In this document: positions 1-64,000 of the stretch, piece after piece
Layout: each line of letters starts with the position of its first letter
Position numbering within the stretch: position 1 is the first letter of the stretch
Origin: Clostridium chauvoei
GTDB taxonomy: Bacteria; Bacillota; Clostridia; Clostridiales; Clostridiaceae
Direction: 5' to 3'
Length of the DNA stretch: 64,000 nucleotides
NCBI RefSeq assembly: GCF_002327185.1
Contig: NZ_CP018624.1
Span: 1,488,001 to 1,552,000, forward strand
Translations under genes and position numbers: made by a program
The notes under the pieces: model-generated
Database searches by the model: none
What the model was told of the DNA's origin: nothing
Seen by the model: only the letters and a program-made list of their open reading frames with translations

Positions 1-896
1 AAGTAGGACCTAAGCTTGCTCCTATAACTAGTGAATACTTAAGCTATGAAGAAGTTATGGATAAATTCGAAGTAATGACAGATTGGTTAGCTAATCTTTA
101 TGTAAATACATTAAACGTAATTCACTATATGCACGATAAATACTCATATGAAAGCTTACAAATGGCTTTACATGATAGAGATGTATTTAGAACAATGGCA
201 TGTGGTATCGCTGGACTTTCTGTATGTGCAGACTCACTTTCAGCAATTAAATATGCTAAAGTTAAGCCTATAAGAAATGAAGAAGGAATTGCTATCGACT
301 TTGAAGTTGAAGGAGATTATCCAAAGTACGGTAACGATGATGATAGAGTTGATGATATCGCTATATTCTTAGTTGAAAACATGATGAAGAAGATCAGAAA
401 GAACAAGACTTATAGAAATGCATACCACACTCAATCAGTATTAACAATAACATCAAATGTTGTTTATGGTAAGAAGACAGGAACTACTCCTGATGGAAGA
501 AAAGCTGGAGAACCATTTGCTCCAGGAGCTAACCCAATGCATGGAAGAGATAATAGTGGTTCACTTGCATCACTAAACTCAGTTGCTAAATTACCATATG
601 AAGAATCACAAGATGGTATTTCAAATACATTCTCAATTATTCCAGATGCTCTAGGTAAGACTGCTGAAGATAGAATTACAAACTTAAGCGCTCTTATGGA
701 TGGATACTTTGGAAATAATGCTCATCACTTAAATGTAAATGTATTTGATAGAGAAACTTTATTAGATGCTATGGAACGTCCAGAATTATATCCTCAATTA
801 ACTATAAGAGTTTCAGGTTATGCTGTAAACTTCATTAAGTTAACTAGAGAACAACAATTAGACGTTATAAATAGAACATTCCATAAGAAAATGTAA
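1..896 (+). CDS. pflB: Pyruvate formate-lyase (formate acetyltransferase), C-terminal part
   Basis: This is the 3' end of a gene that starts before the window; the open frame runs from the first bases (V-G-P-K-L-A-P-I) to TAA at 896. The product converts pyruvate and CoA to acetyl-CoA and formate by a glycyl-radical mechanism in the cytoplasm during anaerobic growth. Family hallmarks are visible: [31 protein letters not shown], the GANPMHGRD segment, and close to the C-terminus the radical loop RVSGYAV, whose Gly is activated by PFL-activating enzyme. About 297 residues are present of a family length near 740, so the active-site Cys-Cys pair lies upstream of the window. A strong terminator follows directly. 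The activase gene is not seen downstream and may lie on the other side. Confidence 0.97.
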
Positions 897-901
897 TTTT
901 T

Positions 902-939
902 AAAAGTCATTTGAGATTAATTTCTCAAATGACTTTTTT
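902..939 (+). terminator. Rho-independent terminator of pflB
   Basis: A 15-bp stem (AAAAGTCATTTGAGA and its complement) with a short loop is followed by a T run. It begins 5 bases after the pflB stop codon. Confidence 0.9.
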
Positions 940-991
940 AGTATATGAAAATTTATTGGGGGAAAAATGATATTAAAGGAGGTGTTTTATT

Positions 992-1138
992 ATGAATAAA
1001 AAGAATAAAACTGTAACTCACGAATTAGTATCAGATGAAAAAGGTACTTACGTAAGTGAAGTGCAGAATTTTAATAAACCTGAAGATTATGAAGATGCCT
1101 TTAAGAATTACTATCCAAGAAATGATTTAAAATCTTAA
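992..1138 (+). CDS. Small hypothetical protein, 48 aa
   Basis: A short reading frame of 48 codons starts at ATG 992, preceded by a near-perfect ribosome binding site AAAGGAGGTG (975-984) at good spacing, and is followed by its own hairpin terminator. The product (begins MNKKNKTVTHELVSDEKG, ends PRNDLKS) is charged and hydrophilic, with no cysteine and no membrane segment. I do not recognise the family. The strong ribosome binding site and flanking terminators are the evidence that it is a real gene. Confidence 0.7.
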   Translation: MNKKNKTVTHELVSDEKGTYVSEVQNFNKPEDYEDAFKNYYPRNDLKS

Positions 1139-1154
1139 TAAATTTCTTCAAAAT

Positions 1155-1185
1155 AAAATACACCTTAACATGAGGTGTATTTTAA
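1155..1185. terminator. Bidirectional hairpin terminator
   Basis: Inverted repeat AATACACCT / AGGTGTATT is flanked by A and T runs. It lies between the converging small gene at 992 and the minus-strand gene ending at 1188, so it can serve both. Confidence 0.75.
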
Positions 1186-1187
1186 AT

Positions 1188-1385
1188 TTATTCTTCATAT
1201 AAATTATCTTCTATTATTTTATTAGCTATAAGACCTATATTTACTTCTCTTATATCCATATAAACATCTATAACTCTGTCTACTAATGTAACTTCTACAT
1301 ACTCTACTTTTTCACCATTCTCATCAGTATAAGTTATTATATCATAAGTTATTATATCCTCTTTTAATTGTTTTTTTGTAATCAT
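1188..1385 (-). CDS. Small hypothetical acidic protein, 65 aa
   Basis: Minus-strand gene. I take ATG at 1385, which lies 7 bases after a consensus AGGAGG; an in-frame TTG 3 bases earlier is too close to that site. The product (begins MITKKQLKEDIITYDIITY) is acidic and has no transmembrane segment or recognised motif. It lies about 30 bases downstream of the AAA ATPase gene on the same strand and is probably co-transcribed with it. Function unknown. Confidence 0.6.
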   Translation of the reverse strand: MITKKQLKEDIITYDIITYTDENGEKVEYVEVTLVDRVIDVYMDIREVNIGLIANKIIEDNLYEE

Positions 1386-1417
1386 CAAATTTCCTCCTAT
1401 ATGTTGTTATTTTAAAC

Positions 1418-3160
1418 TTATGCACACCCTAAAGGATTTCCACAATAAATACAAATCCCCTTTTCTAGAGCATAAGTCATATCTTCAGTAATTATTTTTC
1501 CACATTTACATATTATCTGTTTTCCCTCTTCAACTCTATAGCTATTCATTATATCTGATATTCTAAAAATATATCTTCTCACCTTATTATTTATTACTTC
1601 TTGATTCAAAACAAGTTCTATTTTTTTAGATGGGTTTTTAGCATCAAAAATCTCTGAATACATAGAGGTAACATCACAGCAATATATATTAAGCTTAGGT
1701 TTTCCTACTTCTTTTCCTTGAACATTTGCTTTTCTTAAATGAATAAGCCTATAGTATATAAGCTCATTAAATTCTATATCATTAATAAAATTTGAATTTT
1801 CTACGCTATCTTCAATAGAAAAGTGTGTACAATTTGTACTTGAAACATATTTCTGAACTTCTATCCATAACTTACTTGTATATTTAGATTTAGAAGCTTG
1901 CAAATTATTTTCCTTCTCTACCCCAAGTTTTTTTATCGCCTTTGCAATATGTCTTGTCAAATGTAGCCTTTCAAATTCTTTTCCTGCAAAAAAATCTTCT
2001 TTATAAAAATCAAAGGCATAGTTTAGTATTATCCCAAAATCTCTCGTATTTCCCATAGAAGCTTTTATTATTCTATCTAAATTATCATTTGTAACTAATG
2101 AATCTATATTAAATTTTGTTTTTCCAAATATACTTTCTATCCTTTTATTGGCTAAACCTCTAAAATAGCTTACACATAAATACCTATCCTCTTCATAGAT
2201 ATACTTTAGATCTAAATCCTTACATGTAGGCATATCTGTAGTTTGCTCAAGAACTCCTAAAGTTCCTCTTGACTTAACATAAGCTATCCAATGAAATATA
2301 GGTGATATACTTAAAGCTTTTATTATATTAGATAAAATTAATATATTATCCTCGGATATAGAACTCCATTCATCATAGAAAAATACTATAGATTCTAGCT
2401 CTAAAAGCTCCTTAAACTCTATTATATAATTTTTTATAATATTTATATCTATTAAGCTATACAACTCTCTATCATCTATAGATTCCCTTGTAGCTTTACT
2501 AGAGGCTTTTAACGCCTTTTTAATGCCTAAAAGTCCCTTATCTAGCTTTCCTTCTATTTCTGAATTTAAGCTATCTTCTTCCCCTTCTGTTACTTTAATT
2601 CTACCTATTAAAGATAAGAATTCCCTATCCCCTTCTTTTATTATATCTTCAACTTCTAGATACTTTTTTTGAAATTCACTTATTTTACTTTTCTTTGTTA
2701 AATTAAAATAATCTAAAATCCTACTTAGTTTATTTTCTTCATCATTAATAAATAAAGTATCTAATTGTTTCTTAAGTTCTCTTAAAATTACCCATAAATA
2801 ATATCTTTCAGCAGATATATTTAAATTTTCAATAATATTATGTTCTTTTAAGCTTATATATACACAAAAGCTTTTTTTATTTGAATTTATAGTCTCCCTA
2901 GCTAATAACATTAAATGAGATTTTCCTGTTCCCCTTGAACCTGATATTAATCCATTAGTTATAATTGCTTTATTTGCTATAGTTTCAATATCTTTTGTTA
3001 CATCAAAATTAATAGCCTTTAGTTTTTCTATTCTTTCTTTTGATTTATATAGTGTAGCTACATCAAAATCAGCTCTTAGATCTTCAAATACAATATCCAT
3101 CTTTTCTCTAAAAGCTTTTCCATAATGCATATTCTTTTTTAAGCTTTTCTTTATATCCAT
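1418..3160 (-). CDS. AAA ATPase with C-terminal zinc ribbon (ORC/CDC6-like P-loop protein)
   Basis: This is a P-loop ATPase of about 580 residues. A Walker A motif GSRGTGKSH is near residue 75, and a Walker B-like segment with FFYDEW follows near residue 265. The C-terminus has a four-cysteine zinc ribbon (CKCG, then CIYCG). The fold resembles the ORC/CDC6 or STAND-type ATPases found alone in clostridial genomes; I cannot assign a substrate. I chose ATG 3160 because GGAG lies 8 bases upstream; an in-frame ATG at 3175 has no ribosome binding site. The middle is rich in charged helical sequence (residues about 165-230). The gene stands without obvious partners except the small gene downstream. 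A role in DNA or RNA surveillance or in phage defence is possible but unproven. Confidence 0.75.
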   Translation of the reverse strand: MDIKKSLKKNMHYGKAFREKMDIVFEDLRADFDVATLYKSKERIEKLKAINFDVTKDIETIANKAIITNGLISGSRGTGKSHLMLLARETINSNKKSFCVYISLKEHNIIENLNISAERYYLWVILRELKKQLDTLFINDEENKLSRILDYFNLTKKSKISEFQKKYLEVEDIIKEGDREFLSLIGRIKVTEGEEDSLNSEIEGKLDKGLLGIKKALKASSKATRESIDDRELYSLIDINIIKNYIIEFKELLELESIVFFYDEWSSISEDNILILSNIIKALSISPIFHWIAYVKSRGTLGVLEQTTDMPTCKDLDLKYIYEEDRYLCVSYFRGLANKRIESIFGKTKFNIDSLVTNDNLDRIIKASMGNTRDFGIILNYAFDFYKEDFFAGKEFERLHLTRHIAKAIKKLGVEKENNLQASKSKYTSKLWIEVQKYVSSTNCTHFSIEDSVENSNFINDIEFNELIYYRLIHLRKANVQGKEVGKPKLNIYCCDVTSMYSEIFDAKNPSKKIELVLNQEVINNKVRRYIFRISDIMNSYRVEEGKQIICKCGKIITEDMTYALEKGICIYCGNPLGCA

Positions 3161-3290
3161 AAGCCTATCTCCCATAAATATATATACTTATATTTATATT
3201 ATACTTCATAACCTCTTATTGTTATATAATAAAAGTTATAAAACTCCTCATAATAAATATAAAGTAATATAAAAGGAAAGTTATAAAATT

Positions 3291-4151
3291 ATGAAAATAT
3301 TATTAAACTCAGGTGATACAGTAGGTATAATAGCCTGCTCTAATGGAATAGACAAAAACATGGAGGAAAAACTTAAAGCTTTAGAAGAGAAATTAAAAAA
3401 ACTTAACTTAAATATCCTATATGCTAAAACTTTATATAAAAAATTCTCAGTTTTTAATGGCTCTTCAAAAGAAAGAGCTGATGAACTAATGAAATTATTT
3501 TTAAACCCTAATGTAAAAGCTATTTTTGATATATCTGGTGGGGATTTAGCTAATGGTGTTTTAAGCTATTTAGACTTTGATAAAATAAAAGCTAACCCTA
3601 AAGCCTTTTTTGGTTATAGCGATTTATCAGTATTATTAAATGGAATTTATACAAAAACATCTATGAAAACATATCATTATCAATTAAGAAATTTAGTTTC
3701 TGAATATGGCTCAAAACAACTTTTAGATTTTAAAAATTCTTTATTTAAAGGAAATAAAGATTTATTTAATTTTCATTATAATTTTATACAACAAAATTCT
3801 ATGGAAGGTGTATTAGTAGGTGGTAATATTAGATGTCTACTAAAGCTTGCTGGAACTAGCTATATGCCAAACTTTAGTGATAAAATTCTATTTCTTGAAA
3901 GCTTAAGTGGTGATGTTGCTAAAATGACTACTTTTTTAACTCAATATAACCAACTTGGAATTTTTAAAGAAATTAAAGGCTTACTTCTTGGTAGCTTTAC
4001 TGAAATGGAAAATAAAAACTACTCTCCTTCTATTATAGAGTTAGTTAAAAATATAGTTAATGACCCAAATCTCCCTATTGCTAAAACTAATGAAATAGGT
4101 CATAGCCCTAATTCTAAAGCTTTAATAATAGGTGATTTTATAAAATTATAA
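3291..4151 (+). CDS. LD-carboxypeptidase, peptidase family S66 (LdcA/MccF type)
   Basis: The 286-residue protein has the family S66 layout. The nucleophile elbow GYSDLSVLLNG (about residue 113) holds the catalytic Ser. FLES (about 203) holds the catalytic Glu, and GHSPNSKALIIG near the C-terminus holds the catalytic His. These enzymes cleave the L,D bond that releases the terminal D-Ala from murein tetrapeptides during cell-wall recycling. Some relatives (MccF) instead inactivate microcin C. There is no signal peptide, so it acts in the cytoplasm. The upstream AAAGGAAAG is a plausible ribosome binding site. The gene is divergent from the AAA ATPase gene and stands as a single transcription unit. 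Confidence 0.88.
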   Translation: MKILLNSGDTVGIIACSNGIDKNMEEKLKALEEKLKKLNLNILYAKTLYKKFSVFNGSSKERADELMKLFLNPNVKAIFDISGGDLANGVLSYLDFDKIKANPKAFFGYSDLSVLLNGIYTKTSMKTYHYQLRNLVSEYGSKQLLDFKNSLFKGNKDLFNFHYNFIQQNSMEGVLVGGNIRCLLKLAGTSYMPNFSDKILFLESLSGDVAKMTTFLTQYNQLGIFKEIKGLLLGSFTEMENKNYSPSIIELVKNIVNDPNLPIAKTNEIGHSPNSKALIIGDFIKL

Positions 4152-4226
4152 AATATAATTTAAGTCATATTTTCCTTAAAATTAAATATGTTAAAGTAGA
4201 AGTATTATCTTAAGGTGGTTTTATTT

Positions 4227-5173
4227 TTGAGTATAGTTTCTTTAGATAGCAACCTATTTAACTTTAAATCTAATTTTTCTTTTACTTTAGATCTCTTTAC
4301 TGAATTAATAGATTTAAATATTAAAATATTAAGTATGTTTTTTAAAATAAATGATAAAAATTCTATATTTGTTTATGGAGAATATGAAATCTTAACTTTA
4401 ATTCTTGAAACTTCTAATGAGCATAATACGTATAATGTAAAAAATATTAAAGCTTCCTTTATAAATTCTTTTAAATATCCTAAGATATCGAGCTTTAAAA
4501 TTTACGATTTAAACTCAATAGATGTTAAAGGTAGCTTTATAAGCCCTTTAAATTTAGATTTTACAACTAATATAGATAACCAAGGTAAAAAAACTATTGA
4601 AGGTTTTGTTACTTCAAAATTAAAAATTAATTTTTATATAGATAAAAAAGATACTCAAAAAGAATTATCTCTTATAAAAAAACTACTGCTATAGAAACTT
4701 TAGTTGTAGTTGGATTTGGAGAAGGTAATTTACTTGTTACAAATGAATTAGATTTATTTAATAACTCCCCTGCTATTTTTAAAATTATTTCTAATTCTAA
4801 TGAAATTAAAATAGAAAAAGCTATTTGCATAGGTGAAGTAGTTCTTATTGATGGTTATATAAATTTTAGCTTTCAATATGCTTCTCTAGAAAAATATCAA
4901 CTCTCTTCAACTTTAGGAGCTGTTTACTTTTTAAATTATAAATGCCCTTTTTCTATATCAATAGATATTAAAACTATTAATAATAATACTATATTACCTA
5001 CAGATACTTGCTCTCTTATAAAGGCTACTTCTGAAAATGAAATAATTAATTTAGCTGATGAAAAAGAGGTTTATAATAATTTATTTGTTTATAAAAAAAT
5101 CATCACCAAAACCTTAATTAAAATTAAGCTTGCAGTTATTAGAAATGAAGCTATTAAAATTAATACTTATTAA
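4227..5173 (+). pseudogene. Frameshifted SPOCS-like repeat protein, probable spore or surface protein
   Basis: Two reading frames form one gene of about 315 codons. The first runs from TTG 4227, 8 bases after AAGGTGG, to TAG at 4694. The second continues without a stop in the -1 frame to TAA at 5173. The join is in an A7 run at 4676-4682. Both halves carry similar beta-rich segments (EGFVTSKLKINFYID and VLIDGYINFSFQYAS) that resemble SPOCS/DUF3794 modules of spore coat assembly proteins; that assignment is tentative. A terminator follows the second half, which supports a single gene. The shift may be a real mutation, a programmed slip (A-AAA-AAA is a slippery sequence), or a homopolymer sequencing error. 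Confidence 0.6.
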
Positions 5174-5176
5174 GTT

Positions 5177-5210
5177 AAAAAGATGGGCCTAAAAATAGGC
5201 TCATCTTTTT
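5177..5210. terminator. Bidirectional terminator
   Basis: A hairpin AAAAAGATGGGCCTA / TAGGCTCATCTTTTT with one mismatch separates two converging genes and has A and T flanks on both sides. Confidence 0.85.
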
Positions 5211-5226
5211 AATTTAATAAAATAAA

Positions 5227-5808
5227 TTATTCTTCACAGAAAGGATGTGGGTGTGGATGATGATGTTCTTCTTCAGTTTCAACTTCTAAATGTTCCCATC
5301 TTACAACTTTAAATGTCATTCTAATAGCCATTTTTTCTCTAATTTTTGTTGTTTTTTGATCATCTACATTTCCAGAGGCATCTGTATAATGAGCTATTGG
5401 ATCATCAACTTCTCCTAATATCTTAGCTTCAACTAATTCTACAAAGTCTGTATCTGGATCAAATTTAACACATTTATCTATAGGAGTTACTTCAACTAAT
5501 CCATTAAATGGTCTCTTAATAGTGATGTGATTCATTTCACCTATTACTGTGTCATTTTCTCCATCACCAGTACCTGTTTCCTTAGCTTTATACATAATGT
5601 TTTTGTGAATATAACCATCAAATATTACAACACTACCTTCTTTAGTAACTTTTGCATCTTTAAGTTCGAACCAACTCTTAATAGTTTCTATCATAAATAT
5701 AGCTGGTGCTGGTGCTAGTGGATTTGTTAAATCTATATCGTATTCTTGATAAATATTACCCATTCCTTGAGCAATTATTACTTTTGTTTGTATAAGTTTC
5801 TTAGCCAT
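5227..5808 (-). CDS. SPOCS/DUF3794-like protein with His-rich tail
   Basis: The 193-residue protein starts at ATG 5808 with a GGAGAAAAG ribosome binding site. It contains the segment VVIFDGYIHKNIMYKAKE, which resembles the SPOCS (DUF3794) signature of clostridial spore coat morphogenesis proteins. Its C-terminus is histidine-rich (EEHHHPHPHPFCEE) and could bind metal. No signal peptide or membrane segment is seen. It sits among other cysteine- or histidine-rich small proteins (4.2-6.8 kb), which together look like a spore-surface cluster. The family call is tentative. Confidence 0.65.
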   Translation of the reverse strand: MAKKLIQTKVIIAQGMGNIYQEYDIDLTNPLAPAPAIFMIETIKSWFELKDAKVTKEGSVVIFDGYIHKNIMYKAKETGTGDGENDTVIGEMNHITIKRPFNGLVEVTPIDKCVKFDPDTDFVELVEAKILGEVDDPIAHYTDASGNVDDQKTTKIREKMAIRMTFKVVRWEHLEVETEEEHHHPHPHPFCEE

Positions 5809-5996
5809 AACTTTTCTCCTTTTTAATAAATTTTTCTTAATTTTTTTATAATATATATTATGTTTTAAAATTATATTGGTGTATAACTTTCTAAAAAATC
5901 TGTAGATTTATATACTTTTAATATGTAACCATTATTATCCTTTCAACATAGAATGCATTATGTTTTAATTTCAATAATTTTACAGGAGGATTTTTA

Positions 5997-6548
5997 ATGA
6001 GTTACTATTCTAAAGGGAAATACCCTAATGATATGGATAATCATTTTGATGATGAAGAATATGGAATGTGTGAAAAAAGTGAGAAAATAGAAAGACCTGA
6101 AAAATGTGAATCCCTTGAAAAAGCTAATTTTTGTGATTTTGATAAACCAGTTTTTGAAAAGGAGTCTAAGAAAGATAGACAAGTTTGTAATTTTGAAGCT
6201 GTAAAAACTATTTCTTTTAGACCTTGTGATATAAAAGAAAAAGAAAATATTACTTTAAATATAGATTGTACTGGTCGTATATTAACTTTAAATGTTTTTC
6301 TTAAGGATGTTTGTATTAATAATACTGTTTTAGTTGGTATATTACTTTGTGATAAAAATGAAGATAAAATAATAGGTTTTAAAGTAAAAAAAGAAACTGT
6401 TCCACAAGGAAAATGTGATGAGTCTACTTGTAGAGACTTCTATATGGGAAAATTCACCTTTATAGTTCCTGAAGAAGAATTATGTTCTAGTAGAAAATTA
6501 AAAGTTAAAGTAATAGCTCAATATACAGATATAGATTTATGTAAGTAA
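5997..6548 (+). CDS. Cysteine-rich hypothetical protein, probable spore-surface component
   Basis: The 183-residue protein starts at ATG 5997 behind CAGGAGGA. Its first 75 residues are highly charged, with scattered cysteines (MCEKSEK, EKCESLEK, NFCDFDK). The remainder is a beta-rich domain with SFRPCDIKEKENITLNIDC. No signal peptide is seen. The high cysteine count and the neighbouring SPOCS-like and truncated paralogous genes suggest a structural spore or exosporium protein, but I do not recognise a named family. It is followed 23 bases later by a short gene whose end resembles part of it, so the two probably form an operon. Confidence 0.6.
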   Translation: MSYYSKGKYPNDMDNHFDDEEYGMCEKSEKIERPEKCESLEKANFCDFDKPVFEKESKKDRQVCNFEAVKTISFRPCDIKEKENITLNIDCTGRILTLNVFLKDVCINNTVLVGILLCDKNEDKIIGFKVKKETVPQGKCDESTCRDFYMGKFTFIVPEEELCSSRKLKVKVIAQYTDIDLCK

Positions 6549-6571
6549 TTAATTATTGAAAGGTGTTTATA

Positions 6572-6766
6572 ATGAATAATAATGCACAAAATGACTTTAA
6601 ATACATTTACTCTAATACAAATGATTGCATAGATATTAACAAAAAAGAAAAAACACCTAATATAAACTTTGATGCTCTATTTGATGATAATTGTCAAGAG
6701 TTTTATATTGACTTTAAGTCCTGCGAAATAAATAAAACACTAAAAATAACTTTAGTGGATATATAA
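6572..6766 (+). CDS. Short protein resembling a truncated paralogue of the preceding gene, 64 aa
   Basis: ATG 6572 lies 7 bases after GAAAGGTG. The last 20 residues (FYIDFKSCEINKTLKITL) align with the start of the beta domain of the upstream protein (SFRPCDIKEKENITLNID), then the gene stops, where the upstream protein continues for about 95 residues. It may be a shortened duplicate or a small partner protein. It is followed by a strong terminator, which marks the end of the two-gene operon. Confidence 0.55.
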   Translation: MNNNAQNDFKYIYSNTNDCIDINKKEKTPNINFDALFDDNCQEFYIDFKSCEINKTLKITLVDI

Positions 6767-6770
6767 AATT

Positions 6771-6817
6771 TCACTACAAAGTTAACTTAAATAAAGTTAA
6801 TTTTGTAGTGATTTTTT
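6771..6817 (+). terminator. Rho-independent terminator
   Basis: A long hairpin (TCACTACAAAGTTAACTT and a near-complement) is followed by a T6 run, immediately after the stop at 6766. Confidence 0.9.
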
Positions 6818-6850
6818 ACTACTTTTAAATTAAAGAATATCTACTTCTAA

Positions 6851-7990
6851 ACTGCATATTATAAGTTTATTGATTATGGAGTTAGTAAAAAAGGATTTGA
6901 AGCAGATGCCTTTATTTATGAACTAGCTGATGGTATTATTGGTGATAACTATCCATTTCCCGATAGAATGCTTACACATATAGAAAAGATAGTTCACGAT
7001 TATTTAGTTCAAGAAATGTGTTATAATAATCCACCTTCTGGAAAATTTAATATATTTGCTGTTGAAGGTGCCACTGCTGCTATGTGCTATATTTTTGACA
7101 CTTTAAACTCTAATAATCTTTTAAAAAGTAAAGATAAAATAGCTTTAATGGTTCCTATTTTCACACCATATCTTGAAATACCCCATCTTCCAAGATATGA
7201 TTTAGATGTAGTTTATATTTTAGCAAATGAATATTCAGACGATGGAACTCATACTTGGCAGTATCCAAAAAGAGAATTAGAAAAATTAAAAGATTCTTCT
7301 ATTAAAGCCTTATTTATAGTAAACCCTAGTAACCCACCTTCTGTAGCTATAAATAAAGAAGGTAGAGAAAATCTAGTTTCTATAATAAAAAATTACAATA
7401 AAGACTTAATGATTATATCTGATGATGTTTATGGTACCTTTGTTAATGGATTTAGATCCCTTATAGCTGATTTACCTTATAATACTATTGGAGTTTATTC
7501 ACTTTCAAAATACTTTGGAGTTACTGGTTGCTTTAAATCATACCGCTGGACTTTCTACTCCTCAACAAGTACAAATGGCATTTTTTGTGCCTTCTCTTTA
7601 TTAGATAAAGAAAATATATATAAGAATTTAACTATAGATATATGTCATAAACGTAGAAAACTTTTATTTAATGGGTTGGGTTTACCTTTTAAAGATAATC
7701 CTAATGATGCTGCTTACTACACTGAATTTGATTTATTAGAATGGGCAACCAATTATTATGGTGATGCCTTCTGTAATTATCTTCAAATCAACTATAAACT
7801 TGTTGATATTTTATATAGGTTAGCTGAAGAATCTTCAATAGTTCTATTAAGTGGTGGAGGTTTCCAAGGCCCTGAATGGTCCATTAGAATATCTCTTGCT
7901 AATCTTAATGATGAAGCCTATTCAACTATAGGAGAAGTTCTACATAAGATTCTCAATGAATTTGTTATAGATTGGAAAAATTCTTTATAA
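6851..7990 (+). pseudogene. asdA: Decayed aspartate 4-decarboxylase (bifunctional aspartate aminotransferase)
   Basis: The sequence encodes recognisable PLP fold type I aspartate 4-decarboxylase, which releases CO2 from aspartate to give alanine. Coding similarity starts before the first ATG (YYKFIDYGVSKKGFEADA, in frame from about 6851), directly after an in-frame stop, so the N-terminal part is lost. Inside, after SLSKYFGVTG, several dozen codons are missing. The text resumes in another frame as ALNHTAGLSTPQQVQM (about 7531-7580), then returns to the first frame through a T run at LLDKENIYK. The C-terminus (GGGFQGPEWSIRISLANLND) is well conserved. The lysine of SKYFG remains, but the protein would be non-functional. 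A terminator still follows. This is genuine decay because truncation, deletion and frameshifts coexist. Confidence 0.85.
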
Positions 7991-8029
7991 AAATAAGGGA
8001 TTAGCTTATGGCTAATTCCTTATTTTTCT
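7991..8029 (+). terminator. Rho-independent terminator
   Basis: Hairpin AATAAGGGATTAGC / GGCTAATTCCTTATT is followed by T5, just after the pseudogene stop. Confidence 0.85.
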
Positions 8030-8125
8030 TTTATAAATACTTGATTTCCTTAAAATTACTGTGAATTACTTCTCTATAATGATATAATTATCCTGTACAT
8101 ACAAAATTTCAAGGAGTTGAAGAAT

Positions 8126-9793
8126 GTGAAAAAGCTACTTACAGTATTAACCTTTCTTTTCATATTTGCATTTCCTACTGTTATTTCAGCATCTACAAAA
8201 GAATATACTATCGATAAATTAAATGTTCAAGCTGAAATACTTTCTAACGGCGATGTAAATGTTATCGAAGCTATTGGTTATAACTTTTCTGGTGATTTTA
8301 AGGGGATTTATCGTCATTTAAAATTAGACGGTACACCAGAATACGAAATTTCTGAAGTTTACGCTTTAGACAAAAACGGCAATAAGCAAATTTTAACTGA
8401 GGGCTATAATCAAACTAACTATACTTATGAAGTAAATAACAATGGAGACTATAAAGAAATTAAGATTTTTTGTCCTAGCTCTAATGAAGAAAAAACCTTT
8501 TTCTTTAAATATACAATTAAAGAAGCTGCAAAAAAATATACTGATTTAGGTGAACTTTACTGGAATTTCTATACAGTTGAAGATGTTCCTAGTATTAAAG
8601 AAGGTTCCCTTGCACTTTCATTAAAAGATAGTTCTTTTAATGCTTCTGATTTTAATTACAAGGTTTTTGGAGATGGAGATTTTGAAACTAACTATGATGA
8701 TAATTCTGTTTCAATAAATTTTAAAAATCTCACTTCCTTAATAGGAATACAGTTAGACTTTCAAAAAGATTTTCTTTCCTCTGCTTCTGAAATAAATATG
8801 ACTACTAAAGAAGCAGCTGAAAAATTACCTTCTCTATCTGATGATGATACTAAACCAGTACTTTTTATAGTATTATTTATTATTCTTGGTATAGGAATTA
8901 TTTTCCTTGGTTTATTTATTAATAATAAAAAATTCAAAAGAGAATTATCTAAATATAGGAGTAAGTTCACATTTTTACCTAACGAAATATATGTAGAAGC
9001 TCCTAAGGTTATCTCTCCTGCTCTTGTTAACTTATTAATAAATGAAAAATTAGTTTCTAAAAACATGCTTACTCCAACACTTTTTTATTTAGTTAAAAAA
9101 GGTTATTATACAATTTCAGAAACTACTTATTATCCTAAAAAGAATTCTAAAAAGTCAAAGGAAGATTTAATATTTACTAGAGTTTTATCAAAGGGATTCC
9201 CTAAAGAAAATCATTTAATATTCCTTATTGATTGGTTTTCTAAATATGAAGTTAATAATAGCTTCTCTTTACAGGGAATAAAAAATAAACTTAAATTCGA
9301 AGAAGAATCATTAAACTTTATAAATAAGCTTAATGAGTGGATTGTAGAGGTTGAAGAAGATGCTGAATCTTATCATTTCTTCACCACTATATGTGGAAAA
9401 AAAGTTCTTAGAAATAAATATTATAATGAGCAATTAAAATGGCTTTCATACAAAAACTATTTACTTAATCTAAACATAGAAAATTCTACTGCTAATAAAG
9501 ATTTAACCAAAATAGATGAACCTTTAATTTATGCAGAAGCTTTAGATATTGATTATAAATCTATAAAATCTCTTATAGATATTATATCAGATGAGTCAAA
9601 AGTACATTCAGATTCTATTTCTGAATCATCTTATTTATATTGTAATAATTATTTCCTTTATACTTTATTAGTTAATGATATAAACGGAAATGCTCATTCA
9701 AATTTAAATAACTCAACAGATTCTAGTTTTAGTGGCTTTTCTAGCGGTTCTAACTTCACTGGTGGTGGTGGAGGAGGTTCAGGAGCCTTCTAA
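8126..9793 (+). CDS. DUF2207 membrane protein with Gly-rich tail
   Basis: I take GTG 8126, 9 bases after AAGGAG; the in-frame TTG at 8117 abuts that site. The 555-residue product has a signal peptide (KKLLTVLTFLFIFAFPTVISA), an extracytoplasmic beta domain of about 210 residues typical of DUF2207, one membrane segment (about residues 243-265, VLFIVLFIILGIGIIFLGLF), a cytoplasmic region and a C-terminal GGGGGGSGAF. This layout is the normal DUF2207 architecture; the function of the family is not established. It is a single gene with its own terminator. Confidence 0.85.
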   Translation: MKKLLTVLTFLFIFAFPTVISASTKEYTIDKLNVQAEILSNGDVNVIEAIGYNFSGDFKGIYRHLKLDGTPEYEISEVYALDKNGNKQILTEGYNQTNYTYEVNNNGDYKEIKIFCPSSNEEKTFFFKYTIKEAAKKYTDLGELYWNFYTVEDVPSIKEGSLALSLKDSSFNASDFNYKVFGDGDFETNYDDNSVSINFKNLTSLIGIQLDFQKDFLSSASEINMTTKEAAEKLPSLSDDDTKPVLFIVLFIILGIGIIFLGLFINNKKFKRELSKYRSKFTFLPNEIYVEAPKVISPALVNLLINEKLVSKNMLTPTLFYLVKKGYYTISETTYYPKKNSKKSKEDLIFTRVLSKGFPKENHLIFLIDWFSKYEVNNSFSLQGIKNKLKFEEESLNFINKLNEWIVEVEEDAESYHFFTTICGKKVLRNKYYNEQLKWLSYKNYLLNLNIENSTANKDLTKIDEPLIYAEALDIDYKSIKSLIDIISDESKVHSDSISESSYLYCNNYFLYTLLVNDINGNAHSNLNNSTDSSFSGFSSGSNFTGGGGGGSGAF

Positions 9794-9802
9794 AAATTTA
9801 TA

Positions 9803-9837
9803 ACAAAAAGGAAGTTAATTACAACTTCCTTTTTTTG
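9803..9837 (+). terminator. Rho-independent terminator
   Basis: Hairpin AAAAAGGAAGTT / AACTTCCTTTTT is followed by T residues, after the DUF2207 gene. The following stretch up to the tRNA (about 225 bases) is AT-rich and I see no gene in it. Confidence 0.85.
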
Positions 9838-10063
9838 TTATTAATATCACTATTAGAAACTTTTCTATAAATCATATTATTAAAATCCAAGAATTCGTTA
9901 CTTAATTTTAAAAAACTATTAAAATTAACTTTCTTTTACTTTAATTAATTTTGAATCCATATTTTAAAACTTAATTTTTAACAATATTTAACTATGGTAT
10001 TGAAATGTAAATTTCCATATGTTATCATAAATACATAAGGTTTGAAACACACCTTTATATTAT

Positions 10064-10138
10064 GACTTGTTGGTCAAGAGGTTAAGACGTCACCCTCTCA
10101 CGGTGAAATCAGGGGTTCGATTCCCCTACAGGTTACCA
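10064..10138 (+). tRNA. tRNA-Glu (anticodon CTC)
   Basis: A cloverleaf can be folded: acceptor GACTTGT/ACAGGTT, D arm with GTC/GAC, anticodon stem TCACC/GGTGA with loop CTCTCAC (anticodon CTC at loop positions 3-5), T arm AGGGG-TTCGATT-CCCCT, discriminator A and encoded CCA. It decodes GAG. It is a solitary tRNA gene followed by a hairpin terminator. The acceptor stem contains G-U pairs. Confidence 0.92.
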
Positions 10139-10153
10139 AAATAACTAGTTATA

Positions 10154-10195
10154 AAAGGACTCTTTATTATTAATTTAATAGAGAGTCCTTTAACT
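10154..10195. terminator. Bidirectional terminator after tRNA-Glu
   Basis: Inverted repeat AAAGGACTCT / AGAGTCCTTT separates the tRNA gene from the converging minus-strand gene that ends at 10202. Confidence 0.8.
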
Positions 10196-10201
10196 TATTA
10201 A

Positions 10202-10750
10202 TTATAAAATATCCATTCTCATACCTTCTACTTCAATTACCCTTTTTCCAATAGAACTATAAACAACTGTTACCATATCCCTTTCGCTTATGTAACAAAT
10301 ATCCCTAGTTTTAACTTTTATTTCTCTTTTATTCTCATAATCTGTTATATACGCTGTATAATAAATTACTCCTTTTCTTTCATAACTATTAATAGCTGTA
10401 CATAATCCTGTGGTTTTTGTATAAAGTCCCAATACAATATCAATTATATATAAAATATCAGATAAGAAAACAATAATTATAAAACTGCTTAATATAATAT
10501 TTCCTTTGCAACTTAATATCCATATCAACATAAAAATCCAATTAAACACTCTAATTCCCTTTAGCCTTTTCTTAAAAGGAACATATACATGAGGATAAAT
10601 ACATATTTTCATTCTCCATAATATACTACTTTGAGTTTCTTCTGATCCTGGAAAGTCGTATGCTTTTCTCCATCTCATTTGTATATCATTTAACTCTAAA
10701 GAATAAATTTTTCTTTTAAGAATGCAAATAAATATATAAGTTATTTCCAT
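10202..10750 (-). CDS. Hypothetical membrane protein, 182 aa
   Basis: The protein has two adjacent hydrophobic segments in the middle (around residues 68-105) and a basic, beta-rich soluble C-terminus ending in GKRVIEVEGM. No family is recognised. It begins 9 bases after the stop of the membrane protein encoded upstream, so the two form an operon. The start at ATG 10750 has only a weak ribosome binding site, which suggests translational coupling. Confidence 0.6.
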   Translation of the reverse strand: MEITYIFICILKRKIYSLELNDIQMRWRKAYDFPGSEETQSSILWRMKICIYPHVYVPFKKRLKGIRVFNWIFMLIWILSCKGNIILSSFIIIVFLSDILYIIDIVLGLYTKTTGLCTAINSYERKGVIYYTAYITDYENKREIKVKTRDICYISERDMVTVVYSSIGKRVIEVEGMRMDIL

Positions 10751-10759
10751 AATTATAGC

Positions 10760-11098
10760 TCATAATATTATTTTTCCATTTCTAACAGCAAACAAAGTAA
10801 AAGCTATATATCCAATAAAAATAATATTTAATAATTTAAAACTTAACATCTTCTTATTTATTTCATATAGTTTTTCTTCAGTTACTTCTATTTTATAGTT
10901 TGCAAATGTCCCTATTGCCATTGCTATTAATGGTAAACTCACCATAATAATACTGCTTTCAATATCAACTAAATGCACTAAGCTATTATATATTCCATTT
11001 CTAATAAAAAAATATGATATATTCCCAGCTATACACCAAGCTATAGTTGATATTCCTATAAATATTATTCCTTCTAAATTCTTTTTATCCGACCCCAT
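10760..11098 (-). CDS. Hypothetical four-helix membrane protein, 112 aa
   Basis: The 112-residue product has about three to four hydrophobic helices (GIIFIGISTIAWCIAGNISYF; IIMVSLPLIAMAIGTFA; LLNIIFIGYIAFTLFAV). The start ATG 11098 follows GAGAGGAG. It is co-transcribed with the 182-residue membrane protein. I recognise no named family; small paired membrane proteins of this type often modulate a partner or a transporter, but nothing here shows which. Confidence 0.6.
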   Translation of the reverse strand: MGSDKKNLEGIIFIGISTIAWCIAGNISYFFIRNGIYNSLVHLVDIESSIIMVSLPLIAMAIGTFANYKIEVTEEKLYEINKKMLSFKLLNIIFIGYIAFTLFAVRNGKIIL

Positions 11099-11152
11099 AT
11101 TAAATTTCTCCTCTCATTTATGTCAAAATTTATCTAGTCTCTAGCAAAAAAT

Positions 11153-11941
11153 TTAATTTTCTATATTTAAATTAGCAGTAACTGCATAATGATCTGAAGG
11201 ATATCCACCATTTATAAGTCTGTCATCTATATTTATTTTATTACAACTAATTTCTTTAGAGAATAAAATATAATCTATTATACCTCCTGAATAACCACCT
11301 TTGAAATCATGAAAAGTACCCTTTATATTATGACTAACTTCATTATAAGAGTTTTTAATATTAAAATTTTCATTATTATAACTTCTTATTATCTTGAATA
11401 AATTCTCTTCCATATAACTATTAAAATCTCCTGTTATAATAAAAGGAAGCTTGTCTTTATCATACTTTTCCTTAGCAAAGTCTAATATAACCTTAATTCC
11501 TTCTTCCCTTGCTAAGTCACTAGCATTATCTAGATGAGTGTTATATATTCTAAAAATATTTCCATATTGCTTTTCTTTAAAAACTCCCCAAGTACAAATT
11601 CTTTTGCAGCCACTCTTCCAACTTATACTTCCTTTTATATTAGGAGTTTCAGATAACCAAAATTGACCGTTTTCTATAAGCTCTAATGCTTCACGCTTAT
11701 AAAATATTGCATTAAACTCTCCCTCTTCATTACCTTCTCTACCTTCTCCAAACCAAGAATATTCTTCTAATAACTCATTAATATCTTTAAGCATGTGTAT
11801 AAGTCCTTCTTGAGTTCCAAAACATATAGGGTTATTTTCTTTAATTACTGTTACAATTCTTTTTGCTCTGTCTTCCCATCTATTTTCCTTATCATCTGTA
11901 AAATCATACTTTAAATTAAATGTCATAAAATTATTTTTCAT
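11153..11941 (-). CDS. Endonuclease/exonuclease/phosphatase (EEP) family protein
   Basis: The sequence shows the EEP fold motifs in order: MTFNLKYDF near the N-terminus, GTQEG (metal-binding Glu), YNTHLDNAS, ITGDFNS, and the C-terminal PSDHYAV (catalytic Asp-His). These metal-dependent hydrolases cleave phosphodiester or phosphomonoester bonds; subfamily members act on nucleic acids, inositol phosphates or sphingomyelin. No signal peptide is present, so it is probably cytoplasmic. I prefer the ATG at 11941 (MKNNFMTFNLKY) because relatives begin close to the first motif; a longer frame to 11974 has no ribosome binding site. About 50 bases separate it from the membrane-protein operon downstream. 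Confidence 0.85.
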   Translation of the reverse strand: MKNNFMTFNLKYDFTDDKENRWEDRAKRIVTVIKENNPICFGTQEGLIHMLKDINELLEEYSWFGEGREGNEEGEFNAIFYKREALELIENGQFWLSETPNIKGSISWKSGCKRICTWGVFKEKQYGNIFRIYNTHLDNASDLAREEGIKVILDFAKEKYDKDKLPFIITGDFNSYMEENLFKIIRSYNNENFNIKNSYNEVSHNIKGTFHDFKGGYSGGIIDYILFSKEISCNKINIDDRLINGGYPSDHYAVTANLNIEN

Positions 11942-12096
11942 AAATTCCAACCCCATTCCAAATAGTATTCTCATATTAATTATATATTAAGTAATACGCA
12001 CTCTCAATTGTATTAATTGTAAAAACATTAGAAATTTTTCACTATATATTTTTTATAATCTATACTGTAATATAACAATTTTAATTGAGGAGTTTT

Positions 12097-13227
12097 ATGT
12101 TTATAAAATCTTATAATAGTCAAACCAAAGAACTTACTTTAAGCATCTATAATAATGATGTGGCTTTAATAAATGAAGTTAGAGATATATCTAAAGCAAA
12201 ATTAAATAGCACTATTGAATACTCTGATATAAGTAAACTTATTTATGAAAATTCAGTAATAATTCAAGGTGCTGAAGTTTCTCAAATTAATTTTAACTAT
12301 AAATGTTATAATGATAATAACTCCAAAAATAAAGAAACTATTTGTAGTAAATGCTTAAATACCTTTATAGATGCTATTACTATAGAAGCCAAAAGTATAA
12401 ATTCTACTGATATTAGATTATATTATTTATCAGGTGGTATTAAATGGACTAGTAGCTATACACTTATATTAAAAAGTCAAAAATTAGATTTAGAAGCTTG
12501 GATTAATATTTCAAATAAATCTGGTATATCTTATAATCATGCAAATTTAAAATGTATAGCTGGAGATGTTAATATAAGTTCTTCTACCTCTACTCCCTAT
12601 TCTAAAACCTCTTATGTAGCTTCTTCTTCAAGTGAAAATACATCCTTAGAAAATCTGGAGGACTATTATATTTATAATTTAAAGGGACTTTATAACCTTG
12701 AAAATAATTCCACTAAAAGAATTAAAAGTTTTCTAGCTGAAGATATTAGCTATTCTACCTTATATGACTTTGGATATTATAATAATAGTGCAGATATATT
12801 AATTGAATTTGAAAATACACAAAGTAATAATTTAGGAACTCCCATGCCTTCTGGAGTTATAAATGTTTATACTACTTCTGGTAAAACCTTAGCTTTTTTA
12901 GGAAGTGACAGTATAAAAAATACTTCTATAGATGAAAACTTAAGTTTGAATATAGGAAAGGCCTTTGATATTACTTGTGAACGGAAAATTATAGATTATC
13001 AAAAATATGACACCTACGAATTTAAAGAAATTGAGCTTATAATTAGTAATGCTAAAAATGAAGAAGTTCCAATAAAAATTTGTTATCCTATTTTTGCTCC
13101 TTGGGAAAGTACTTCCTCTACTGAAAATTATTCTAAAGATAATAATGGTAATCCTTGTTTTATGGTTAATGTTAGTGCTAATGATAAAAAAAGTATATTC
13201 TTTACCTACAAAGTAAAGATTTCTTAA
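12097..13227 (+). CDS. DUF4139-domain protein
   Basis: ATG 12097 lies a few bases after TGAGGAG; the in-frame TTG at 12085 overlaps that site. In the 376-residue product the segment YYLSGGIKWTSSYTLIL and the following LEAWINISNKSGISYNHANLKCIAGDVN match the pattern of DUF4139 (mucoidy-inhibitor-A-like) proteins. It has no signal peptide or membrane segment. The function of the family is unknown. The CNDNN/CSKC cysteines (about residues 70-90) are an insertion relative to the general pattern. The gene is monocistronic with its own terminator. Confidence 0.75.
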   Translation: MFIKSYNSQTKELTLSIYNNDVALINEVRDISKAKLNSTIEYSDISKLIYENSVIIQGAEVSQINFNYKCYNDNNSKNKETICSKCLNTFIDAITIEAKSINSTDIRLYYLSGGIKWTSSYTLILKSQKLDLEAWINISNKSGISYNHANLKCIAGDVNISSSTSTPYSKTSYVASSSSENTSLENLEDYYIYNLKGLYNLENNSTKRIKSFLAEDISYSTLYDFGYYNNSADILIEFENTQSNNLGTPMPSGVINVYTTSGKTLAFLGSDSIKNTSIDENLSLNIGKAFDITCERKIIDYQKYDTYEFKEIELIISNAKNEEVPIKICYPIFAPWESTSSTENYSKDNNGNPCFMVNVSANDKKSIFFTYKVKIS

Positions 13228-13235
13228 AAATATAT

Positions 13236-13283
13236 AAGACAGTAAGAAACTCCCTTTCCCCTATCTTTCTTACTGTCTTTTTT
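13236..13283. terminator. Bidirectional terminator
   Basis: Hairpin AAGACAGTAAGAAA / TTTCTTACTGTCTT with a T6 run ends the DUF4139 gene and abuts the converging gene that ends at 13285. Confidence 0.88.
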
Positions 13284-13284
13284 C

Positions 13285-14160
13285 TTAACTATTTTTTAGC
13301 TCTCCAAAATATATATAATCATTATCTCCAACTACTTCTTCATCTGTAATAACTTCTTTTCCATCTACCATCATTTTTAATTGTACTTTTGTATCTTTAT
13401 TTACTGGTGATAAAATTTTATTTATTTCTTTAACAGTTTTTCCTGTATCTTTCCCATTAACTATAATTTCAGCTGTTTCTAAATGAGTATATAAAATTAC
13501 CTTTTTTATATCTTTGAACATAGTATAATTACTTCTATCATTAAATTTTTTTATTCTGTCTATAGTTACCTTGTCTTGTGTTTCTATATAATCTGTTGAA
13601 TATTTTGCACTTATATCATACTTACCTGGCATAAGTGGTCCAAACTCTTGAGTTTCATCTTTATTTATAGTGCATTGCTTTTTATCATTAATAAAAATTT
13701 CAGTATTATTTATTTTTGAAGATACCTTTATAAAAATTGGATTTATAATTACTTTATGTTTTCCAAGTAATCTACTAAAACCTGTTTCTTTATCTAAATA
13801 AATTGGATTTTCTCTTTTATTTCTTAAATTCTTATTGTTTAAACTATTACAAATTGAAGTTAACTCATCTTTATTTTCTTTAAAATAATTTATTAATACC
13901 TTTACATTTTCATCGTTAACTTCTACTCTCTTATCATAAACCTTAATTACATTCTTTACTCCCTCTACATCTTCATTAACCATAGCTGCTCTAAAATCTT
14001 CTACTATTTTTTCTGGTGGATAAACTACCTTTTGAATTACTTTTAAAGTTGTAAAAACAACTATCACGCCAAGAATTATTGCTAATAATATTTGTAAATT
14101 AGTTTTTGGCTCCTTTTTTATTTCTTTAAGTTCCCTTACTCTTGATAGATTATTATTCAT
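13285..14160 (-). CDS. TcaA/YvbJ-like membrane-anchored protein
   Basis: The 291-residue protein has a basic cytoplasmic start, one membrane segment (NLQILLAIILGVIVVFTTLKV), and an extracellular region. That region starts with PPEKIVEDFRAAMVNEDVEGVKNVI, followed by PEGA-like repeats (TEIFINDKKQC and AEIIVNGKDTGKT). This is the domain order of TcaA/YvbJ proteins, which affect cell-envelope and glycopeptide responses; it lacks their usual N-terminal zinc ribbon. I chose the second ATG (14160), 7 bases from the GGGGGAT ribosome binding site; ATG 14163 is an alternative. The 210 bases upstream hold no gene. Confidence 0.7.
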   Translation of the reverse strand: MNNNLSRVRELKEIKKEPKTNLQILLAIILGVIVVFTTLKVIQKVVYPPEKIVEDFRAAMVNEDVEGVKNVIKVYDKRVEVNDENVKVLINYFKENKDELTSICNSLNNKNLRNKRENPIYLDKETGFSRLLGKHKVIINPIFIKVSSKINNTEIFINDKKQCTINKDETQEFGPLMPGKYDISAKYSTDYIETQDKVTIDRIKKFNDRSNYTMFKDIKKVILYTHLETAEIIVNGKDTGKTVKEINKILSPVNKDTKVQLKMMVDGKEVITDEEVVGDNDYIYFGELKNS

Positions 14161-14373
14161 CATTATCCCCCATTTCTCTTTTAGTTTTATATTTTACTTA
14201 TTTAATATTATAATAACACATTTTCAATATAATCCCAATTAAGGATTTATTTTAATTAAATTTAAAATTATGTTATATATTACAAACAAAAATACTTTTA
14301 CTTTTTATAAGGATTTTGATTTTTAATATTTACTCTATCTTTAATAGTAACTTTAGAACTTAAAGCTTCATTT

Positions 14374-16155
14374 TCATTTAGATTTTATATATTGTTTTGC
14401 AAGTTTATTTACTCCATCACGTATTCTCTTAACTTCATTATTAGTTAATTCACGATCCATCTCTGTTGCTGCTACCGCTGAACCATAACTGTTATTACCT
14501 TTGTTAGGTCTTCTTAAAGATTGTACTAAAGTTTCAACTTGTCTCTTTAACTCTAATGAGTTTTCCATAAGGTATTTAGCTTTATTTATATCTCTAATAC
14601 CTTCTTTTAATCTTTCATATCTAGGAGTAGAATAAAAAGTTTTTGAATCACTATTCTTTTCTGCTGGATATATAAACCATGGGTCTCCAGGTTCCCAATA
14701 CTTATATGATACATTTTCTAATGGATTCTCAACCCATCCATCCCAAGACCAACGCATAAATCCATCTGTATTTTGTGAAAGTGAATACCACATTGTCCAC
14801 GCACTTTCTGATGAATCACTAATTGTAAAGCTACTTGGGTAATCCCCTGTACATGTATATATAGTAGTTAACAACCCCCTTTCTTGTCTATGCTTAGCCA
14901 TATTCCTCATATCTTCTAAATCATGATTTATATGGGATAGTCCTATTGATATATCATCTATTCTATCTAAGAATGAGTAATCACTTCCACTTTGATAATT
15001 CATAGCTGAAGATATTTTAAAAGACTCTCCATTAGTATTTTTTATACTTTCAATTAATTCAACACTTGCTCTTAAATCATTCATATTTCTTTCATCCATA
15101 GATATATATGTGATCTTAAACCACCCTTTTTCTTCAAGATGCTTCATGAAATCTCTTAAAAATTCAGTCCATGGTATTCTCCATTCAGATGTTCCTGGTG
15201 TTGGGCTTATAGATTCTTTACTTCCTGTTACTTCATTATAATATTCAATTCTATTATTCCAAGGAACTATACTATAACACTTAATTTGTCCAACTCCATC
15301 TTTAGGATTTATTACTCCTAAATCAATGTTAAATTGAATCCATCTATCAAAATCAGTATAGTCAAATTTAAAATTTCCATTTGATTTTTTAGTCCATTTT
15401 ACCATTGATGGATCACTATCATAAGATTGATGATTCCATGCCTCTTCAACTATATGAGCAATAACTCCTTTCCCCCCCATATCACGATACTCTTCTAAAC
15501 TTTCTCTTAAATAATTGAAATGTCTTTCTGTAAATAACTCTTCCTTTGGAATATCATAATATCTAGCAACCGCATATGGATGTTGCCAAATTTCTATTTG
15601 AGTATTAGTTTCCTTTGGTAATGGTTGTATAAGATTTAATACCTCAAAAGAATAATCAAATACATAAGGTGCCTCTAACCCTTCTGCATTGACTGTAATT
15701 GTTCCATTATATATACCAGTATTTATATCTCTTGGAATTGATATATTAACCCATGCTGATGAAACTTTATTTGCTTCTATATTTAAAGATCCTGATTTAT
15801 GAATTATATCTGGGAATAATTCAACTGGTGCTGATGAATTTCCACGACCTATGTTTGCTAAAGTTTCCTTAAGCCATGAAATCTCTACATTGTTAGAATT
15901 TATAATATCTCCATTTTTATTAACAAAATCACTTGAAGCTATAGTTACATTACTAACTGGAGAATTTTTTGTCCATGTTACTATTTTAGAGTTAAGTTCA
16001 TCTCCAATCCATGCAGTATCATGCCATGTTGTTTTATTTAATAATTTTATTTCATTATAGTTTTTTTGAAGATAATGAAAATCTGTAGAACCAATAGATG
16101 CTCCTAAATATACATCTTTGACTATTAAATCTTCAACTGTATTTTGAAATTTCAT
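14374..16155 (-). CDS. GH123 beta-N-acetylgalactosaminidase
   Basis: The 593-residue protein matches the clostridial GH123 enzymes: an N-terminal beta domain (begins MKFQNTVEDLIVKDVYLGAS), then a catalytic barrel with the neighbouring acid pair in YISMDERNM (Asp354-Glu355). That pair acts in substrate-assisted hydrolysis of terminal beta-GalNAc from glycosphingolipids and mucin-type glycans. Further barrel motifs are WSWDGWVENP and WFIYP. There is no signal peptide, as in the characterised C. perfringens enzyme, so substrates are probably imported or released by lysis. A GGGAGG ribosome binding site precedes ATG 16155. The upstream membrane protein on the same strand ends 35 bases away. Together with the sialidase at 45-49 kb it points to growth on host glycans. 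Confidence 0.88.
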   Translation of the reverse strand: MKFQNTVEDLIVKDVYLGASIGSTDFHYLQKNYNEIKLLNKTTWHDTAWIGDELNSKIVTWTKNSPVSNVTIASSDFVNKNGDIINSNNVEISWLKETLANIGRGNSSAPVELFPDIIHKSGSLNIEANKVSSAWVNISIPRDINTGIYNGTITVNAEGLEAPYVFDYSFEVLNLIQPLPKETNTQIEIWQHPYAVARYYDIPKEELFTERHFNYLRESLEEYRDMGGKGVIAHIVEEAWNHQSYDSDPSMVKWTKKSNGNFKFDYTDFDRWIQFNIDLGVINPKDGVGQIKCYSIVPWNNRIEYYNEVTGSKESISPTPGTSEWRIPWTEFLRDFMKHLEEKGWFKITYISMDERNMNDLRASVELIESIKNTNGESFKISSAMNYQSGSDYSFLDRIDDISIGLSHINHDLEDMRNMAKHRQERGLLTTIYTCTGDYPSSFTISDSSESAWTMWYSLSQNTDGFMRWSWDGWVENPLENVSYKYWEPGDPWFIYPAEKNSDSKTFYSTPRYERLKEGIRDINKAKYLMENSLELKRQVETLVQSLRRPNKGNNSYGSAVAATEMDRELTNNEVKRIRDGVNKLAKQYIKSK

Positions 16156-16189
16156 TTTTAGTCTTCCCTCCTACTGAGTCTCTATTTTT

Positions 16190-16837
16190 TTAATTTTTTA
16201 AGTTTACCTTAAATTGATTTTTTAACTTAAAATTTAATAAAATAATTGACATTATCTCAACTATTAAAGCATCATACAGATTTATGTTATATAAATATTT
16301 ATTAAAATACAGTATTATAAATACAATTAGAATAGACGGTAAACTATTTATTAGACTCTTAAAGCCTAAAACAATACTAGTCCACTCATCAAATTTATCT
16401 GAGGTTGATTTTTCAGTTTTATTATTAAACATAAAACTAATATTATTAAAAGCTATTGTTAATATAGATAAAATTAAACTTTCAAAATAGAATTCATAGG
16501 ATAAAGTGGCTCTAGTTATTATAAATTCTAGTAAGAAAACTATAAAAACTAAACTTATAACTAAAAGAAGTGTAACTATATTTTTTGATATAATATATTT
16601 TAAAGTTGCCTTATATTTTTTTAGGTAAATATAATCTTCTTTTACTATATGTTCTGAAACAAAATTATATCTTCCAATCATAGAAATTGTAATTAAAATA
16701 GCTATCATATATCCATCAATAAACTCTGGGTTATCTAATCTTGTAAGTAAAAAAATTAATGTTAATCCTCCTGATAATGCTAGAAATTCTTTAATCTTAT
16801 AATCAAAAATTTGTTTTATATTTTTTATTAAATACAT
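16190..16837 (-). CDS. Hypothetical multi-pass membrane protein, 215 aa
   Basis: The product has about six hydrophobic segments (for example GGLTLIFLLTRL, YMIAILITISMIG, NIVTLLLVISLVFIVFLLEF and SILIVFIILYF) with short basic loops. The topology resembles membrane subunits of small ABC-2-like exporters, but no ATPase gene is adjacent and I do not assign a function. It lies just upstream of the GH123 gene on the same strand and may share its transcript. Confidence 0.6.
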   Translation of the reverse strand: MYLIKNIKQIFDYKIKEFLALSGGLTLIFLLTRLDNPEFIDGYMIAILITISMIGRYNFVSEHIVKEDYIYLKKYKATLKYIISKNIVTLLLVISLVFIVFLLEFIITRATLSYEFYFESLILSILTIAFNNISFMFNNKTEKSTSDKFDEWTSIVLGFKSLINSLPSILIVFIILYFNKYLYNINLYDALIVEIMSIILLNFKLKNQFKVNLKN

Positions 16838-16966
16838 AGTAAAAACTCCAATACAATATAATCTTTTTTGAATAAATTATACCATAAATTTCTAATTAAT
16901 CTAAAAAAAATCAAGATAGTTTTTAATAAATATATTATTATTTGGCTAAACTATTATAAATATAGA

Positions 16967-16999
16967 AACAAAAAACCACAGCAATAACTGTGGCTTTAG
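16967..16999 (-). terminator. Terminator of the lipoprotein gene
   Basis: On the minus strand the stem AAGCCACAG / CTGTGGTTT is followed by T residues, 11 bases after the stop of the gene ending at 17010. Confidence 0.85.
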
Positions 17000-17009
17000 A
17001 TATCTTGAT

Positions 17010-17546
17010 TTAGTTTTTATTAGTTTTAATAAAGTTCTCCAATGACGATTTATCTTTTGTTATTTCTTTTAAGTCATTTCCAAAAGCATCTTTATTATCA
17101 TTTATTAAATCAGTTCCTTCATAAGTAATAATAGTTCCATCATCTATATTAAAATTCACTATATCAACGTTCTTAACAAGTGATAATAGTATCAAAGCAT
17201 TGTTTTTCATTATTTGCGACAAAGATGATGATATAAATGAGCCATCTTCAAATCTAATATCAAGATCTTCAAAATATTTATATTGAATAGTTATCTCATA
17301 AGACTTTGATGTGGTTTGTAGTTCTACACCCTCTTTATATATATTGGCTGGTAGATTATTAATTATATTTACTATAGCAGAGTTATCTCCAACATAAGAA
17401 CCCTTATATTTAAGGACTTTAGTCAAATTTACTTTTGATTCATTAATAGCCTCTTTTTGTTCTATATATTTACCACATCCAACCATTCCTAATAACACCA
17501 TAAAAACTGCCAATATCACCAACCTCTTAAAGTTACTAATTCTCAC
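17010..17546 (-). CDS. Hypothetical lipoprotein
   Basis: I take GTG 17546, 5 bases after AAGGGGGAG; longer in-frame starts lack a site. The product of 178 residues has a lipoprotein signal (KRLVILAVFMVLLGMVGC) with lipobox Cys near residue 24, so it is predicted to be anchored to the outer face of the membrane. The rest is a mixed alpha/beta domain of unknown function (YEITIQYKYFEDLDIRFEDGSF). It stands alone with its own terminator. The 265 bases downstream of the CRISPR-side remnant up to this gene hold nothing I can identify. Confidence 0.75.
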   Translation of the reverse strand: MRISNFKRLVILAVFMVLLGMVGCGKYIEQKEAINESKVNLTKVLKYKGSYVGDNSAIVNIINNLPANIYKEGVELQTTSKSYEITIQYKYFEDLDIRFEDGSFISSSLSQIMKNNALILLSLVKNVDIVNFNIDDGTIITYEGTDLINDNKDAFGNDLKEITKDKSSLENFIKTNKN

Positions 17547-17848
17547 TGAATCTCCCCCTTTATTAATGTGTAGCAATATCAAAAATTAGATTAATTCATA
17601 GTTATAATATAATTTTTAAAGCTTTATATTATAATTATACATAATTTACAGATTATAACTCCATCATTTGTAAAAATAAAGTTTAAATTAATGTTTCTAT
17701 CACTAGAAATTCATATATATTAACATATTATTTTAAAATTGCTTGTTGGTGGATTCCTCAAACCCTTTAGAAAATTAAAAAGTTGGTAAACTTATATCAT
17801 TAAGAAAAGAATTTAAAAGAGTAATATATAGAAGATTTCACCAAGGAA

Positions 17849-18163
17849 TTAACAGTCTAACAGAAACTTATTACTATAATTCTTACCATTGATAGTTAAT
17901 GTAACTTCTATTTGACCAGTAGCATCTGTTTTAGGGACCTCAGCTACGTAATGAATTTCCCTCGTTTCTGATGGATTTATTAAAGCATTACCTTCTAAAT
18001 CGGTATTATCAGAATTTTCCGATACAGAAAAGCAAGGATACTCAGTACTTTTAATTTTTATATTTGCAGTAATTAAGTCGCCTGTCAATTTAGCTTCATT
18101 ATTTAAATTCTTAACATCTATAATTACATCTACATAAACATTATTGGAGTGCTCTGAGTAGAT
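17849..18163 (-). pseudogene. 5'-truncated remnant of a secreted Ig-like (DUF4352/DUF5067-like) protein
   Basis: The open frame runs back from TAG 17849 through ANIKIKSTEYPCFSVSENS and YSEHSNNVYVDVIIDVKNL to about 18163, where it meets the inverted repeat of the IS3-family remnant. No start codon or signal sequence remains, so the front of the gene was lost when the insertion sequence arrived or was rearranged. The YVDVIIDVKNL pattern is typical of extracellular Ig-like domains of this family. Only the C-terminal domain (about 104 codons) is left. Confidence 0.65.
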
Positions 18164-18164
18164 T

Positions 18165-18795
18165 AGACATATAGAACATACGATTTTTTTCTAATTTTCT
18201 TAGGATTACTCCATTTCACGCATTTCTATATATTTGTAACTTTTTGTAATTTCAGTATATGTTTTATACAAGTACCACATAATTAAATTTTAAGCAGCTT
18301 TATTTAAATTATTATAATAATTTTTTCTATACTCCCTTGGTGACTTATACCCTAAGGTAGAGTGTAATCTTTTTGCATTATAAAATAATTCAATATATTC
18401 AACTATAGCTTGTTTTGATTCCGCTCTCGTTTTAAATTTTCTTCCATAAAGAAAGTGCTTCTTTAAAGATAAGAAGAATAATTCTGCACAAGCATTATCA
18501 TAACAACATCCTTTAATACAGCTGTATTAAAGGCATCTATAACTAGTCTTCTAGTCATAGTAGAATCCATTGCCCAACCTGTAATACGTCTATCAAATAA
18601 GTCAATTACAGTAGCTAAATACAACTAGCCTTCTTCAGTACTTATATAGGTAATATCACCAACATAAACCTTTTTACCTTGTTCTGTTACTAGCCTAATT
18701 ATTTCTTCTTTATATTCTTTAGTAAATCTTCTTTGGTTTCCCATTTAATAAACACATCCTTCTTAATTATTATTATACGTACTTTCTATGTGTCT
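18165..18795 (-). mobile_element. Degenerate IS3-family element
   Basis: Imperfect terminal repeats can be aligned (18165-18182 AGACATATAGAACATACG and the reverse of 18778-18795). Between them lies a broken IS3-group transposase. The element has lost most of its interior. Its right end is 38 bases from the last CRISPR repeat (18834), so it probably truncated the leader-distal end of the array as well as the gene at 17849. Confidence 0.75.
18290..18744 (-). pseudogene. IS3-family transposase remnant (orfA start fused to orfB pieces)
   Basis: From ATG 18744 the frame begins like orfA (MGNQRRFTKEYKEEII). It then jumps to the DDE integrase core of orfB (YVGDITYISTEEG, stop, LYLATVIDLFDRRITGWAM) and, after another deletion, to its end (CCYDNACAELFFSSLKKH and YNAKRLHSTLGYKSPREYRKN). 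One in-frame TAG replaces the usual Trp after EEG. Two internal deletions and the stop make it non-functional. Confidence 0.85.
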
Positions 18796-18833
18796 ATCAA
18801 ATTGGGTATACTCAAGTACTCAAATTGCCTTGT

Positions 18834-19523
18834 ATTTAAATACATCTCATGTTAATGTTAATCTATATATACTCATCATCATAGTCAAAACTATAAATCA
18901 TTTAAATACATCTCATGTTAATGTTAATCCTTTAGTATAAGTTCCAACAAATATATTGCCTACCATATTTAAATACATCTCATGTTAATGTTAATCGAAT
19001 TGCAATCAGTTGCTTTTGAAAGTTAAATATGTATTTAACTACATCTCATGTTAATGTTAATCTGGAATGGTATAACTGGTATGGGCAGATGGATAAGATT
19101 TAAATACATCTCATGTTAATGTTAATCTTCAATCTCTTATAATCAATTAACCATTCCATCAATATTTAAATACATCTCATGTTAATGTTAATCCTAGCTT
19201 TGAAGAAACACAAGACTATCCTAAGCAGATATTTAAATACATCTCATGTTAATGTTAATCTACAAGCCAAAGATTAATAGAAGAGTGGTATTTTAATTTA
19301 AATACATCTCATGTTAATGTTAATCGCAGAGTTTAAGCAAAAGGTATATTTTACCAAGTGCCATTTAAATACATCTCATGTTAATGTTAATCTAATTTAT
19401 CTAAAAAATACGGAACAAGAAATCCTTTATTTAAATACATCTCATGTTAATGTTAATCAAGAAAAAAAGAATCAGTGATACTAGTTTCAATTAATTTAAA
19501 TACATCTCATGTTAATGTTAATC
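18834..19523 (-). CRISPR. Leader-distal CRISPR segment, 11 repeats and 10 spacers
   Basis: Eleven 30-bp repeats (core ACATCTCATGTTAATG on the plus strand) start at 18834, 18900, 18967, 19033, 19098, 19164, 19231, 19296, 19363, 19429 and 19494, with spacers of 35-37 bases. The repeat at 19033 has one substitution (AACTAC for AAATAC). The cas genes and leader show that transcription is on the minus strand, so this is the old end of the array. It is cut off from the leader by the IS256-family element. The interrupted spacer is 19524-19558. Confidence 0.97.
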
Positions 19524-19554
19524 AAGGGGAATAAGAGATAATACTTAATTGTTA

Positions 19555-19562
19555 GGATATTT
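19555..19562. repeat. Target-site duplication, left copy (GGATATTT)
   Basis: Identical to 21083-21090. It is made of the last four spacer bases and the first four repeat bases. Confidence 0.95.
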
Positions 19563-19739
19563 GAGAGAATAGATAATTCTGTGTAATTATCATTTTTATT
19601 ATTTTAATATTACTGGAAATTTTCATTTCCAGTAATATTTTTTTATATTTAAGAAATACTAATAATGTTTTTTATTACCTTTTTTAGTATTTCAAAAAAA
19701 TCTAATAGTATGCATATAATTTATAAAAAGTACAAGCTT

Positions 19740-20906
19740 TTAAGCTAATTCATCTTTTAATTGATCTTCAAATATTATTGATAGCTCCGCTAGCGTAGCA
19801 CCCCAATTATGTATAGGTTGAGTCCATTTTTCTAGTATCTCCATTGTTGCTAAGTAAACACACTTATTTAAAGATTCATCAGTTGGGAATATGACTCTAA
19901 CTTTAGTGAATTTACGTATTTGACGATTAAAACCTTCTAAGATATTTGTAGTATAAATCATCTTTCTTATAGTTGGAGAGAAGTCAAAAAATGTTGAAAG
20001 GTTACTCCAATTGTTATACCAGGAATCTATTACTATTCCATATTTATCTCCCCATATCTCCTTTAAATTATCTAGCTGTGCTAACGCAAGTTCCTCTGTT
20101 GTAGCCTTATAAACCTCCTTCAAATCTTTCATAAATGCTTTTTTATCTTTTGAAGCTATGTATTTTATTGAATTTCTTATTTGATGAACAATACATGTTT
20201 GAATATTTACTGATGGAAATACTGTTTTTATAGCTTGTGGAATACCTTTTAATCCATCCATACAAGCAATTAAAATTTCTTTTACACCTCTATTTTTTAA
20301 ATCATTGCAAATTCCTAACCAGAATTTAGCACCTTCAGCTTCATCAACCCATATACCTAAAATATCTTTATATCCTTCCATAGTGTATCCTAAGCATATA
20401 TAGACAGCCTTGTTAACTATCTTTCCATTACTTCTAACTTTAAAGTACATAGCATCTAAATAAACTATTGGATATATTTTATCTAATACTCTATTTTGCC
20501 ATTCGGCGGCGCTAGCAAGCACTTTATCAGTTATTTTAGATACCATCGATGGTGATATAGTTATTCCATATAAGTCTTCAATTTCAGCCTGAATATCAGA
20601 TGTTGACATACCTTTAGCATATAAAGATATAATCTTTTTATCTAACTCAGTACACACGGTTTCATATTTTTTTATAATTTGTGGCTCAAATTCAGCATTT
20701 CTATCACGGGGTACGTCTAGGTCGACGTCACCGAAGGAACTTCTTAAATTCTTGCGACTATAACCATTCCTGTAGTTCTTCTTAGTTTGATCAACTGCTT
20801 CTACACGTTCATATTTATTTCTTCCTAGATGTTCTTCCATTTCACCTTCTAATATATTTTCAAGAACATCTTTAACTAATCTTTGTATTAATCCGTTTTT
20901 ACCCAT
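19740..20906 (-). CDS. IS256-family transposase
   Basis: The 388-residue protein matches IS256-type mutator transposases: an N-terminal EEHLGRNKYER, a first catalytic Asp in YPIVYLDAMYFKVR, a second in ILIACMDGLKGIPQAI, the C/H motif CIVHQIRNS, and the catalytic Glu in YTTNILEGFNRQIRK. The ATG at 20906 is the first canonical start. However, the open frame continues upstream for 24 further codons that look like the usual family N-terminus (TRKIDTNFDYNEEIKRC). The only ribosome binding site, GGAG, lies 5-8 bases before ATT (20981) and CTG (20978), so translation may start at a non-AUG codon and give about 412 residues. It is read in the same direction as the CRISPR array. Confidence 0.95.
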   Translation of the reverse strand: MGKNGLIQRLVKDVLENILEGEMEEHLGRNKYERVEAVDQTKKNYRNGYSRKNLRSSFGDVDLDVPRDRNAEFEPQIIKKYETVCTELDKKIISLYAKGMSTSDIQAEIEDLYGITISPSMVSKITDKVLASAAEWQNRVLDKIYPIVYLDAMYFKVRSNGKIVNKAVYICLGYTMEGYKDILGIWVDEAEGAKFWLGICNDLKNRGVKEILIACMDGLKGIPQAIKTVFPSVNIQTCIVHQIRNSIKYIASKDKKAFMKDLKEVYKATTEELALAQLDNLKEIWGDKYGIVIDSWYNNWSNLSTFFDFSPTIRKMIYTTNILEGFNRQIRKFTKVRVIFPTDESLNKCVYLATMEILEKWTQPIHNWGATLAELSIIFEDQLKDELA

Positions 20907-21040
20907 TACATCATCGATTGTTTTGCATCTTTTAATTTCCTCATTGTAATCAAAGTTGGTATCAATTTTTCTTGTCAGAATAATTTCTCCTAATTTATAT
21001 AGTATATTATTCCAAAACTTCCAACTGTTAATACAAAAAA

Positions 21041-21078
21041 CAGTAGATAGTTTTGTTTTTACACAAAACTATCTACTG
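21041..21078. other. Perfect 16-bp hairpin at the IS256 end
   Basis: CAGTAGATAGTTTTGT and its exact complement with a 6-base loop overlap the terminal repeat upstream of the transposase. It probably limits transcription entering the element from the CRISPR leader. Confidence 0.7.
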
Positions 21079-21086
21079 TCTCGGAT

Positions 21087-23284
21087 ATTTAAATACATCT
21101 CATGTTAATGTTAATCTAAAAACAATATTTTATTTCATCATTATTTTCTACCATTTAAATACATCTCATGTTAATGTTAATCTTCATTTTACCAATTATA
21201 CTGTTGTACATTTCCTTAATTTAAATACATCTCATGTTAATGTTAATCTCCAATTGGTCCTTGATTCCCATCAGCTCCTTTTATTTAAATACATCTCATG
21301 TTAATGTTAATCAGCCGGTGTTGGGAAAGGTCTCACTTGATTTACAATATTTAAATACATCTCATGTTAATGTTAATCTCATCGTACTCTTTATTAGAAT
21401 TCCTAGCCTTTCTGATTTAAATACATCTCATGTTAATGTTAATCAGAGATAGTTAAATATAGAGATAAAAGCAAAGAATATTTAAATACATCTCATGTTA
21501 ATGTTAATCATACCATATCGGGTGTTATGAGGAAAACCCTAAGTAATTTAAATACATCTCATGTTAATGTTAATCTCATTATTTTTTGATGTACTATATT
21601 CTTCTTGCTCATTTAAATACATCTCATGTTAATGTTAATCATAAAAAAATAGGCATATTAATACACCTCTTTCAAAATTTAAATACATCTCATGTTAATG
21701 TTAATCCAGGGAAAATATGGACGTAGCTAACCGAAACTTTAAATTTAAATACATCTCATGTTAATGTTAATCACCCCGCTTATTTTGTTAGCTAGTTCGT
21801 AAGTTGTATTTAAATACATCTCATGTTAATGTTAATCTTAAATGTTTTATAGCTCTCTTTATCCTCCTACTTACATTTAAATACATCTCATGTTAATGTT
21901 AATCTGATACGGGAATGTTAGATTTAGCTGAAATAATATAATTTAAATACATCTCATGTTAATGTTAATCTTCCTTTCCACTATTCTTTATTCTTGCACT
22001 TGTACATTTAAATACATCTCATGTTAATGTTAATCGTTAAACAGTAAAAGCTTTTATGCTCATTCAATCTAATTTAAATACATCTCATGTTAATGTTAAT
22101 CAACTTCTCTTCATCATTTAACTTCTTCAAAGCATCATTTAAATACATCTCATGTTAATGTTAATCGTATTCTCGTTATCAAGGATTGGGATATGTTAAA
22201 AGATTTAAATACATCTCATGTTAATGTTAATCTTTAATATACCCATTTAAATTATCCCTCCAAATTTATTTAAATACATCTCATGTTAATGTTAATCAAT
22301 TATATGCGATTTGCAAATACAGAAAGCTAACAAATTTAAATACATCTCATGTTAATGTTAATCTGTTTTAAAAAATAATAAGCTTGGGAGGAAAGTCCAA
22401 TTTAAATACATCTCATGTTAATGTTAATCAATGCTTTTGGATTAATCCACACATAAACTGACTTATTTAAATACATCTCATGTTAATGTTAATCCTTATT
22501 TTCTTTCTAATTTCCTTTTCTTTTTCACTATTTAAATACATCTCATGTTAATGTTAATCTTGTATAAAAGTTCCTTGTGGGTGAAAATTTTTAACATTTA
22601 AATACATCTCATGTTAATGTTAATCCACAACTTATAGCAAATGTTATATCATCAGAAGGATTTAAATACATCTCATGTTAATGTTAATCTGTAAATCTCT
22701 AGTTCTATTTTATTAGTGTCAGATGATTTAAATACATCTCATGTTAATGTTAATCGAACTTGCACTTGCTATATCTATAGTATTGCACAAAATTTAAATA
22801 CATCTCATGTTAATGTTAATCAATTGTTATATCAACATTGTCCTCACCAGATTCAGCATTTAAATACATCTCATGTTAATGTTAATCTGTAATTTTCCAG
22901 CAGGGTCACTACCTAGCTTATCTATTTAAATACATCTCATGTTAATGTTAATCCATTAAAAGATTCATTCTTATCATCTTTAGGAGAATATTTAAATACA
23001 TCTCATGTTAATGTTAATCAAATATTTTTTTATCAACTCTATATATTTCTCCTTTATTTAAATACATCTCATGTTAATGTTAATCTCATATTCATGTATT
23101 TCATCAAATACAACGACTCCTGATTTAAATACATCTCATGTTAATGTTAATCTATATAAGGGAATTTTGCACCCGGCGGAACACAATTTATTTAAATACA
23201 TCTCATGTTAATGTTAATCCTTCTTCTATAGGTTTTATTCTCCAGTTGTTATCTATTTAAATACATCTCATGTTAATGTTAATC
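21087..23284 (-). CRISPR. Leader-proximal CRISPR array, type I-B, 34 repeats and 33 spacers
   Basis: Thirty-four 30-bp repeats run from 21087 to 23284, with spacers of about 34-37 bases. On the transcribed minus strand the repeat ends in ATTTAAAT, the expected 8-nt 5' handle of mature crRNA after Cas6 cleavage. All copies I read appear identical. Adaptation genes lie next to the youngest end (23284). Two spacers can be read as phage-like coding sequence (see findings). The spacers seem all different. Confidence 0.98.
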
Positions 23285-23451
23285 CTTAGAAAAATGAGAG
23301 TTCTTTTATAACTATATATCTATGCAACGCCCATTTTATAATGTTTATATAAATATATTACCAGCTTTTTATTATAAATAAAAGTTAAATACAAAAATAA
23401 CTTATACCGTAGTATTTTAAAGCTCTAACCTATATTATTAGGTTGGTAATT
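23285..23451 (-). promoter_or_regulatory. CRISPR leader
   Basis: The 167 bases between the cas2 stop and the first repeat are AT-rich and without coding potential. By position this is the leader that holds the array promoter and the integration signals. A small hairpin AACCTA / TAGGTT (23427-23444) without a T run sits next to the cas2 stop. Confidence 0.75.
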
Positions 23452-23742
23452 TTATATTATTAAACTTTCTCCTGTTGTTTGCCCTTGAACTCCTATTATT
23501 TCCTCTCCAAAAACATCCCCATTTAAAAGTTTAATAATACATATAAAATCTTCTTCTTTTTCTATAACTTTATTTAAATCTTTTTTCAATAAAATTAATT
23601 TTGAAGGAGTTATTCCTCCTCTGAATACTGATTTTTGAAAATGTGATAAATATTTTTTACATACTTTAAATACTTTATTTACACGTTCTTCCTTTATATC
23701 ATAAAATATAAATACGTAATTATAATTAATTTGTTTTTTCAA
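23452..23742 (-). CDS. cas2: CRISPR-associated endoribonuclease/adaptation protein Cas2
   Basis: Small ferredoxin-like protein with the Cas2 N-terminal strand FIFYDIKEERVNKVFKVCKKY (conserved Asp) and HFQKSVFRGGI. Cas2 dimers bridge two Cas1 dimers to integrate new spacers. I prefer TTG 23742, one base after the cas1 stop and 11 bases from AAAGGA. An ATG at 23754 overlaps the cas1 end but touches the ribosome binding site. Length is about 96 residues, normal for the family. It is the last gene of the cas operon, facing the leader. Confidence 0.93.
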   Translation of the reverse strand: MKKQINYNYVFIFYDIKEERVNKVFKVCKKYLSHFQKSVFRGGITPSKLILLKKDLNKVIEKEEDFICIIKLLNGDVFGEEIIGVQGQTTGESLII

Positions 23743-23743
23743 T

Positions 23744-24742
23744 TTACATCCCATCCTTTAAGTTAAATGGTAAAAAGGTTTTATCTTCCATAATGAATTT
23801 AATCAATTTATAACAATCTAATTTTATAGCTGTTCTATATGTTACTTTTCTTTTAAGCTTTGGATGTAAAAATACTGATTCTAATCTATCTTCAAATGCT
23901 TTAATAAATATATTTCTTCCATCCTCATTAAGAAGACAATAATTAACACTTTTATCAAAGTGCTTTGATACCTGTATTCTTCTATTGTTTACAAGTTCAA
24001 AAATAGTTTTAAATACAATTATAGGTTTAAATACTTCACTAATATCTAAACTTAAAGAAAATCTCCCCTCAGAAGGTTCATGTAAATAACTAATTCTTTG
24101 ATCTAAATGAGTTTTATATATAGCAGATATAGTCTTTGTATAAAGCAATGAATTTCCAAAGGAAATCATTGCATTTATAGGATTATCTGGCGGTCTTTTT
24201 ACTCTTTTATTCATTATAAAGTCTTCTGGTAAAATATTCTTAAATTCCGAATAAAATCTTTGCCATACCTCTCCTTCTAATGCCATTAAACTATTTATAT
24301 TTTCAATATAGTCAACTTTCTTTAAAAAATCTTTTTTTATCCAATCTATAGTTTCTTTAACTTCTTTTTTATTATGTTTATAATAATGGTATAATACCTC
24401 CATAATATTTATACCAATTCCTCTTACTATACTTCTTGCAATAATTATTCTATTCCTTTCAAAAGTTTTTACTTGATTTATTAATAATTTTCCGCTATTA
24501 TATTTGTTTTTAGGATAAAATGTTCCACTATATCCTTCATAATAATTAAAAAAATGTACTGTTATATTATTCCTAGATATAAAATCTAATAGCTTAGTAT
24601 TTATACTTATTTCATTTAGACAGTATATTTCACTAGTTCCTTCAACTGGAATATATACATTTTTTCCATCTTTTCTAAAACACAAAGAATTATCTTTTCT
24701 TGTTAACTCTCCCATAGAAGTAATATATTTAGTACTTCCCAT
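23744..24742 (-). CDS. cas1: CRISPR-associated integrase Cas1 (type I-B)
   Basis: The 332-residue protein carries the three metal-binding positions of Cas1: Glu in SLMALEGEVW, His in YLHEPSEGRFS, and the acidic residue in LSLDISEVFKP. It forms the Cas1-Cas2 spacer integrase. ATG 24742 follows AGGAGG at ideal spacing. It begins 9 bases after the cas4 stop. The protein appears intact, so adaptation could still work whatever the state of cas3. Confidence 0.97.
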   Translation of the reverse strand: MGSTKYITSMGELTRKDNSLCFRKDGKNVYIPVEGTSEIYCLNEISINTKLLDFISRNNITVHFFNYYEGYSGTFYPKNKYNSGKLLINQVKTFERNRIIIARSIVRGIGINIMEVLYHYYKHNKKEVKETIDWIKKDFLKKVDYIENINSLMALEGEVWQRFYSEFKNILPEDFIMNKRVKRPPDNPINAMISFGNSLLYTKTISAIYKTHLDQRISYLHEPSEGRFSLSLDISEVFKPIIVFKTIFELVNNRRIQVSKHFDKSVNYCLLNEDGRNIFIKAFEDRLESVFLHPKLKRKVTYRTAIKLDCYKLIKFIMEDKTFLPFNLKDGM

Positions 24743-24751
24743 AAAAACCTC

Positions 24752-25246
24752 CTAGATATAACAATATTCGTAATAAGCACATCTTTTACATTTGCTTTTA
24801 TTTAAGATATCAGGCACATTATTAGAATTTATTAATATTTTTATATCTCTTATATGTTTTTCTAGTTCTTTAATAAGTTCACTATTTAATTCTACATATA
24901 TTATTTTATTTTTAGTTTTATTTTTTTCTATAAATTCTAATTTCCCTTTTCTTCTAATCCCTTTATCATTTAGTGCATTTAAATAAAAAATCAATTGCCA
25001 TTTTGCAGCTTCAGGATCTGCATCAGATTTTTTTATTTCTGTTAAATAATCTTTTGTAAGTTTATCTATCTTAATATTATCTATCTCTATCTCTGTATTT
25101 TTATTTTCTTTAATCTCATGTAGTGCTTTACCTATTTTAACATTTTCACTATTGTCCTCAAAATTCAATCTGTTTCCATGTAAATAACATTGTCTTTTGC
25201 AATGAAAGTAATAATTTATTAACGTTCCATTTATTTTCATACTCAT
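24752..25246 (-). CDS. cas4: CRISPR-associated exonuclease Cas4 (Cas4a type)
   Basis: The 164-residue RecB-like protein has the first cysteine region YYFHCKRQCYLHGN, GKALHE, and a C-terminal cysteine cluster KCKRCAYYEYC, which together would bind an iron-sulfur cluster. Cas4 trims prespacers and selects the PAM. Its ATG overlaps the cas3 stop (ATGA), showing translational coupling. Confidence 0.95.
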   Translation of the reverse strand: MSMKINGTLINYYFHCKRQCYLHGNRLNFEDNSENVKIGKALHEIKENKNTEIEIDNIKIDKLTKDYLTEIKKSDADPEAAKWQLIFYLNALNDKGIRRKGKLEFIEKNKTKNKIIYVELNSELIKELEKHIRDIKILINSNNVPDILNKSKCKRCAYYEYCYI

Positions 25247-27805
25247 ATAAACTCACCTACAGTAGACTCAAATCTTTTTTTATCTAACTTCCCATCTATA
25301 AAATAATCCTCTCCATTATCTATATAAATAATATCTCCAACTCTATCGTTATAAGAAAAGTTTTCTTTTGTTTTTATTCTATATATAAAATAATTCATAT
25401 TTGCTCTTACTTCTGATAGTTTTACTGCTTGTTCTGCAAAACTTAATTTATTATCTTTAAGTAATGTTTTATAATTATTCCATACTTCTTCTCCTAAAAT
25501 CTCCTTTCCATTTTTATTTACTTTATAATTTATAAATATTGATATATCATTTTTATCATCATTTATCAATTTCATTCTATCTTCTATATTTTTAAATTTT
25601 AAATTCCCTACTTCATTCTTAAAAAATATCTCTTTATTTAATTTACTAAACTTTTCTGAGTTTTTTTAAGCCTTTTTAGAACTTCTTCATAATAACTTGT
25701 AAAAGACTTATCTATTAAACATTGTCTTATATTTTTATTCTCTATTGTTAAGTCCTCATGACTTCTAACATCTTCTTTATATATTCCTTTTATATCGTCT
25801 AATTTAAAGAAATATACTAAAGAATTTTCTTTTAAACATGATCTATTTATCCTTCCTAAAAATTGTTCTTCACTATGAAAAATAGATATACTCTTAAATC
25901 CTATATCCATATCTATATCAACCCCAGCCTCTATAACTTGAGTTGATATTAAAAGTATATTATTCAAAGTTCTAATTTCATTTAAAATATTTTCTCTTTC
26001 TATTGTATTATCATCACCTGTTAAAAGTCTTATATCAAATTCTAACTCTCCTAATTCTTTTCTTTCTATTAAATAACTATAAAAATCATACGCACTTTTT
26101 TTGCTTATAAATTCAACTAATATTTTTTTATTTTTATGTTTATTTATCATTTCATATAAATCTTCTATTATATTTTTTGAATCTAATAATCTAAAATCTA
26201 TCTTTACTCTTTCTTTAAAAATTCTATTTTCAAAATATTTCTTTCTATCTTCTATAAGATTAACTGATCTAGTATCTGACTCTAATAATAAATCTAAATC
26301 AGGTAATGTTGCTGACATTATTATTATTTTAATATTTAATATTTCTGCATAGTCATGTAAAAATTCAATTATTTCTCCCCAAATTTTATTTTTATAGCTT
26401 TGAATTTCATCCAAAACTATTATACTATTTGCTAGTTGAAAAACCGGAAAAACATCTTCTTTGTTTACTCCAAATAAATACCTAAATATTGATACATGAG
26501 TAGTTAAAATCATTGGATAATTTAAGAATTGTCTATTTAATAATGATTTTTCATATTCTTCAAATTTAATTTCTTCTTCATTTTAACTAATACCCTTTTT
26601 ATTGGATATAGTGAATTAATAATAGCTATTTTATCTAAAACATTTGGTGTTTTTTCATATATATTTTTAAAGTTTTTTATATTTTGTTCTACAAGAGAAT
26701 TGAATGGATAGACATAAAAGATTTTTCTTTTATTTTCTTCTAATAATTTAAAAGCTAAATTATTAGCTACATTACTTTTTCCACTTCCAGTTGGTGCTTC
26801 TAGATAAAATATATTACTATTTCTACTTTTCATTAGACTTTTTTCTGCATCTAAAAACATTTCATTTCTTAAAATATTTATATCATCTATATTAGTAAAA
26901 TCATTAATTTTACCATAATTGTTTTTCTCATAATTTCTTATTGAATTATATATTACTCCGCCTTCATAAGCTTTTCTAAAAATATTACAGTCCTCTATAG
27001 AACCTAAATCTATTATTTCTATATTATTCATAAATTCCGATGTAGAATAATAGTCACAAGCTATAAGTATTGATAATAAAAGTCTTTCGTATATATAAAT
27101 TGTATTTATCTTTCTTATACAATCTTCACTTTCTTTAAGTTTAGTCATATACAGTTTAAAATAATCATATATGCTATTTATTTTTTTATCTGTTAATTTA
27201 ATTTCTCTGCTATATGCATATTTATATAGTTCAATATATTTATCCAATAATGGTAATACACTTCTTAAATCTTTACATATTTTCATTTGATATTCTTCTA
27301 AGTCTGTAATAAATCCTCCATGATGTCTTGATATAATATAAGAATTTAATATCATAAAAGTAAGTATTCCAGTTCTCTCTTTTTTACTTTTTATATTTTT
27401 ACATACCTTTTGAAAATAAATATCTAGATATATTATTGAAGAAATTATAGAATGATTAGAATCATTTCTTGTTTTGAGATGTTCTATATTTAAATTATTA
27501 TTCATTTTTTTCTTTTGAAAAACACCATTTAATTTCCCCATATCATGTAAAGTAATAGTAGAAACCAACATTTCTCTATATATTTTTCTAGCTTCTTCTG
27601 AATAATCCTCTAGCATTATATTTTCTACTTTTAAAAATATATCCTCTAAATTTTTATCTTTCACTATTCTCTTTAAATATTTTTTGCATAAATCTATATG
27701 CTCTTTTAAAGTTTCTTTTTTATTTTCATTTATATGTGCATATATCTTATAATCTTTATTTATTAGTTCATCTATATTAATTTCTTCTAAATATTCTATA
27801 TACAT
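25243..27805 (-). pseudogene. cas3: CRISPR nuclease-helicase Cas3 with two frameshifts
   Basis: Three frames make one Cas3. Segment 27805-26537 has the HD nuclease (TITLHDMGKLNG, ISRHHGGF) and helicase motif I (EAPTGSGKSNVA). Segment 26513-25638 has the DEAH-type box (IVLDEIQSY), MSATLPDLD, TQVIEAGVDIDMD and GRINRSC. Segment 25575-25243 is the C-terminal domain. Between the first two the reading continues as NEEEIKFEEYEKSLLNRQFL if one A is restored in the run at 26581-26584. Between the last two it continues as NSEKFSKLNKEIFFKNEV if one A is restored at 25661-25667. If the shifts are real, target DNA cannot be degraded, while Cascade binding and adaptation would remain. Both are single-base losses in homopolymers, so sequencing error is possible. 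Confidence 0.9.
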
Positions 27806-27820
27806 ATAACTCCCTTCTAT

Positions 27821-27851
27821 AGATAAAGGAGGGATACCCCCTCCTTTATCT
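27821..27851 (-). other. Intercistronic hairpin between cas5 and cas3
   Basis: A perfect 13-bp stem AGATAAAGGAGGG / CCCTCCTTTATCT with a 5-base loop begins immediately after the cas5 stop. There is no T run, so it is not a classical terminator. It could stabilise the Cascade part of the transcript or dampen cas3 expression. Confidence 0.6.
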
Positions 27852-28631
27852 CTATATAAATGTTAAAATTTTACCTTCTATCTCATAAACTTCACAATTC
27901 AATCGTTTTTCTATTGGTTTATTAGTATATACTAGCCCTTCTAACTTATATCTATTAGTTTGTAAATCTAATCCTACAGGTAACATTTCTTCGTACTTAA
28001 ATATTAACTCTTCATCCGTTACATTATCATCATCTAAATCATCTAAATCATCTAAATCATCTAAATCATCTAAATCTAATTCCTTATATTTAAATTCATT
28101 CTTTTTAAAAAAACTATCTATTTTTATGAATCTATCTATAGTTTTTATATTATTTATTCTTTTAATATTTGTAATTTCTGCTAAATGATCATTTTTACCT
28201 AGATATGGTAAGTATATATATGTTCTATCCATTAAAGCATTTGCTATTTTTTGGCTTTCATCATCATTTAAAAGTAAATATATTTCCCAAGAAGGATTTT
28301 CTAACCATTGCTCTTTTATTATTAGATTTCCTCCTTTTTCTTGTGAAGCATAACCCACTGAATTATTAAATATATTTATTTTTTTATCTATAATTCCATT
28401 TTTATTGTTAGGTACTATTGATATCTTTATATCTTTTAGCTTTTGATAAAACTCTGGATATTGATCATCTTTTTTCATTTGATTATATCCTTTATATCCA
28501 AGAATAGCTCCAAAAATACCAACTAACGCCACTTTATGAATGTGTCCATAAGTAAAATATAAATACGAATTAACTTCTGGTTTTTTAAAAAAGGCTGTTC
28601 TTCCTCTTAAAGTAAATTTAATGGCTTCCAT
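27852..28631 (-). CDS. cas5: Cascade subunit Cas5 (type I-B)
   Basis: The 259-residue RAMP protein begins MEAIKFTLRGRTAFFKKPEVNS and has the Cas5 feature GHIHKVALVGIFGAILGYKGY. It binds the 5' handle of crRNA at the foot of Cascade. ATG 28631 is 2 bases after the cas7 stop. An unusual acidic insert of repeated L-D-D (about residues 187-203) is encoded by five perfect 9-bp repeats at 28029-28073. Confidence 0.93.
   Translation of the reverse strand: MEAIKFTLRGRTAFFKKPEVNSYLYFTYGHIHKVALVGIFGAILGYKGYNQMKKDDQYPEFYQKLKDIKISIVPNNKNGIIDKKINIFNNSVGYASQEKGGNLIIKEQWLENPSWEIYLLLNDDESQKIANALMDRTYIYLPYLGKNDHLAEITNIKRINNIKTIDRFIKIDSFFKKNEFKYKELDLDDLDDLDDLDDLDDDNVTDEELIFKYEEMLPVGLDLQTNRYKLEGLVYTNKPIEKRLNCEVYEIEGKILTFI
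28029..28073. repeat. Five perfect 9-bp tandem repeats inside cas5
   Basis: The unit ATCATCTAA on the plus strand is repeated five times and then partially. On the coding strand it encodes repeated Leu-Asp-Asp. A unit change keeps the frame, so copy number can vary without breaking Cas5. Confidence 0.92.
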
Positions 28632-28633
28632 TA

Positions 28634-29581
28634 CTACACCTCTTTTTTAGTAATGATATTATAATATTTAGCTCCCTCTATATCAGCTTCTACTATTGTT
28701 GTGTACGGATTATAATAAATTTCTATATTAGATATCTTTTCTTTTACTTCATTTAATATATTTGTTGCTTTAAATCTTATTATATTTTGATCTTCACTCT
28801 TTTCAAATGAAATATAGTTATCTAAATTAGGTAAATATAATGTTTGTTCTGTTTCTATAAATATACAAAATTCATTTTCACATCCAACTTTTGAATTAGT
28901 TGCAAAAGCTGTAGCTGAATTTAAAGCAACCTCTTTAAATTTAATATAGTCTTTTTCTGTATATCCTTCAGTAACTCCTAAATCTATATAATCTTTATAT
29001 GATAATGGATTTATTGTAAAGGGATAGCAATAATGAGCCTCATCCGTTACAATTTTTGTTCCTAATGTTGAATTTTTTGCTTCCTCTTTATCTTCTTTTC
29101 CTGGTTTTATACTTGCATCTCTAAAAGGTGATAGTATTTGTTGTTCATCAGCTACAGTTTCATCATATAAATTAAAGCCTTGACCTATTTGAACTGCACC
29201 TGTTATTGATATATTGTTTCCTTCTTCTGCAAATGTAGCCCCAAAATTCTTAACATCGACTGCATCAAATAGATTTTTTAGTACGGTTTCAGTATTTTTT
29301 TCTTTCTTTAAATCTTCAATTCCAAAAATATATTCATATCTTTCCTTTAAAGATCTAGGCACTAATACAACACTATCTTTAGTTTTGGAAAGTTTCATAG
29401 ATTTAATATATAAAACTTTTTCACCTGAATTATCCCATAGCTTTTTCATAGGATATTTTAAAGCTTTATCACTACCAAAAATTTCTCCTTTTGAAGTGGT
29501 CTTTGGATATCCAGAAAAATCTGCATTCCAATTAGCCATCTTTGATGATATCCCAATTAATCCATATACTCTCTTATTCAT
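28634..29581 (-). CDS. cas7: Cascade backbone subunit Cas7 (type I-B, Csh2 family)
   Basis: The 315-residue protein starts MNKRVYGLIGISSKMANWNADF and contains GAVQIGQGFNLYDETVADEQQILSPF, the Csh2-type region. Several copies polymerise along the crRNA to form the Cascade backbone. It begins 2 bases after the cas8b stop. No defects are seen. Confidence 0.94.
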   Translation of the reverse strand: MNKRVYGLIGISSKMANWNADFSGYPKTTSKGEIFGSDKALKYPMKKLWDNSGEKVLYIKSMKLSKTKDSVVLVPRSLKERYEYIFGIEDLKKEKNTETVLKNLFDAVDVKNFGATFAEEGNNISITGAVQIGQGFNLYDETVADEQQILSPFRDASIKPGKEDKEEAKNSTLGTKIVTDEAHYCYPFTINPLSYKDYIDLGVTEGYTEKDYIKFKEVALNSATAFATNSKVGCENEFCIFIETEQTLYLPNLDNYISFEKSEDQNIIRFKATNILNEVKEKISNIEIYYNPYTTIVEADIEGAKYYNIITKKEV

Positions 29582-29583
29582 TA

Positions 29584-29961
29584 TTAATCCTCCTTCTTTT
29601 CAAAAAGCAAACTACTACTTAAATATCCTGCAATTATTAAATCTTCATTTATTTTACCTTCAACTTGATATGCTAATACCATATAATACATGTTTTTAAA
29701 TTTTATAAAAGAACTATTAATATCATAATTATATTTCTTATATAAAGATTTTAACTTTTCTTTTATTATATTATCTTTTTTAGCATTAATAATTGGATTA
29801 GCAAGAGATAACGGTTTATTTTTCCCCTTACTTCTAGTAATAAAGAAATTTGCCAATTGTCCTATTGCAAAAAAATATTCATTGTCATTTGATATACTAC
29901 TATCTCTAACTTCTATTTTTTCTCTTAAATCATTCTTTACCTTTGACAATATATCTGCCAT
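29584..29961 (-). CDS. cas11b: Predicted internal Cas11b small subunit translated from within cas8b
   Basis: Inside cas8b, ATG 29961 lies 10 bases after a perfect AAGGAGGAG. The in-frame product (MADILSKVKNDLREKIEV to the cas8b stop) has 125 residues and is mainly helical, which is the expected size and fold of Cas11. Internal translation of Cas11 from cas8 is known for type I-B, I-C and I-D systems. The ribosome binding site here is as strong as any in the operon. This is inference from position and signal. Confidence 0.7.
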   Translation of the reverse strand: MADILSKVKNDLREKIEVRDSSISNDNEYFFAIGQLANFFITRSKGKNKPLSLANPIINAKKDNIIKEKLKSLYKKYNYDINSSFIKFKNMYYMVLAYQVEGKINEDLIIAGYLSSSLLFEKKED

Positions 29962-31317
29962 TTTTTCTTCTCCTCCTTCAAAATATAACTTTAAAGAATA
30001 TCTTAAATTAAATTGATTCATAGCCTTTATAGAATATCCACTTTCTATTGATGATTTCATTAAATCTCTAGATACTTTATTTAATAAAGGCCAAATATTA
30101 TAATCATTCCCTTTATAAAACCAATCAAATAACTTTGCTCTTGATAATAATATACTTCTTTTTAATACATTCTCTTTTATAGATATATCTTCTGAAAAAT
30201 AATTTGTCTTTAAATAATTATTAAATATTATACTATTTATTAATTCTTGCATTTCCTTTCTAGTATCTATAAACCCATATTCCCAATTTATTTTTTTATT
30301 TAAATAAAGTGTTTCATAATTAATGCCTAAAACATTAATAAATTCAAATGGATTTATTAGCATAGGGTTATACTTTGAAATAACATCAAAATTATGAATT
30401 TCAGCTTCTTTTCCCTTTTTAAGCCTTATATAATATCCATTAAAATCCCTATTTAGTGTCTCATTATCTTTTAATGGAATAACCTCATCCCCTATATAAA
30501 TATTATAGAAACCTTGAGCCGATTGATTTAATAGATAATCAAAAACTTTTTTTTGAAATAATGCTTCCTCTTGTGTTATTAAATGTGGAATTTTCACCTT
30601 TCTAGTTTTATTTTCTAAATAAGGTTTCTTTGAATTTAGTCCCATATTATCATTAGGAAGTCCTAATATTTCGTTGTCTACTTTAATATTAAAATCATTA
30701 TTATTATATATGTTAGGTATTAAATAACGCTTGCTTTCTTTTATAAAGTCATCTTCATCATATATAAAAAATATTTTTAAATAATCTTTTTTTTCTATAT
30801 CTTCTTCCACTTTATATATATTTTCTTTAATCCATTCTTTAATTTTAAATATTCTATCCTTATTTACTTCTCCCAATTCTCTTTCAATTTCTATATATAA
30901 CTCTTTAGCTTTACTTTTCTTTTCATATTTACTTATGGGATTAAGTAAAACATTATAATAATTTTCTATAATCTCATTAGTTAACTTTCCATTTTTCAAA
31001 CTTTCTTTTTTTACAAAAAAGCTTAAATAGTTATTACTATGAATTATTTTTTTAGAATCTATAGGCTTATTCATATCAGTTAATTTACTATAGTAATCGG
31101 CTTTAGCTAATAAGCTAAAATTATTTATCGTTCTATCAACATCTTTTGTTTTCTTATTTAATTTTATTTCTTCTTTTTGTATAACTTTTAAATTATTATG
31201 TTCATCTTCCTTTAAAAAAATATATGTTCCATCAGTTGGTACATAACTTCCTAAAATAGCCTCATCTAAATTATCCTTAAAAACTCTTTTAAAGCTATCT
31301 ATAATTTCAGATAACAA
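29584..31317 (-). CDS. cas8b: Cascade large subunit Cas8b (Csh1 family, type I-B)
   Basis: The 577-residue protein (begins MLSEIIDSFKRVFKDNLDEA) is in the large-subunit position between cas6 and cas7. It shows the Csh1 pattern with a central segment LNRDFNGYYIRLKKG and the C-terminal helical region. It recognises the PAM and recruits Cas3. Start is TTG 31317, 8 bases after AAGGAGGG. The last 125 codons probably also make Cas11b. It appears intact, so target binding should be possible. Confidence 0.9.
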   Translation of the reverse strand: MLSEIIDSFKRVFKDNLDEAILGSYVPTDGTYIFLKEDEHNNLKVIQKEEIKLNKKTKDVDRTINNFSLLAKADYYSKLTDMNKPIDSKKIIHSNNYLSFFVKKESLKNGKLTNEIIENYYNVLLNPISKYEKKSKAKELYIEIERELGEVNKDRIFKIKEWIKENIYKVEEDIEKKDYLKIFFIYDEDDFIKESKRYLIPNIYNNNDFNIKVDNEILGLPNDNMGLNSKKPYLENKTRKVKIPHLITQEEALFQKKVFDYLLNQSAQGFYNIYIGDEVIPLKDNETLNRDFNGYYIRLKKGKEAEIHNFDVISKYNPMLINPFEFINVLGINYETLYLNKKINWEYGFIDTRKEMQELINSIIFNNYLKTNYFSEDISIKENVLKRSILLSRAKLFDWFYKGNDYNIWPLLNKVSRDLMKSSIESGYSIKAMNQFNLRYSLKLYFEGGEEKMADILSKVKNDLREKIEVRDSSISNDNEYFFAIGQLANFFITRSKGKNKPLSLANPIINAKKDNIIKEKLKSLYKKYNYDINSSFIKFKNMYYMVLAYQVEGKINEDLIIAGYLSSSLLFEKKED

Positions 31318-31332
31318 AAAATTCCCTCCTTT

Positions 31333-32025
31333 CTATAACCATCTATAGTTTACATAACCATATCCTCTGGCATTTATTTCTCCTAGTCCACTTCCAATAG
31401 CTAAATTAGCTATTTTTTGTGATAGTTCGTCATCAGCTATTTTTAATGATATTTTATCGCCAAGCAAGGTTTTTCCTTTAAATTTAATTGCTATTGGTTT
31501 TTTATTCTTTAATTCTAAAGCTACAAATAAAGGAAACTTCTCATCTATTTTTTCACCAGTAATTTGATTGTATTTTTTAATTAAGTTTTCTTTTATCCTT
31601 CTTTCGAAATCTTCTAAAGATATCAAGCCTTTCCAATATCCATTATCAGTTTTTATAACTAATGGAGTAATTGAAAATATTTTATCTATATGTTTTATTG
31701 GTATCTTTCTAATATCTACCTTTAAAATTTTAATTGAATTTGAAAAAGCATTTTTTAAGTTAATACTTAAATATTCTGCTAACTCTATATTATTCGTTCT
31801 AATTTGAAATGAATATATATTGTCTTCTTTATAAACTTTGTCTCTCTCCAATGGATATAGAGAATTGAAACAATAATTTTTAAAATAGTTCTCTTTATGA
31901 AAATTTAAATAATCACAGTTTTCAGCTAATACTCTATCGAGTATAGCTGAAATTTCTTGTTGACAATCCTCTTGTAAAATATCTTTTGTCAAATAAACTT
32001 TAACAGTTATTTCAAAATTATTCAA
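31333..32025 (-). CDS. cas6: crRNA-processing endoribonuclease Cas6 (type I-B)
   Basis: The RAMP protein of about 230 residues ends with the glycine-rich loop GSGLGEINARGYGYVN typical of Cas6. It cleaves the repeat RNA to leave an 8-nt 5' handle. I chose TTG 32025, 8 bases after AGGAGG; a GTG at 32034 lies within that site. It follows the HTH regulator gene by about 45 bases and is the first cas gene. Confidence 0.92.
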   Translation of the reverse strand: MNNFEITVKVYLTKDILQEDCQQEISAILDRVLAENCDYLNFHKENYFKNYCFNSLYPLERDKVYKEDNIYSFQIRTNNIELAEYLSINLKNAFSNSIKILKVDIRKIPIKHIDKIFSITPLVIKTDNGYWKGLISLEDFERRIKENLIKKYNQITGEKIDEKFPLFVALELKNKKPIAIKFKGKTLLGDKISLKIADDELSQKIANLAIGSGLGEINARGYGYVNYRWL

Positions 32026-32069
32026 AAAACACACCTCCTAATGATAATTTTACCATATAATCTTTAATA

Positions 32070-32270
32070 TTACATATAATAAAATTTTTTTAATATATAT
32101 CCTCCATATGGACCTCTTGTAGATTCTATTTCAACACCAAAATCTTTAAAACTATTTATATATCTTCTTATAGTTGATGATGGTATTTCACTTTTATATG
32201 ATAATTCCTCTAAAGTATGAATCTTCTTATCTGATAAAATTCTTAATATAATTAGTACTCTTCCTGTCAT
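32070..32270 (-). CDS. Short winged-helix regulator (HTH_11 type) leading the cas operon
   Basis: The 66-residue product (begins MTGRVLIILRILSDKKIHTLEEL) is a DeoR/WYL-like helix-turn-helix: SYKSEIPSSTIRRYINSFKDFG forms the turn and recognition helix, and RGPYGGY the wing. The WYL ligand domain that usually follows is absent. I chose ATG 32270, 8 bases from AAGGAG; the ATG at 32276 is too close. It is the first gene of the cas transcript and lies just downstream of a 41-base palindrome, so it is a good candidate for autoregulation of the operon. Confidence 0.75.
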   Translation of the reverse strand: MTGRVLIILRILSDKKIHTLEELSYKSEIPSSTIRRYINSFKDFGVEIESTRGPYGGYILKKFYYM

Positions 32271-32284
32271 GTTCATATCTCCTT

Positions 32285-32302
32285 ATAATATTTACTTATT
32301 GA
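32285..32302 (-). promoter_or_regulatory. Predicted CreR/Cascade target site with TCA PAM upstream of the cas operon
   Basis: On the minus strand, TCA (32302-32300) is followed by ATAAGTAAATATTAT (32299-32285), ending just before the ribosome binding site of the HTH gene. The pseudo-spacer at 32410-32396 reads ATAAGCAAATATTAT: 14 of 15 identical, with the only difference at position 6. TCA-type PAMs are known for clostridial type I-B systems. This is a prediction from sequence. Confidence 0.55.
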
Positions 32303-32322
32303 TTTAGTTTTTTTCTTAAACT

Positions 32323-32363
32323 AAATTATCTAATATATAATACATTTATATATTAGATAATTT
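32323..32363. promoter_or_regulatory. Perfect 18-bp inverted repeat, likely operator
   Basis: AAATTATCTAATATATAA (32323-32340), TACAT, then the exact reverse complement (32346-32363). It lies between the mini-CRISPR and the HTH gene and overlaps the end of the second degenerate repeat. A symmetrical operator for the HTH protein is the simplest reading; it has no T run on the minus strand. Confidence 0.6.
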
Positions 32364-32440
32364 ACATCTCATGTTATGGTTAATAGCTAAACAAAATAAT
32401 ATTTGCTTATATTTAAATACATCTACTGTTAAAGTTAATA
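32356..32440 (-). ncRNA. CreR-like mini-CRISPR: two degenerate repeats flanking a 25-nt pseudo-spacer
   Basis: On the minus strand the first degenerate repeat (32440-32411) differs from the array repeat mainly in its middle but keeps the 3' end GATGTATTTAAAT, that is the complete crRNA handle. A pseudo-spacer of 25 nt (32410-32386) follows, then a second degenerate repeat (32385-32356) with an intact ACATGAGATGTA core. The organisation matches Cas-regulating RNAs (CreR/CreA type) and not an ordinary spacer unit, because the spacer is shorter and the repeats are diverged. Confidence 0.65.
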
Positions 32441-32451
32441 TTTATAATTTA

Positions 32452-32457
32452 ATTATA
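32452..32457 (-). promoter_or_regulatory. Possible -10 element for the mini-CRISPR
   Basis: On the minus strand a consensus TATAAT lies about 12 bases before the first degenerate repeat. No convincing -35 is at 17-bp spacing (TAATAA only), so the promoter call is weak. Confidence 0.35.
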
Positions 32458-32490
32458 CCCTTAATTAAGCTCAATTATTATATATAAATG

Positions 32491-32529
32491 AAAAAACTTC
32501 TAAATTTAATTTTAATTTAGAAGTTTTTT
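32491..32529 (-). terminator. Terminator of pepT
   Basis: Hairpin AAAAACTTCTAAATT / AATTTAGAAGTTTTT with T run on the minus strand, directly after the pepT stop. It separates pepT from the cas region. Confidence 0.88.
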
Positions 32530-32534
32530 TATCT

Positions 32535-33755
32535 TTATCTTTCTGAATAAATTCTAATAATATTTAAAATTACATCTACAGCCTTCTCCATTGATTCTAC
32601 TGGTACATATTCATACTTACCATGAAAATTTTCTCCACCTGCAAATAGGTTTGGTGTTGGTAGTCCCATATATGAAAGTCTTGCTCCATCTGTACCACCT
32701 CTAATTGGTTTAACTTTTGGAGCTACTCCTGCTTCTTCCATTGCTTTTTTGGCTGTTTCAACTATATGCATTATTGGTTCTATTTTTTCTTTCATATTTC
32801 TATATTGTTCTTTTATATTTACTTTTACTACGCCTTCACCATAAACTTCATTTAGTTCTTTTTCTATTGCTTTAAATTTTTCTTTTCTATCTTCAAAGCC
32901 ATCTGCAAAGAAATCTCTTATTATAAAGTCTAAAGTTGTTTTTTCTATAGTTCCTTTTATATCTGTAAGGTGTGAGAAGCCTTCGTATTTTTCTGTTTTT
33001 TCTGGCACTTCATTTAGTGGTAGTTTATTTATAAATTCATGGGCTACCATAATTGAATTTATCATTTTATTTTTGGCATAGCCTGGATGAACGTTAACTC
33101 CATTAATTTCAACCTTTACTCCAGCTGCATTAAAGTTTTCAAACTCAAGCTCTCCTATTGCTCCTCCATCTAGTGTATAAGCAAAATCTGCTTTAAAGCC
33201 TTCTACATCAAAATGATCTGCTCCTTCTCCTATTTCTTCATCTGGTGTAAACCCTATTTTAATATCACCGTGCTTTATTTCTTTATTGTTTAATAAATAT
33301 TCAATAGCTGTCATTATTTCTGCTATACCAGCTTTGTCATCAGCTCCTAAAAGAGTATTTCCATCTGTAGTTATAAGAGTTTTTCCTATATAGTTTTTAA
33401 GTTCTGGTGAAAATTTAGGTGATAGTGTTACTTCACTATTTAACTTTATATCTCCTCCATCATAATTTTTAACTATTTGTGGATTAACATTTGAGCCACA
33501 GTAATCTGGCGCTGTGTCCATATGTGCTATAAATCCTATTGTAGGTATGTCTTTATTACAGTTTTTTTCTACTGTTGCATATACATATCCATGTTCACTT
33601 ATTTCTACTTTATCTACACCTATTTCTTTAAGTTCCTTTGCAAGAATTTCTGCTAGTTTTAATTGTCCTTTTGTACTTGGAGTTAGTCCTGTGTTTTCAT
33701 CTGATTTAGTATCTATTTTTATATACTCTAAAAATCTTTCTTCTACTTTTTTCAT
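32535..33755 (-). CDS. pepT: Peptidase T (tripeptidase)
   Basis: The 406-residue M20 metallopeptidase removes the N-terminal residue of tripeptides in the cytoplasm. Metal and catalytic motifs are all visible: GFIAHMDTAPD, LGADDKAGIAEI, PDEEIGEGADHFD, TLDGG, HPGYAKNKMINS and the C-terminal RGGTDGARLSYMGLPTPNLFAGG. Length is that of the family. It is a single gene with its own terminator. Confidence 0.97.
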   Translation of the reverse strand: MKKVEERFLEYIKIDTKSDENTGLTPSTKGQLKLAEILAKELKEIGVDKVEISEHGYVYATVEKNCNKDIPTIGFIAHMDTAPDYCGSNVNPQIVKNYDGGDIKLNSEVTLSPKFSPELKNYIGKTLITTDGNTLLGADDKAGIAEIMTAIEYLLNNKEIKHGDIKIGFTPDEEIGEGADHFDVEGFKADFAYTLDGGAIGELEFENFNAAGVKVEINGVNVHPGYAKNKMINSIMVAHEFINKLPLNEVPEKTEKYEGFSHLTDIKGTIEKTTLDFIIRDFFADGFEDRKEKFKAIEKELNEVYGEGVVKVNIKEQYRNMKEKIEPIMHIVETAKKAMEEAGVAPKVKPIRGGTDGARLSYMGLPTPNLFAGGENFHGKYEYVPVESMEKAVDVILNIIRIYSER

Positions 33756-33862
33756 ATTTCATACTCCATTCTATATATATTTCATTAATAATATTATACA
33801 TTAAAATATTTTTCTATACTATATATATAGAATTTAGTAAAATTAAGTTGTTTAAAATATAT

Positions 33863-34884
33863 TTACTTTATAGTTCTAAATTGATAACCTTGAGATTTAA
33901 AATAATTAATTATTTCTGGTAATGCTTCTACTGTTTTTTCTTTACCATATGCATCATGCATTAAAACTATTGATTGATTAACATCTTTACTACCTTCTTT
34001 AACTTTATTAACCATCTCTTCAACTGTATAATCTTTTCCTTCAGCATCTCCATTTAATGTGTTCCAATCTATACTAAAAATACCTTCTAAATTTAACCTA
34101 TCATCAAATGCTTTCAATGACGCATCTTTATAATATTTTCTGCTTATATATCCCCCTGGCATTCTTAAAACTTTCGTGTTAAAATTTTCTCCAAGGATTT
34201 TTTTGATTAACTCATTTGTTTTATTAACTTCCTCCATAAAGTAATCTATATTAATACTATTTTGTGGATATAATTTTGAAAAATTATGTGTATATGTATG
34301 ATTTGCTATAGCATTTCCTTCTTTTATAATTCTCTTCAAAGTTTCTTGCGCTTTCGCTGATTCCTCTATTCTATTTCCAACTACAAAAAATGTTGCTTTA
34401 ACATTATTTTCTTTTAAAATATCTAATACCTTTTCTGTATTAGGGCTTGGACCATCATCAAAAGTTAAGAAAACATATTTCTTTAATCCTGGATATGTAC
34501 CATAAATCATGGATTGTACTTCACTAGCATCCATTGCATAGGTCATTCCTTCATATGTAACGTTACTATTAGGCATTATTTCACGTGGATGTGTTTTCTT
34601 TATTTCTTTTTTTTCTTTTTGCTTAAATTCTGTATCTTTTTTATCATTAAAATTTGTTGTTACTATATTATTTTTTCATTTCTATAATTACCTATATTAT
34701 TTATTATTACTATTAACATAATGGTAAATAGGCTAATCATTACAAGTTTAAATATAATTTTATTCCTTAACTTTCTTATCTTTCTCTGCTTCTTTAATTT
34801 ATTTATATTAGAGTGTTTAGTTTTACATTTCTTTATTTTCTCTTTATATTTTCTATTATAAGACTTTCTCTCTATGTTATTCAT
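33863..34884 (-). pseudogene. Polysaccharide deacetylase (NodB type, PgdA-like) with one frameshift
   Basis: Two frames form one membrane-anchored deacetylase of about 340 residues. Frame 34884-34663 gives a basic N-terminus and a membrane segment (FKLVMISLFTIMLIVIINNI). The other frame continues as NIVTTNFNDKKDTEF and THPREIMPNSN into the catalytic domain, with the motifs TFDDGPSP, NHTYTH, RMPGG, IDWNTLNGD and LMHDAYG. The break is in a run at 34671-34676 where one extra base restores the frame. PgdA-like enzymes deacetylate peptidoglycan GlcNAc and give lysozyme resistance. It is divergent from the two-component system at 35059. The catalytic domain is complete, so a sequencing error is likely. 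Confidence 0.85.
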
Positions 34885-35058
34885 TATTTTCTCTCCTCAT
34901 ATGTTAAATAAGAATTATATTTAAATAATTCTAAAGCTTCTTTATATTAAAGATAACATAAAGTTGTAATAAAGTTGTAAATTTTTTATTTCTATTGTTA
35001 ATTAAAAGTTTTTAAATTATTATAATTTATAGTGAAATTTCTATATGGAAGGTGACTT

Positions 35059-35721
35059 ATGGCAAATATATTAATTGTAGATGATGAAAAATCAATACGT
35101 GATTTAATTGTACTTACACTAGAACTTGAAAATTATACAACTATGGAGGCTTCAAATGGAGAAATTGCTCTTAATTTAATTAATAAATTTAATTTTGACT
35201 TAATTCTTTTAGATATAATGCTTCCTAAGATGGATGGCATTAAATTATTCCAAGAAATAAAACATAAAAAAATTCCAGTAATATTTTTAACTGCTAAATG
35301 TAGTCTACAGGATAAAATTTTAGGTCTTAAATTAGGAGCTGAAGATTATATAACAAAACCCTTTGAACCACTAGAACTTTTAGCAAGAATAGAAGTTATT
35401 TTAAGGCGAAAAAACAATTATTATTCTGATAATAATATACTAAAATTTAAGAATATAACTATTTTAACTAATGAAAGAATTGTTAAAAATAATGATAATG
35501 AAGTTTCTTTAACTGTTAAAGAATATAATCTACTTGTAGAATTTATTAAGAATACCAATATAGTTCTTAGTAGAGAATGTTTGCTAGACAAAGTATGGGG
35601 GTACGATTTTTATGGAGAAACTAGAACTGTAGATATGCATGTAAAACAGTTACGTGAAAAGCTTAATTTAAAAAACAATCTTATAACTGTTTATAAAATA
35701 GGTTATAAACTAAAGGAGTAG
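35059..35721 (+). CDS. OmpR/PhoB-family response regulator
   Basis: The 220-residue protein has a receiver domain (VDDEKSI acidic pocket, phosphoacceptor Asp in LILLDIMLPKMDG, FLTAK switch Lys region, KPFEPLELLARI) and a C-terminal winged helix (VSLTVKEYNLLVEF, VWGYDFYGETRTVDMHVKQLREKL). It is paired with the histidine kinase starting 4 bases after its stop. Upstream is GGAAGGTGA as ribosome binding site. The divergent deacetylase suggests an envelope-stress system, by inference. Confidence 0.95.
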   Translation: MANILIVDDEKSIRDLIVLTLELENYTTMEASNGEIALNLINKFNFDLILLDIMLPKMDGIKLFQEIKHKKIPVIFLTAKCSLQDKILGLKLGAEDYITKPFEPLELLARIEVILRRKNNYYSDNNILKFKNITILTNERIVKNNDNEVSLTVKEYNLLVEFIKNTNIVLSRECLLDKVWGYDFYGETRTVDMHVKQLREKLNLKNNLITVYKIGYKLKE

Positions 35722-35725
35722 CTTT

Positions 35726-37140
35726 ATGAAATTAAAAAATAAGTTATTTATAAATTTTGGTATTCTTTTTTTCTTACTTTAAATATTTTAGGCTGTTTTT
35801 TAATTAAATCAACATTTAATACTTCTATAAAGAAAGCTATTGATGAAAGTTTTAGAGAGTATGCTGTAATATATTCAAACATTAAAAGTGGTGAAAATTT
35901 AAATAATTTATTTTTAACAACTGAAGAAATTATATCTATTAAAAGCGAGAATTATTTAAGCATTATACAAAATCCATCTATTAATTTAGAGTTTAGAACT
36001 AAAGATAACAATATAATTTATTCTTCTAATTCTAGTAAATTTAATTTACCAAATGAATTATTTTCTTTCGATAATAAAAAAGCTAATTATATTATATCAA
36101 ATTTAAATAATACTAGTAATTTAATTATAAGTAAAGAAATTTCATTTAATAACCAAGATTTTAGTTTTACCTATATAAATAATATAGATTCTTTATATAC
36201 TACACAAAATAATAATATTATTATTTTATTAGAATTAAATTTTCTTTTTATTTTAGTATTTTTATTTATAATATATTTAATTTCCTTTGATATAACTAAA
36301 CCTTTATCTATTCTGAGTGATAATATAGATGAAATAATAAGAGGAAACTTCAACAAGAAACTTTCATATTCTAGTAACATTGAAGAACTTAATACTATTT
36401 CTACTAATTTTAATATAATGAGTGAAGAAATTAAAAATAAAATATTATTATTAAGTAGAGAAAATTTATCAAAACAGCGTTTTATTAATAATCTTACTCA
36501 TGAAATTAAAACTCCATTAACATCTATTATAGGATATTCTAGTCTCATGGTTAATAAAAAAATTAATGATATTGACTTAATACATAAATCTTTTGAAACA
36601 ATTTATAATGATGGAAAAAGAATAGAGTCTTTAACAACAAATTTAATAAAGCTTATAACACTTGATAAAATAAATCTAGATATAGAAGATGTATCTATAA
36701 TTTCTGTGTTAGAAGATATTAAAAATACTATTAAAATCAAACTTATAGAAAATAATATAAATCTTTCTATACATGGATTTGATTTTGTATTAAAAACAGA
36801 TAGGTATTTACTAACTACCTTATTATCTAATTTTATAGATAACTCAATTAAAGCATTATCTAATAATAGTGTTTTAGAAAAAAATATTATTATCGTTCTT
36901 AATAAAAATTCTTTAGTAATAAAAGATTCTGGTATAGGTATTCCCAAAGAAGACTTGGACAAAATATTCGAACCTTTCTATATGGTTAATAAATCTAGAG
37001 TACATTCTATTGGAGGGTTTGGTTTAGGACTTACAATTTGTTTAAAGATTATTGAAATATTAGATATTAAATTTTATATTTCTAGCACTCCAAATAAAGG
37101 TACTACTATAAAATTACATTTTAAAGGAGATTTTATATGA
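35726..37140 (+). pseudogene. Sensor histidine kinase with one frameshift
   Basis: ATG 35726 follows AAAGGAG at 7 bases. After 17 codons (MKLKNKLFINFGILFFL) the frame stops in the first membrane helix. Adding one T to the T7 run at 35766-35772 lets it continue as TLNILGCFLIK through an extracellular sensor domain and a second membrane segment (NFLFILVFLFIIYLISF). A HAMP-like linker, the H box NNLTHEIKTPLTSIIGYSS, N box NFIDNSIKAL, G1 DSGIGIP and G2 GGFGLGLTICLKI follow. Everything after the break is intact. It overlaps the next gene by 4 bases. Homopolymer error is as likely as mutation. Confidence 0.88.
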
Positions 37141-37760
37141 AAGTTTTAAAGTATTCTATTAGTTTATTTTTTATTTGCTTAATATTATTACTCTTTTATA
37201 ACTATTCTCCCATAAAAACTGACGTTATTTATACAAAAGAAATTACCGCCCCTAATTATACTTCTAATACCAAATTAACAGAGATCAGTAAATTGAAACT
37301 TATAAATAAATCACATGAACTATTAACTATACTCTTTGGTAGTGATTTTAATATATCCGATTATATACCTGACGTTAACTTTTATACAATATCAAATAAA
37401 GATAATCTAGCTGATATATCCTTTATAAAAAAAGATAATTCCTCATTACGCTATGTAGTTTCTTTTAATATAAAAACATCTTGTCCTTATTATATTGACT
37501 GTTATAATTTTAAGGATACAAATTATGAAAATATACAAGAATTATCTTCTGATGAATTAAAATCTTCTGCCTTAGATTATTTCGATAAAATACCTATAAA
37601 TAATAAAATTTATTTTAAATTTTCTAATTCCTATATTGGAGATAATTATACAGCTTATTTTAAAGATGATTCATCAAAAACTTCACTTTCAATTACATTA
37701 AATAAATTTAATGGTAAATTTATTTCATATTATTTAAACTATAATTTAACATATCCTTGA
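37137..37760 (+). CDS. Membrane-anchored accessory protein of the two-component system
   Basis: The 207-residue protein has an N-terminal membrane segment (YSISLFFICLILLLFYNYS) and an extracellular domain of unknown family (SSLRYVVSFNIKTSCPYYIDC). There is no lipobox cysteine. Its ATG overlaps the kinase stop (ATGA), so it is translationally coupled and probably acts with the kinase, for example as a sensor or signal modulator. Confidence 0.7.
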   Translation: MKVLKYSISLFFICLILLLFYNYSPIKTDVIYTKEITAPNYTSNTKLTEISKLKLINKSHELLTILFGSDFNISDYIPDVNFYTISNKDNLADISFIKKDNSSLRYVVSFNIKTSCPYYIDCYNFKDTNYENIQELSSDELKSSALDYFDKIPINNKIYFKFSNSYIGDNYTAYFKDDSSKTSLSITLNKFNGKFISYYLNYNLTYP

Positions 37761-37808
37761 TAAAATTCTATAAATTTATTTACTTATAACTCATTCTAAG
37801 AAACTAAA

Positions 37809-37843
37809 ATAAATCAGCAACAACATAAATTTGCTGATTTATT
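37809..37843. terminator. Bidirectional terminator
   Basis: Hairpin AAATCAGCAA / TTTGCTGATTT with A and T flanks, between the two-component operon and the converging pseudogene. Confidence 0.8.
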
Positions 37844-37915
37844 ATTTTAATTATTAAATATTAATATAATTCTATTTTTTCGGGCCAAGGCTCATTAGTG
37901 CATATACTCCAAGTT

Positions 37916-38265
37916 TTATCTATATATTGATGTGTATAATGTTGCTGCACTTGCTCCAAAACCTAAATATGAATCTCTAGTTATTGATGAATATTTAGGA
38001 ATATCCTTTTCACCAAAGGTCCATAATGAAGTCCTCTTAAGTTTTAATTCTCTACTTATATCCTCTAACACCTTTAACAACTTCTTTTTCTCATTACTTT
38101 TTGTAGGTTCACTTCTATTATTAGCATAAGAGAAATCTATAAAAGGATATGTTGATACTTGAGTTGCTCCAGCTTGAAAAGCAAGTTTAAAATCTTCTAT
38201 TAAATTCTCTCTAGTTTGTCCTTTTATTCCAAATATTAAATCTACATCTATAACCTTTTTATATA
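37916..38265 (-). pseudogene. Radical-SAM coproporphyrinogen-oxidase-like fragment
   Basis: A stretch of about 115 codons (VDLIFGIKGQTRENL, GATQVSTYPFIDFSYANN, FGEKDIPKYSSITRDSYLGFGAS) matches the middle of HemW/HemN-like radical SAM proteins. The front with the CxxxCxxC cluster is missing and the frame ends prematurely at 37916. In another frame the sequence continues as DKTWSICTNEPWPEKIELY to a stop at about 37862, whose origin I do not recognise. This is a decayed fragment. Confidence 0.75.
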
Positions 38266-38442
38266 CTTATTAAATATTAAAAACACTATAATTATTACTA
38301 TTTATACTTAATTATACATTAAATGTATAAAAAGTTTTTACATAATTATTAATTTAAGAACATTTTATTTTACATATCATATTATATTGTATAACTAAAA
38401 AATAATATTTAAACGTCAGATAAAATTAAGGAGGATTTTTTT

Positions 38443-38994
38443 ATGAACTTTGATAACTATTGTAATCATGATCATCATCACCACAAGGATTGTCCTGGAT
38501 ATTTCGTTCCACCTAAAATTCAAATTCCTAGACCTGTAGGACCTCAAGGGCCTCAAGGACCTCAGGGACCTCAAGGTGATCCTGGAACACCTGGCATACC
38601 TGGTGGTTTATTAGGTTATGTAGATTTCTATAATACTACAGAACAAAAAGATATTGCTCCAAATGGATTTATTAAGTTTGATAAGACAGCTGTTTCTGGT
38701 GGAAATACTATTAAAGCTAATTCTGCTAATGATACTTTTGATTTACAAAAAAAAGCAAAATATTTAGTTTTATTTCAAATTAGTGCTAAAGGTAGTCCTA
38801 AAATAGGCTTATCTTTAAACGGTACACTTATAACCTATTCAGTTGTTTCAAATGCTGGTAACTCTGATACAATTGGATTTTCTATGATAGAAACTACAGA
38901 TACTAAATATCAATTATCTGTTCAAAATGCTGATACTAATAAATTAAGCGTTAATGCAGATCCTTCTCATCTTATTATATTACAACTAGCTTAA
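38443..38994 (+). CDS. BclA-like collagen-repeat exosporium protein
   Basis: The 183-residue protein has a His-rich start (NHDHHHHKDCPGYF), a short collagen region of G-P-Q triplets (GPQGPQGPQGPQGDPG, about residues 33-55), and a beta-sandwich C-terminal domain (GFIKFDKTAVSGGNTIKA to the end) like the BclA jelly-roll. Such proteins form hair-like filaments on spores. ATG 38443 follows AAGGAGGAT. It has no signal peptide, as expected for a mother-cell protein. It stands alone. Confidence 0.85.
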   Translation: MNFDNYCNHDHHHHKDCPGYFVPPKIQIPRPVGPQGPQGPQGPQGDPGTPGIPGGLLGYVDFYNTTEQKDIAPNGFIKFDKTAVSGGNTIKANSANDTFDLQKKAKYLVLFQISAKGSPKIGLSLNGTLITYSVVSNAGNSDTIGFSMIETTDTKYQLSVQNADTNKLSVNADPSHLIILQLA

Positions 38995-39065
38995 ATTTTT
39001 AAATTATAATAAAAATAACTATTATTTAATACTCTTAAAAGCATTAAATAATTTAAAATAAATTA

Positions 39066-39105
39066 AACCTCTAATTACTTAAAATACCCTAAGTAATTAG
39101 AGGTT
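39066..39105 (+). terminator. Rho-independent terminator
   Basis: Hairpin AACCTCTAATTACTTA / TAAGTAATTAGAGGTT, about 70 bases after the collagen-like gene. Confidence 0.85.
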
Positions 39106-39115
39106 GTTATTTTAC

Positions 39116-39241
39116 CTAATATATAATATCATTATCTTTTTTCACCATAAAAAAATAATTTTTATCATTTGCTTTATTTATATATTCTTCTATATCACTT
39201 AAATAACAAAAGGTTCCATGAGGCATGTCACATTTCACCAT
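39116..39241 (-). CDS. Small hypothetical protein, 41 aa
   Basis: ATG 39241 lies 2 bases after the stop of the LuxR/DUF2087 gene, and the frame ends at TAG 39116. The product begins MVKCDMPHGTFCYLSDIEEY. Tight coupling to the upstream gene suggests that it is translated. I do not recognise a family; it may be the shortened remainder of a longer partner gene. Confidence 0.5.
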   Translation of the reverse strand: MVKCDMPHGTFCYLSDIEEYINKANDKNYFFMVKKDNDIIY

Positions 39242-39243
39242 TT

Positions 39244-40014
39244 TTATTCCTTTACCCAATAGCTACTACAGTCATTAGCTCTCTCAATAAAACCATACTC
39301 TACTAATGCTCTTCTTAAGGTAACATAGTCTTCATATATTCTTTTTAAAATCCTATTAACTTCCTTTTCAGAATACTTCTTACCTTTCGAAAAATTTTTA
39401 GATATTTCTGCTAGTACAATTATCTTTTTCTTTTCCTTTGCTGGATAACTCTTTAAAGCTCCTGTATCATCCATATAAATTTTAATAACTAATTCCATTT
39501 CTTTATCTGTTGTATTGTATCTATCATCTATAGTAGTTGCTGTTTTATGTGCGTCATTTAATGTCTCTTTTTCTAATTTATTTATTTTTTTATTTGTATT
39601 TGTTGAAAGTAATTCCATCATAGCTAAAAATAATTTTGCTTGTTTTTCTTTTTCTCTTAGCTTATAACGATGATTTCTAATAGTTGACTGTGCAACCCCT
39701 AATTTTAACGCTACCTCTTTATCAGATAATCCGCTAGCTATTAATTGTAATAAACTTCTTTGAGCTTCTGATATACCTGTAAAACTATTATTCATTCCTA
39801 ATAAATACTCAAGAGTTGAACCATGTTTTTCTTCTATATGAAGTTCTATTGTTTTCTTAGCATCATAAAGCTTTGAATCTATTTCATATATTCTCCCCTT
39901 TGTAAAAATTTCATCACAAATTATACACTTATAACTATCATCCTTTTCTATATATCCTTTTTTTACCTCTTCAATAGTTGCTTCCCAAAATACTTCTTTA
40001 TTTTCTTTACTCAT
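39244..40014 (-). CDS. LuxR-type HTH and DUF2087 regulator
   Basis: The 256-residue protein has an N-terminal C2H2-like metal site (CIICDEIF and HIEEKHG), a LuxR/GerE-type helix-turn-helix (SEAQRSLLQLIASGLSDKEVALKLGVAQSTIRNHRYKL, read in two overlapping parts), and a C-terminal DUF2087 domain (KKIIVLAEISKNFSKGKKYSEKEVN, VEYGFIERANDCSSYW). It is a predicted transcription factor. AAAGGGG precedes ATG 40014. An IS6-like element sits 23 bases upstream of the start, just outside the ribosome binding site, so its native promoter has been moved away by 1.5 kb. Confidence 0.85.
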   Translation of the reverse strand: MSKENKEVFWEATIEEVKKGYIEKDDSYKCIICDEIFTKGRIYEIDSKLYDAKKTIELHIEEKHGSTLEYLLGMNNSFTGISEAQRSLLQLIASGLSDKEVALKLGVAQSTIRNHRYKLREKEKQAKLFLAMMELLSTNTNKKINKLEKETLNDAHKTATTIDDRYNTTDKEMELVIKIYMDDTGALKSYPAKEKKKIIVLAEISKNFSKGKKYSEKEVNRILKRIYEDYVTLRRALVEYGFIERANDCSSYWVKE

Positions 40015-40029
40015 TTTTATTACCCCTTT

Positions 40030-40037
40030 ATAAAATT
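40030..40037. repeat. Target-site duplication ATAAAATT (left); right copy 41568-41575
   Basis: Identical 8-bp sequences abut both ends of the IS6-like element. Confidence 0.85.
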
Positions 40038-41567
40038 GTTAGTGTAAAGTTTTTTACCCTACTTTTCTTTTTAAATCTTTATATATCAAGGTTTCGCCAG
40101 TTTTTTTGTATAAAAAAATAACGACCCCCTAATTTCATGTTAAAATTGAATCTCTCACCAAACAAAATCACACATGAAAGGATATCGTTATTATAGATTC
40201 AATTATAACTTATTTAATTACTTATAATCAATATTTAATTGCCATTATCGGTCAATTACTTTTATTCATCTCACAACATATTCCACTTAACCAGATGATA
40301 TTTGATGATTCTAATAGCCCAGAATACCAAAAATTCAAAGTAGATAAGCTACCCACAATTATTAGATTTGAAAAAGTAGACTATATATTACTTTTAGCTT
40401 ATTACAAACATAAATATAACAAGACCGTAAAACCCGCCCAAAGACGGAACGGGAAGTCTATCCCTAAAAAAACTAAATGTCCTAAGTGTGGTGCACCACA
40501 TGAATATATATACGATAACAATGGCAGTAAAGGACAGTTTCAATGTAAAGTTTGTGGTCTTACATTTAAAGAAACTAATTACACAACTAAACCAATAGTA
40601 TTTATATGTCCTTATTGCGGTGCTACGCTTACGGAACAAAAGCAACGCAAGCACTTTAAAATACATAAATGTAATAATTCTAAATGCTTATACTATCAAA
40701 GAAATCTTAAGAATCTTCCAAAGAATATTGATCCTTGTGATAAATACAAGTATAAGCTTCATTACATATATCGTGAATTTAATATTAACTTCTTAAAACT
40801 AAATCCAATATCAAAACATGCTACCGGATTTAGTTTTAAGAAGTTTAGCCCGCATATAATGGGACTATGCTTGACTTATCACGTTAATTGTAAAATGTCT
40901 ATTCTAGGTTATCAAGTATCTGATACAAGAGCTACTGACCCTTGTATACTAACAATGCGTATGGCTTTTGATAAGTTTAAAGACTTCTCTGGAAAAGCTT
41001 TAAACTTTGTTGCCGATGGTTACAGTTCATATCCGTTAGCGAAGCAACAATTTGAATTAGAAAAAAATAAAGAATTTAATCTAACTCAAGTTATCGGACT
41101 TACTAACGATGATCCAGTATCTGAAGAATTTCGTTGGGTTGAGCAAGTTGTAGAGCGTTTAAACCGTACCTTTAAATCTTCCTACAGGGGTACCTGTGGT
41201 TATGGAAGTGATGAAGGTGCTCTTTATGGCTTCTCCCTTTGGGTTGCTTATTACAATTTCTTACGCCCGCATCCTTACAATTACTGGCGTCCTTTAAACG
41301 AATTAAAGCAACTAGATGGTATTGACAATATGCCTGCAAAGTGGCAAATTCTTATCAGTCTCGGTCAACAAACCATATTACATATGCAAGAATCACAAAC
41401 TTCTTGATAAATCATAAAATCAAATATTGATTAAGTTTTTGCCTCCGTTACCGAAGGTCTTTTTAGCATATTCAATTTTAAAATTTTCTTAGATATTGCA
41501 AAGATATTTTTAACTATTATTCCAAATTAGCTGTAAGCTATTTTTTCATACGAAACTTTACACTATC
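40038..41567 (+). mobile_element. IS6-like insertion sequence
   Basis: The element is 1530 bp with terminal inverted repeats GTTAGTGTAAAGTTT and its complement (14 of 15 matching) and 8-bp target duplications, the size usual for IS6-type elements. It encodes one DDE transposase. The element looks complete and recent. Confidence 0.85.
40295..41407 (+). CDS. DDE transposase with zinc ribbons, IS6-like
   Basis: From ATG 40295 the product has 370 residues. It has two zinc ribbons (KCPKCGAPHEY with CKVCG; CPYCGATL with CNNSKC), then the DDE domain (HVNCKMSILGYQVSDTRATDP, VADGYSSYPLA for the second Asp, EEFRWVEQVVERLNRTFK for the Glu) and YYNFLRPH. The same frame is open for 35 more codons upstream (IIDSIITYLITYNQYL), which matches the N-terminus usual in relatives. 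The ribosome binding site AAAGGA (about 40177-40182) precedes GTTATT, with no ATG, GTG or TTG nearby, so an ATT start near 40190 is likely. Confidence 0.88.
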   Translation: MIFDDSNSPEYQKFKVDKLPTIIRFEKVDYILLLAYYKHKYNKTVKPAQRRNGKSIPKKTKCPKCGAPHEYIYDNNGSKGQFQCKVCGLTFKETNYTTKPIVFICPYCGATLTEQKQRKHFKIHKCNNSKCLYYQRNLKNLPKNIDPCDKYKYKLHYIYREFNINFLKLNPISKHATGFSFKKFSPHIMGLCLTYHVNCKMSILGYQVSDTRATDPCILTMRMAFDKFKDFSGKALNFVADGYSSYPLAKQQFELEKNKEFNLTQVIGLTNDDPVSEEFRWVEQVVERLNRTFKSSYRGTCGYGSDEGALYGFSLWVAYYNFLRPHPYNYWRPLNELKQLDGIDNMPAKWQILISLGQQTILHMQESQTS

Positions 41568-41575
41568 ATAAAATT

Positions 41576-41693
41576 CAATCACTTACTTATATTTTATAGA
41601 CTTTTTTATATTTTGTCTAGTATTATATAAACTTTTACTGTATAGGTTTATCGAAGTATCCATTTCTCCTTTTGTAAAATAGCTGAAAAAATA
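41576..41693 (-). promoter_or_regulatory. Stretch probably holding the displaced promoter of the LuxR/DUF2087 gene
   Basis: These bases were directly upstream of the regulator gene before the IS6-like insertion. They contain AT-rich TATAAA- and TATAAT-like elements on the minus strand. No gene is seen here. Confidence 0.35.
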
Positions 41694-41720
41694 AGCACCA
41701 CCTAATTAGGTGGCACTTTT
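41694..41720 (-). terminator. Terminator of the collagenase gene
   Basis: Stem GTGCCACCTA / TAGGTGGTGC with T residues on the minus strand, shortly after the stop at 41737. Confidence 0.88.
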
Positions 41721-41736
41721 TATTCAATGAAAAAAT

Positions 41737-44685
41737 CTATTTTCTATTTATATTTAATTTATAATTTCCCTTTGAATCTTTGTTGTACTTATATACAGCT
41801 ACATAATATTTACCTGGTTTTGCCATATAAGTACTTTGTAAATTCATATTTTCTCTCTTTGCATAATCTACATAATTTGTTAAATTACTTGATGAATAAA
41901 GAAGCCAATTAACATCTAAGTTCTCATTATTTTCTAGAACTATATTTAATTCTGTCTCTTTATCTAAGTTTATTTCATATATATCAATATCATCTTCTTT
42001 ATCAAGACTTGCTGATATCTTTTTAATATTATCTATATTCATTGCTGTTTCGTAGGTATTATTATTTTCACTTTCTTTTATTATACCTCCATTTATATCT
42101 CCAGTAAGAGTTAAAGTATAATTTCCTTTTTCTTCTTCTTTACTATATTTATAGGCTTGTATATAGTATCTTCCTGGGTTTAAATGTGCTTTTCCTTGTA
42201 AAATCTTCTTTTCCATCTTAGGATAAGTAATAAACTCTGAACTTCCTTCTTTATATAAAATCCATGACATTCCAATTTCATTTGGGTTTTCTAGTTTTAT
42301 ATTAACATCTCCAGCTTCCTCTACATCAAAATAGAATTTTTCTTGATAATTTACATCTGTTATATCAGTAACTATAGCTTCACCTAAGTTGATAGTTTTA
42401 TCTTTTTGCTCTACAGTACTATTTTCTTTTTCTTCTACTTTTTCTTGTTGCTTTTCTTCTTCTTTATTTTGATTTTTATCAACTGTTGATTCATCATGAT
42501 TTTTAATTTCATCAGTTAAAACACCATGTATTACAACATCATACTCGTAATTTCCATCATTATTTACTCTATAATTAGTAAAGTATGCTGTAAGTGTTTT
42601 ATATCCATCCCATTCTTTATTTGAAAGTTCCTTTAAAACTTCATTTAGCTTTTCATTCATTTTATTCCAATCACTTGATTCTCCATTAGATTTTTCTCCA
42701 ACAAAGTTTCCTCTTAAATCAAAAGTTTTAAAGAATTGTGATGATGTTTCGTTTACTTTTATATCTTTTAAATTAGCAGTATCTTTTATTTCATCATAAA
42801 CTTCTTTTGAATTTTTATAAGAATGTTCTTTTATATAATCATCTGATACTAATGGTACATTAAGTTTATCTACATTATTTAATAAATCATCCATATTATT
42901 TTGGTATCTTTTATTTAAATCAACATTACTACTAAGAGCTTTTATATAATCTTTATATCCTTGTAAATTATTTGTCTTTATATTATTAGTAATATTTTTA
43001 AACATATCTATATTATGACTATACATATAATTTGAAAAAGCAAAGCCGTAATAATAGAAACTCCAATCCCCATAACCTACATGAAGTAGTGAATTTAAAT
43101 CCATTCTATCATCTTCATTATAAGCTATATTTTTCACAATAGATTTTCTTGGTTTTATTCCCTCTGTTCTAGTTGATCCTGCAAAGAATTCTGCTGTTCC
43201 TTCTTCATACCAAGTTAGTAAATTATCTTTATAGAAATCTCCTCTTCTCCACATGCCAGGAACTACATATCTTCCTTGTAAGTAATGAGTAAATTCATGA
43301 CGGAATAATTCTTCTAATGTGTATATACTTTCTTGTTCTGTTCTTTCATAAGTAAAGAATGTTCCTATGTTTTCTATGTATATTCCCCCATTATCTACAC
43401 TATAGCCATAAAACTTTTGGTTTAATTTATATTCCTTTGGAGAGTTATATATAACAACATTTAAAATATTATCTGGATTCCCTTGTTCTAAAGGTTTATC
43501 ATTTTGAACAACTCTCATATATTGAGCTTGTACCTCTTTAGCTGCCCAATAAAGTCTTTGAATTTTTTCTTCTGAAACTTTATCTCCTGCTTTAACTATA
43601 AATTTACCATCATCAAAAGTATATGTCTTTGATAAATACTTCTTTTTACCTTCTTCTTTTATATCAGACATCTTTATAACATTACCATCAAAGTCTTCTC
43701 CTTTGAAATTAGTAATTAATGCTATTGCAGCTTCTACATATTGGTATGATAAATAAGGATATAGCTTCATTGCATCTGTTAATGCTCTTTGAGAATATCT
43801 CTTGTCACTTCTAAACTTACTAAGTCTTCCTGTGAAATATATAGCATTATTAACTATGTACTCATTATCTTCTTCTATGTTATTTCCTAATAAACATAAA
43901 TTTTCTACTTCTTCTATAAAAGTATCTATATTACTGTAGAATTGTGTATTTTCTGACTTTTCATCTTTTGCTGTTGCCAATATAGTACTTGTATGATATT
44001 CTATCCCTTTCATTAATTCATATGCAGAAGTTAGTTTATAATAGTCGTTTTTATATGTATCAAAATTTTCTCTAACGTCTTTTAACACTTTAGCCGTATT
44101 ATTAATTACTTCACTATCTGCTGAAGCATTTCCTATAAATGTTCCTAATGCTTTAACCACTTTATCTTGTTCAATTGTACCTAGTCCAAAATTCTTATTA
44201 TTTTCTATAGCTTTCAATGCTGGTAAACATTTATTTTTATAATCTAAATCATTTAAGTAAGATAGCTCTTTATTATAAAATCCTAAATAAAATCCTGCTC
44301 TTAAAACTTCAAATAATTCAGGTATCCCCTTATTATCATCCTTTGTATATTCACGCCCACTTTCTTCTAATGCATTTATCAATGCTTGAATACGATTTCT
44401 ATCATTGTAAAATTTAGATGTATCTTGATTAAAATCAAAAATTCCTTTTATATCTCCAAAGTTTGAATTTTTAATTACTGAAACTAGTTCATCATAACTT
44501 AAAGTATTTAAATAACTAATTTCATAGTTAGGTTTTTGTTGCTGACTTACAACTTCATTTAAAGTATTAATATCTGCAAATACAGGTACTGAAGTATTAG
44601 CAGTTACAAAAGCCATTAAAGCTAATGCTGCACCTCCTCTTCTTATTAGTTTTTCTCTTTTAATCTTTTGTGATTTTGGATTCAT
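41737..44685 (-). CDS. Secreted M9 collagenase (ColA/ColG type) with two PPC domains
   Basis: The 982-residue protein has a signal peptide (to about residue 37, SVPVFA), an M9 activator/peptidase unit with HEFTH at 463-467 and the third zinc ligand Glu495 in WYEEGTAEFF, 32 residues after the first His as in ColG. A linker rich in E and K follows (about 745-775), then two C-terminal PPC collagen-binding domains (FYFDVEEAGDVNIKLENP and DIDIYEINLDKETELNIVL). No PKD-like domain is obvious, so it is shorter than C. perfringens ColA (about 1100). It degrades native collagen outside the cell. GGGGGAT precedes ATG 44685. A 267-base AT-rich region upstream may carry regulatory sites. Confidence 0.95.
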   Translation of the reverse strand: MNPKSQKIKREKLIRRGGAALALMAFVTANTSVPVFADINTLNEVVSQQQKPNYEISYLNTLSYDELVSVIKNSNFGDIKGIFDFNQDTSKFYNDRNRIQALINALEESGREYTKDDNKGIPELFEVLRAGFYLGFYNKELSYLNDLDYKNKCLPALKAIENNKNFGLGTIEQDKVVKALGTFIGNASADSEVINNTAKVLKDVRENFDTYKNDYYKLTSAYELMKGIEYHTSTILATAKDEKSENTQFYSNIDTFIEEVENLCLLGNNIEEDNEYIVNNAIYFTGRLSKFRSDKRYSQRALTDAMKLYPYLSYQYVEAAIALITNFKGEDFDGNVIKMSDIKEEGKKKYLSKTYTFDDGKFIVKAGDKVSEEKIQRLYWAAKEVQAQYMRVVQNDKPLEQGNPDNILNVVIYNSPKEYKLNQKFYGYSVDNGGIYIENIGTFFTYERTEQESIYTLEELFRHEFTHYLQGRYVVPGMWRRGDFYKDNLLTWYEEGTAEFFAGSTRTEGIKPRKSIVKNIAYNEDDRMDLNSLLHVGYGDWSFYYYGFAFSNYMYSHNIDMFKNITNNIKTNNLQGYKDYIKALSSNVDLNKRYQNNMDDLLNNVDKLNVPLVSDDYIKEHSYKNSKEVYDEIKDTANLKDIKVNETSSQFFKTFDLRGNFVGEKSNGESSDWNKMNEKLNEVLKELSNKEWDGYKTLTAYFTNYRVNNDGNYEYDVVIHGVLTDEIKNHDESTVDKNQNKEEEKQQEKVEEKENSTVEQKDKTINLGEAIVTDITDVNYQEKFYFDVEEAGDVNIKLENPNEIGMSWILYKEGSSEFITYPKMEKKILQGKAHLNPGRYYIQAYKYSKEEEKGNYTLTLTGDINGGIIKESENNNTYETAMNIDNIKKISASLDKEDDIDIYEINLDKETELNIVLENNENLDVNWLLYSSSNLTNYVDYAKRENMNLQSTYMAKPGKYYVAVYKYNKDSKGNYKLNINRK

Positions 44686-44897
44686 ATATATCCCCCTTAT
44701 AATATAAAATTTAATTTATATAAAAATAAAGATATTTTTATTTTATATTTAAGCAAATAATTGTTTTCGATATAAAATTTCCTTATTTTTATATTATACA
44801 CTTATATTATATCATAATTCAGATTTTTTCAAATATATTTTTTATATTTTTTAAATATTTTTAAATTTTATATTAAACTAAATTCCACTATTAATAT

Positions 44898-44942
44898 AAA
44901 GAGCAACTAATAAGGCTAAAAATCCTATTAGTTGCTCTTTTT
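44898..44942 (-). terminator. Terminator of the sialidase gene
   Basis: Hairpin AAAGAGCAACTAATA / TATTAGTTGCTCTTT, next to the sialidase stop at 44953. Confidence 0.88.
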
Positions 44943-44952
44943 CTATAATATT

Positions 44953-47900
44953 TTATTTTTTCTTTTTAGAAATTATAGTACCTACTGCTGTTGTAACTAC
45001 TCCGAATAATCCTATTGCAGCAGCTGGAACTCCTCCTGTTCTTGGTAATGTTTTACCCTTTCCAATACTTGTATTATTCTTTCCTGATGTAGTAGTATTG
45101 TTTGATGAAGCTCCATTGCTTGATGATCCTCCACCACTTGATGAACCTCCATTTCCATTATCTTTAGCTATAAGTTTATCAACAGCTCCTCGTAACTCTT
45201 TTTCAGCCTCTTTTACTTCCCTTGCAGTAGCTTCCTCATTGTTACTTACTTCTTTAGCTTTTAACAATGCAACCTCTACAACCTTCCATGTTTTTTCGGT
45301 GTATTTACTTGAGTCACGACTTTCAGTATCTTTTATTAGTTCATTTAAAGCATCTCTATTTGGTTTTAATCTGATTTCCGCATAAGCTCTAACTAATTCC
45401 TCAAAGGTTTCTTTTACCTCTTCCTCCATAGTATTTTCATTACTTAATACTTTATTAGAATTTTCAAGTGAACCTTCTAATTTAGTCCAAGTTGATGGTA
45501 TATATAGATTTTTATCTAATGCTTCTATCTTATCTATCATATTTCTAAGTTCAGTTTTATCTCCTTGCTTAAATTCAAGCATATGAATTACTTTCATTAG
45601 TTCATCAAATGCTAAATCAACTTCTTCAGTTGTAGCATTAATATTTTCATAAACTTCTTTTGCTTCTTTTAATTCTTTATGGAATTTATCAACAACTACA
45701 GGTACTACACCTTCAAGACCACCATCTTGATTTAATTTTTCAGCATAATCTATAGCTATTTTAAGATGTCTTTTTTCTATTTCTTGATTTTCCTTTTTAA
45801 CTAGACTATCTATTGCACTTTCTAGTGTAGTCTTAGCATTGTTTACTTCTTCTTGGGTTGCATCTTCCTTTGCTAAAACTAATTTACCATTGTTTAAAGC
45901 ATCTTCATATACCCTCCAGCTTTCTTCTGTATAATCTTCTTTATTTAAATTAGTTGTAGTATTTATTACATCTTGTAAAGCACTTTTATCTACCTCTACT
46001 ACATCTTGTCCAATTTGTATAGTTAACCCTGTATCTTTATCCTCACTTATATTAGTTACTTTATCGATTATATTAACTACTTTTAATCCAGTTTTTCCTT
46101 TTAGAGTTATACCATATTTACCACCTTTTATATCTGATGGTATTGTTCCTTCAAAGGAATATTCACTACCACTTTCTTTACCAACTAAGGTTAATGTAAC
46201 ATCTTTCCCTCCAATATCTAAAGTTAAAGTTCTATCTCCTATAAGAGATACTGCTTGATCAAAAGTTATATTTAAATTTATTTTATCTCCTGGATTATAA
46301 TTTTCACTAGTTGTTTTATACGATATTATATTAGCTGCTGGTGCATCTTGTAGCAAATCAGATTTTAAATAATCCACATTCATTCTAGTAAAGGACATTT
46401 CTTGACTTCCTGTACCCTCATAAAATAATCCAATTTCTCCATTAGGCATTTCTGATAAACAAGAATATGCATAAGTTCCTGGAGCTACTACTTTACTATA
46501 TTTCCACTCAATGTCATAACGTGGTTCACCATTGTCATAATTTCCATTTTCTGTTATTAAACCTATCCTAACAGTTCCATTACTTCTATTTCCTGCATCA
46601 GGATTTGCAAATATTAATGCATCTTTTCCATCTATTTTTTGACTGTAATTAATAACACTTAGTTGACAATATGGTTCTCTTATATTTTCATCTCTTACTA
46701 CATCATCATCCCAAGTAGCTCCCCCATCAAAGCTAGTAGCTATTCTTACATAACTACTATTTCCACCAGTGTTTCTCATAAACATTTTTAATTGTCCATT
46801 TGGCATTTCAACAACTTGACACTCAGTTAACTGACCTACCCCTCCACTTGTAGATGTTGTTATTGTTTCAGCATTAGCTTTTTCTCCATTACTCATTAAT
46901 CTACCATCAGTAGCTGTTTCTCCCATATTCCAAGTAGCACCATTATCATCACTATATATAACTGTACTTGATTGGAAACCTGATGAATTAGTTAAATACA
47001 CTGGAAATACTAATCTTCCTGCATAGTTTCCTGTTTTAATTTGATGACCTCTTCCTGGTCCTGTTCCTAAAAATCTCATCCAATCTGATTTCACTTGTTT
47101 ATTTAAATCTATAGGATCACTCCAAGTTTCTCCTTCATCATCACTATAAATTAATGATAAGAAGGATGTTCCCATTACTTTTAATGGAGAATTACTTAAT
47201 AAAATATTTCCTACACGTGTTTCATTTTCATAAAGTTCATTTTGCTCATCTACTTTATAGTTTGTAGCCTCCCCATTACTATCATATACAATTCCATTTT
47301 CTCTTACTGTATAAATAGAATTATTAGCTCCTAATAACTTAAGGTATCTTTGTCCTTCTATTTCAACATATCCACTTCCTGTTGTAGAATTAGGGAATCC
47401 ATATCCTTCTGCAAAATGAGTAACTAATAAGAATATTCTTCCTGTTTCTTCATCTTGAATCATTGATGTATCTATTGCTGATGATGCTCCTGGATAATCA
47501 AGTATTACTTTTCCTTCATCCCAAGTTACCCCACCATCTATACTTCTCTTTATTCCTGTATCTATATTATTAGGTGAATCATGACCTCCACCTTTTCTAA
47601 CATCTATAGATGCTAAAACATTTCCATTTTTAGTTGTATATAAAGCTGGAATTCTAAAATTATTACTATCTAATTCTCCTGGTGCAAATAAATCGATAGG
47701 TTCTGTTTTTAACACACCTTCTGGAAGTGGTAATTCTTTCGCTGTAGTTTCACCTGTTATTTCCTTCAAATACCTATCTGCTAATGGTTGTGAATATAAC
47801 TCAAAGAAATCTATTTCTCCTGTAAAATTATATTCATTACTACCAGAAGCTCTATCTGTCTTTCCTAAACTTAAAGTATTTAACCCTTCTAATGTTGATA

Positions 47901-48852
47901 AGAATGTAGCAGAAGTAACAGCTTTATCTAATATCTTTTCTCCATTTAAATAAATAGAATATCCTGTATTTTTTTCTGCTCTAAATGCAAGAGTATTTAT
48001 ACCTGCATTTAATGCTTTATTTACAGTTCCTGTAGATAAATTTCCACTTTGCTTTCTTAACTCATACCCAATAGTTCCACCATTTAAATAAACATGAAAA
48101 TGTTCATTTGCTCTAGTATTATTACTAATACTAAATAAGCTTTGTATTCCACTTCCCTTATTAATAAATCTAATAATTGCAGTTCCTTCTTCTAAAGTTT
48201 TAACTTCATCTATATTACCTTCATAGCTTCCACCATTTCCACTATTAATAACCTTATTGCTAGCTTCAACTAATTTAACTATTTCTGAATTTGATGCTTC
48301 ATATACTTCTACTTCAGCTATACTTGCATACTTATTGTTAGTATCTCCTGCAGTAGATATTGCTTCAATTCTTATATTATCCGTTGATACTGGTTCATTA
48401 AAAATTACATATTTAGTACTTGCATCTGTCTTCCAAGTTCCCTCTGCCATTACTTTATCTCCCGCATAAATTTTGTATTCTTTTATCATTCCGTTATTCC
48501 CCTGTTGTCTTGGTGTTACGTGAATTGATGAAATATTCCTAGTTTTCCCAAGGTTTAATGTTAAACTTTGAGGATTACTTCCTATATCTACCCCTCCCCA
48601 CGGTGTATGCCAAAGAGTTGATGTATTATTGTCTATTGCTTTATCAGCTCCTTCTCCTGGTTGTGATGAAGTAGCTGTTGCTGTTATCTCCGATTTTGGA
48701 ACTAACTTTTCTGAAATAGGTTTAGACCCACGTTGCTGTTCATACTGATTAATGTATGCCCTATCATTGATATCAGCATAAATTATAGTATTCGATAAGT
48801 TTGCAATAAATAAGCTAGACATTATAATAGCCATAATCTTCTTTTTACACAT
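44953..48852 (-). CDS. Cell-wall-anchored sialidase (NanJ-like, GH33)
   Basis: The 1299-residue protein comprises a signal peptide ([21 protein letters not shown]), an F5/8C-type CBM32 (about 50-190), and a CBM40 sialic-acid lectin domain (about 195-385). A GH33 catalytic domain follows, with FRIP at 399-402 and Asp boxes ([32 protein letters not shown]). Next come an Ig-like domain (about 870-990), several FIVAR helical repeats ([16 protein letters not shown] and others), a Ser/Gly/Asn-rich linker and a sortase signal LPRTG (1269-1273) with a membrane segment and KKKK. It releases terminal sialic acid from host glycans. NanJ of C. perfringens has the same CBM32-CBM40-GH33 order, but the LPXTG anchor and long FIVAR tail make this protein longer. 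AAAGGTGG precedes ATG 48852. Confidence 0.93.
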
Positions 48853-49044
48853 TCGCTTACCACCTTTTTACATATTTTATATTCCATGTAAATTTTACCA
48901 TGTAAACGATGTTAAACTAACAATAATATTGCTTTTTTTATATAGCTAAATTGCTTTTTTATGTCAAGTTATCTACATAACTATTTATAACTTCTGTATT
49001 TTTTATTTATACTCTAAAATTTCCACAAAATATTTTATTGCATC

Positions 49045-49075
49045 AAAAAAGAGTAGACATATAAAATCTACTCCT
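49045..49075 (-). terminator. Terminator of the purine operon
   Basis: Stem GAGTAGA / TCTACTC with a T run on the minus strand, shortly after the purD stop. Confidence 0.85.
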
Positions 49076-49089
49076 TCTATAAAACGCCC

Positions 49090-50337
49090 TTAAGCTAACC
49101 CAATATCATTTCTATAATACTTTTCTATAAATTCAACACTTTCTATGTTTTTATATGCTTCTTTTCTTGCTTCTTCTATTGTTTCACCCAAACCTATTAC
49201 AGATAAAACTCTTCCTCCATTGGTTTTAAGTACTCTATCTTCTAGTTTTGCTCCAGCGATAAATACTTTATCTTTTATTTCTTCTTTTATATTTATTTCA
49301 TATCCTTTTTTAAAAACTCCTGGATATCCTTTAGATGCTAATACTACATTAACACAGGTTCCAGCGTTCCATTTAACTTCTTGATTTTCTAGATTTTCAT
49401 CTAATGCTGCTTCTATTAATTCTAATAAGTCACTTTCCATTAAATATAGTACTGATTGAGTTTCTGGATCTCCCATTCTAACGTTATATTCTAAAAGATA
49501 AGTTCCTTTTTTATTTATCATAAGACCAAAAAATATTATTCCTTTAAAATCAAAACCTTCTTTTTTTATTCCCTCTAAGGTTCTATTCATTATATTTTCT
49601 TCAAAATCTTTTTGAACTTCATCTGTAACATACGGATTTGGCGCTAAAACTCCCATTCCCCCTGTATTTGGACCTTTTCCTCCATCAAAGATTTGCTTAT
49701 GATCTTTTGCTGATAAAAATGGTATTATTGTTTTTCCATCTGTTATTGATAATATCGAAGCCTCTACCCCTTCAAGAAATTCTTCTATTACAACTTTGTT
49801 TCCAGCTCCTGAAAATACATCATCTATCATAAAGGATTTTATAGTATCCTTTGCATCTTTTTTTGTTTCACAAATACAAACTCCCTTACCAGCTGCTAAT
49901 CCATCAGCTTTAATAACTATTGGATAACTGCAATTTTCAAGGTACTTTAAAGCTTTATCTGAATCATAAAAAACTTCATACTCAGCAGTTTTAACACCGT
50001 ATTTTTTCATAAAATCCTTTGAATAACTTTTACTTCCTTCAAGTTTTGCCCCGTTTTTATCTGGTCCAAAAATTCTAAGCCCTTCTTTTTTAAACAAATC
50101 AACTATTCCTTTAGTTAGAGGATCTTCAGGCCCAACAATTGTTAAATCTATATTATTTTCTTTAGCAAAAACTATTAAATCGTTTATATCTATTATATCT
50201 ATATTTTCACATTTATCTAAAATTGCAGTTCCACCATTACCAGGAGAGACAAATATTTTACTAACCTTTTCACTTTTAGCTAACTTCCACGCAAGAGCAT
50301 GTTCTCTTCCACCAGATCCTATTAATAATAATTTCAT
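49090..50337 (-). CDS. purD: Phosphoribosylamine-glycine ligase (GARS)
   Basis: The 415-residue ATP-grasp enzyme joins glycine to phosphoribosylamine (purine step 2). Typical motifs are the start MKLLLIGSGGREHALAWKLA, FVSPGNGGT, the ATP-grasp loop IVIKADGLAAGKGV, GPNTGGMGVLAPNP and YNVRMGDPETQ. It is the last gene of the operon, 34 bases after purH. Confidence 0.98.
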   Translation of the reverse strand: MKLLLIGSGGREHALAWKLAKSEKVSKIFVSPGNGGTAILDKCENIDIIDINDLIVFAKENNIDLTIVGPEDPLTKGIVDLFKKEGLRIFGPDKNGAKLEGSKSYSKDFMKKYGVKTAEYEVFYDSDKALKYLENCSYPIVIKADGLAAGKGVCICETKKDAKDTIKSFMIDDVFSGAGNKVVIEEFLEGVEASILSITDGKTIIPFLSAKDHKQIFDGGKGPNTGGMGVLAPNPYVTDEVQKDFEENIMNRTLEGIKKEGFDFKGIIFFGLMINKKGTYLLEYNVRMGDPETQSVLYLMESDLLELIEAALDENLENQEVKWNAGTCVNVVLASKGYPGVFKKGYEINIKEEIKDKVFIAGAKLEDRVLKTNGGRVLSVIGLGETIEEARKEAYKNIESVEFIEKYYRNDIGLA

Positions 50338-50371
50338 AACAAACCTCCAAAGTTTAACTTTTTAGCTATAA

Positions 50372-51874
50372 TTAGTGTTTAAAATGTCTTATTCCTGTAA
50401 ATACCATTGCAATGTCATGTTCATTACATGCATCTATTGATTCTTGATCTCTCATTGAACCACCTGGTTGAATTATTGCTTTTACTCCATATTTAGCACA
50501 AGTATCCACTACATCTCTAAATGGGAAGAATGCATCTGAAGCTAAAATTGTAGCTCCTTTTCCTCTTCTTAAAGCATCTTCTGTAGGCCAGATTCTATTA
50601 ACTTGTCCTCCACCTATTCCTACTGCTACTCCATCTTTTATTGTAACTATCGCATTAGATTTTACATATTTTACTACCTTCATACCAAAGATTAAATCTT
50701 TCATTTCTTCTTCTGTTGGTGCTTTTTCTGTTACTACTTTTATTTCTTCAACTAATTTCTTATCTTCCTCTTGTACTAGCATACCACCATCTACTGTTAC
50801 CATAAATTTTTCATCTTTAGGAGCATTATTGCATTTAATTACTCTTAAATTCTTTTTAGTTTTTAATACTTCTAAAGCATCTTCATCAAACTCTGGGGCT
50901 ATTACTACCTCCAAGAATATTTTAACCATTTCCTCTGCTGTAGCCTTATCTATTTTTCTATTTATTGCAACTATTCCACCAAATATTGATGTAGGATCTG
51001 CATTGTAAGCCTTAGTATAAACTTCAAATGGAGTTTCTCCTATTGCTACTCCACAAGGAGTATTATGTTTAAGTCCACAACAAGCTGTTTCTTCAAATTC
51101 ACAAGCTACCTTCCAAGCTATATCTAAATCTTTTATATTATTATAAGAAAGTTCTTTACCATTTAAAATTTCAAAACTATTCATTGCCCCATTTACTTCT
51201 GTTCTTCCATAATATGCAGCACTCTGATGTGGATTTTCTCCATATCTTAAGTTTTGCATCTTCTTATATGAAACTGAAAGATATTCTGGATATTCTTCAT
51301 CTCCTAATAAGAAATTTGAAATTGCAGCATCATAGGCACTCATTAAATTAAATACTTTTCCTGCTAGTTTTTTTCTAAGCTTTAAAGTAACTTCTCCTAA
51401 TGATTGAATTTCTTCCATTACTAACTTATAATCGTCTTTATCTGATATAACCACTACATCTTTAAAGTTTTTAGCTGCTGCTCTAAGCATTGTAGGCCCA
51501 CCAATATCTATAAACTCAACTTTTTCATCAAAGGATAAGTCTTCTCTAACCTTCTTAAAAAATGGATAAAGATTAACTATAACCATATCTATAGGCTCTA
51601 TATTTCTTTCTTTAATTGTATTCATATGTTCTTCATTATCTCTAATTGCTAGTATTCCAGCATGTAGTATCGGATGCAGGGTCTTAACTCTTCCATCTAA
51701 CATTTCTGGAAAATTTGTCACCTCATTTACTTCTGTAACCTTAACTCCATTTTCTTTTAGATGTTTAAAAGTACCTCCAGTTGAGATTATTTCTACTCCC
51801 TTGCCAGATAGAAAGTTTGAAAAATCTAGTATTCCTTCTTTATCAAATACACTTATTAAAGCTCTTTTAATCAT
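50372..51874 (-). CDS. purH: Bifunctional AICAR formyltransferase/IMP cyclohydrolase
   Basis: The 500-residue protein catalyses the last two steps to IMP. The cyclohydrolase part ([31 protein letters not shown]-type region [12 protein letters not shown]) is followed by the transformylase part ([24 protein letters not shown] with the catalytic Lys-His, and the C-terminal [11 protein letters not shown]). It is complete. Confidence 0.98.
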
Positions 51875-51891
51875 TGTTTAAAACCCTCCAT

Positions 51892-52503
51892 TTATTCTAC
51901 TATCTTAACTCTACCATTAATTATTTTTATATTACCTTTAACTATTAAATCTATAGCTCTTGGTAATAATCTATGTTCTAAAACTAAAACCTTTTTTTGA
52001 ATCTCTTCTTTAGTATCATAAAAATCAATTTTTACAGTTTCTTGTAGAATTATTGCTCCACCATCTACTTCTTCATTTACAAAATGAACAGTACATCCTG
52101 TAACCTTAACCCCTGACTTTAAAACTGCTTCATGAACCTTTATTCCGTACATATTGGATCCACAAAATGATGGTATAAGAGATGGATGAATATTTATAAT
52201 TCTATCTTTAAACTCTTTTAAAATATCTCCTTGTAATATTGAAAGATATCCAGCTAAAACTATTAAGTCAACTTTACTTTTTGTTAACTCTAGTATTTTA
52301 TCTGATGTCTTATTTCCATATTCTTTTTTTGAAACTATATAAGTTTCAATATTATTTGCCTTAGCCCTATCTAATGCAAATATCCCTTCTTTGCTTCCTA
52401 TAACCATTTCTATTTTACAATTTAATCTTTTGCTTTCTATAGCATCTATAATTGCTTGAAGATTTGAACCAGAACCTGATGCTAATACTGCTATTTTAAA
52501 CAA
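51892..52503 (-). CDS. purN: Phosphoribosylglycinamide formyltransferase
   Basis: The 203-residue folate-dependent GAR transformylase starts MFKIAVLASGSGSNLQAII. It has the catalytic region INIHPSLIPSFCG and VTGCTVHFVNEEVDGG (Asn, His, Asp). It overlaps purM by 13 bases, showing coupled translation. Confidence 0.97.
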   Translation of the reverse strand: MFKIAVLASGSGSNLQAIIDAIESKRLNCKIEMVIGSKEGIFALDRAKANNIETYIVSKKEYGNKTSDKILELTKSKVDLIVLAGYLSILQGDILKEFKDRIINIHPSLIPSFCGSNMYGIKVHEAVLKSGVKVTGCTVHFVNEEVDGGAIILQETVKIDFYDTKEEIQKKVLVLEHRLLPRAIDLIVKGNIKIINGRVKIVE

Positions 52504-53492
52504 CAGCCCTCACCTCCAGCTGTTACATATCCTATTTCATAAGCTTTTTCTCCAAGTTCAATTAATCTTTTTATTATATCTTCTACATCTGATTCTTTAA
52601 CGCAAAGTACAAAACCTATCCCCATATTAAAGGTGTTGTACATATGATTCTTGTCTACACCTTTTTCTATTATTTTCTCAAAAATAGCTGGTAGTGGATA
52701 ACTATCCTTTTTAATTACTGCTGTTAAATTATTGCCATTAAACATTCTTGGAACATTTTCTATAAAGCCTCCACCTGTAATATGTGCCATACCTTTTATT
52801 TCAAAGTTATTTAAAAGTTCTAAAATTGGTTTTACATATATTTTAGTTGGAGTTATTAAAGTTTTCCAAACCTCTTCTCCATTTAAATCTTCATTTAAAT
52901 CAGTAAATATTTTTCTAACTAATGAATACCCATTTGAGTGTAGTCCAGAAGATGAAATTCCAATCAGTTTATCTCCTTCTTTAATATTTTTACCATTTAT
53001 TATTTTATCTTTATCAACGATACCTACAGCAAAGCCAGCCATATCATATTCTCCATCTCTATAGAAGCCAGGCATCTCTGCTGTTTCTCCACCTACTAAA
53101 GCACAATCACCTTGAACACATCCTTCTGAAACTCCTTTAACTAAATCAGCTGCCACTTCAGCCTCTAGTTTTCCACAAGCAATATAATCTAAGAAAAATA
53201 ATGGTTTTGCTCCATGACATAAAATATCATTTACACACATTGCAACGCAATCAATCCCAACAGTATCATACTTTTTAGTTTTAAAAGCTATATCAAGTTT
53301 AGTTCCAACTCCATCTGTACCTGAAACTAAAACTGGCTTTTTATATCCTTCTGGAAGTTCTACCATTCCTGCAAAACTCCCAAGTCCATTTAAAACATAC
53401 TCACTCATGGTTCTACTTGCATATTCTTTTATAAGTTTTACTGATTTATATCCTTCTTCTATATTAACTCCAGCCTCTTTGTAAGTTATCAT
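52491..53492 (-). CDS. purM: Phosphoribosylformylglycinamidine cyclo-ligase (AIR synthetase)
   Basis: The 333-residue protein (begins MITYKEAGVNIEEGYK) converts FGAM to AIR with ATP. Motifs seen are VSGTDGVGTKLDIA, DCVAMCVNDILCHGAKPLFFLDYIA (read in parts), LVGGETAEMPGFY and HITGGGFIENVPR. It lies 9 bases after purF. Confidence 0.98.
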   Translation of the reverse strand: MITYKEAGVNIEEGYKSVKLIKEYASRTMSEYVLNGLGSFAGMVELPEGYKKPVLVSGTDGVGTKLDIAFKTKKYDTVGIDCVAMCVNDILCHGAKPLFFLDYIACGKLEAEVAADLVKGVSEGCVQGDCALVGGETAEMPGFYRDGEYDMAGFAVGIVDKDKIINGKNIKEGDKLIGISSSGLHSNGYSLVRKIFTDLNEDLNGEEVWKTLITPTKIYVKPILELLNNFEIKGMAHITGGGFIENVPRMFNGNNLTAVIKKDSYPLPAIFEKIIEKGVDKNHMYNTFNMGIGFVLCVKESDVEDIIKRLIELGEKAYEIGYVTAGGEGCCLK

Positions 53493-53501
53493 TATTAAAC
53501 A

Positions 53502-54929
53502 CTACCTTTCAAGATGATCTTTTGATGTTTCTATTGGTGTTGCTACTGGATATACTCCATTAAAGCATCCTACACAATATCCACTATTTTCTTTGAAACA
53601 TTTATACATATTTTCTATATCTAAATATCCTAAGGTATCGCAACCTATCATTTCTCTTATTTCATCTACACTTCCCTTTGTGCCAATAAGTTCACTTCTA
53701 TATGGAGTATCTATTCCAAAATAACAAGGGAATTTAACTATTGGTGAAGCTACTAAAAAGTGAACTTCTTTAGCTCCAGCTCTTTTTAATGAATCAACTA
53801 AATGTTTTGAAGTTGTTCCTCTAACTATAGAATCATCTATTAATACAACCTTTTTACCTTTTATGTTAACCTTTAGTGGATTTAGTTTAACTGCTACAGC
53901 TCTTTCTCTTATTTCTTGAGATGGTGTAATGAAAGTTCTTCCCACATATCTATTTTTTACAAATCCTGTATCATATGGTATTCCTGAAGCCTTTGCATAT
54001 CCAACCGCTGCTGGTATCCCTGAATCTGGTACTGCAACTACTACATCTGCCTCTATTGGATATTGTTTAAATAACTCTTGTCCCGCCTTAACTCTTGATT
54101 CATGTACATCTAATCCATCAATAGTTGAATCTGGTCTTGCAAAGTATATATACTCAAAAGCACAAGTTTGACATTGTGTATTTTCTGAATATCTATAAGA
54201 GCTTATCCCACTTTCATCTATAACTACAATTTCACCTGGATCTATATCTCGAACTAACTCTGCACCTATAGCATCTAAGGCACAACTTTCTGAGGAAAGA
54301 ATATATCCATCTTCAAATTTTCCAAGGCATAAAGGTCTAATTCCATGGGGATCTCTAACGCCAATTAGTTTATTTTCTGTAAGAATAACCATTGCAAAAG
54401 ATCCTCTTACTGCTTGTATAGCATCTAAAACAGCTCGTTGAATCCCCTTTTTAGCTCCTCTTGCAATTAAGTTAGCTATAACTTCTGAATCTATTGAAGT
54501 ATGGAAGACATGACCACCATCTTCTAGTAACTCTCTTATAACTTCAGCATTTACTAATGTACCATTATGTGCCATAGCTATAGAACCTAACTTAGTTTTA
54601 CTAAGTAATGGTTGTGCATTTTCTATTCTTGTATCTCCTGAAGTTGAATATCTTACATGTCCTATTGCAGAATTCCCTTGTAGCTTGCTTAAATCATCTT
54701 GAGAAAAGGCTTCTGTTATAAGCCCCATACCCTTATGAAGGTTTACCATATTTCCATTTGCTACTGCAATACCTGCACTTTCTTGTCCTCTATGCTGAAG
54801 TGCATACAGCCCATAATAAGTCATAGAAGCTACATCCATTTCTCTATTTGCATATACCCCAAAAACACCACATTCATCTTTAAATTTATCATTACTTGGA
54901 TCTAAAATTAGCTCTAAGCTTGAATTCAT
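53502..54929 (-). CDS. purF: Amidophosphoribosyltransferase
   Basis: The 475-residue enzyme catalyses the first committed purine step. A 19-residue propeptide precedes Cys20 (KDECGVFGVY), the glutaminase nucleophile exposed after processing, as in Bacillus PurF. The PRPP loop is VVLIDDSIVRGTTS. C-terminal cysteines (KCFKENSGYCVGC) and CQTCAFEY fit an iron-sulfur type enzyme that is oxygen sensitive, suitable for an anaerobe. Confidence 0.98.
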   Translation of the reverse strand: MNSSLELILDPSNDKFKDECGVFGVYANREMDVASMTYYGLYALQHRGQESAGIAVANGNMVNLHKGMGLITEAFSQDDLSKLQGNSAIGHVRYSTSGDTRIENAQPLLSKTKLGSIAMAHNGTLVNAEVIRELLEDGGHVFHTSIDSEVIANLIARGAKKGIQRAVLDAIQAVRGSFAMVILTENKLIGVRDPHGIRPLCLGKFEDGYILSSESCALDAIGAELVRDIDPGEIVVIDESGISSYRYSENTQCQTCAFEYIYFARPDSTIDGLDVHESRVKAGQELFKQYPIEADVVVAVPDSGIPAAVGYAKASGIPYDTGFVKNRYVGRTFITPSQEIRERAVAVKLNPLKVNIKGKKVVLIDDSIVRGTTSKHLVDSLKRAGAKEVHFLVASPIVKFPCYFGIDTPYRSELIGTKGSVDEIREMIGCDTLGYLDIENMYKCFKENSGYCVGCFNGVYPVATPIETSKDHLER

Positions 54930-54981
54930 CTTTCTAAAACACCCCTCATTTTATTAATTGAAAATTGAGCTATATGTTTCT

Positions 54982-55686
54982 TTACTTTGAAATTCTATTT
55001 AAGATTTCAACATATGCATCTTTAACATTTCCAAGGTCTCTTCTAAATCTATCCTTATCTAACTTTTCACCTGTTTTTGCATCCCAAAATCTACATGTAT
55101 CTGGTGAAATTTCATCTGCTAATACTATTTCTCCATTATATCTACCAAACTCTAGCTTAAAATCTATAAGTCTTATATTTTGCTCTTTAAAGAATTTCTT
55201 TAATAATTCATTTATTTTAGCAGTCATATCATATATTTTTTGTAATTCTTCAAAGGTTGTTGCCCCAATACCTACAGCATGATAATCATTGATTAGTGGA
55301 TCTCCAAGAAAATCATCCTTATATGATAATTCAAACACTGTAGTTTTAAGTTCAAAACCTTCTTCTAAACCTAATCTCTTAGCCATTGAACCCGCCGCTA
55401 CATTTCTTACTATTACTTCTAATGGTACTATTTCAACCTTTTTACAAAGTTGCTCTCTATCGCTTAATTTTTTAACAAAGTGAGTTTTTATACCTTTTTT
55501 ATTTAACATTTCAAACAACATTGATGTAATAGCATTATTTAAAACACCCTTATCTTCTATTTCACCCTTCTTTTCCCCATTAAAAGCTGTTGCATCATCT
55601 TTGTAATAAACTATTACTTCATCTTTACTTTCTGTAGCATATATCTTTTTAGCTTTACCTTCATACATCATTTCTAATTTTTCCAT
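54982..55686 (-). CDS. purC: SAICAR synthetase
   Basis: The 234-residue ATP-dependent ligase joins aspartate to CAIR. Motifs: [12 protein letters not shown] at the start, [28 protein letters not shown] and [13 protein letters not shown]. It follows purE without a gap (shared base at 55686). Confidence 0.98.
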
Positions 55687-56165
55687 TATAAATCCACTCC
55701 CTCTGCATTTTCTTCAATAAACTTTTCTTTCATATTTTCTCTAAATTTATTTAATTTTTCTCTTATAGCCTTATCTTTTACTGCAAGGATTTGTACTGCT
55801 AACATACCTGCATTATAACTATTATTTATACCAACTGTTGCTACTGGAATTGATTTTGGCATTTGTACTATCGAGAATAGTGCATCTAATCCTTCAACTG
55901 ATCCCTTTATTGGAACTCCTATAACTGGCATAATTGTTTGAGATGCTATAACTCCTGGTAAGTGTGCTGCAAGTCCAGCTCCTGCAATTACAACTTCACA
56001 CCCTGACTTTTCAGCATTTTTCAAAGTTTCAGTCAATTTCTCTGGAACTCTATGAGCTGATAATATATAAGCTTCATAGGAAACTCCAAATTCTTTTAAA
56101 CAATTTGCTGCACCTCTCATAACATCTGTATCTGATTTACTTCCAAAAAATATTGCTACTTTCAT
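55686..56165 (-). CDS. purE: N5-CAIR mutase
   Basis: The 159-residue class I PurE has the [10 protein letters not shown] start, SAHRVPEKL (catalytic His region), [15 protein letters not shown] and [10 protein letters not shown]. No purK is in this operon, so a separate purK or a high-bicarbonate route is needed. It lies 12 bases after purL. Confidence 0.97.
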
Positions 56166-56177
56166 TGAAAATCCCCC

Positions 56178-59100
56178 TTATTTATAGTAATTAACCCCTG
56201 ATTTAAATATCTTTTGATCAAAATCTCCTGGTATATTCTTATATAGATTTTCTCCAATTCTCTCTGAATGTCCCATTTTACCAAGGATTCTTCCATCTTC
56301 ACTTGTTATACCTTCTATTCCAAGAACTGATCCATTTGGATTATATGGCATATCCATTGATATATCTCCATTTAAATCAACATATTGCGTTGCTATTTGT
56401 CCATTTTCTCTTAGCTTACTTATAAGTTTTTCTGAAGCTACAAATCTTCCTTCTCCATGAGAAATAGCTATTGTGTGAATATCTCCTGGTGTTACTTCAC
56501 TAAACCATGGTGATTTATTTGAAACTACCTTAGTCCTTACCATTGCACTCATATGTCTATTTATTTCATTATAAGTAAGAGTTGCCATATCTTCTTCTAT
56601 ATCAACTATTTCACCATAGGGTACAAGACCTAATTTAATTAAAGCTTGGAAGCCATTACATATACCTAACATTAATCCATCTCTATTTTTAAGAAGATCC
56701 ATTACAGCATCCTTTATTCTTTCATTTCTAAATACTGTTGCTATAAATTTACCTGACCCGTCTGGTTCATCTCCTGCTGAGAACCCTCCTGGTAACATTA
56801 TTATTTGACTTTCTCTTATTGTCTTTTCCATCTTTAAAATAGACTCCTTAAGAGAATCTTTATTAAGATTGTTTAAAACTAATTCAGAAACATCTGCCCC
56901 TTCATTTCTAAAAGCTCTAGCACAATCATATTCACAGTTTGTACCTGGGAATACTGGTATGAATACTCTAGGTTTTGCTACTTTAATTCCTGGTGATTTT
57001 ATAGTTCCCTCTTTATATAAAACTGTTTCTACTTTTTCATTTTTATCTTCTGTTTTTATTTTAAATACTTTAGATAACTTTTCTTCTAATACATCTGAAA
57101 GTTTTTCTATTTTAAAATTAATATCGTATTCTTTTGATATTATTGCCCCACTATTTATGGTATTACCTATTGCCTTATAAGCGCATCCTTCAAATTCATC
57201 TTTAATATTTACCCCTAATTTAACTTCTAAAACTAAACTTCCGTAATTTAGTCCAAATAATTCTTCCTTAGTTAAATTTTTAAATTCTACCCCAATTCTA
57301 TTACCTAAAGCCATTTTAGTTAAAGCTTCACTTACTCCACCAAATTTAATTGCTGATGCTGATATAACCTTACCTTCTAAAATAAGCTTATATAAAACTT
57401 CTAAATTCTTTTTATAACTTTCTATATCTAATGTCATATCTTCTTTTCTTTGCCCCATTAAGAAGATAATTTCTGAACCTACTTCTTTAAATTCTGATGA
57501 AATTATATTGGCTGCTTTTTCAACCCCAACTGCAAAAGCTACCAATGATGGAGGTACATCTATATTTCCAAAGCTTCCTGACATAGAATCCTTACCACCT
57601 ATAGCCGGAATTCCAAGTTCCATTTGAGCTTTATATGCTCCAAGTAAAGCTGCAAATGGTTTTCCCCATTTTTCTTTATTAGTTCCAAGTTTTTCAAAAT
57701 ATTCTTGAAGAGTAAGTCTAGCTTTCTTATAATTTCCACCCATAGCTGCAAGTTTTGTAACTGCTTCAATTACTGAGTAATAAGCCATATGATACGGACT
57801 CCATGTTCCTAGATAAGGGTTAAATCCATAGCTCATTAATGTTGCATCCTTACTTTCACCATTTAATACTGGAATTTTAGCTGCCATACCTTCTGCTTCC
57901 GTATTTTGATATTTACCTCCAAAAGGCATAAGGACTGTTCCTGTTCCTATAGTAGAATCAAATCTTTCAACTAATCCCTTTTGAGATGCTACATTTAAGT
58001 TCTTTAATACATTTATCCATTTTTCTTTTACATCTATATCCTTAACTTCAAAGGGATAGTTAGTTGGTGCTTTAACTTCTACTTCTGTAGTTTGTCTTGC
58101 TCCATTTGTATCTAAAAATTCTCTTTTTAAATCTACTATCTTATTTCCTTTAAAGTACATTCTAAGTCTTTCTTTATCTGTAACCTTAGCTACTACTACA
58201 GCTTCTAAATTTTCTTCCTTTGATAAAGCTATAAATCTATCAGCATTTTCTTTTTCAACAACTACCGCCATTCTTTCTTGTGATTCTGAAATTGCAAGCT
58301 CTGTTCCATCTAAACCTTCGTATTTTTTAGGTACCCTATCTAAATCTATATCTAAACCTCTTGTTAACTCTCCAATTGCTACCGAAACTCCACCTGCCCC
58401 AAAATCATTACATCTTTTTATCATTTGACAGACTTCTTTATTTCTAAATAATCTTTGAATCTTTCTTTCTGTTGGTGCATTCCCTTTTTGAACTTCTGCT
58501 CCACATTCATTTATTGAATCTTCTGTATGTTCTTTAGATGAACCTGTAGCTCCACCTAATCCATCTCTTCCAGTTCTTCCACCTAATAATATAACTACAT
58601 CTCCAGCCTTAGGTTCTTCTCTTACTACATTTTCCTTAGGTGCTGCTGCTATAACAGCTCCAACTTCCATTCTTTTTGCTACATAATTTGGATGATAAAC
58701 TTCTGAAACTTGACCTGTAGCTAAACCTATTTGATTTCCATAAGAGCTATATCCATGAGCTGCCCCTAATGTTATAGTTCTTTGTGGTAACTTACCTTTT
58801 ATAGTTTCTTCTACTGGAGTTGTTGGATCTGCTGAGCCTGTAACCCTCATAGCTTGATATACATAAGTTCTGCCTGATAACGGGTCTCTAATAGCCCCAC
58901 CAAGACATGTAGCAGCCCCACCGAAAGGTTCTATTTCAGTTGGATGGTTATGAGTTTCATTTTTAAACATAACAAGATATTCTTCTATACCATTATTTGT
59001 TTCTATATTAACTTTAATTGAACAAGCATTTATTTCTTCTGAAACATCAAGGTCTTCTAACATACCTCTTTTTCTCATTTCCTTCATAGTAATTACTGCT

Positions 59101-59924
59101 ATATCCATCAAAGTTTCATCTCTATTTGTTTTTCCATAAACATAATCTCTTGATTTTAAATAAGCTTCATATGCCTTAGAAACAGGCTTTGAATACAACC
59201 CCTCTTCAATATTAACCTTTTCTATTGCTGTAGAAAAAGTTGTATGTCTACAGTGATCTGACCAATACGTATCTATTACTTTTATCTCTGTAATACTTGG
59301 ATCTCTTTCTTCTTTTTTAAAGAAATCCCTTATTATTTTTATATCTTCTAAACTCATGGCTAACCCCAACTCTTTATGAAAAGCCTCAAGTTCTTTATTA
59401 TCCTTATTTATAAATCCAGTTAAAAACTCAACTTCTTTAGGTTCTGTGAAAAAGGAAGTTAACTCCATAGAATCTAAACTTACTTCTCTTGAATCTACAG
59501 GATTAATATAATAATCTTTTATTTTATTTATCTCTTCATCATTTATAGTCCCATTTAAAATAATTACCTTTGCTGATTTAACTTCTACTTTATCTTCAGC
59601 TGTTAATATTTGATAGCATTCTGCTGCTGAATCTGCTCTTTGATCATATTGCCCTGGTAAATATTCTACTGCAAAAGCAATTTCTCCATCTTTAAGCTCT
59701 AAATTATTTTCATACACATTATCTACTGTTTTTTCTGAAAAAATAGTATAAAGTGCTTTTTTATAAAACTCTTCATTTATTTCTCCTAAAGTGTATTTGT
59801 TAATAAGTCTAACACTTTCTAGTCCACTAACGCCTAAATTGCTTTTAAAGTCTTGAAGTAAGCTTTTTGCTTCAACATTAAAGCCTTTCTTCTTTTCTAC
59901 GAATATACATCTTGTCCCTAACAT
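56178..59924 (-). CDS. purL: FGAM synthase, long single-chain form
   Basis: The 1248-residue protein unites an N-terminal PurS-like part, the ATP-dependent synthetase (DTYWSDHCRHTTF, FKNETHNHPTEIEPFGGAATC read in parts, GGRTGRDGLGGATGSS, GIPAIGGKDSMSGS) and a C-terminal glutaminase (FPGTNCEYDCARAF; nucleophile Cys in LGICNGFQAL; catalytic His-Glu in ISHGEGRF). This long form replaces separate PurS, PurL and PurQ. ATG 59924 follows GGAGGGG. It is the first gene of the operon. Confidence 0.98.
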   Translation of the reverse strand: MLGTRCIFVEKKKGFNVEAKSLLQDFKSNLGVSGLESVRLINKYTLGEINEEFYKKALYTIFSEKTVDNVYENNLELKDGEIAFAVEYLPGQYDQRADSAAECYQILTAEDKVEVKSAKVIILNGTINDEEINKIKDYYINPVDSREVSLDSMELTSFFTEPKEVEFLTGFINKDNKELEAFHKELGLAMSLEDIKIIRDFFKKEERDPSITEIKVIDTYWSDHCRHTTFSTAIEKVNIEEGLYSKPVSKAYEAYLKSRDYVYGKTNRDETLMDIAVITMKEMRKRGMLEDLDVSEEINACSIKVNIETNNGIEEYLVMFKNETHNHPTEIEPFGGAATCLGGAIRDPLSGRTYVYQAMRVTGSADPTTPVEETIKGKLPQRTITLGAAHGYSSYGNQIGLATGQVSEVYHPNYVAKRMEVGAVIAAAPKENVVREEPKAGDVVILLGGRTGRDGLGGATGSSKEHTEDSINECGAEVQKGNAPTERKIQRLFRNKEVCQMIKRCNDFGAGGVSVAIGELTRGLDIDLDRVPKKYEGLDGTELAISESQERMAVVVEKENADRFIALSKEENLEAVVVAKVTDKERLRMYFKGNKIVDLKREFLDTNGARQTTEVEVKAPTNYPFEVKDIDVKEKWINVLKNLNVASQKGLVERFDSTIGTGTVLMPFGGKYQNTEAEGMAAKIPVLNGESKDATLMSYGFNPYLGTWSPYHMAYYSVIEAVTKLAAMGGNYKKARLTLQEYFEKLGTNKEKWGKPFAALLGAYKAQMELGIPAIGGKDSMSGSFGNIDVPPSLVAFAVGVEKAANIISSEFKEVGSEIIFLMGQRKEDMTLDIESYKKNLEVLYKLILEGKVISASAIKFGGVSEALTKMALGNRIGVEFKNLTKEELFGLNYGSLVLEVKLGVNIKDEFEGCAYKAIGNTINSGAIISKEYDINFKIEKLSDVLEEKLSKVFKIKTEDKNEKVETVLYKEGTIKSPGIKVAKPRVFIPVFPGTNCEYDCARAFRNEGADVSELVLNNLNKDSLKESILKMEKTIRESQIIMLPGGFSAGDEPDGSGKFIATVFRNERIKDAVMDLLKNRDGLMLGICNGFQALIKLGLVPYGEIVDIEEDMATLTYNEINRHMSAMVRTKVVSNKSPWFSEVTPGDIHTIAISHGEGRFVASEKLISKLRENGQIATQYVDLNGDISMDMPYNPNGSVLGIEGITSEDGRILGKMGHSERIGENLYKNIPGDFDQKIFKSGVNYYK

Positions 59925-59979
59925 GTTTCCCCTCCAAAATTCAATTCTAGGTTATCCCCTATAATAAGAAGTTTTATAC

Positions 59980-60133
59980 ACGAACATTAAATACATTATT
60001 TTTATTTTTCTTCGCCTTTTCTAACTTCAGCTTATCATTTTAGTATAAAATTGTCAACTTTAAAAGTTAATTTTATTTTAATATTCGTATTATGACGAAC
60101 ATTATAGCTTTTATTATTTCCTATTATACGAAT
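59980..60133 (-). promoter_or_regulatory. PurBox-like operator region of the purine operon
   Basis: The 348 bases between purL and the divergent gene at 60273 hold no gene. Three CGAA-type boxes are present: ACGAACATTA at 59980-59989, ATTCGTATTATGACGAAC at 60083-60100 (two facing half-boxes), and TACGAAT at 60127-60133. They resemble the Bacillus PurR box (CGAACAWTA core). I see no guanine riboswitch signature. Confidence 0.55.
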
Positions 60134-60272
60134 AACTATAATGTATATGAATTTTCCTCTTGAAATATTATTAATTTTTATTTATATTTTTGTTAACTAA
60201 AATAGCTTTAAATGGTAATTTTCCTCTTATTTATGTTATAATATTTTTAATATTAATTTTGGGAGGAGTATT

Positions 60273-60899
60273 ATGAATTTTGCTACCAAAAGAGAAACTA
60301 TAACCTTTTTGACAATTTTAATATTATTTATTTTATTAAGTTTCTTTAATAACTACACTACATTTTTTCATTATATTATTGATTTTATAACTATACTCAT
60401 AATAATTTATATTCTTTATGCATCTATCTTTAAAAGACTTTGCATTAAAAAGAAACGTAAAAAATTTTTAGGAAATCATAGATATTCTTTTAAACCTACT
60501 CCTTGTTATTCAACTCTATTTGTAATTTTTATTCTTATTTTTAATTTTTTCTCCTCATCACTTAACAATTACTTTACCGGAACCTCAACTTCTGTGGAGG
60601 TATTAAACTTAGTATCAGTTTTAATCGCTTTACTTTTTTCATTTATTTACGATTTTAAAAACGAAACTGCTTTCTATGAAAATGGAATATTAACTTGTGA
60701 TGGCGAAGCTATAAATTATGATGATATATTAAAAATCGAAAAATTTACTTTTTCTACAACAATAAAATATAAGATTAAAGTTAAAAATTATTATAATAAA
60801 TTAGAATTACTTATGTATATAGAGGATATAGATATAGTTAATAATCTATTTAACGAAAAATTCCCAAACTATGTAGATCTGGAAAAACTCAATAAGTAG
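60273..60899 (+). CDS. Hypothetical membrane protein, 208 aa
   Basis: The product has four hydrophobic segments in two pairs (FLTILILFILLSFF, FITILIIIYILYASIF, LFVIFILIFNFFSSS, LVSVLIALLFSFIY). A cytoplasmic PH-like C-terminus follows (FYENGILTCDGEAINYDDILKIEKF). GGGAGGA precedes ATG 60273. It is divergent from the purine operon. No named family is recognised. Confidence 0.65.
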   Translation: MNFATKRETITFLTILILFILLSFFNNYTTFFHYIIDFITILIIIYILYASIFKRLCIKKKRKKFLGNHRYSFKPTPCYSTLFVIFILIFNFFSSSLNNYFTGTSTSVEVLNLVSVLIALLFSFIYDFKNETAFYENGILTCDGEAINYDDILKIEKFTFSTTIKYKIKVKNYYNKLELLMYIEDIDIVNNLFNEKFPNYVDLEKLNK

Positions 60900-61094
60900 C
60901 TTTAACATTATTGATACAAAATACTAAGTATTTTAAGATAAGACAACCAATTTTATTACATAATAATTGGAATTATGATCCATACTATGTACAATAAAAT
61001 AATAGTTGTTGCTTTATAGGAGAGTGAAATTTATAAACTAAAATAATGATAAAAAGAAAAAACATATTAACCTTTAATATTAATAAAAAAAACA

Positions 61095-61122
61095 AAAGCC
61101 TATAGATAAATCTATAGGCTTT
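61095..61122 (-). terminator. Terminator of zinc-ribbon gene copy 1
   Basis: Hairpin AAAGCCTATAGA / TCTATAGGCTTT with T residues on the minus strand. The region 60900-61095 upstream of it holds no gene. Confidence 0.88.
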
Positions 61123-61123
61123 A

Positions 61124-61380
61124 TTAACAAAACTATCTTCTGTTGTTTTGAGCTTTTCTTGCTCTTCTGCAATCGATGCATCTTACTGGTTCGTTATCGA
61201 ATCCTTTTTCTTTGTAGAATTCTTGTTCTCCTACTGTGAATACGAACTCATTACCGCAATCTTTACATATTATCTTCTTATCTTCCATTTTAAATCCTCC
61301 ATCTCTAAAGATTAATATTTACAAACCAATCTCTTTAACGGAGAATGCTAATATCTTATTAAATCTTTAAACAATATTTT
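61124..61380. repeat. Tandem duplication, copy 1 (copy 2 at 61584-61840)
   Basis: The gene and about 90 bases upstream are repeated almost identically 460 bases further on. The terminators of the two copies differ in sequence, so the duplication covers the coding region and its 5' region but not the downstream hairpin. Confidence 0.85.
61133..61288 (-). CDS. Zinc-ribbon protein (zf_Tbcl type), copy 1, 51 aa
   Basis: The product begins MEDKKIICKDCGNEFVFTVG and contains two CxxC pairs (CKDC and CIDC), followed by RRARKAQNNRR. The spacing GEQEFYKEKGFDNEPVRCIDCR is that of the probable zinc-binding domain family, which is widespread in Firmicutes and of unknown function; the basic tail suggests nucleic-acid binding. 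GGAGG lies 8 bases before ATG 61288. It is too short for common ORF cut-offs. Confidence 0.9.
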   Translation of the reverse strand: MEDKKIICKDCGNEFVFTVGEQEFYKEKGFDNEPVRCIDCRRARKAQNNRR

Positions 61381-61553
61381 TTTGTGTCTCTCGACTACTT
61401 ATTTATAATAACACAAAAATATTAATAATGCTACTCTTTTTTTATTTTTTATTTTTTTAATAGGTAATAAATTAATGCTAAATATACTATTTCCTATAGC
61501 ACTATTAATTTTTTGAAGGCAAACTATTCTACAACTGCATCGAATAAAAAAAA

Positions 61554-61579
61554 GCCATAAGAGTTTAACTCTTATGGCT
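61554..61579 (-). terminator. Terminator of zinc-ribbon gene copy 2
   Basis: Hairpin GCCATAAGAGTT / AACTCTTATGGC followed by T residues on the minus strand. Confidence 0.88.
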
Positions 61580-61592
61580 CTATTTAACAAAA

Positions 61593-61748
61593 CTATCTTC
61601 TGTTGTTTTGTGCTTTTCTTGCTCTTCTGCAATCGATGCATCTTACTGGTTCGTTATCGAATCCTTTTTCTTTGTAGAATTCTTGTTCTCCTACTGTGAA
61701 TACGAATTCCTTACCGCAATCTTTACATATGATCTTCTTATCTTCCAT
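61593..61748 (-). CDS. Zinc-ribbon protein (zf_Tbcl type), copy 2, 51 aa
   Basis: The product differs from copy 1 by one residue I can see (CGKEF in place of CGNEF). Both CxxC pairs and the basic tail are kept, and GGAGG stands at the same spacing before ATG 61748. The 5' region with an AAGATT/AATCTT pairing is also conserved. Selection has kept both copies, which suggests a dosage or expression need. Confidence 0.9.
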   Translation of the reverse strand: MEDKKIICKDCGKEFVFTVGEQEFYKEKGFDNEPVRCIDCRRARKAQNNRR

Positions 61749-61922
61749 TTTAAATCCTCCATCTCTAAAGATTAATATTTACCAACCAATCTCTATAACG
61801 GAGAATGTGACTATCTATTAAATCTTTAAACAATATTTTTACCTTTCGGTTATATTAATAATAACATACTTACATATTTAAAACAAGTTTTTTTACTAAA
61901 TACTTTACAAATTAAAAATAAA

Positions 61923-61961
61923 AAAGGCCTGCATTATTTCCATTATAATACAGACCTTTTT
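61923..61961 (-). terminator. Probable terminator of the gene at 62038
   Basis: Imperfect hairpin (AAAGGCCTGCATTAT against ATAATACAGACCTTT, with G-T pairs) and a T run on the minus strand. The stretch 61841-62037 holds no gene. Confidence 0.65.
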
Positions 61962-62037
61962 CTAAGAAACCTACGTAACCCTTAGGGTTATTATTATTTT
62001 ATACTATTATTTATATTTTTATTCATAAATTTTAATT

Positions 62038-62448
62038 TTATTTATTCTCTAAAAGTAATTCATTATTCTTTGTAGTTTTATATAATTTATAATAGCTTAT
62101 TATAGAAAATCCCGGTATAAATAACCCAAGAATCACCCAAACATAACTAACTTTAAATTCCTTACATATCTTAACTGCCATAATAGTAAGGTAAATTCCA
62201 ATAGTAAATGCAATTACGCTTGAAATTAAGCCTGTTGTAAAGAAAAATGGGATATATAAAAGTAATGCCCACGGAATCCCTTTCCCATATTTAATTACTA
62301 CATAATCTTGTGCTATAGGAATCCATGAAAGCCAGGATTTGTTAAATCCATCTTTTTTAGCTATATTATACATAGCTAGTCCTACAAATATATATGTTAA
62401 AAAAGATAATCCTAAGAAAATATACGATATGTTTTCTAATAATGTCAA
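62038..62448 (-). CDS. Hypothetical membrane protein, 136 aa
   Basis: The product has four hydrophobic segments (ISYIFLGLSFLTYIFVGLAMY; WALLLYIPFFFTTGLI; VIAFTIGIYLTIMAV; VSYVWVILGLFIPGFSII). The loop KSWLSWIPIAQDY is typical of a group of small clostridial membrane proteins of unknown role. Start is TTG 62448, 9 bases after GGGGGC. It lies downstream of the SPFH gene but is separated by that gene's terminator. Confidence 0.65.
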   Translation of the reverse strand: MTLLENISYIFLGLSFLTYIFVGLAMYNIAKKDGFNKSWLSWIPIAQDYVVIKYGKGIPWALLLYIPFFFTTGLISSVIAFTIGIYLTIMAVKICKEFKVSYVWVILGLFIPGFSIISYYKLYKTTKNNELLLENK

Positions 62449-62471
62449 TTTTATTGCCCCCTATATTAAAA

Positions 62472-62497
62472 TTAGCTAGCCTAAAAAGGCTAGCTAA
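62472..62497 (-). terminator. Terminator of the SPFH/NfeD operon
   Basis: Perfect hairpin TTAGCTAGCC / GGCTAGCTAA with 6-base loop and T residues on the minus strand. Confidence 0.9.
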
Positions 62498-62513
62498 AAA
62501 TATATTTTAAAAC

Positions 62514-63452
62514 TTATTTTTCACCTTTTAGCATTTCGCCTATTGCTGCTATACTACCTAAAGAAGATAAAGTTTCATTTGGAAGTATAAGCTTATTAGC
62601 TGGATTATTAGCCATTTCTTTAAGAGCTTCAACTTGCTTTAATGCTATAACAGTTTCATTTGTACCTGATTGAATTATAGCTTCATTTACTTTTCTTATT
62701 GCTTCTGCTTCTGCTTCTGCAATTTTAGCAATGGCCTTAGCTTTACCTTCAGCTTCTAATAATTGAGACTCTTTTAAACCTTCAGCTCTTCTAATATTAG
62801 CTTGTTTTTCAGCTTCAGCTCTTAATATTTGAGATTGCTTTTCCCCTTCAGCTTTTTCAATTTCAGATTGTCTTAATCCTTCTGCTTGTAAAATCATAGC
62901 TCTCTTATCTCTTTCAGCCTTCATTTGTTTTTCCATAGCTTCTTGAATTTCTTCTGGTGGAACTATATTTTTAATTTCTACTGAAAGAATTTTAATACCA
63001 TAAGCATCTGTAACTTCATCTATTATACTTAAAAGATCTTGATTTATTTTATCTCTACCTGATAAAACTTCATCTAAAGTCATATTACCAATAATATTTC
63101 TCATATTTGTTGTAGCGGAGTAAACAATACCTGCTTTATAATCTTCAATATTATATACAGCATCTCTTGCATTTAACAACTTGTAGAATATTACGTTATC
63201 TACTGAAATCTTAACATTGTCCTTAGTTATAACTGTTTGTGGTGGTACATCTAATATTTGTTGTTTTGTTGAAATTCTTTTTCTTACAAAATCAACAAAA
63301 GGAATTAAAAAGTGCCAGCCTGGTTCTAATATCCTGTGATATTGACCAAACCTTTCTACTACGTATAAATATCCAGTATTTACGATTTTAATTGTTGATA
63401 GTACTATGAATAGTAAAAATACTAAAAGTACTCCCATAAGAATCATTCCCAT
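62514..63452 (-). CDS. SPFH/stomatin-family membrane protein (QmcA-like)
   Basis: The 312-residue protein has an N-terminal membrane helix (GMILMGVLLVFLLFIVLSTI) and an SPFH domain (VVERFGQYHRILEPGWHFLIPFVD read in parts, PPQTVITKDNV). A long Ala/Glu-rich coiled coil follows (KAEGEKQSQILRAEAEKQ, about residues 185-265). Such proteins form membrane microdomains and partner with NfeD-type proteins. It begins one base after the NfeD gene stop, as expected for a paired operon. Confidence 0.95.
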   Translation of the reverse strand: MGMILMGVLLVFLLFIVLSTIKIVNTGYLYVVERFGQYHRILEPGWHFLIPFVDFVRKRISTKQQILDVPPQTVITKDNVKISVDNVIFYKLLNARDAVYNIEDYKAGIVYSATTNMRNIIGNMTLDEVLSGRDKINQDLLSIIDEVTDAYGIKILSVEIKNIVPPEEIQEAMEKQMKAERDKRAMILQAEGLRQSEIEKAEGEKQSQILRAEAEKQANIRRAEGLKESQLLEAEGKAKAIAKIAEAEAEAIRKVNEAIIQSGTNETVIALKQVEALKEMANNPANKLILPNETLSSLGSIAAIGEMLKGEK

Positions 63453-63453
63453 A

Positions 63454-63885
63454 TTATTTTTCCTCCTCTTTATTTACAATTATTTTATTACCTTCTATAC
63501 CTACTATTTTAAAATTAGTACCTTTTTTTATAGTATCACCATTATTTTGTATGGCCCAATATATTCCGTCAATTTTCACTCTTGCTTTTTTCTCAATATC
63601 AGCTTCTGCCTTCATAATTCTACCGATATAAGTTTCTTCCATTAACGGCGTATGTTTTACTGAAGTTTTAAATTTCTTTCTAGCCCATGGATAACCTATT
63701 GATATAGTAATAATACTTACTACTAAAAAGATTATAATTTGAATACCTACTGTAGCTCCTAATAAATCTGCAATCATAGCTGCAAAAGCACCTACTGCAA
63801 ACCAAACAAATAAAAAGCTACTTGTTAAAATGTCTAAAAGAGTTACTGCAATAGCAACTATAATCCAAAAAACCATTGAAAGCAT
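63454..63885 (-). CDS. NfeD-family membrane protein
   Basis: The 143-residue protein has membrane helices (VFWIIVAIAVTLLDILTSSFLF; IQIIIFLVVSIITISIGY) and a C-terminal OB-fold (YIGRIMKAEADIEKKARVKIDGIYW, GTNFKIVGIEGNKIIV). It is the usual partner of the SPFH protein encoded directly downstream. GGGGGAG precedes ATG 63885. The remaining 115 bases of the window hold nothing I can identify. Confidence 0.93.
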   Translation of the reverse strand: MLSMVFWIIVAIAVTLLDILTSSFLFVWFAVGAFAAMIADLLGATVGIQIIIFLVVSIITISIGYPWARKKFKTSVKHTPLMEETYIGRIMKAEADIEKKARVKIDGIYWAIQNNGDTIKKGTNFKIVGIEGNKIIVNKEEEK

Positions 63886-64000
63886 CTTACCTCCCCCTTT
63901 TTAATAATTATAACATATTTTGTTAACAAAAAATACATTTAAGTTACCCTGTGATTAAATTATATACTATTCTTTACATTATTGCAATGTTTTATTTATC

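What the first reader, a model, noticed from the sequence alone, without database searches (positions are those of the whole stretch)
32285..32440. CreR-like mini-CRISPR predicted to repress its own type I-B cas operon
Seen directly: two diverged copies of the array repeat at 32440-32411 and 32385-32356 (minus strand) flank a 25-nt pseudo-spacer. The first keeps the full crRNA handle (ends ATTTAAAT). The first 15 nt of the guide, ATAAGCAAATATTAT, match 32299-32285 (ATAAGTAAATATTAT) at 14 positions. The only mismatch is position 6, the flipped-out base in type I guides. The site is preceded by TCA, a PAM used by clostridial type I-B systems, and ends just before the ribosome binding site of the first gene of the cas operon. 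Complementarity stops after 15 nt, which favours Cascade binding without Cas3 cleavage. Known: Cas-regulating RNAs of this kind repress cas operons or toxin genes in other lineages. Inferred: autorepression here. The AT-rich sequence raises the chance of an accidental match, so it needs testing.
Basis: partly seen in the sequence, partly recalled or inferred. Interest (0 to 1): 0.88.

Follow-up and report, generated by a model that had tools for sequence, protein, structure and literature searches.

The report
CRISPR guide that mutes cas genes
Next to its CRISPR immunity genes this cattle bacterium carries a tiny decayed CRISPR whose guide RNA matches the switch region in front of those same genes, and relatives carry different guides that fit their own switch regions, so the immune system very probably turns itself down.

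Summary
On the minus strand two decayed array repeats (32440-32411, 32385-32356) flank a 25-nt pseudo-spacer. Its first 15 nt match 32299-32285 at 14 positions (mismatch at 6) behind a TCA PAM. Chance is about 2 in 10,000; the full motif occurs once in the 2.87-Mb genome.

Relatives settle the interpretation. Of 21 mini-CRISPR guides upstream of clostridial type I-B cas operons, 18 have their best match behind TCA or CCA, although no PAM was required. Guides fit their own locus, not others. Mismatches in the first 15 nt fall almost only at positions 6 and 12, bases that Cascade flips out: 21/36 cells versus 3/234 elsewhere. A second set of 36 regions repeats this: 11/22 versus 0/143. This is the signature of Cascade reading DNA.

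The host is Clostridium chauvoei by its array repeat. The locus works like CreR, a published class of cas autorepressors: a new member of a known kind. Caveats: the target lies before a 66-68-aa winged-helix gene that precedes cas6, and cas6 may have its own promoter. RNA and repression were not tested.

The parts
32411..32440 (-). psiR1, degenerate CRISPR repeat with intact 8-nt handle ATTTAAAT
   Evidence: 4 mismatches in 30 to the array repeat; the only exact match of a 20-nt pattern of the repeat's 3' part outside the arrays
32386..32410 (-). 25-nt pseudo-spacer (guide)
32356..32385 (-). psiR2, second degenerate repeat; first 22 nt nearly intact with the ACAT-GAG-ATGT hairpin, last 8 nt lost
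   Evidence: 8 mismatches in 30
32324..32362 (-). 17-bp A/T hairpin overlapping the end of psiR2: probable end of the guide transcript, or operator dyad for the helix-turn-helix protein
   Evidence: z = -3.5 for the 141-nt stretch 32303-32443; by eye, hairpins follow psiR2 also in L049, L058, L060, L080 (4 of the other 20 loci). Role inferred
32300..32302 (-). PAM, TCA
   Evidence: TCA precedes 17 of 21 best matches in the comparative set although no PAM was required
32285..32299 (-). target site matching the first 15 nt of the guide except position 6
32070..32276 (-). first gene after the target: stand-alone winged helix-turn-helix protein, 68 aa (66 aa from the better-placed ATG at 32270; RBS AAGGAG 32284-32279)
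   Evidence: Pfam HTH_11 5e-8; N-terminal part of PADLOC CRISPR-associated WYL model 2.5e-7; in the other 67 genomes of the genus only weak matches (best E 6.8e-6), the ten best in open frames of 194-323 aa
31333..32034 (-). cas6b
29584..31317 (-). cas8b
28634..29581 (-). cas7b
27852..28631 (-). cas5b
25243..27805 (-). cas3 in three ORFs in three different frames (27805-26537, 26513-25638, 25575-25243)
   Evidence: pieces searched apart, nothing mended
23452..25246 (-). cas4, cas1, cas2
21087..23283 (-). main CRISPR array (leader side at cas2, inferred)
18834..19523 (-). second part of the array, split off by a Mutator/IS256-type transposase gene at 19740-20906
   Evidence: transposase Pfam Transposase_mut 4.8e-116; an IS256 split of the array is described for the species in PMC5465433 passages

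Best explanation
32440-32356 is a cas-regulating mini-CRISPR (CreR-type). A short transcript starts just before psiR1, is cut by Cas6 in both decayed repeats, and gives an RNA of about 55 nt: handle ATTTAAAT, 25-nt guide, 22-nt 3' tail. Loaded into Cascade (Cas5b/Cas6b/Cas7b/Cas8b), it binds the DNA at 32299-32285 behind TCA, reading positions 1-5, 7-11 and 13-15. The bound complex sits on the RBS and start of the first ORF and blocks transcription of the helix-turn-helix gene and the cas genes behind it. Because the match ends after 15 nt and the guide is short, Cas3 is not triggered. More Cascade means more repression; array crRNAs, phages or anti-CRISPRs that occupy or disable Cascade relieve it. 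Shown here: the parts, the guide-target match, its rarity, guide-target co-variation across relatives, PAM, and the 6-nt mismatch period. Inferred: transcription, processing, binding, repression, and that repression reaches cas6 and beyond.
For: Match and chance level; single exact site in the genome. Matrix of 21 guides x 21 upstream regions: own-region extension of 10-22 nt behind the PAM (positions 6, 12, 18 ignored) in 17 of 21; only 3 of 420 foreign cells reach 13, all between loci with nearly the same guide. Without PAM and with all 15 positions equal, the best hit of 18 of 21 guides lies behind TCA (17) or CCA (1). Control: of 648 array spacers from the same set of loci, none reaches 14/15 against its own cas upstream region and 6 reach 13/15; of the 21 guides, 17 reach 13-15/15 behind TCA/CCA. 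Mismatches at 6/12: 21/36 cells against 3/234 elsewhere in 1-15; second set 11/22 against 0/143. Rule-based handle scan, hit = best match of at least 13/15 that proves to lie behind TCA/CCA: repeat-like handles 11 of 14, other handles 3 of 99 (10/13 and 4/100, 7/10 and 7/103 at two stricter cut-offs); second set 11 of 21 and 2 of 241. In three relatives (L058, L059, L065) the matched stretch ends a few nt before the RBS of cas6 itself. Published type I-B biochemistry: a mismatch at position 6 has no effect on binding (PMC13199841 passages); guides of 26 nt or less repress without cutting (PMC10551041 passages).
Against: No RNA or expression data. The window's match (15 nt) is shorter than in 14 of the 17 other matched loci of the first set (16-22 nt). 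psiR1 keeps only 3 bp of its hairpin. No promoter-like site was found between the hairpin and the target, and the region as a whole holds no more promoter-like sites than shuffles (6 against 6.9), so where the repressed transcript starts is unclear. A -10-like TAAAAT just before cas6, aligned by eye with relatives' cas6 promoters, could let cas6 escape repression. Three of the 21 guides (L047, L052, L061) have no target behind TCA/CCA. In the second set 10 of 21 repeat-like handles had no hit. No second genome of the species is held.
Confidence: 0.82

Rival explanations
1. CreTA/CrePA-like guard: the guide silences the small first ORF as a separate, harmful or regulatory unit, while cas6 and the rest run from their own promoter. 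Loss of Cascade then switches the small ORF on rather than raising cas expression.
For: The target lies before the 66-68-aa ORF, not before cas6. In C. beijerinckii (L053) and C. tertium (L054) the guide's target lies on the far side of the mini-CRISPR, before a 29-aa and a 36-aa ORF, the order recalled for creTA modules. A TAAAAT element precedes cas6 in the window as in relatives (by eye).
Against: The ORF is a helix-turn-helix protein, not a recognisable toxin; it ends 35 nt before cas6 on the same strand with no terminator-like site found between. In L058, L059 and L065 the same geometry acts directly on cas6.
Confidence: 0.13
2. Chance or leftover: a decaying, silent array remnant with an accidental A/T-rich match.
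For: Very A/T-rich sequence; decayed repeats; cas3 lies in three frames in this assembly.
Against: P about 2e-4 for the window alone; 18 of 21 guides show the same relation with a PAM and a 6-nt mismatch period, replicated in a second set; 648 array spacers do not.
Confidence: 0.04
3. The repeated sequence is a pair of protein binding sites (for example for the helix-turn-helix protein) or an RNA-RNA antisense pair, not a Cascade target.
For: A helix-turn-helix gene is next to it; two dyads lie beside the site.
Against: Of the 18 matched loci of the first set only the window, L046 and L080 have an ORF with any HTH match after the target (L044 has a shorter ORF without one). The guide has the same sense as the mRNA for plus-oriented targets, so it cannot pair with it. 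In the counted pairs the first copy follows a repeat handle and the second a PAM, with mismatches concentrated at 6/12/18.
Confidence: 0.01

Closest known systems
CreR, cas-regulating RNAs (primary paper recalled: Liu et al. 2023, Cell Host Microbe; not held; described in review PMC12737573, passages seen)
   Same: Mini-CRISPR next to the cas operon; crRNA-like RNA guides the type I effector to the cas promoter; limited complementarity; autorepression
   Different: Here clostridial Cas8b type I-B, with a stand-alone helix-turn-helix gene between target and cas6; RNA and repression not shown
CreTA, CRISPR-regulated toxin-antitoxin (PMC8501985, PMC9458426 and PMC10097628, passages seen)
   Same: Two diverged flanking psiR, retained 8-nt handle, partial match behind a PAM, repression by Cascade
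   Different: The controlled gene here looks like a regulator in front of cas6, not a tRNA-sequestering or other small-RNA toxin. Some relatives (C. beijerinckii, C. tertium) look more CreTA-like
Predicted CRISPR-like RNAs / standalone-repeat mini-arrays (recalled: Shmakov et al. 2023, Nucleic Acids Res; not held)
   Same: Computational class of two-repeat mini-arrays with spacers partly matching cas promoters (recalled)
   Different: Whether these clostridial loci are in that set could not be checked
Canonical type I-B CRISPR array of the same locus
   Same: Repeat sequence, handle, orientation; the same Cas6 and Cascade genes
   Different: One 25-nt guide instead of about 36-nt spacers, decayed repeats, target in its own genome

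Membership tests
CreR (cas-regulating RNA) | Two degenerate repeats flanking a pseudo-spacer close to a cas operon | tested here: met
CreR (cas-regulating RNA) | Conserved 8-nt 5' handle | tested here: met
   ATTTAAAT intact in psiR1
CreR (cas-regulating RNA) | PAM-adjacent partial complementarity to the control region of the cas operon, conserved by co-variation | tested here: met
   target lies before the first ORF of the unit that leads into cas6
CreR (cas-regulating RNA) | Regulated unit is the cas operon, not a toxin | tested here: inconclusive
   First ORF is a winged helix-turn-helix protein, then cas6; an internal cas6 promoter is possible
CreR (cas-regulating RNA) | Processed RNA bound by Cascade | not testable with these tools
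   No RNA data available
CreR (cas-regulating RNA) | Cascade-dependent repression of cas | not testable with these tools
   Needs a reporter or mutants
CreTA | A toxin gene (usually a small RNA) under the target promoter | tested here: inconclusive
   No toxin-like feature found; ORF matches HTH_11/WYL N-terminus; toxicity untested
Canonical CRISPR array | Several near-identical repeats with about 36-nt spacers | tested here: not met
   Two repeats with 4 and 8 mismatches and one 25-nt spacer

The most novel reading that the evidence does not exclude
A two-layer switch: Cascade plus the guide represses a small stand-alone winged-helix regulator that heads the cas operon and in turn controls cas through the dyads at 32362-32305. 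Unrelated small ORFs with weak helix-turn-helix matches sit at the same place, directly after the guide's target and before cas6, in E. multiforme (70 aa, transposase-type, best E 0.0014; the C. moniliforme copy is shorter, 41 aa, with no match) and Sarcina ventriculi (110 aa, AraC-type, E 0.044). Clostridia may thus repeatedly recruit regulators as the gene guarded by Cascade, turning loss of Cascade (for example by anti-CRISPRs) into a transcription-factor signal.
Probability: 0.22. Interest if true: 0.75.

Novelty: new member of a known kind. Interest (0 to 1): 0.64.

Why it matters
It gives a ready-made, testable autorepression circuit for clostridial type I-B systems, in genera used for fermentation and in pathogens. 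The comparison is informative beyond this locus: 31 of 77 upstream regions hold natural guide-target pairs, and in the tests that treated all positions alike, mismatches in the first 15 nt fall almost only at positions 6 and 12. Evolution has thus recorded which guide bases type I Cascade reads. The set also gives PAMs (TCA, once CCA) and match lengths (mostly 15-22 nt) for what is presumably repression without cutting. It also warns anyone re-using these endogenous systems for genome editing that an internal guide may compete for Cascade and limit its supply.

Tried and rejected
Array spacers against phages to get the PAM independently: only weak matches, mostly to phages of unrelated hosts (best E 5e-3), no usable PAM. 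A phage-borne copy of the guide: one viral contig matched the 21 specified bases, but it has no repeat around it and looks like chance; no viral contig carries the 28-nt 3' part of the array repeat. An orthologue of the 68-aa protein: none convincing in the other 67 genomes of the genus, only weak matches. Promoter scan: 6 promoter-like sites against 6.9 expected by shuffling, so no weight is put on it. L047 (C. manihotivorum), L052 and L061 (C. punense) have mini-CRISPR-like repeats but no target behind TCA/CCA; L052's guide fits the target of L063, which has nearly the same guide, so L052 probably lost its own target. The perfect inverted repeat near 1157 on the plus strand (7 mismatches to the array repeat) was set aside as an ordinary hairpin.

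Selection caveats: of the 21 guides, 19 were picked by eye, several together with their target, and two (L075, L080) after the target scan; repeat the count by rule. The one search rule misses four of the 18 matched loci (L064 and L067 scored as array copies; L065 has another handle; L075 reached only 12/15). The 41 first-set regions are 38 of the 44 loci (L071 and five weak archaeal hits left out), the window and two loci; four are short (L045, L050, L056, L062). The second set is 36 of 48 regions: 11 duplicates and one of 81 bases were dropped; no 40-base word is shared between kept second-set and first-set regions, and within the sets only L044/L046, L147/L148 and L157/L159 share any. In one search, 10 of 21 repeat-like handles had no hit (one, L163, matched 13/15 behind TCG); of two other handles that hit, one (L119) is by eye a true mini-CRISPR that the rule missed, the other (L131 minus strand) an artefact. 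L129 was found only, where positions 6 and 12 were ignored. The loci share ancestry (L044/L046 for certain), so the Fisher values (9e-19, 1.6e-11) are guides, not exact probabilities.

Full report
What is there. The window is part of a one-contig 2.87-Mb genome. Its array repeat is letter for letter the one published for Clostridium chauvoei, and an IS256 transposase that splits the array is described for that species too (passages of PMC5465433); the window has such a gene, of the Mutator family, at 19740-20906. On the minus strand, between an M20-family peptidase gene and a type I-B cas locus, lie ψR1 (32440-32411), a 25-nt pseudo-spacer (32410-32386) and ψR2 (32385-32356). ψR1 keeps the 8-nt handle; ψR2 keeps most of the 22-nt 5' part. 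Cutting at the positions expected for the array would give an RNA of about 55 nt. ψR1 is the only exact match of a 20-nt pattern of the repeat's 3' part outside the arrays in the whole genome. A 17-bp A/T hairpin follows, overlapping the end of ψR2 (32362-32324); by eye, hairpins follow ψR2 in L049, L058, L060 and L080 too.

The target. The first 15 nt of the guide match 32299-32285 except at position 6. The site follows TCA and ends where the RBS of a 66-68-aa ORF begins. Against 5000 dinucleotide shuffles of guide or of region the match has P = 0.0002 each. TCA plus the 14 read bases occurs once in the genome; with up to 2 mismatches there are 8 sites, against 22 for the pattern read backwards. 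The ORF is a winged helix-turn-helix protein (HTH_11 5e-8) that matches the N-terminus of the CRISPR-associated WYL regulator model (2.5e-7). cas6, cas8b, cas7, cas5, cas3, cas4, cas1 and cas2 follow on the same strand.

Relatives. Cas6 homologues were used to fetch the DNA upstream of cas6 in other clostridia. Many carry a mini-CRISPR with a different guide. In a matrix of 21 guides and 21 upstream regions, the guide matches its own region over 10-22 nt behind TCA/CCA in 17 of 21 cases (positions 6, 12 and 18 ignored); an 18th (L059) fits with a further mismatch at position 3. Of 420 foreign cells only 3 reach 13 nt, all between loci with nearly the same guide. With no PAM required and all 15 positions equal, 18 of 21 best hits still lie behind TCA (17) or CCA (1); the other three (L047, L052, L061) reach only 12/15, behind other triplets. 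Of 648 ordinary array spacers from the same set of loci, none reaches 14/15 against its own cas upstream region and 6 reach 13. TCA and CCA are known clostridial type I-B PAMs (passages of PMC10328091 and PMC4860712).

The six-base signature. In the 18 pairs, positions 6 and 12 are mismatched in 21 of 36 cells; all other positions from 1 to 15 together in 3 of 234. A second, separately fetched set of 36 regions was tested by rule: guides after repeat-like handles, best match chosen without regard to PAM and with all 15 positions equal, counted as a hit if at least 13/15 and behind TCA/CCA. It gave 11 hits among 21 such handles and 2 among 241 other handles; in the 11, mismatches at 6/12 were 11 of 22 against 0 of 143. 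The same kind of count in the first set gave 11 of 14 against 3 of 99 (10/13 against 4/100 and 7/10 against 7/103 at stricter cut-offs). Counting L119 and L129 as well, 31 loci including the window hold such pairs (18 of 41 and 13 of 36 regions); they share ancestry and are not all independent. Type I Cascade flips out every sixth base, and in the Thermotoga maritima type I-B system a mismatch at position 6 has no effect on binding (passages of PMC13199841). So selection has kept just the bases that Cascade reads. This speaks strongly against protein-operator duplicates and antisense RNA as the cause; for plus-oriented targets the guide is moreover identical, not complementary, to the mRNA.

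Which gene is controlled. Three arrangements occur (grouping by eye). (a) The matched stretch ends 0-7 nt before the RBS of the first gene: cas6 itself in C. frigidicarnis, C. simiarum and Peptostreptococcus russellii; a small ORF before cas6 in the window (HTH), C. moniliforme, E. multiforme and Sarcina ventriculi. (b) The target lies further upstream of cas6, in or beside promoter-like sequence (L049, L060, L063, L064, L067, L069, L075). (c) The target lies on the far side of the mini-CRISPR; in C. beijerinckii and C. tertium it lies before a 29-aa and a 36-aa ORF, as recalled for creTA modules, while in L030 no ORF of 20 aa or more with an RBS was found and in L057 the target is just upstream of the mini-CRISPR itself. 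The window belongs to (a). I take repression of the HTH-cas6-cas8b unit as most likely. A TAAAAT element before cas6, aligned by eye with relatives' cas6 promoters, leaves open that cas6 also has its own start.

How it works, and what is inferred. The proposed RNA, Cas6 processing, Cascade loading, DNA binding and transcription block are inferred from the anatomy and from published type I-B work. Guides of 26 nt or less repress without cutting in Parageobacillus (passages of PMC10551041), and 24-nt guides do so in Haloarcula (passages of PMC10989794). The window's guide of 25 nt with 15 matched positions lies in or near that range. In this assembly cas3 is split into three pieces in three frames, which would in any case be expected to prevent cutting; this may be real or a sequencing error.

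Place among known systems. The anatomy and inferred action are those of CreR (described in PMC12737573, passages; primary paper recalled, not held) and closely related to CreTA (passages of PMC8501985, PMC9458426 and PMC10097628). A 2023 computational survey of standalone-repeat RNAs (recalled, not held) may already include some of these loci. The listings of my searches and the passages I read showed no paper describing clostridial cases, but the two most relevant papers could not be read, so I claim only a new member of a known kind. What looks new to me is the helix-turn-helix gene between target and cas6 and the clean six-base evolutionary signature.

Noticed in passing
window 25243-27805, minus strand: cas3 lies in three ORFs in three different frames, which match consecutive parts of intact Cas3 in four of five relatives tried; interference may be lost in this strain, or the assembly has errors.
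   Followed up: partly
L053 (C. beijerinckii HUN142), L054 (C. tertium), L030: Mini-CRISPR guides whose target lies on the far side of the mini-CRISPR; in L053 and L054 it sits before a tiny basic ORF (29 and 36 aa), which looks like CreTA/CrePA-type guarded genes rather than cas autorepression. No such ORF was found in L030.
   Followed up: partly
L046, L044, L080: Small ORFs between guide target and cas6: 70-aa ORF with weak transposase-type HTH matches (E. multiforme), a shorter 41-aa version without a match (C. moniliforme), and a 110-aa ORF with a weak AraC-type match (Sarcina ventriculi).
   Followed up: partly
L069 (Syntrophomonadaceae): The mini-CRISPR is on the strand opposite to cas6, yet its guide matches the region at the presumed cas6 promoter behind TCA with mismatches at 6, 12 and 18 onwards.
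   Followed up: no
L052 compared with L063: L052's guide fits the target of L063, but L052 shows no second repeat and no target, as if recombination between guide and target had deleted the piece between them.
   Followed up: no
L077 (Lachnospiraceae): A guide after a different handle (ATTGAAAC type) matches a TCA-preceded site with the only mismatch in 1-18 at position 6: possibly the same device with an unrelated repeat family. Not counted.
   Followed up: no
L163: Guide match of 13/15 with mismatches at 6, 12 and 18 onwards but behind TCG instead of TCA; not counted.
   Followed up: no
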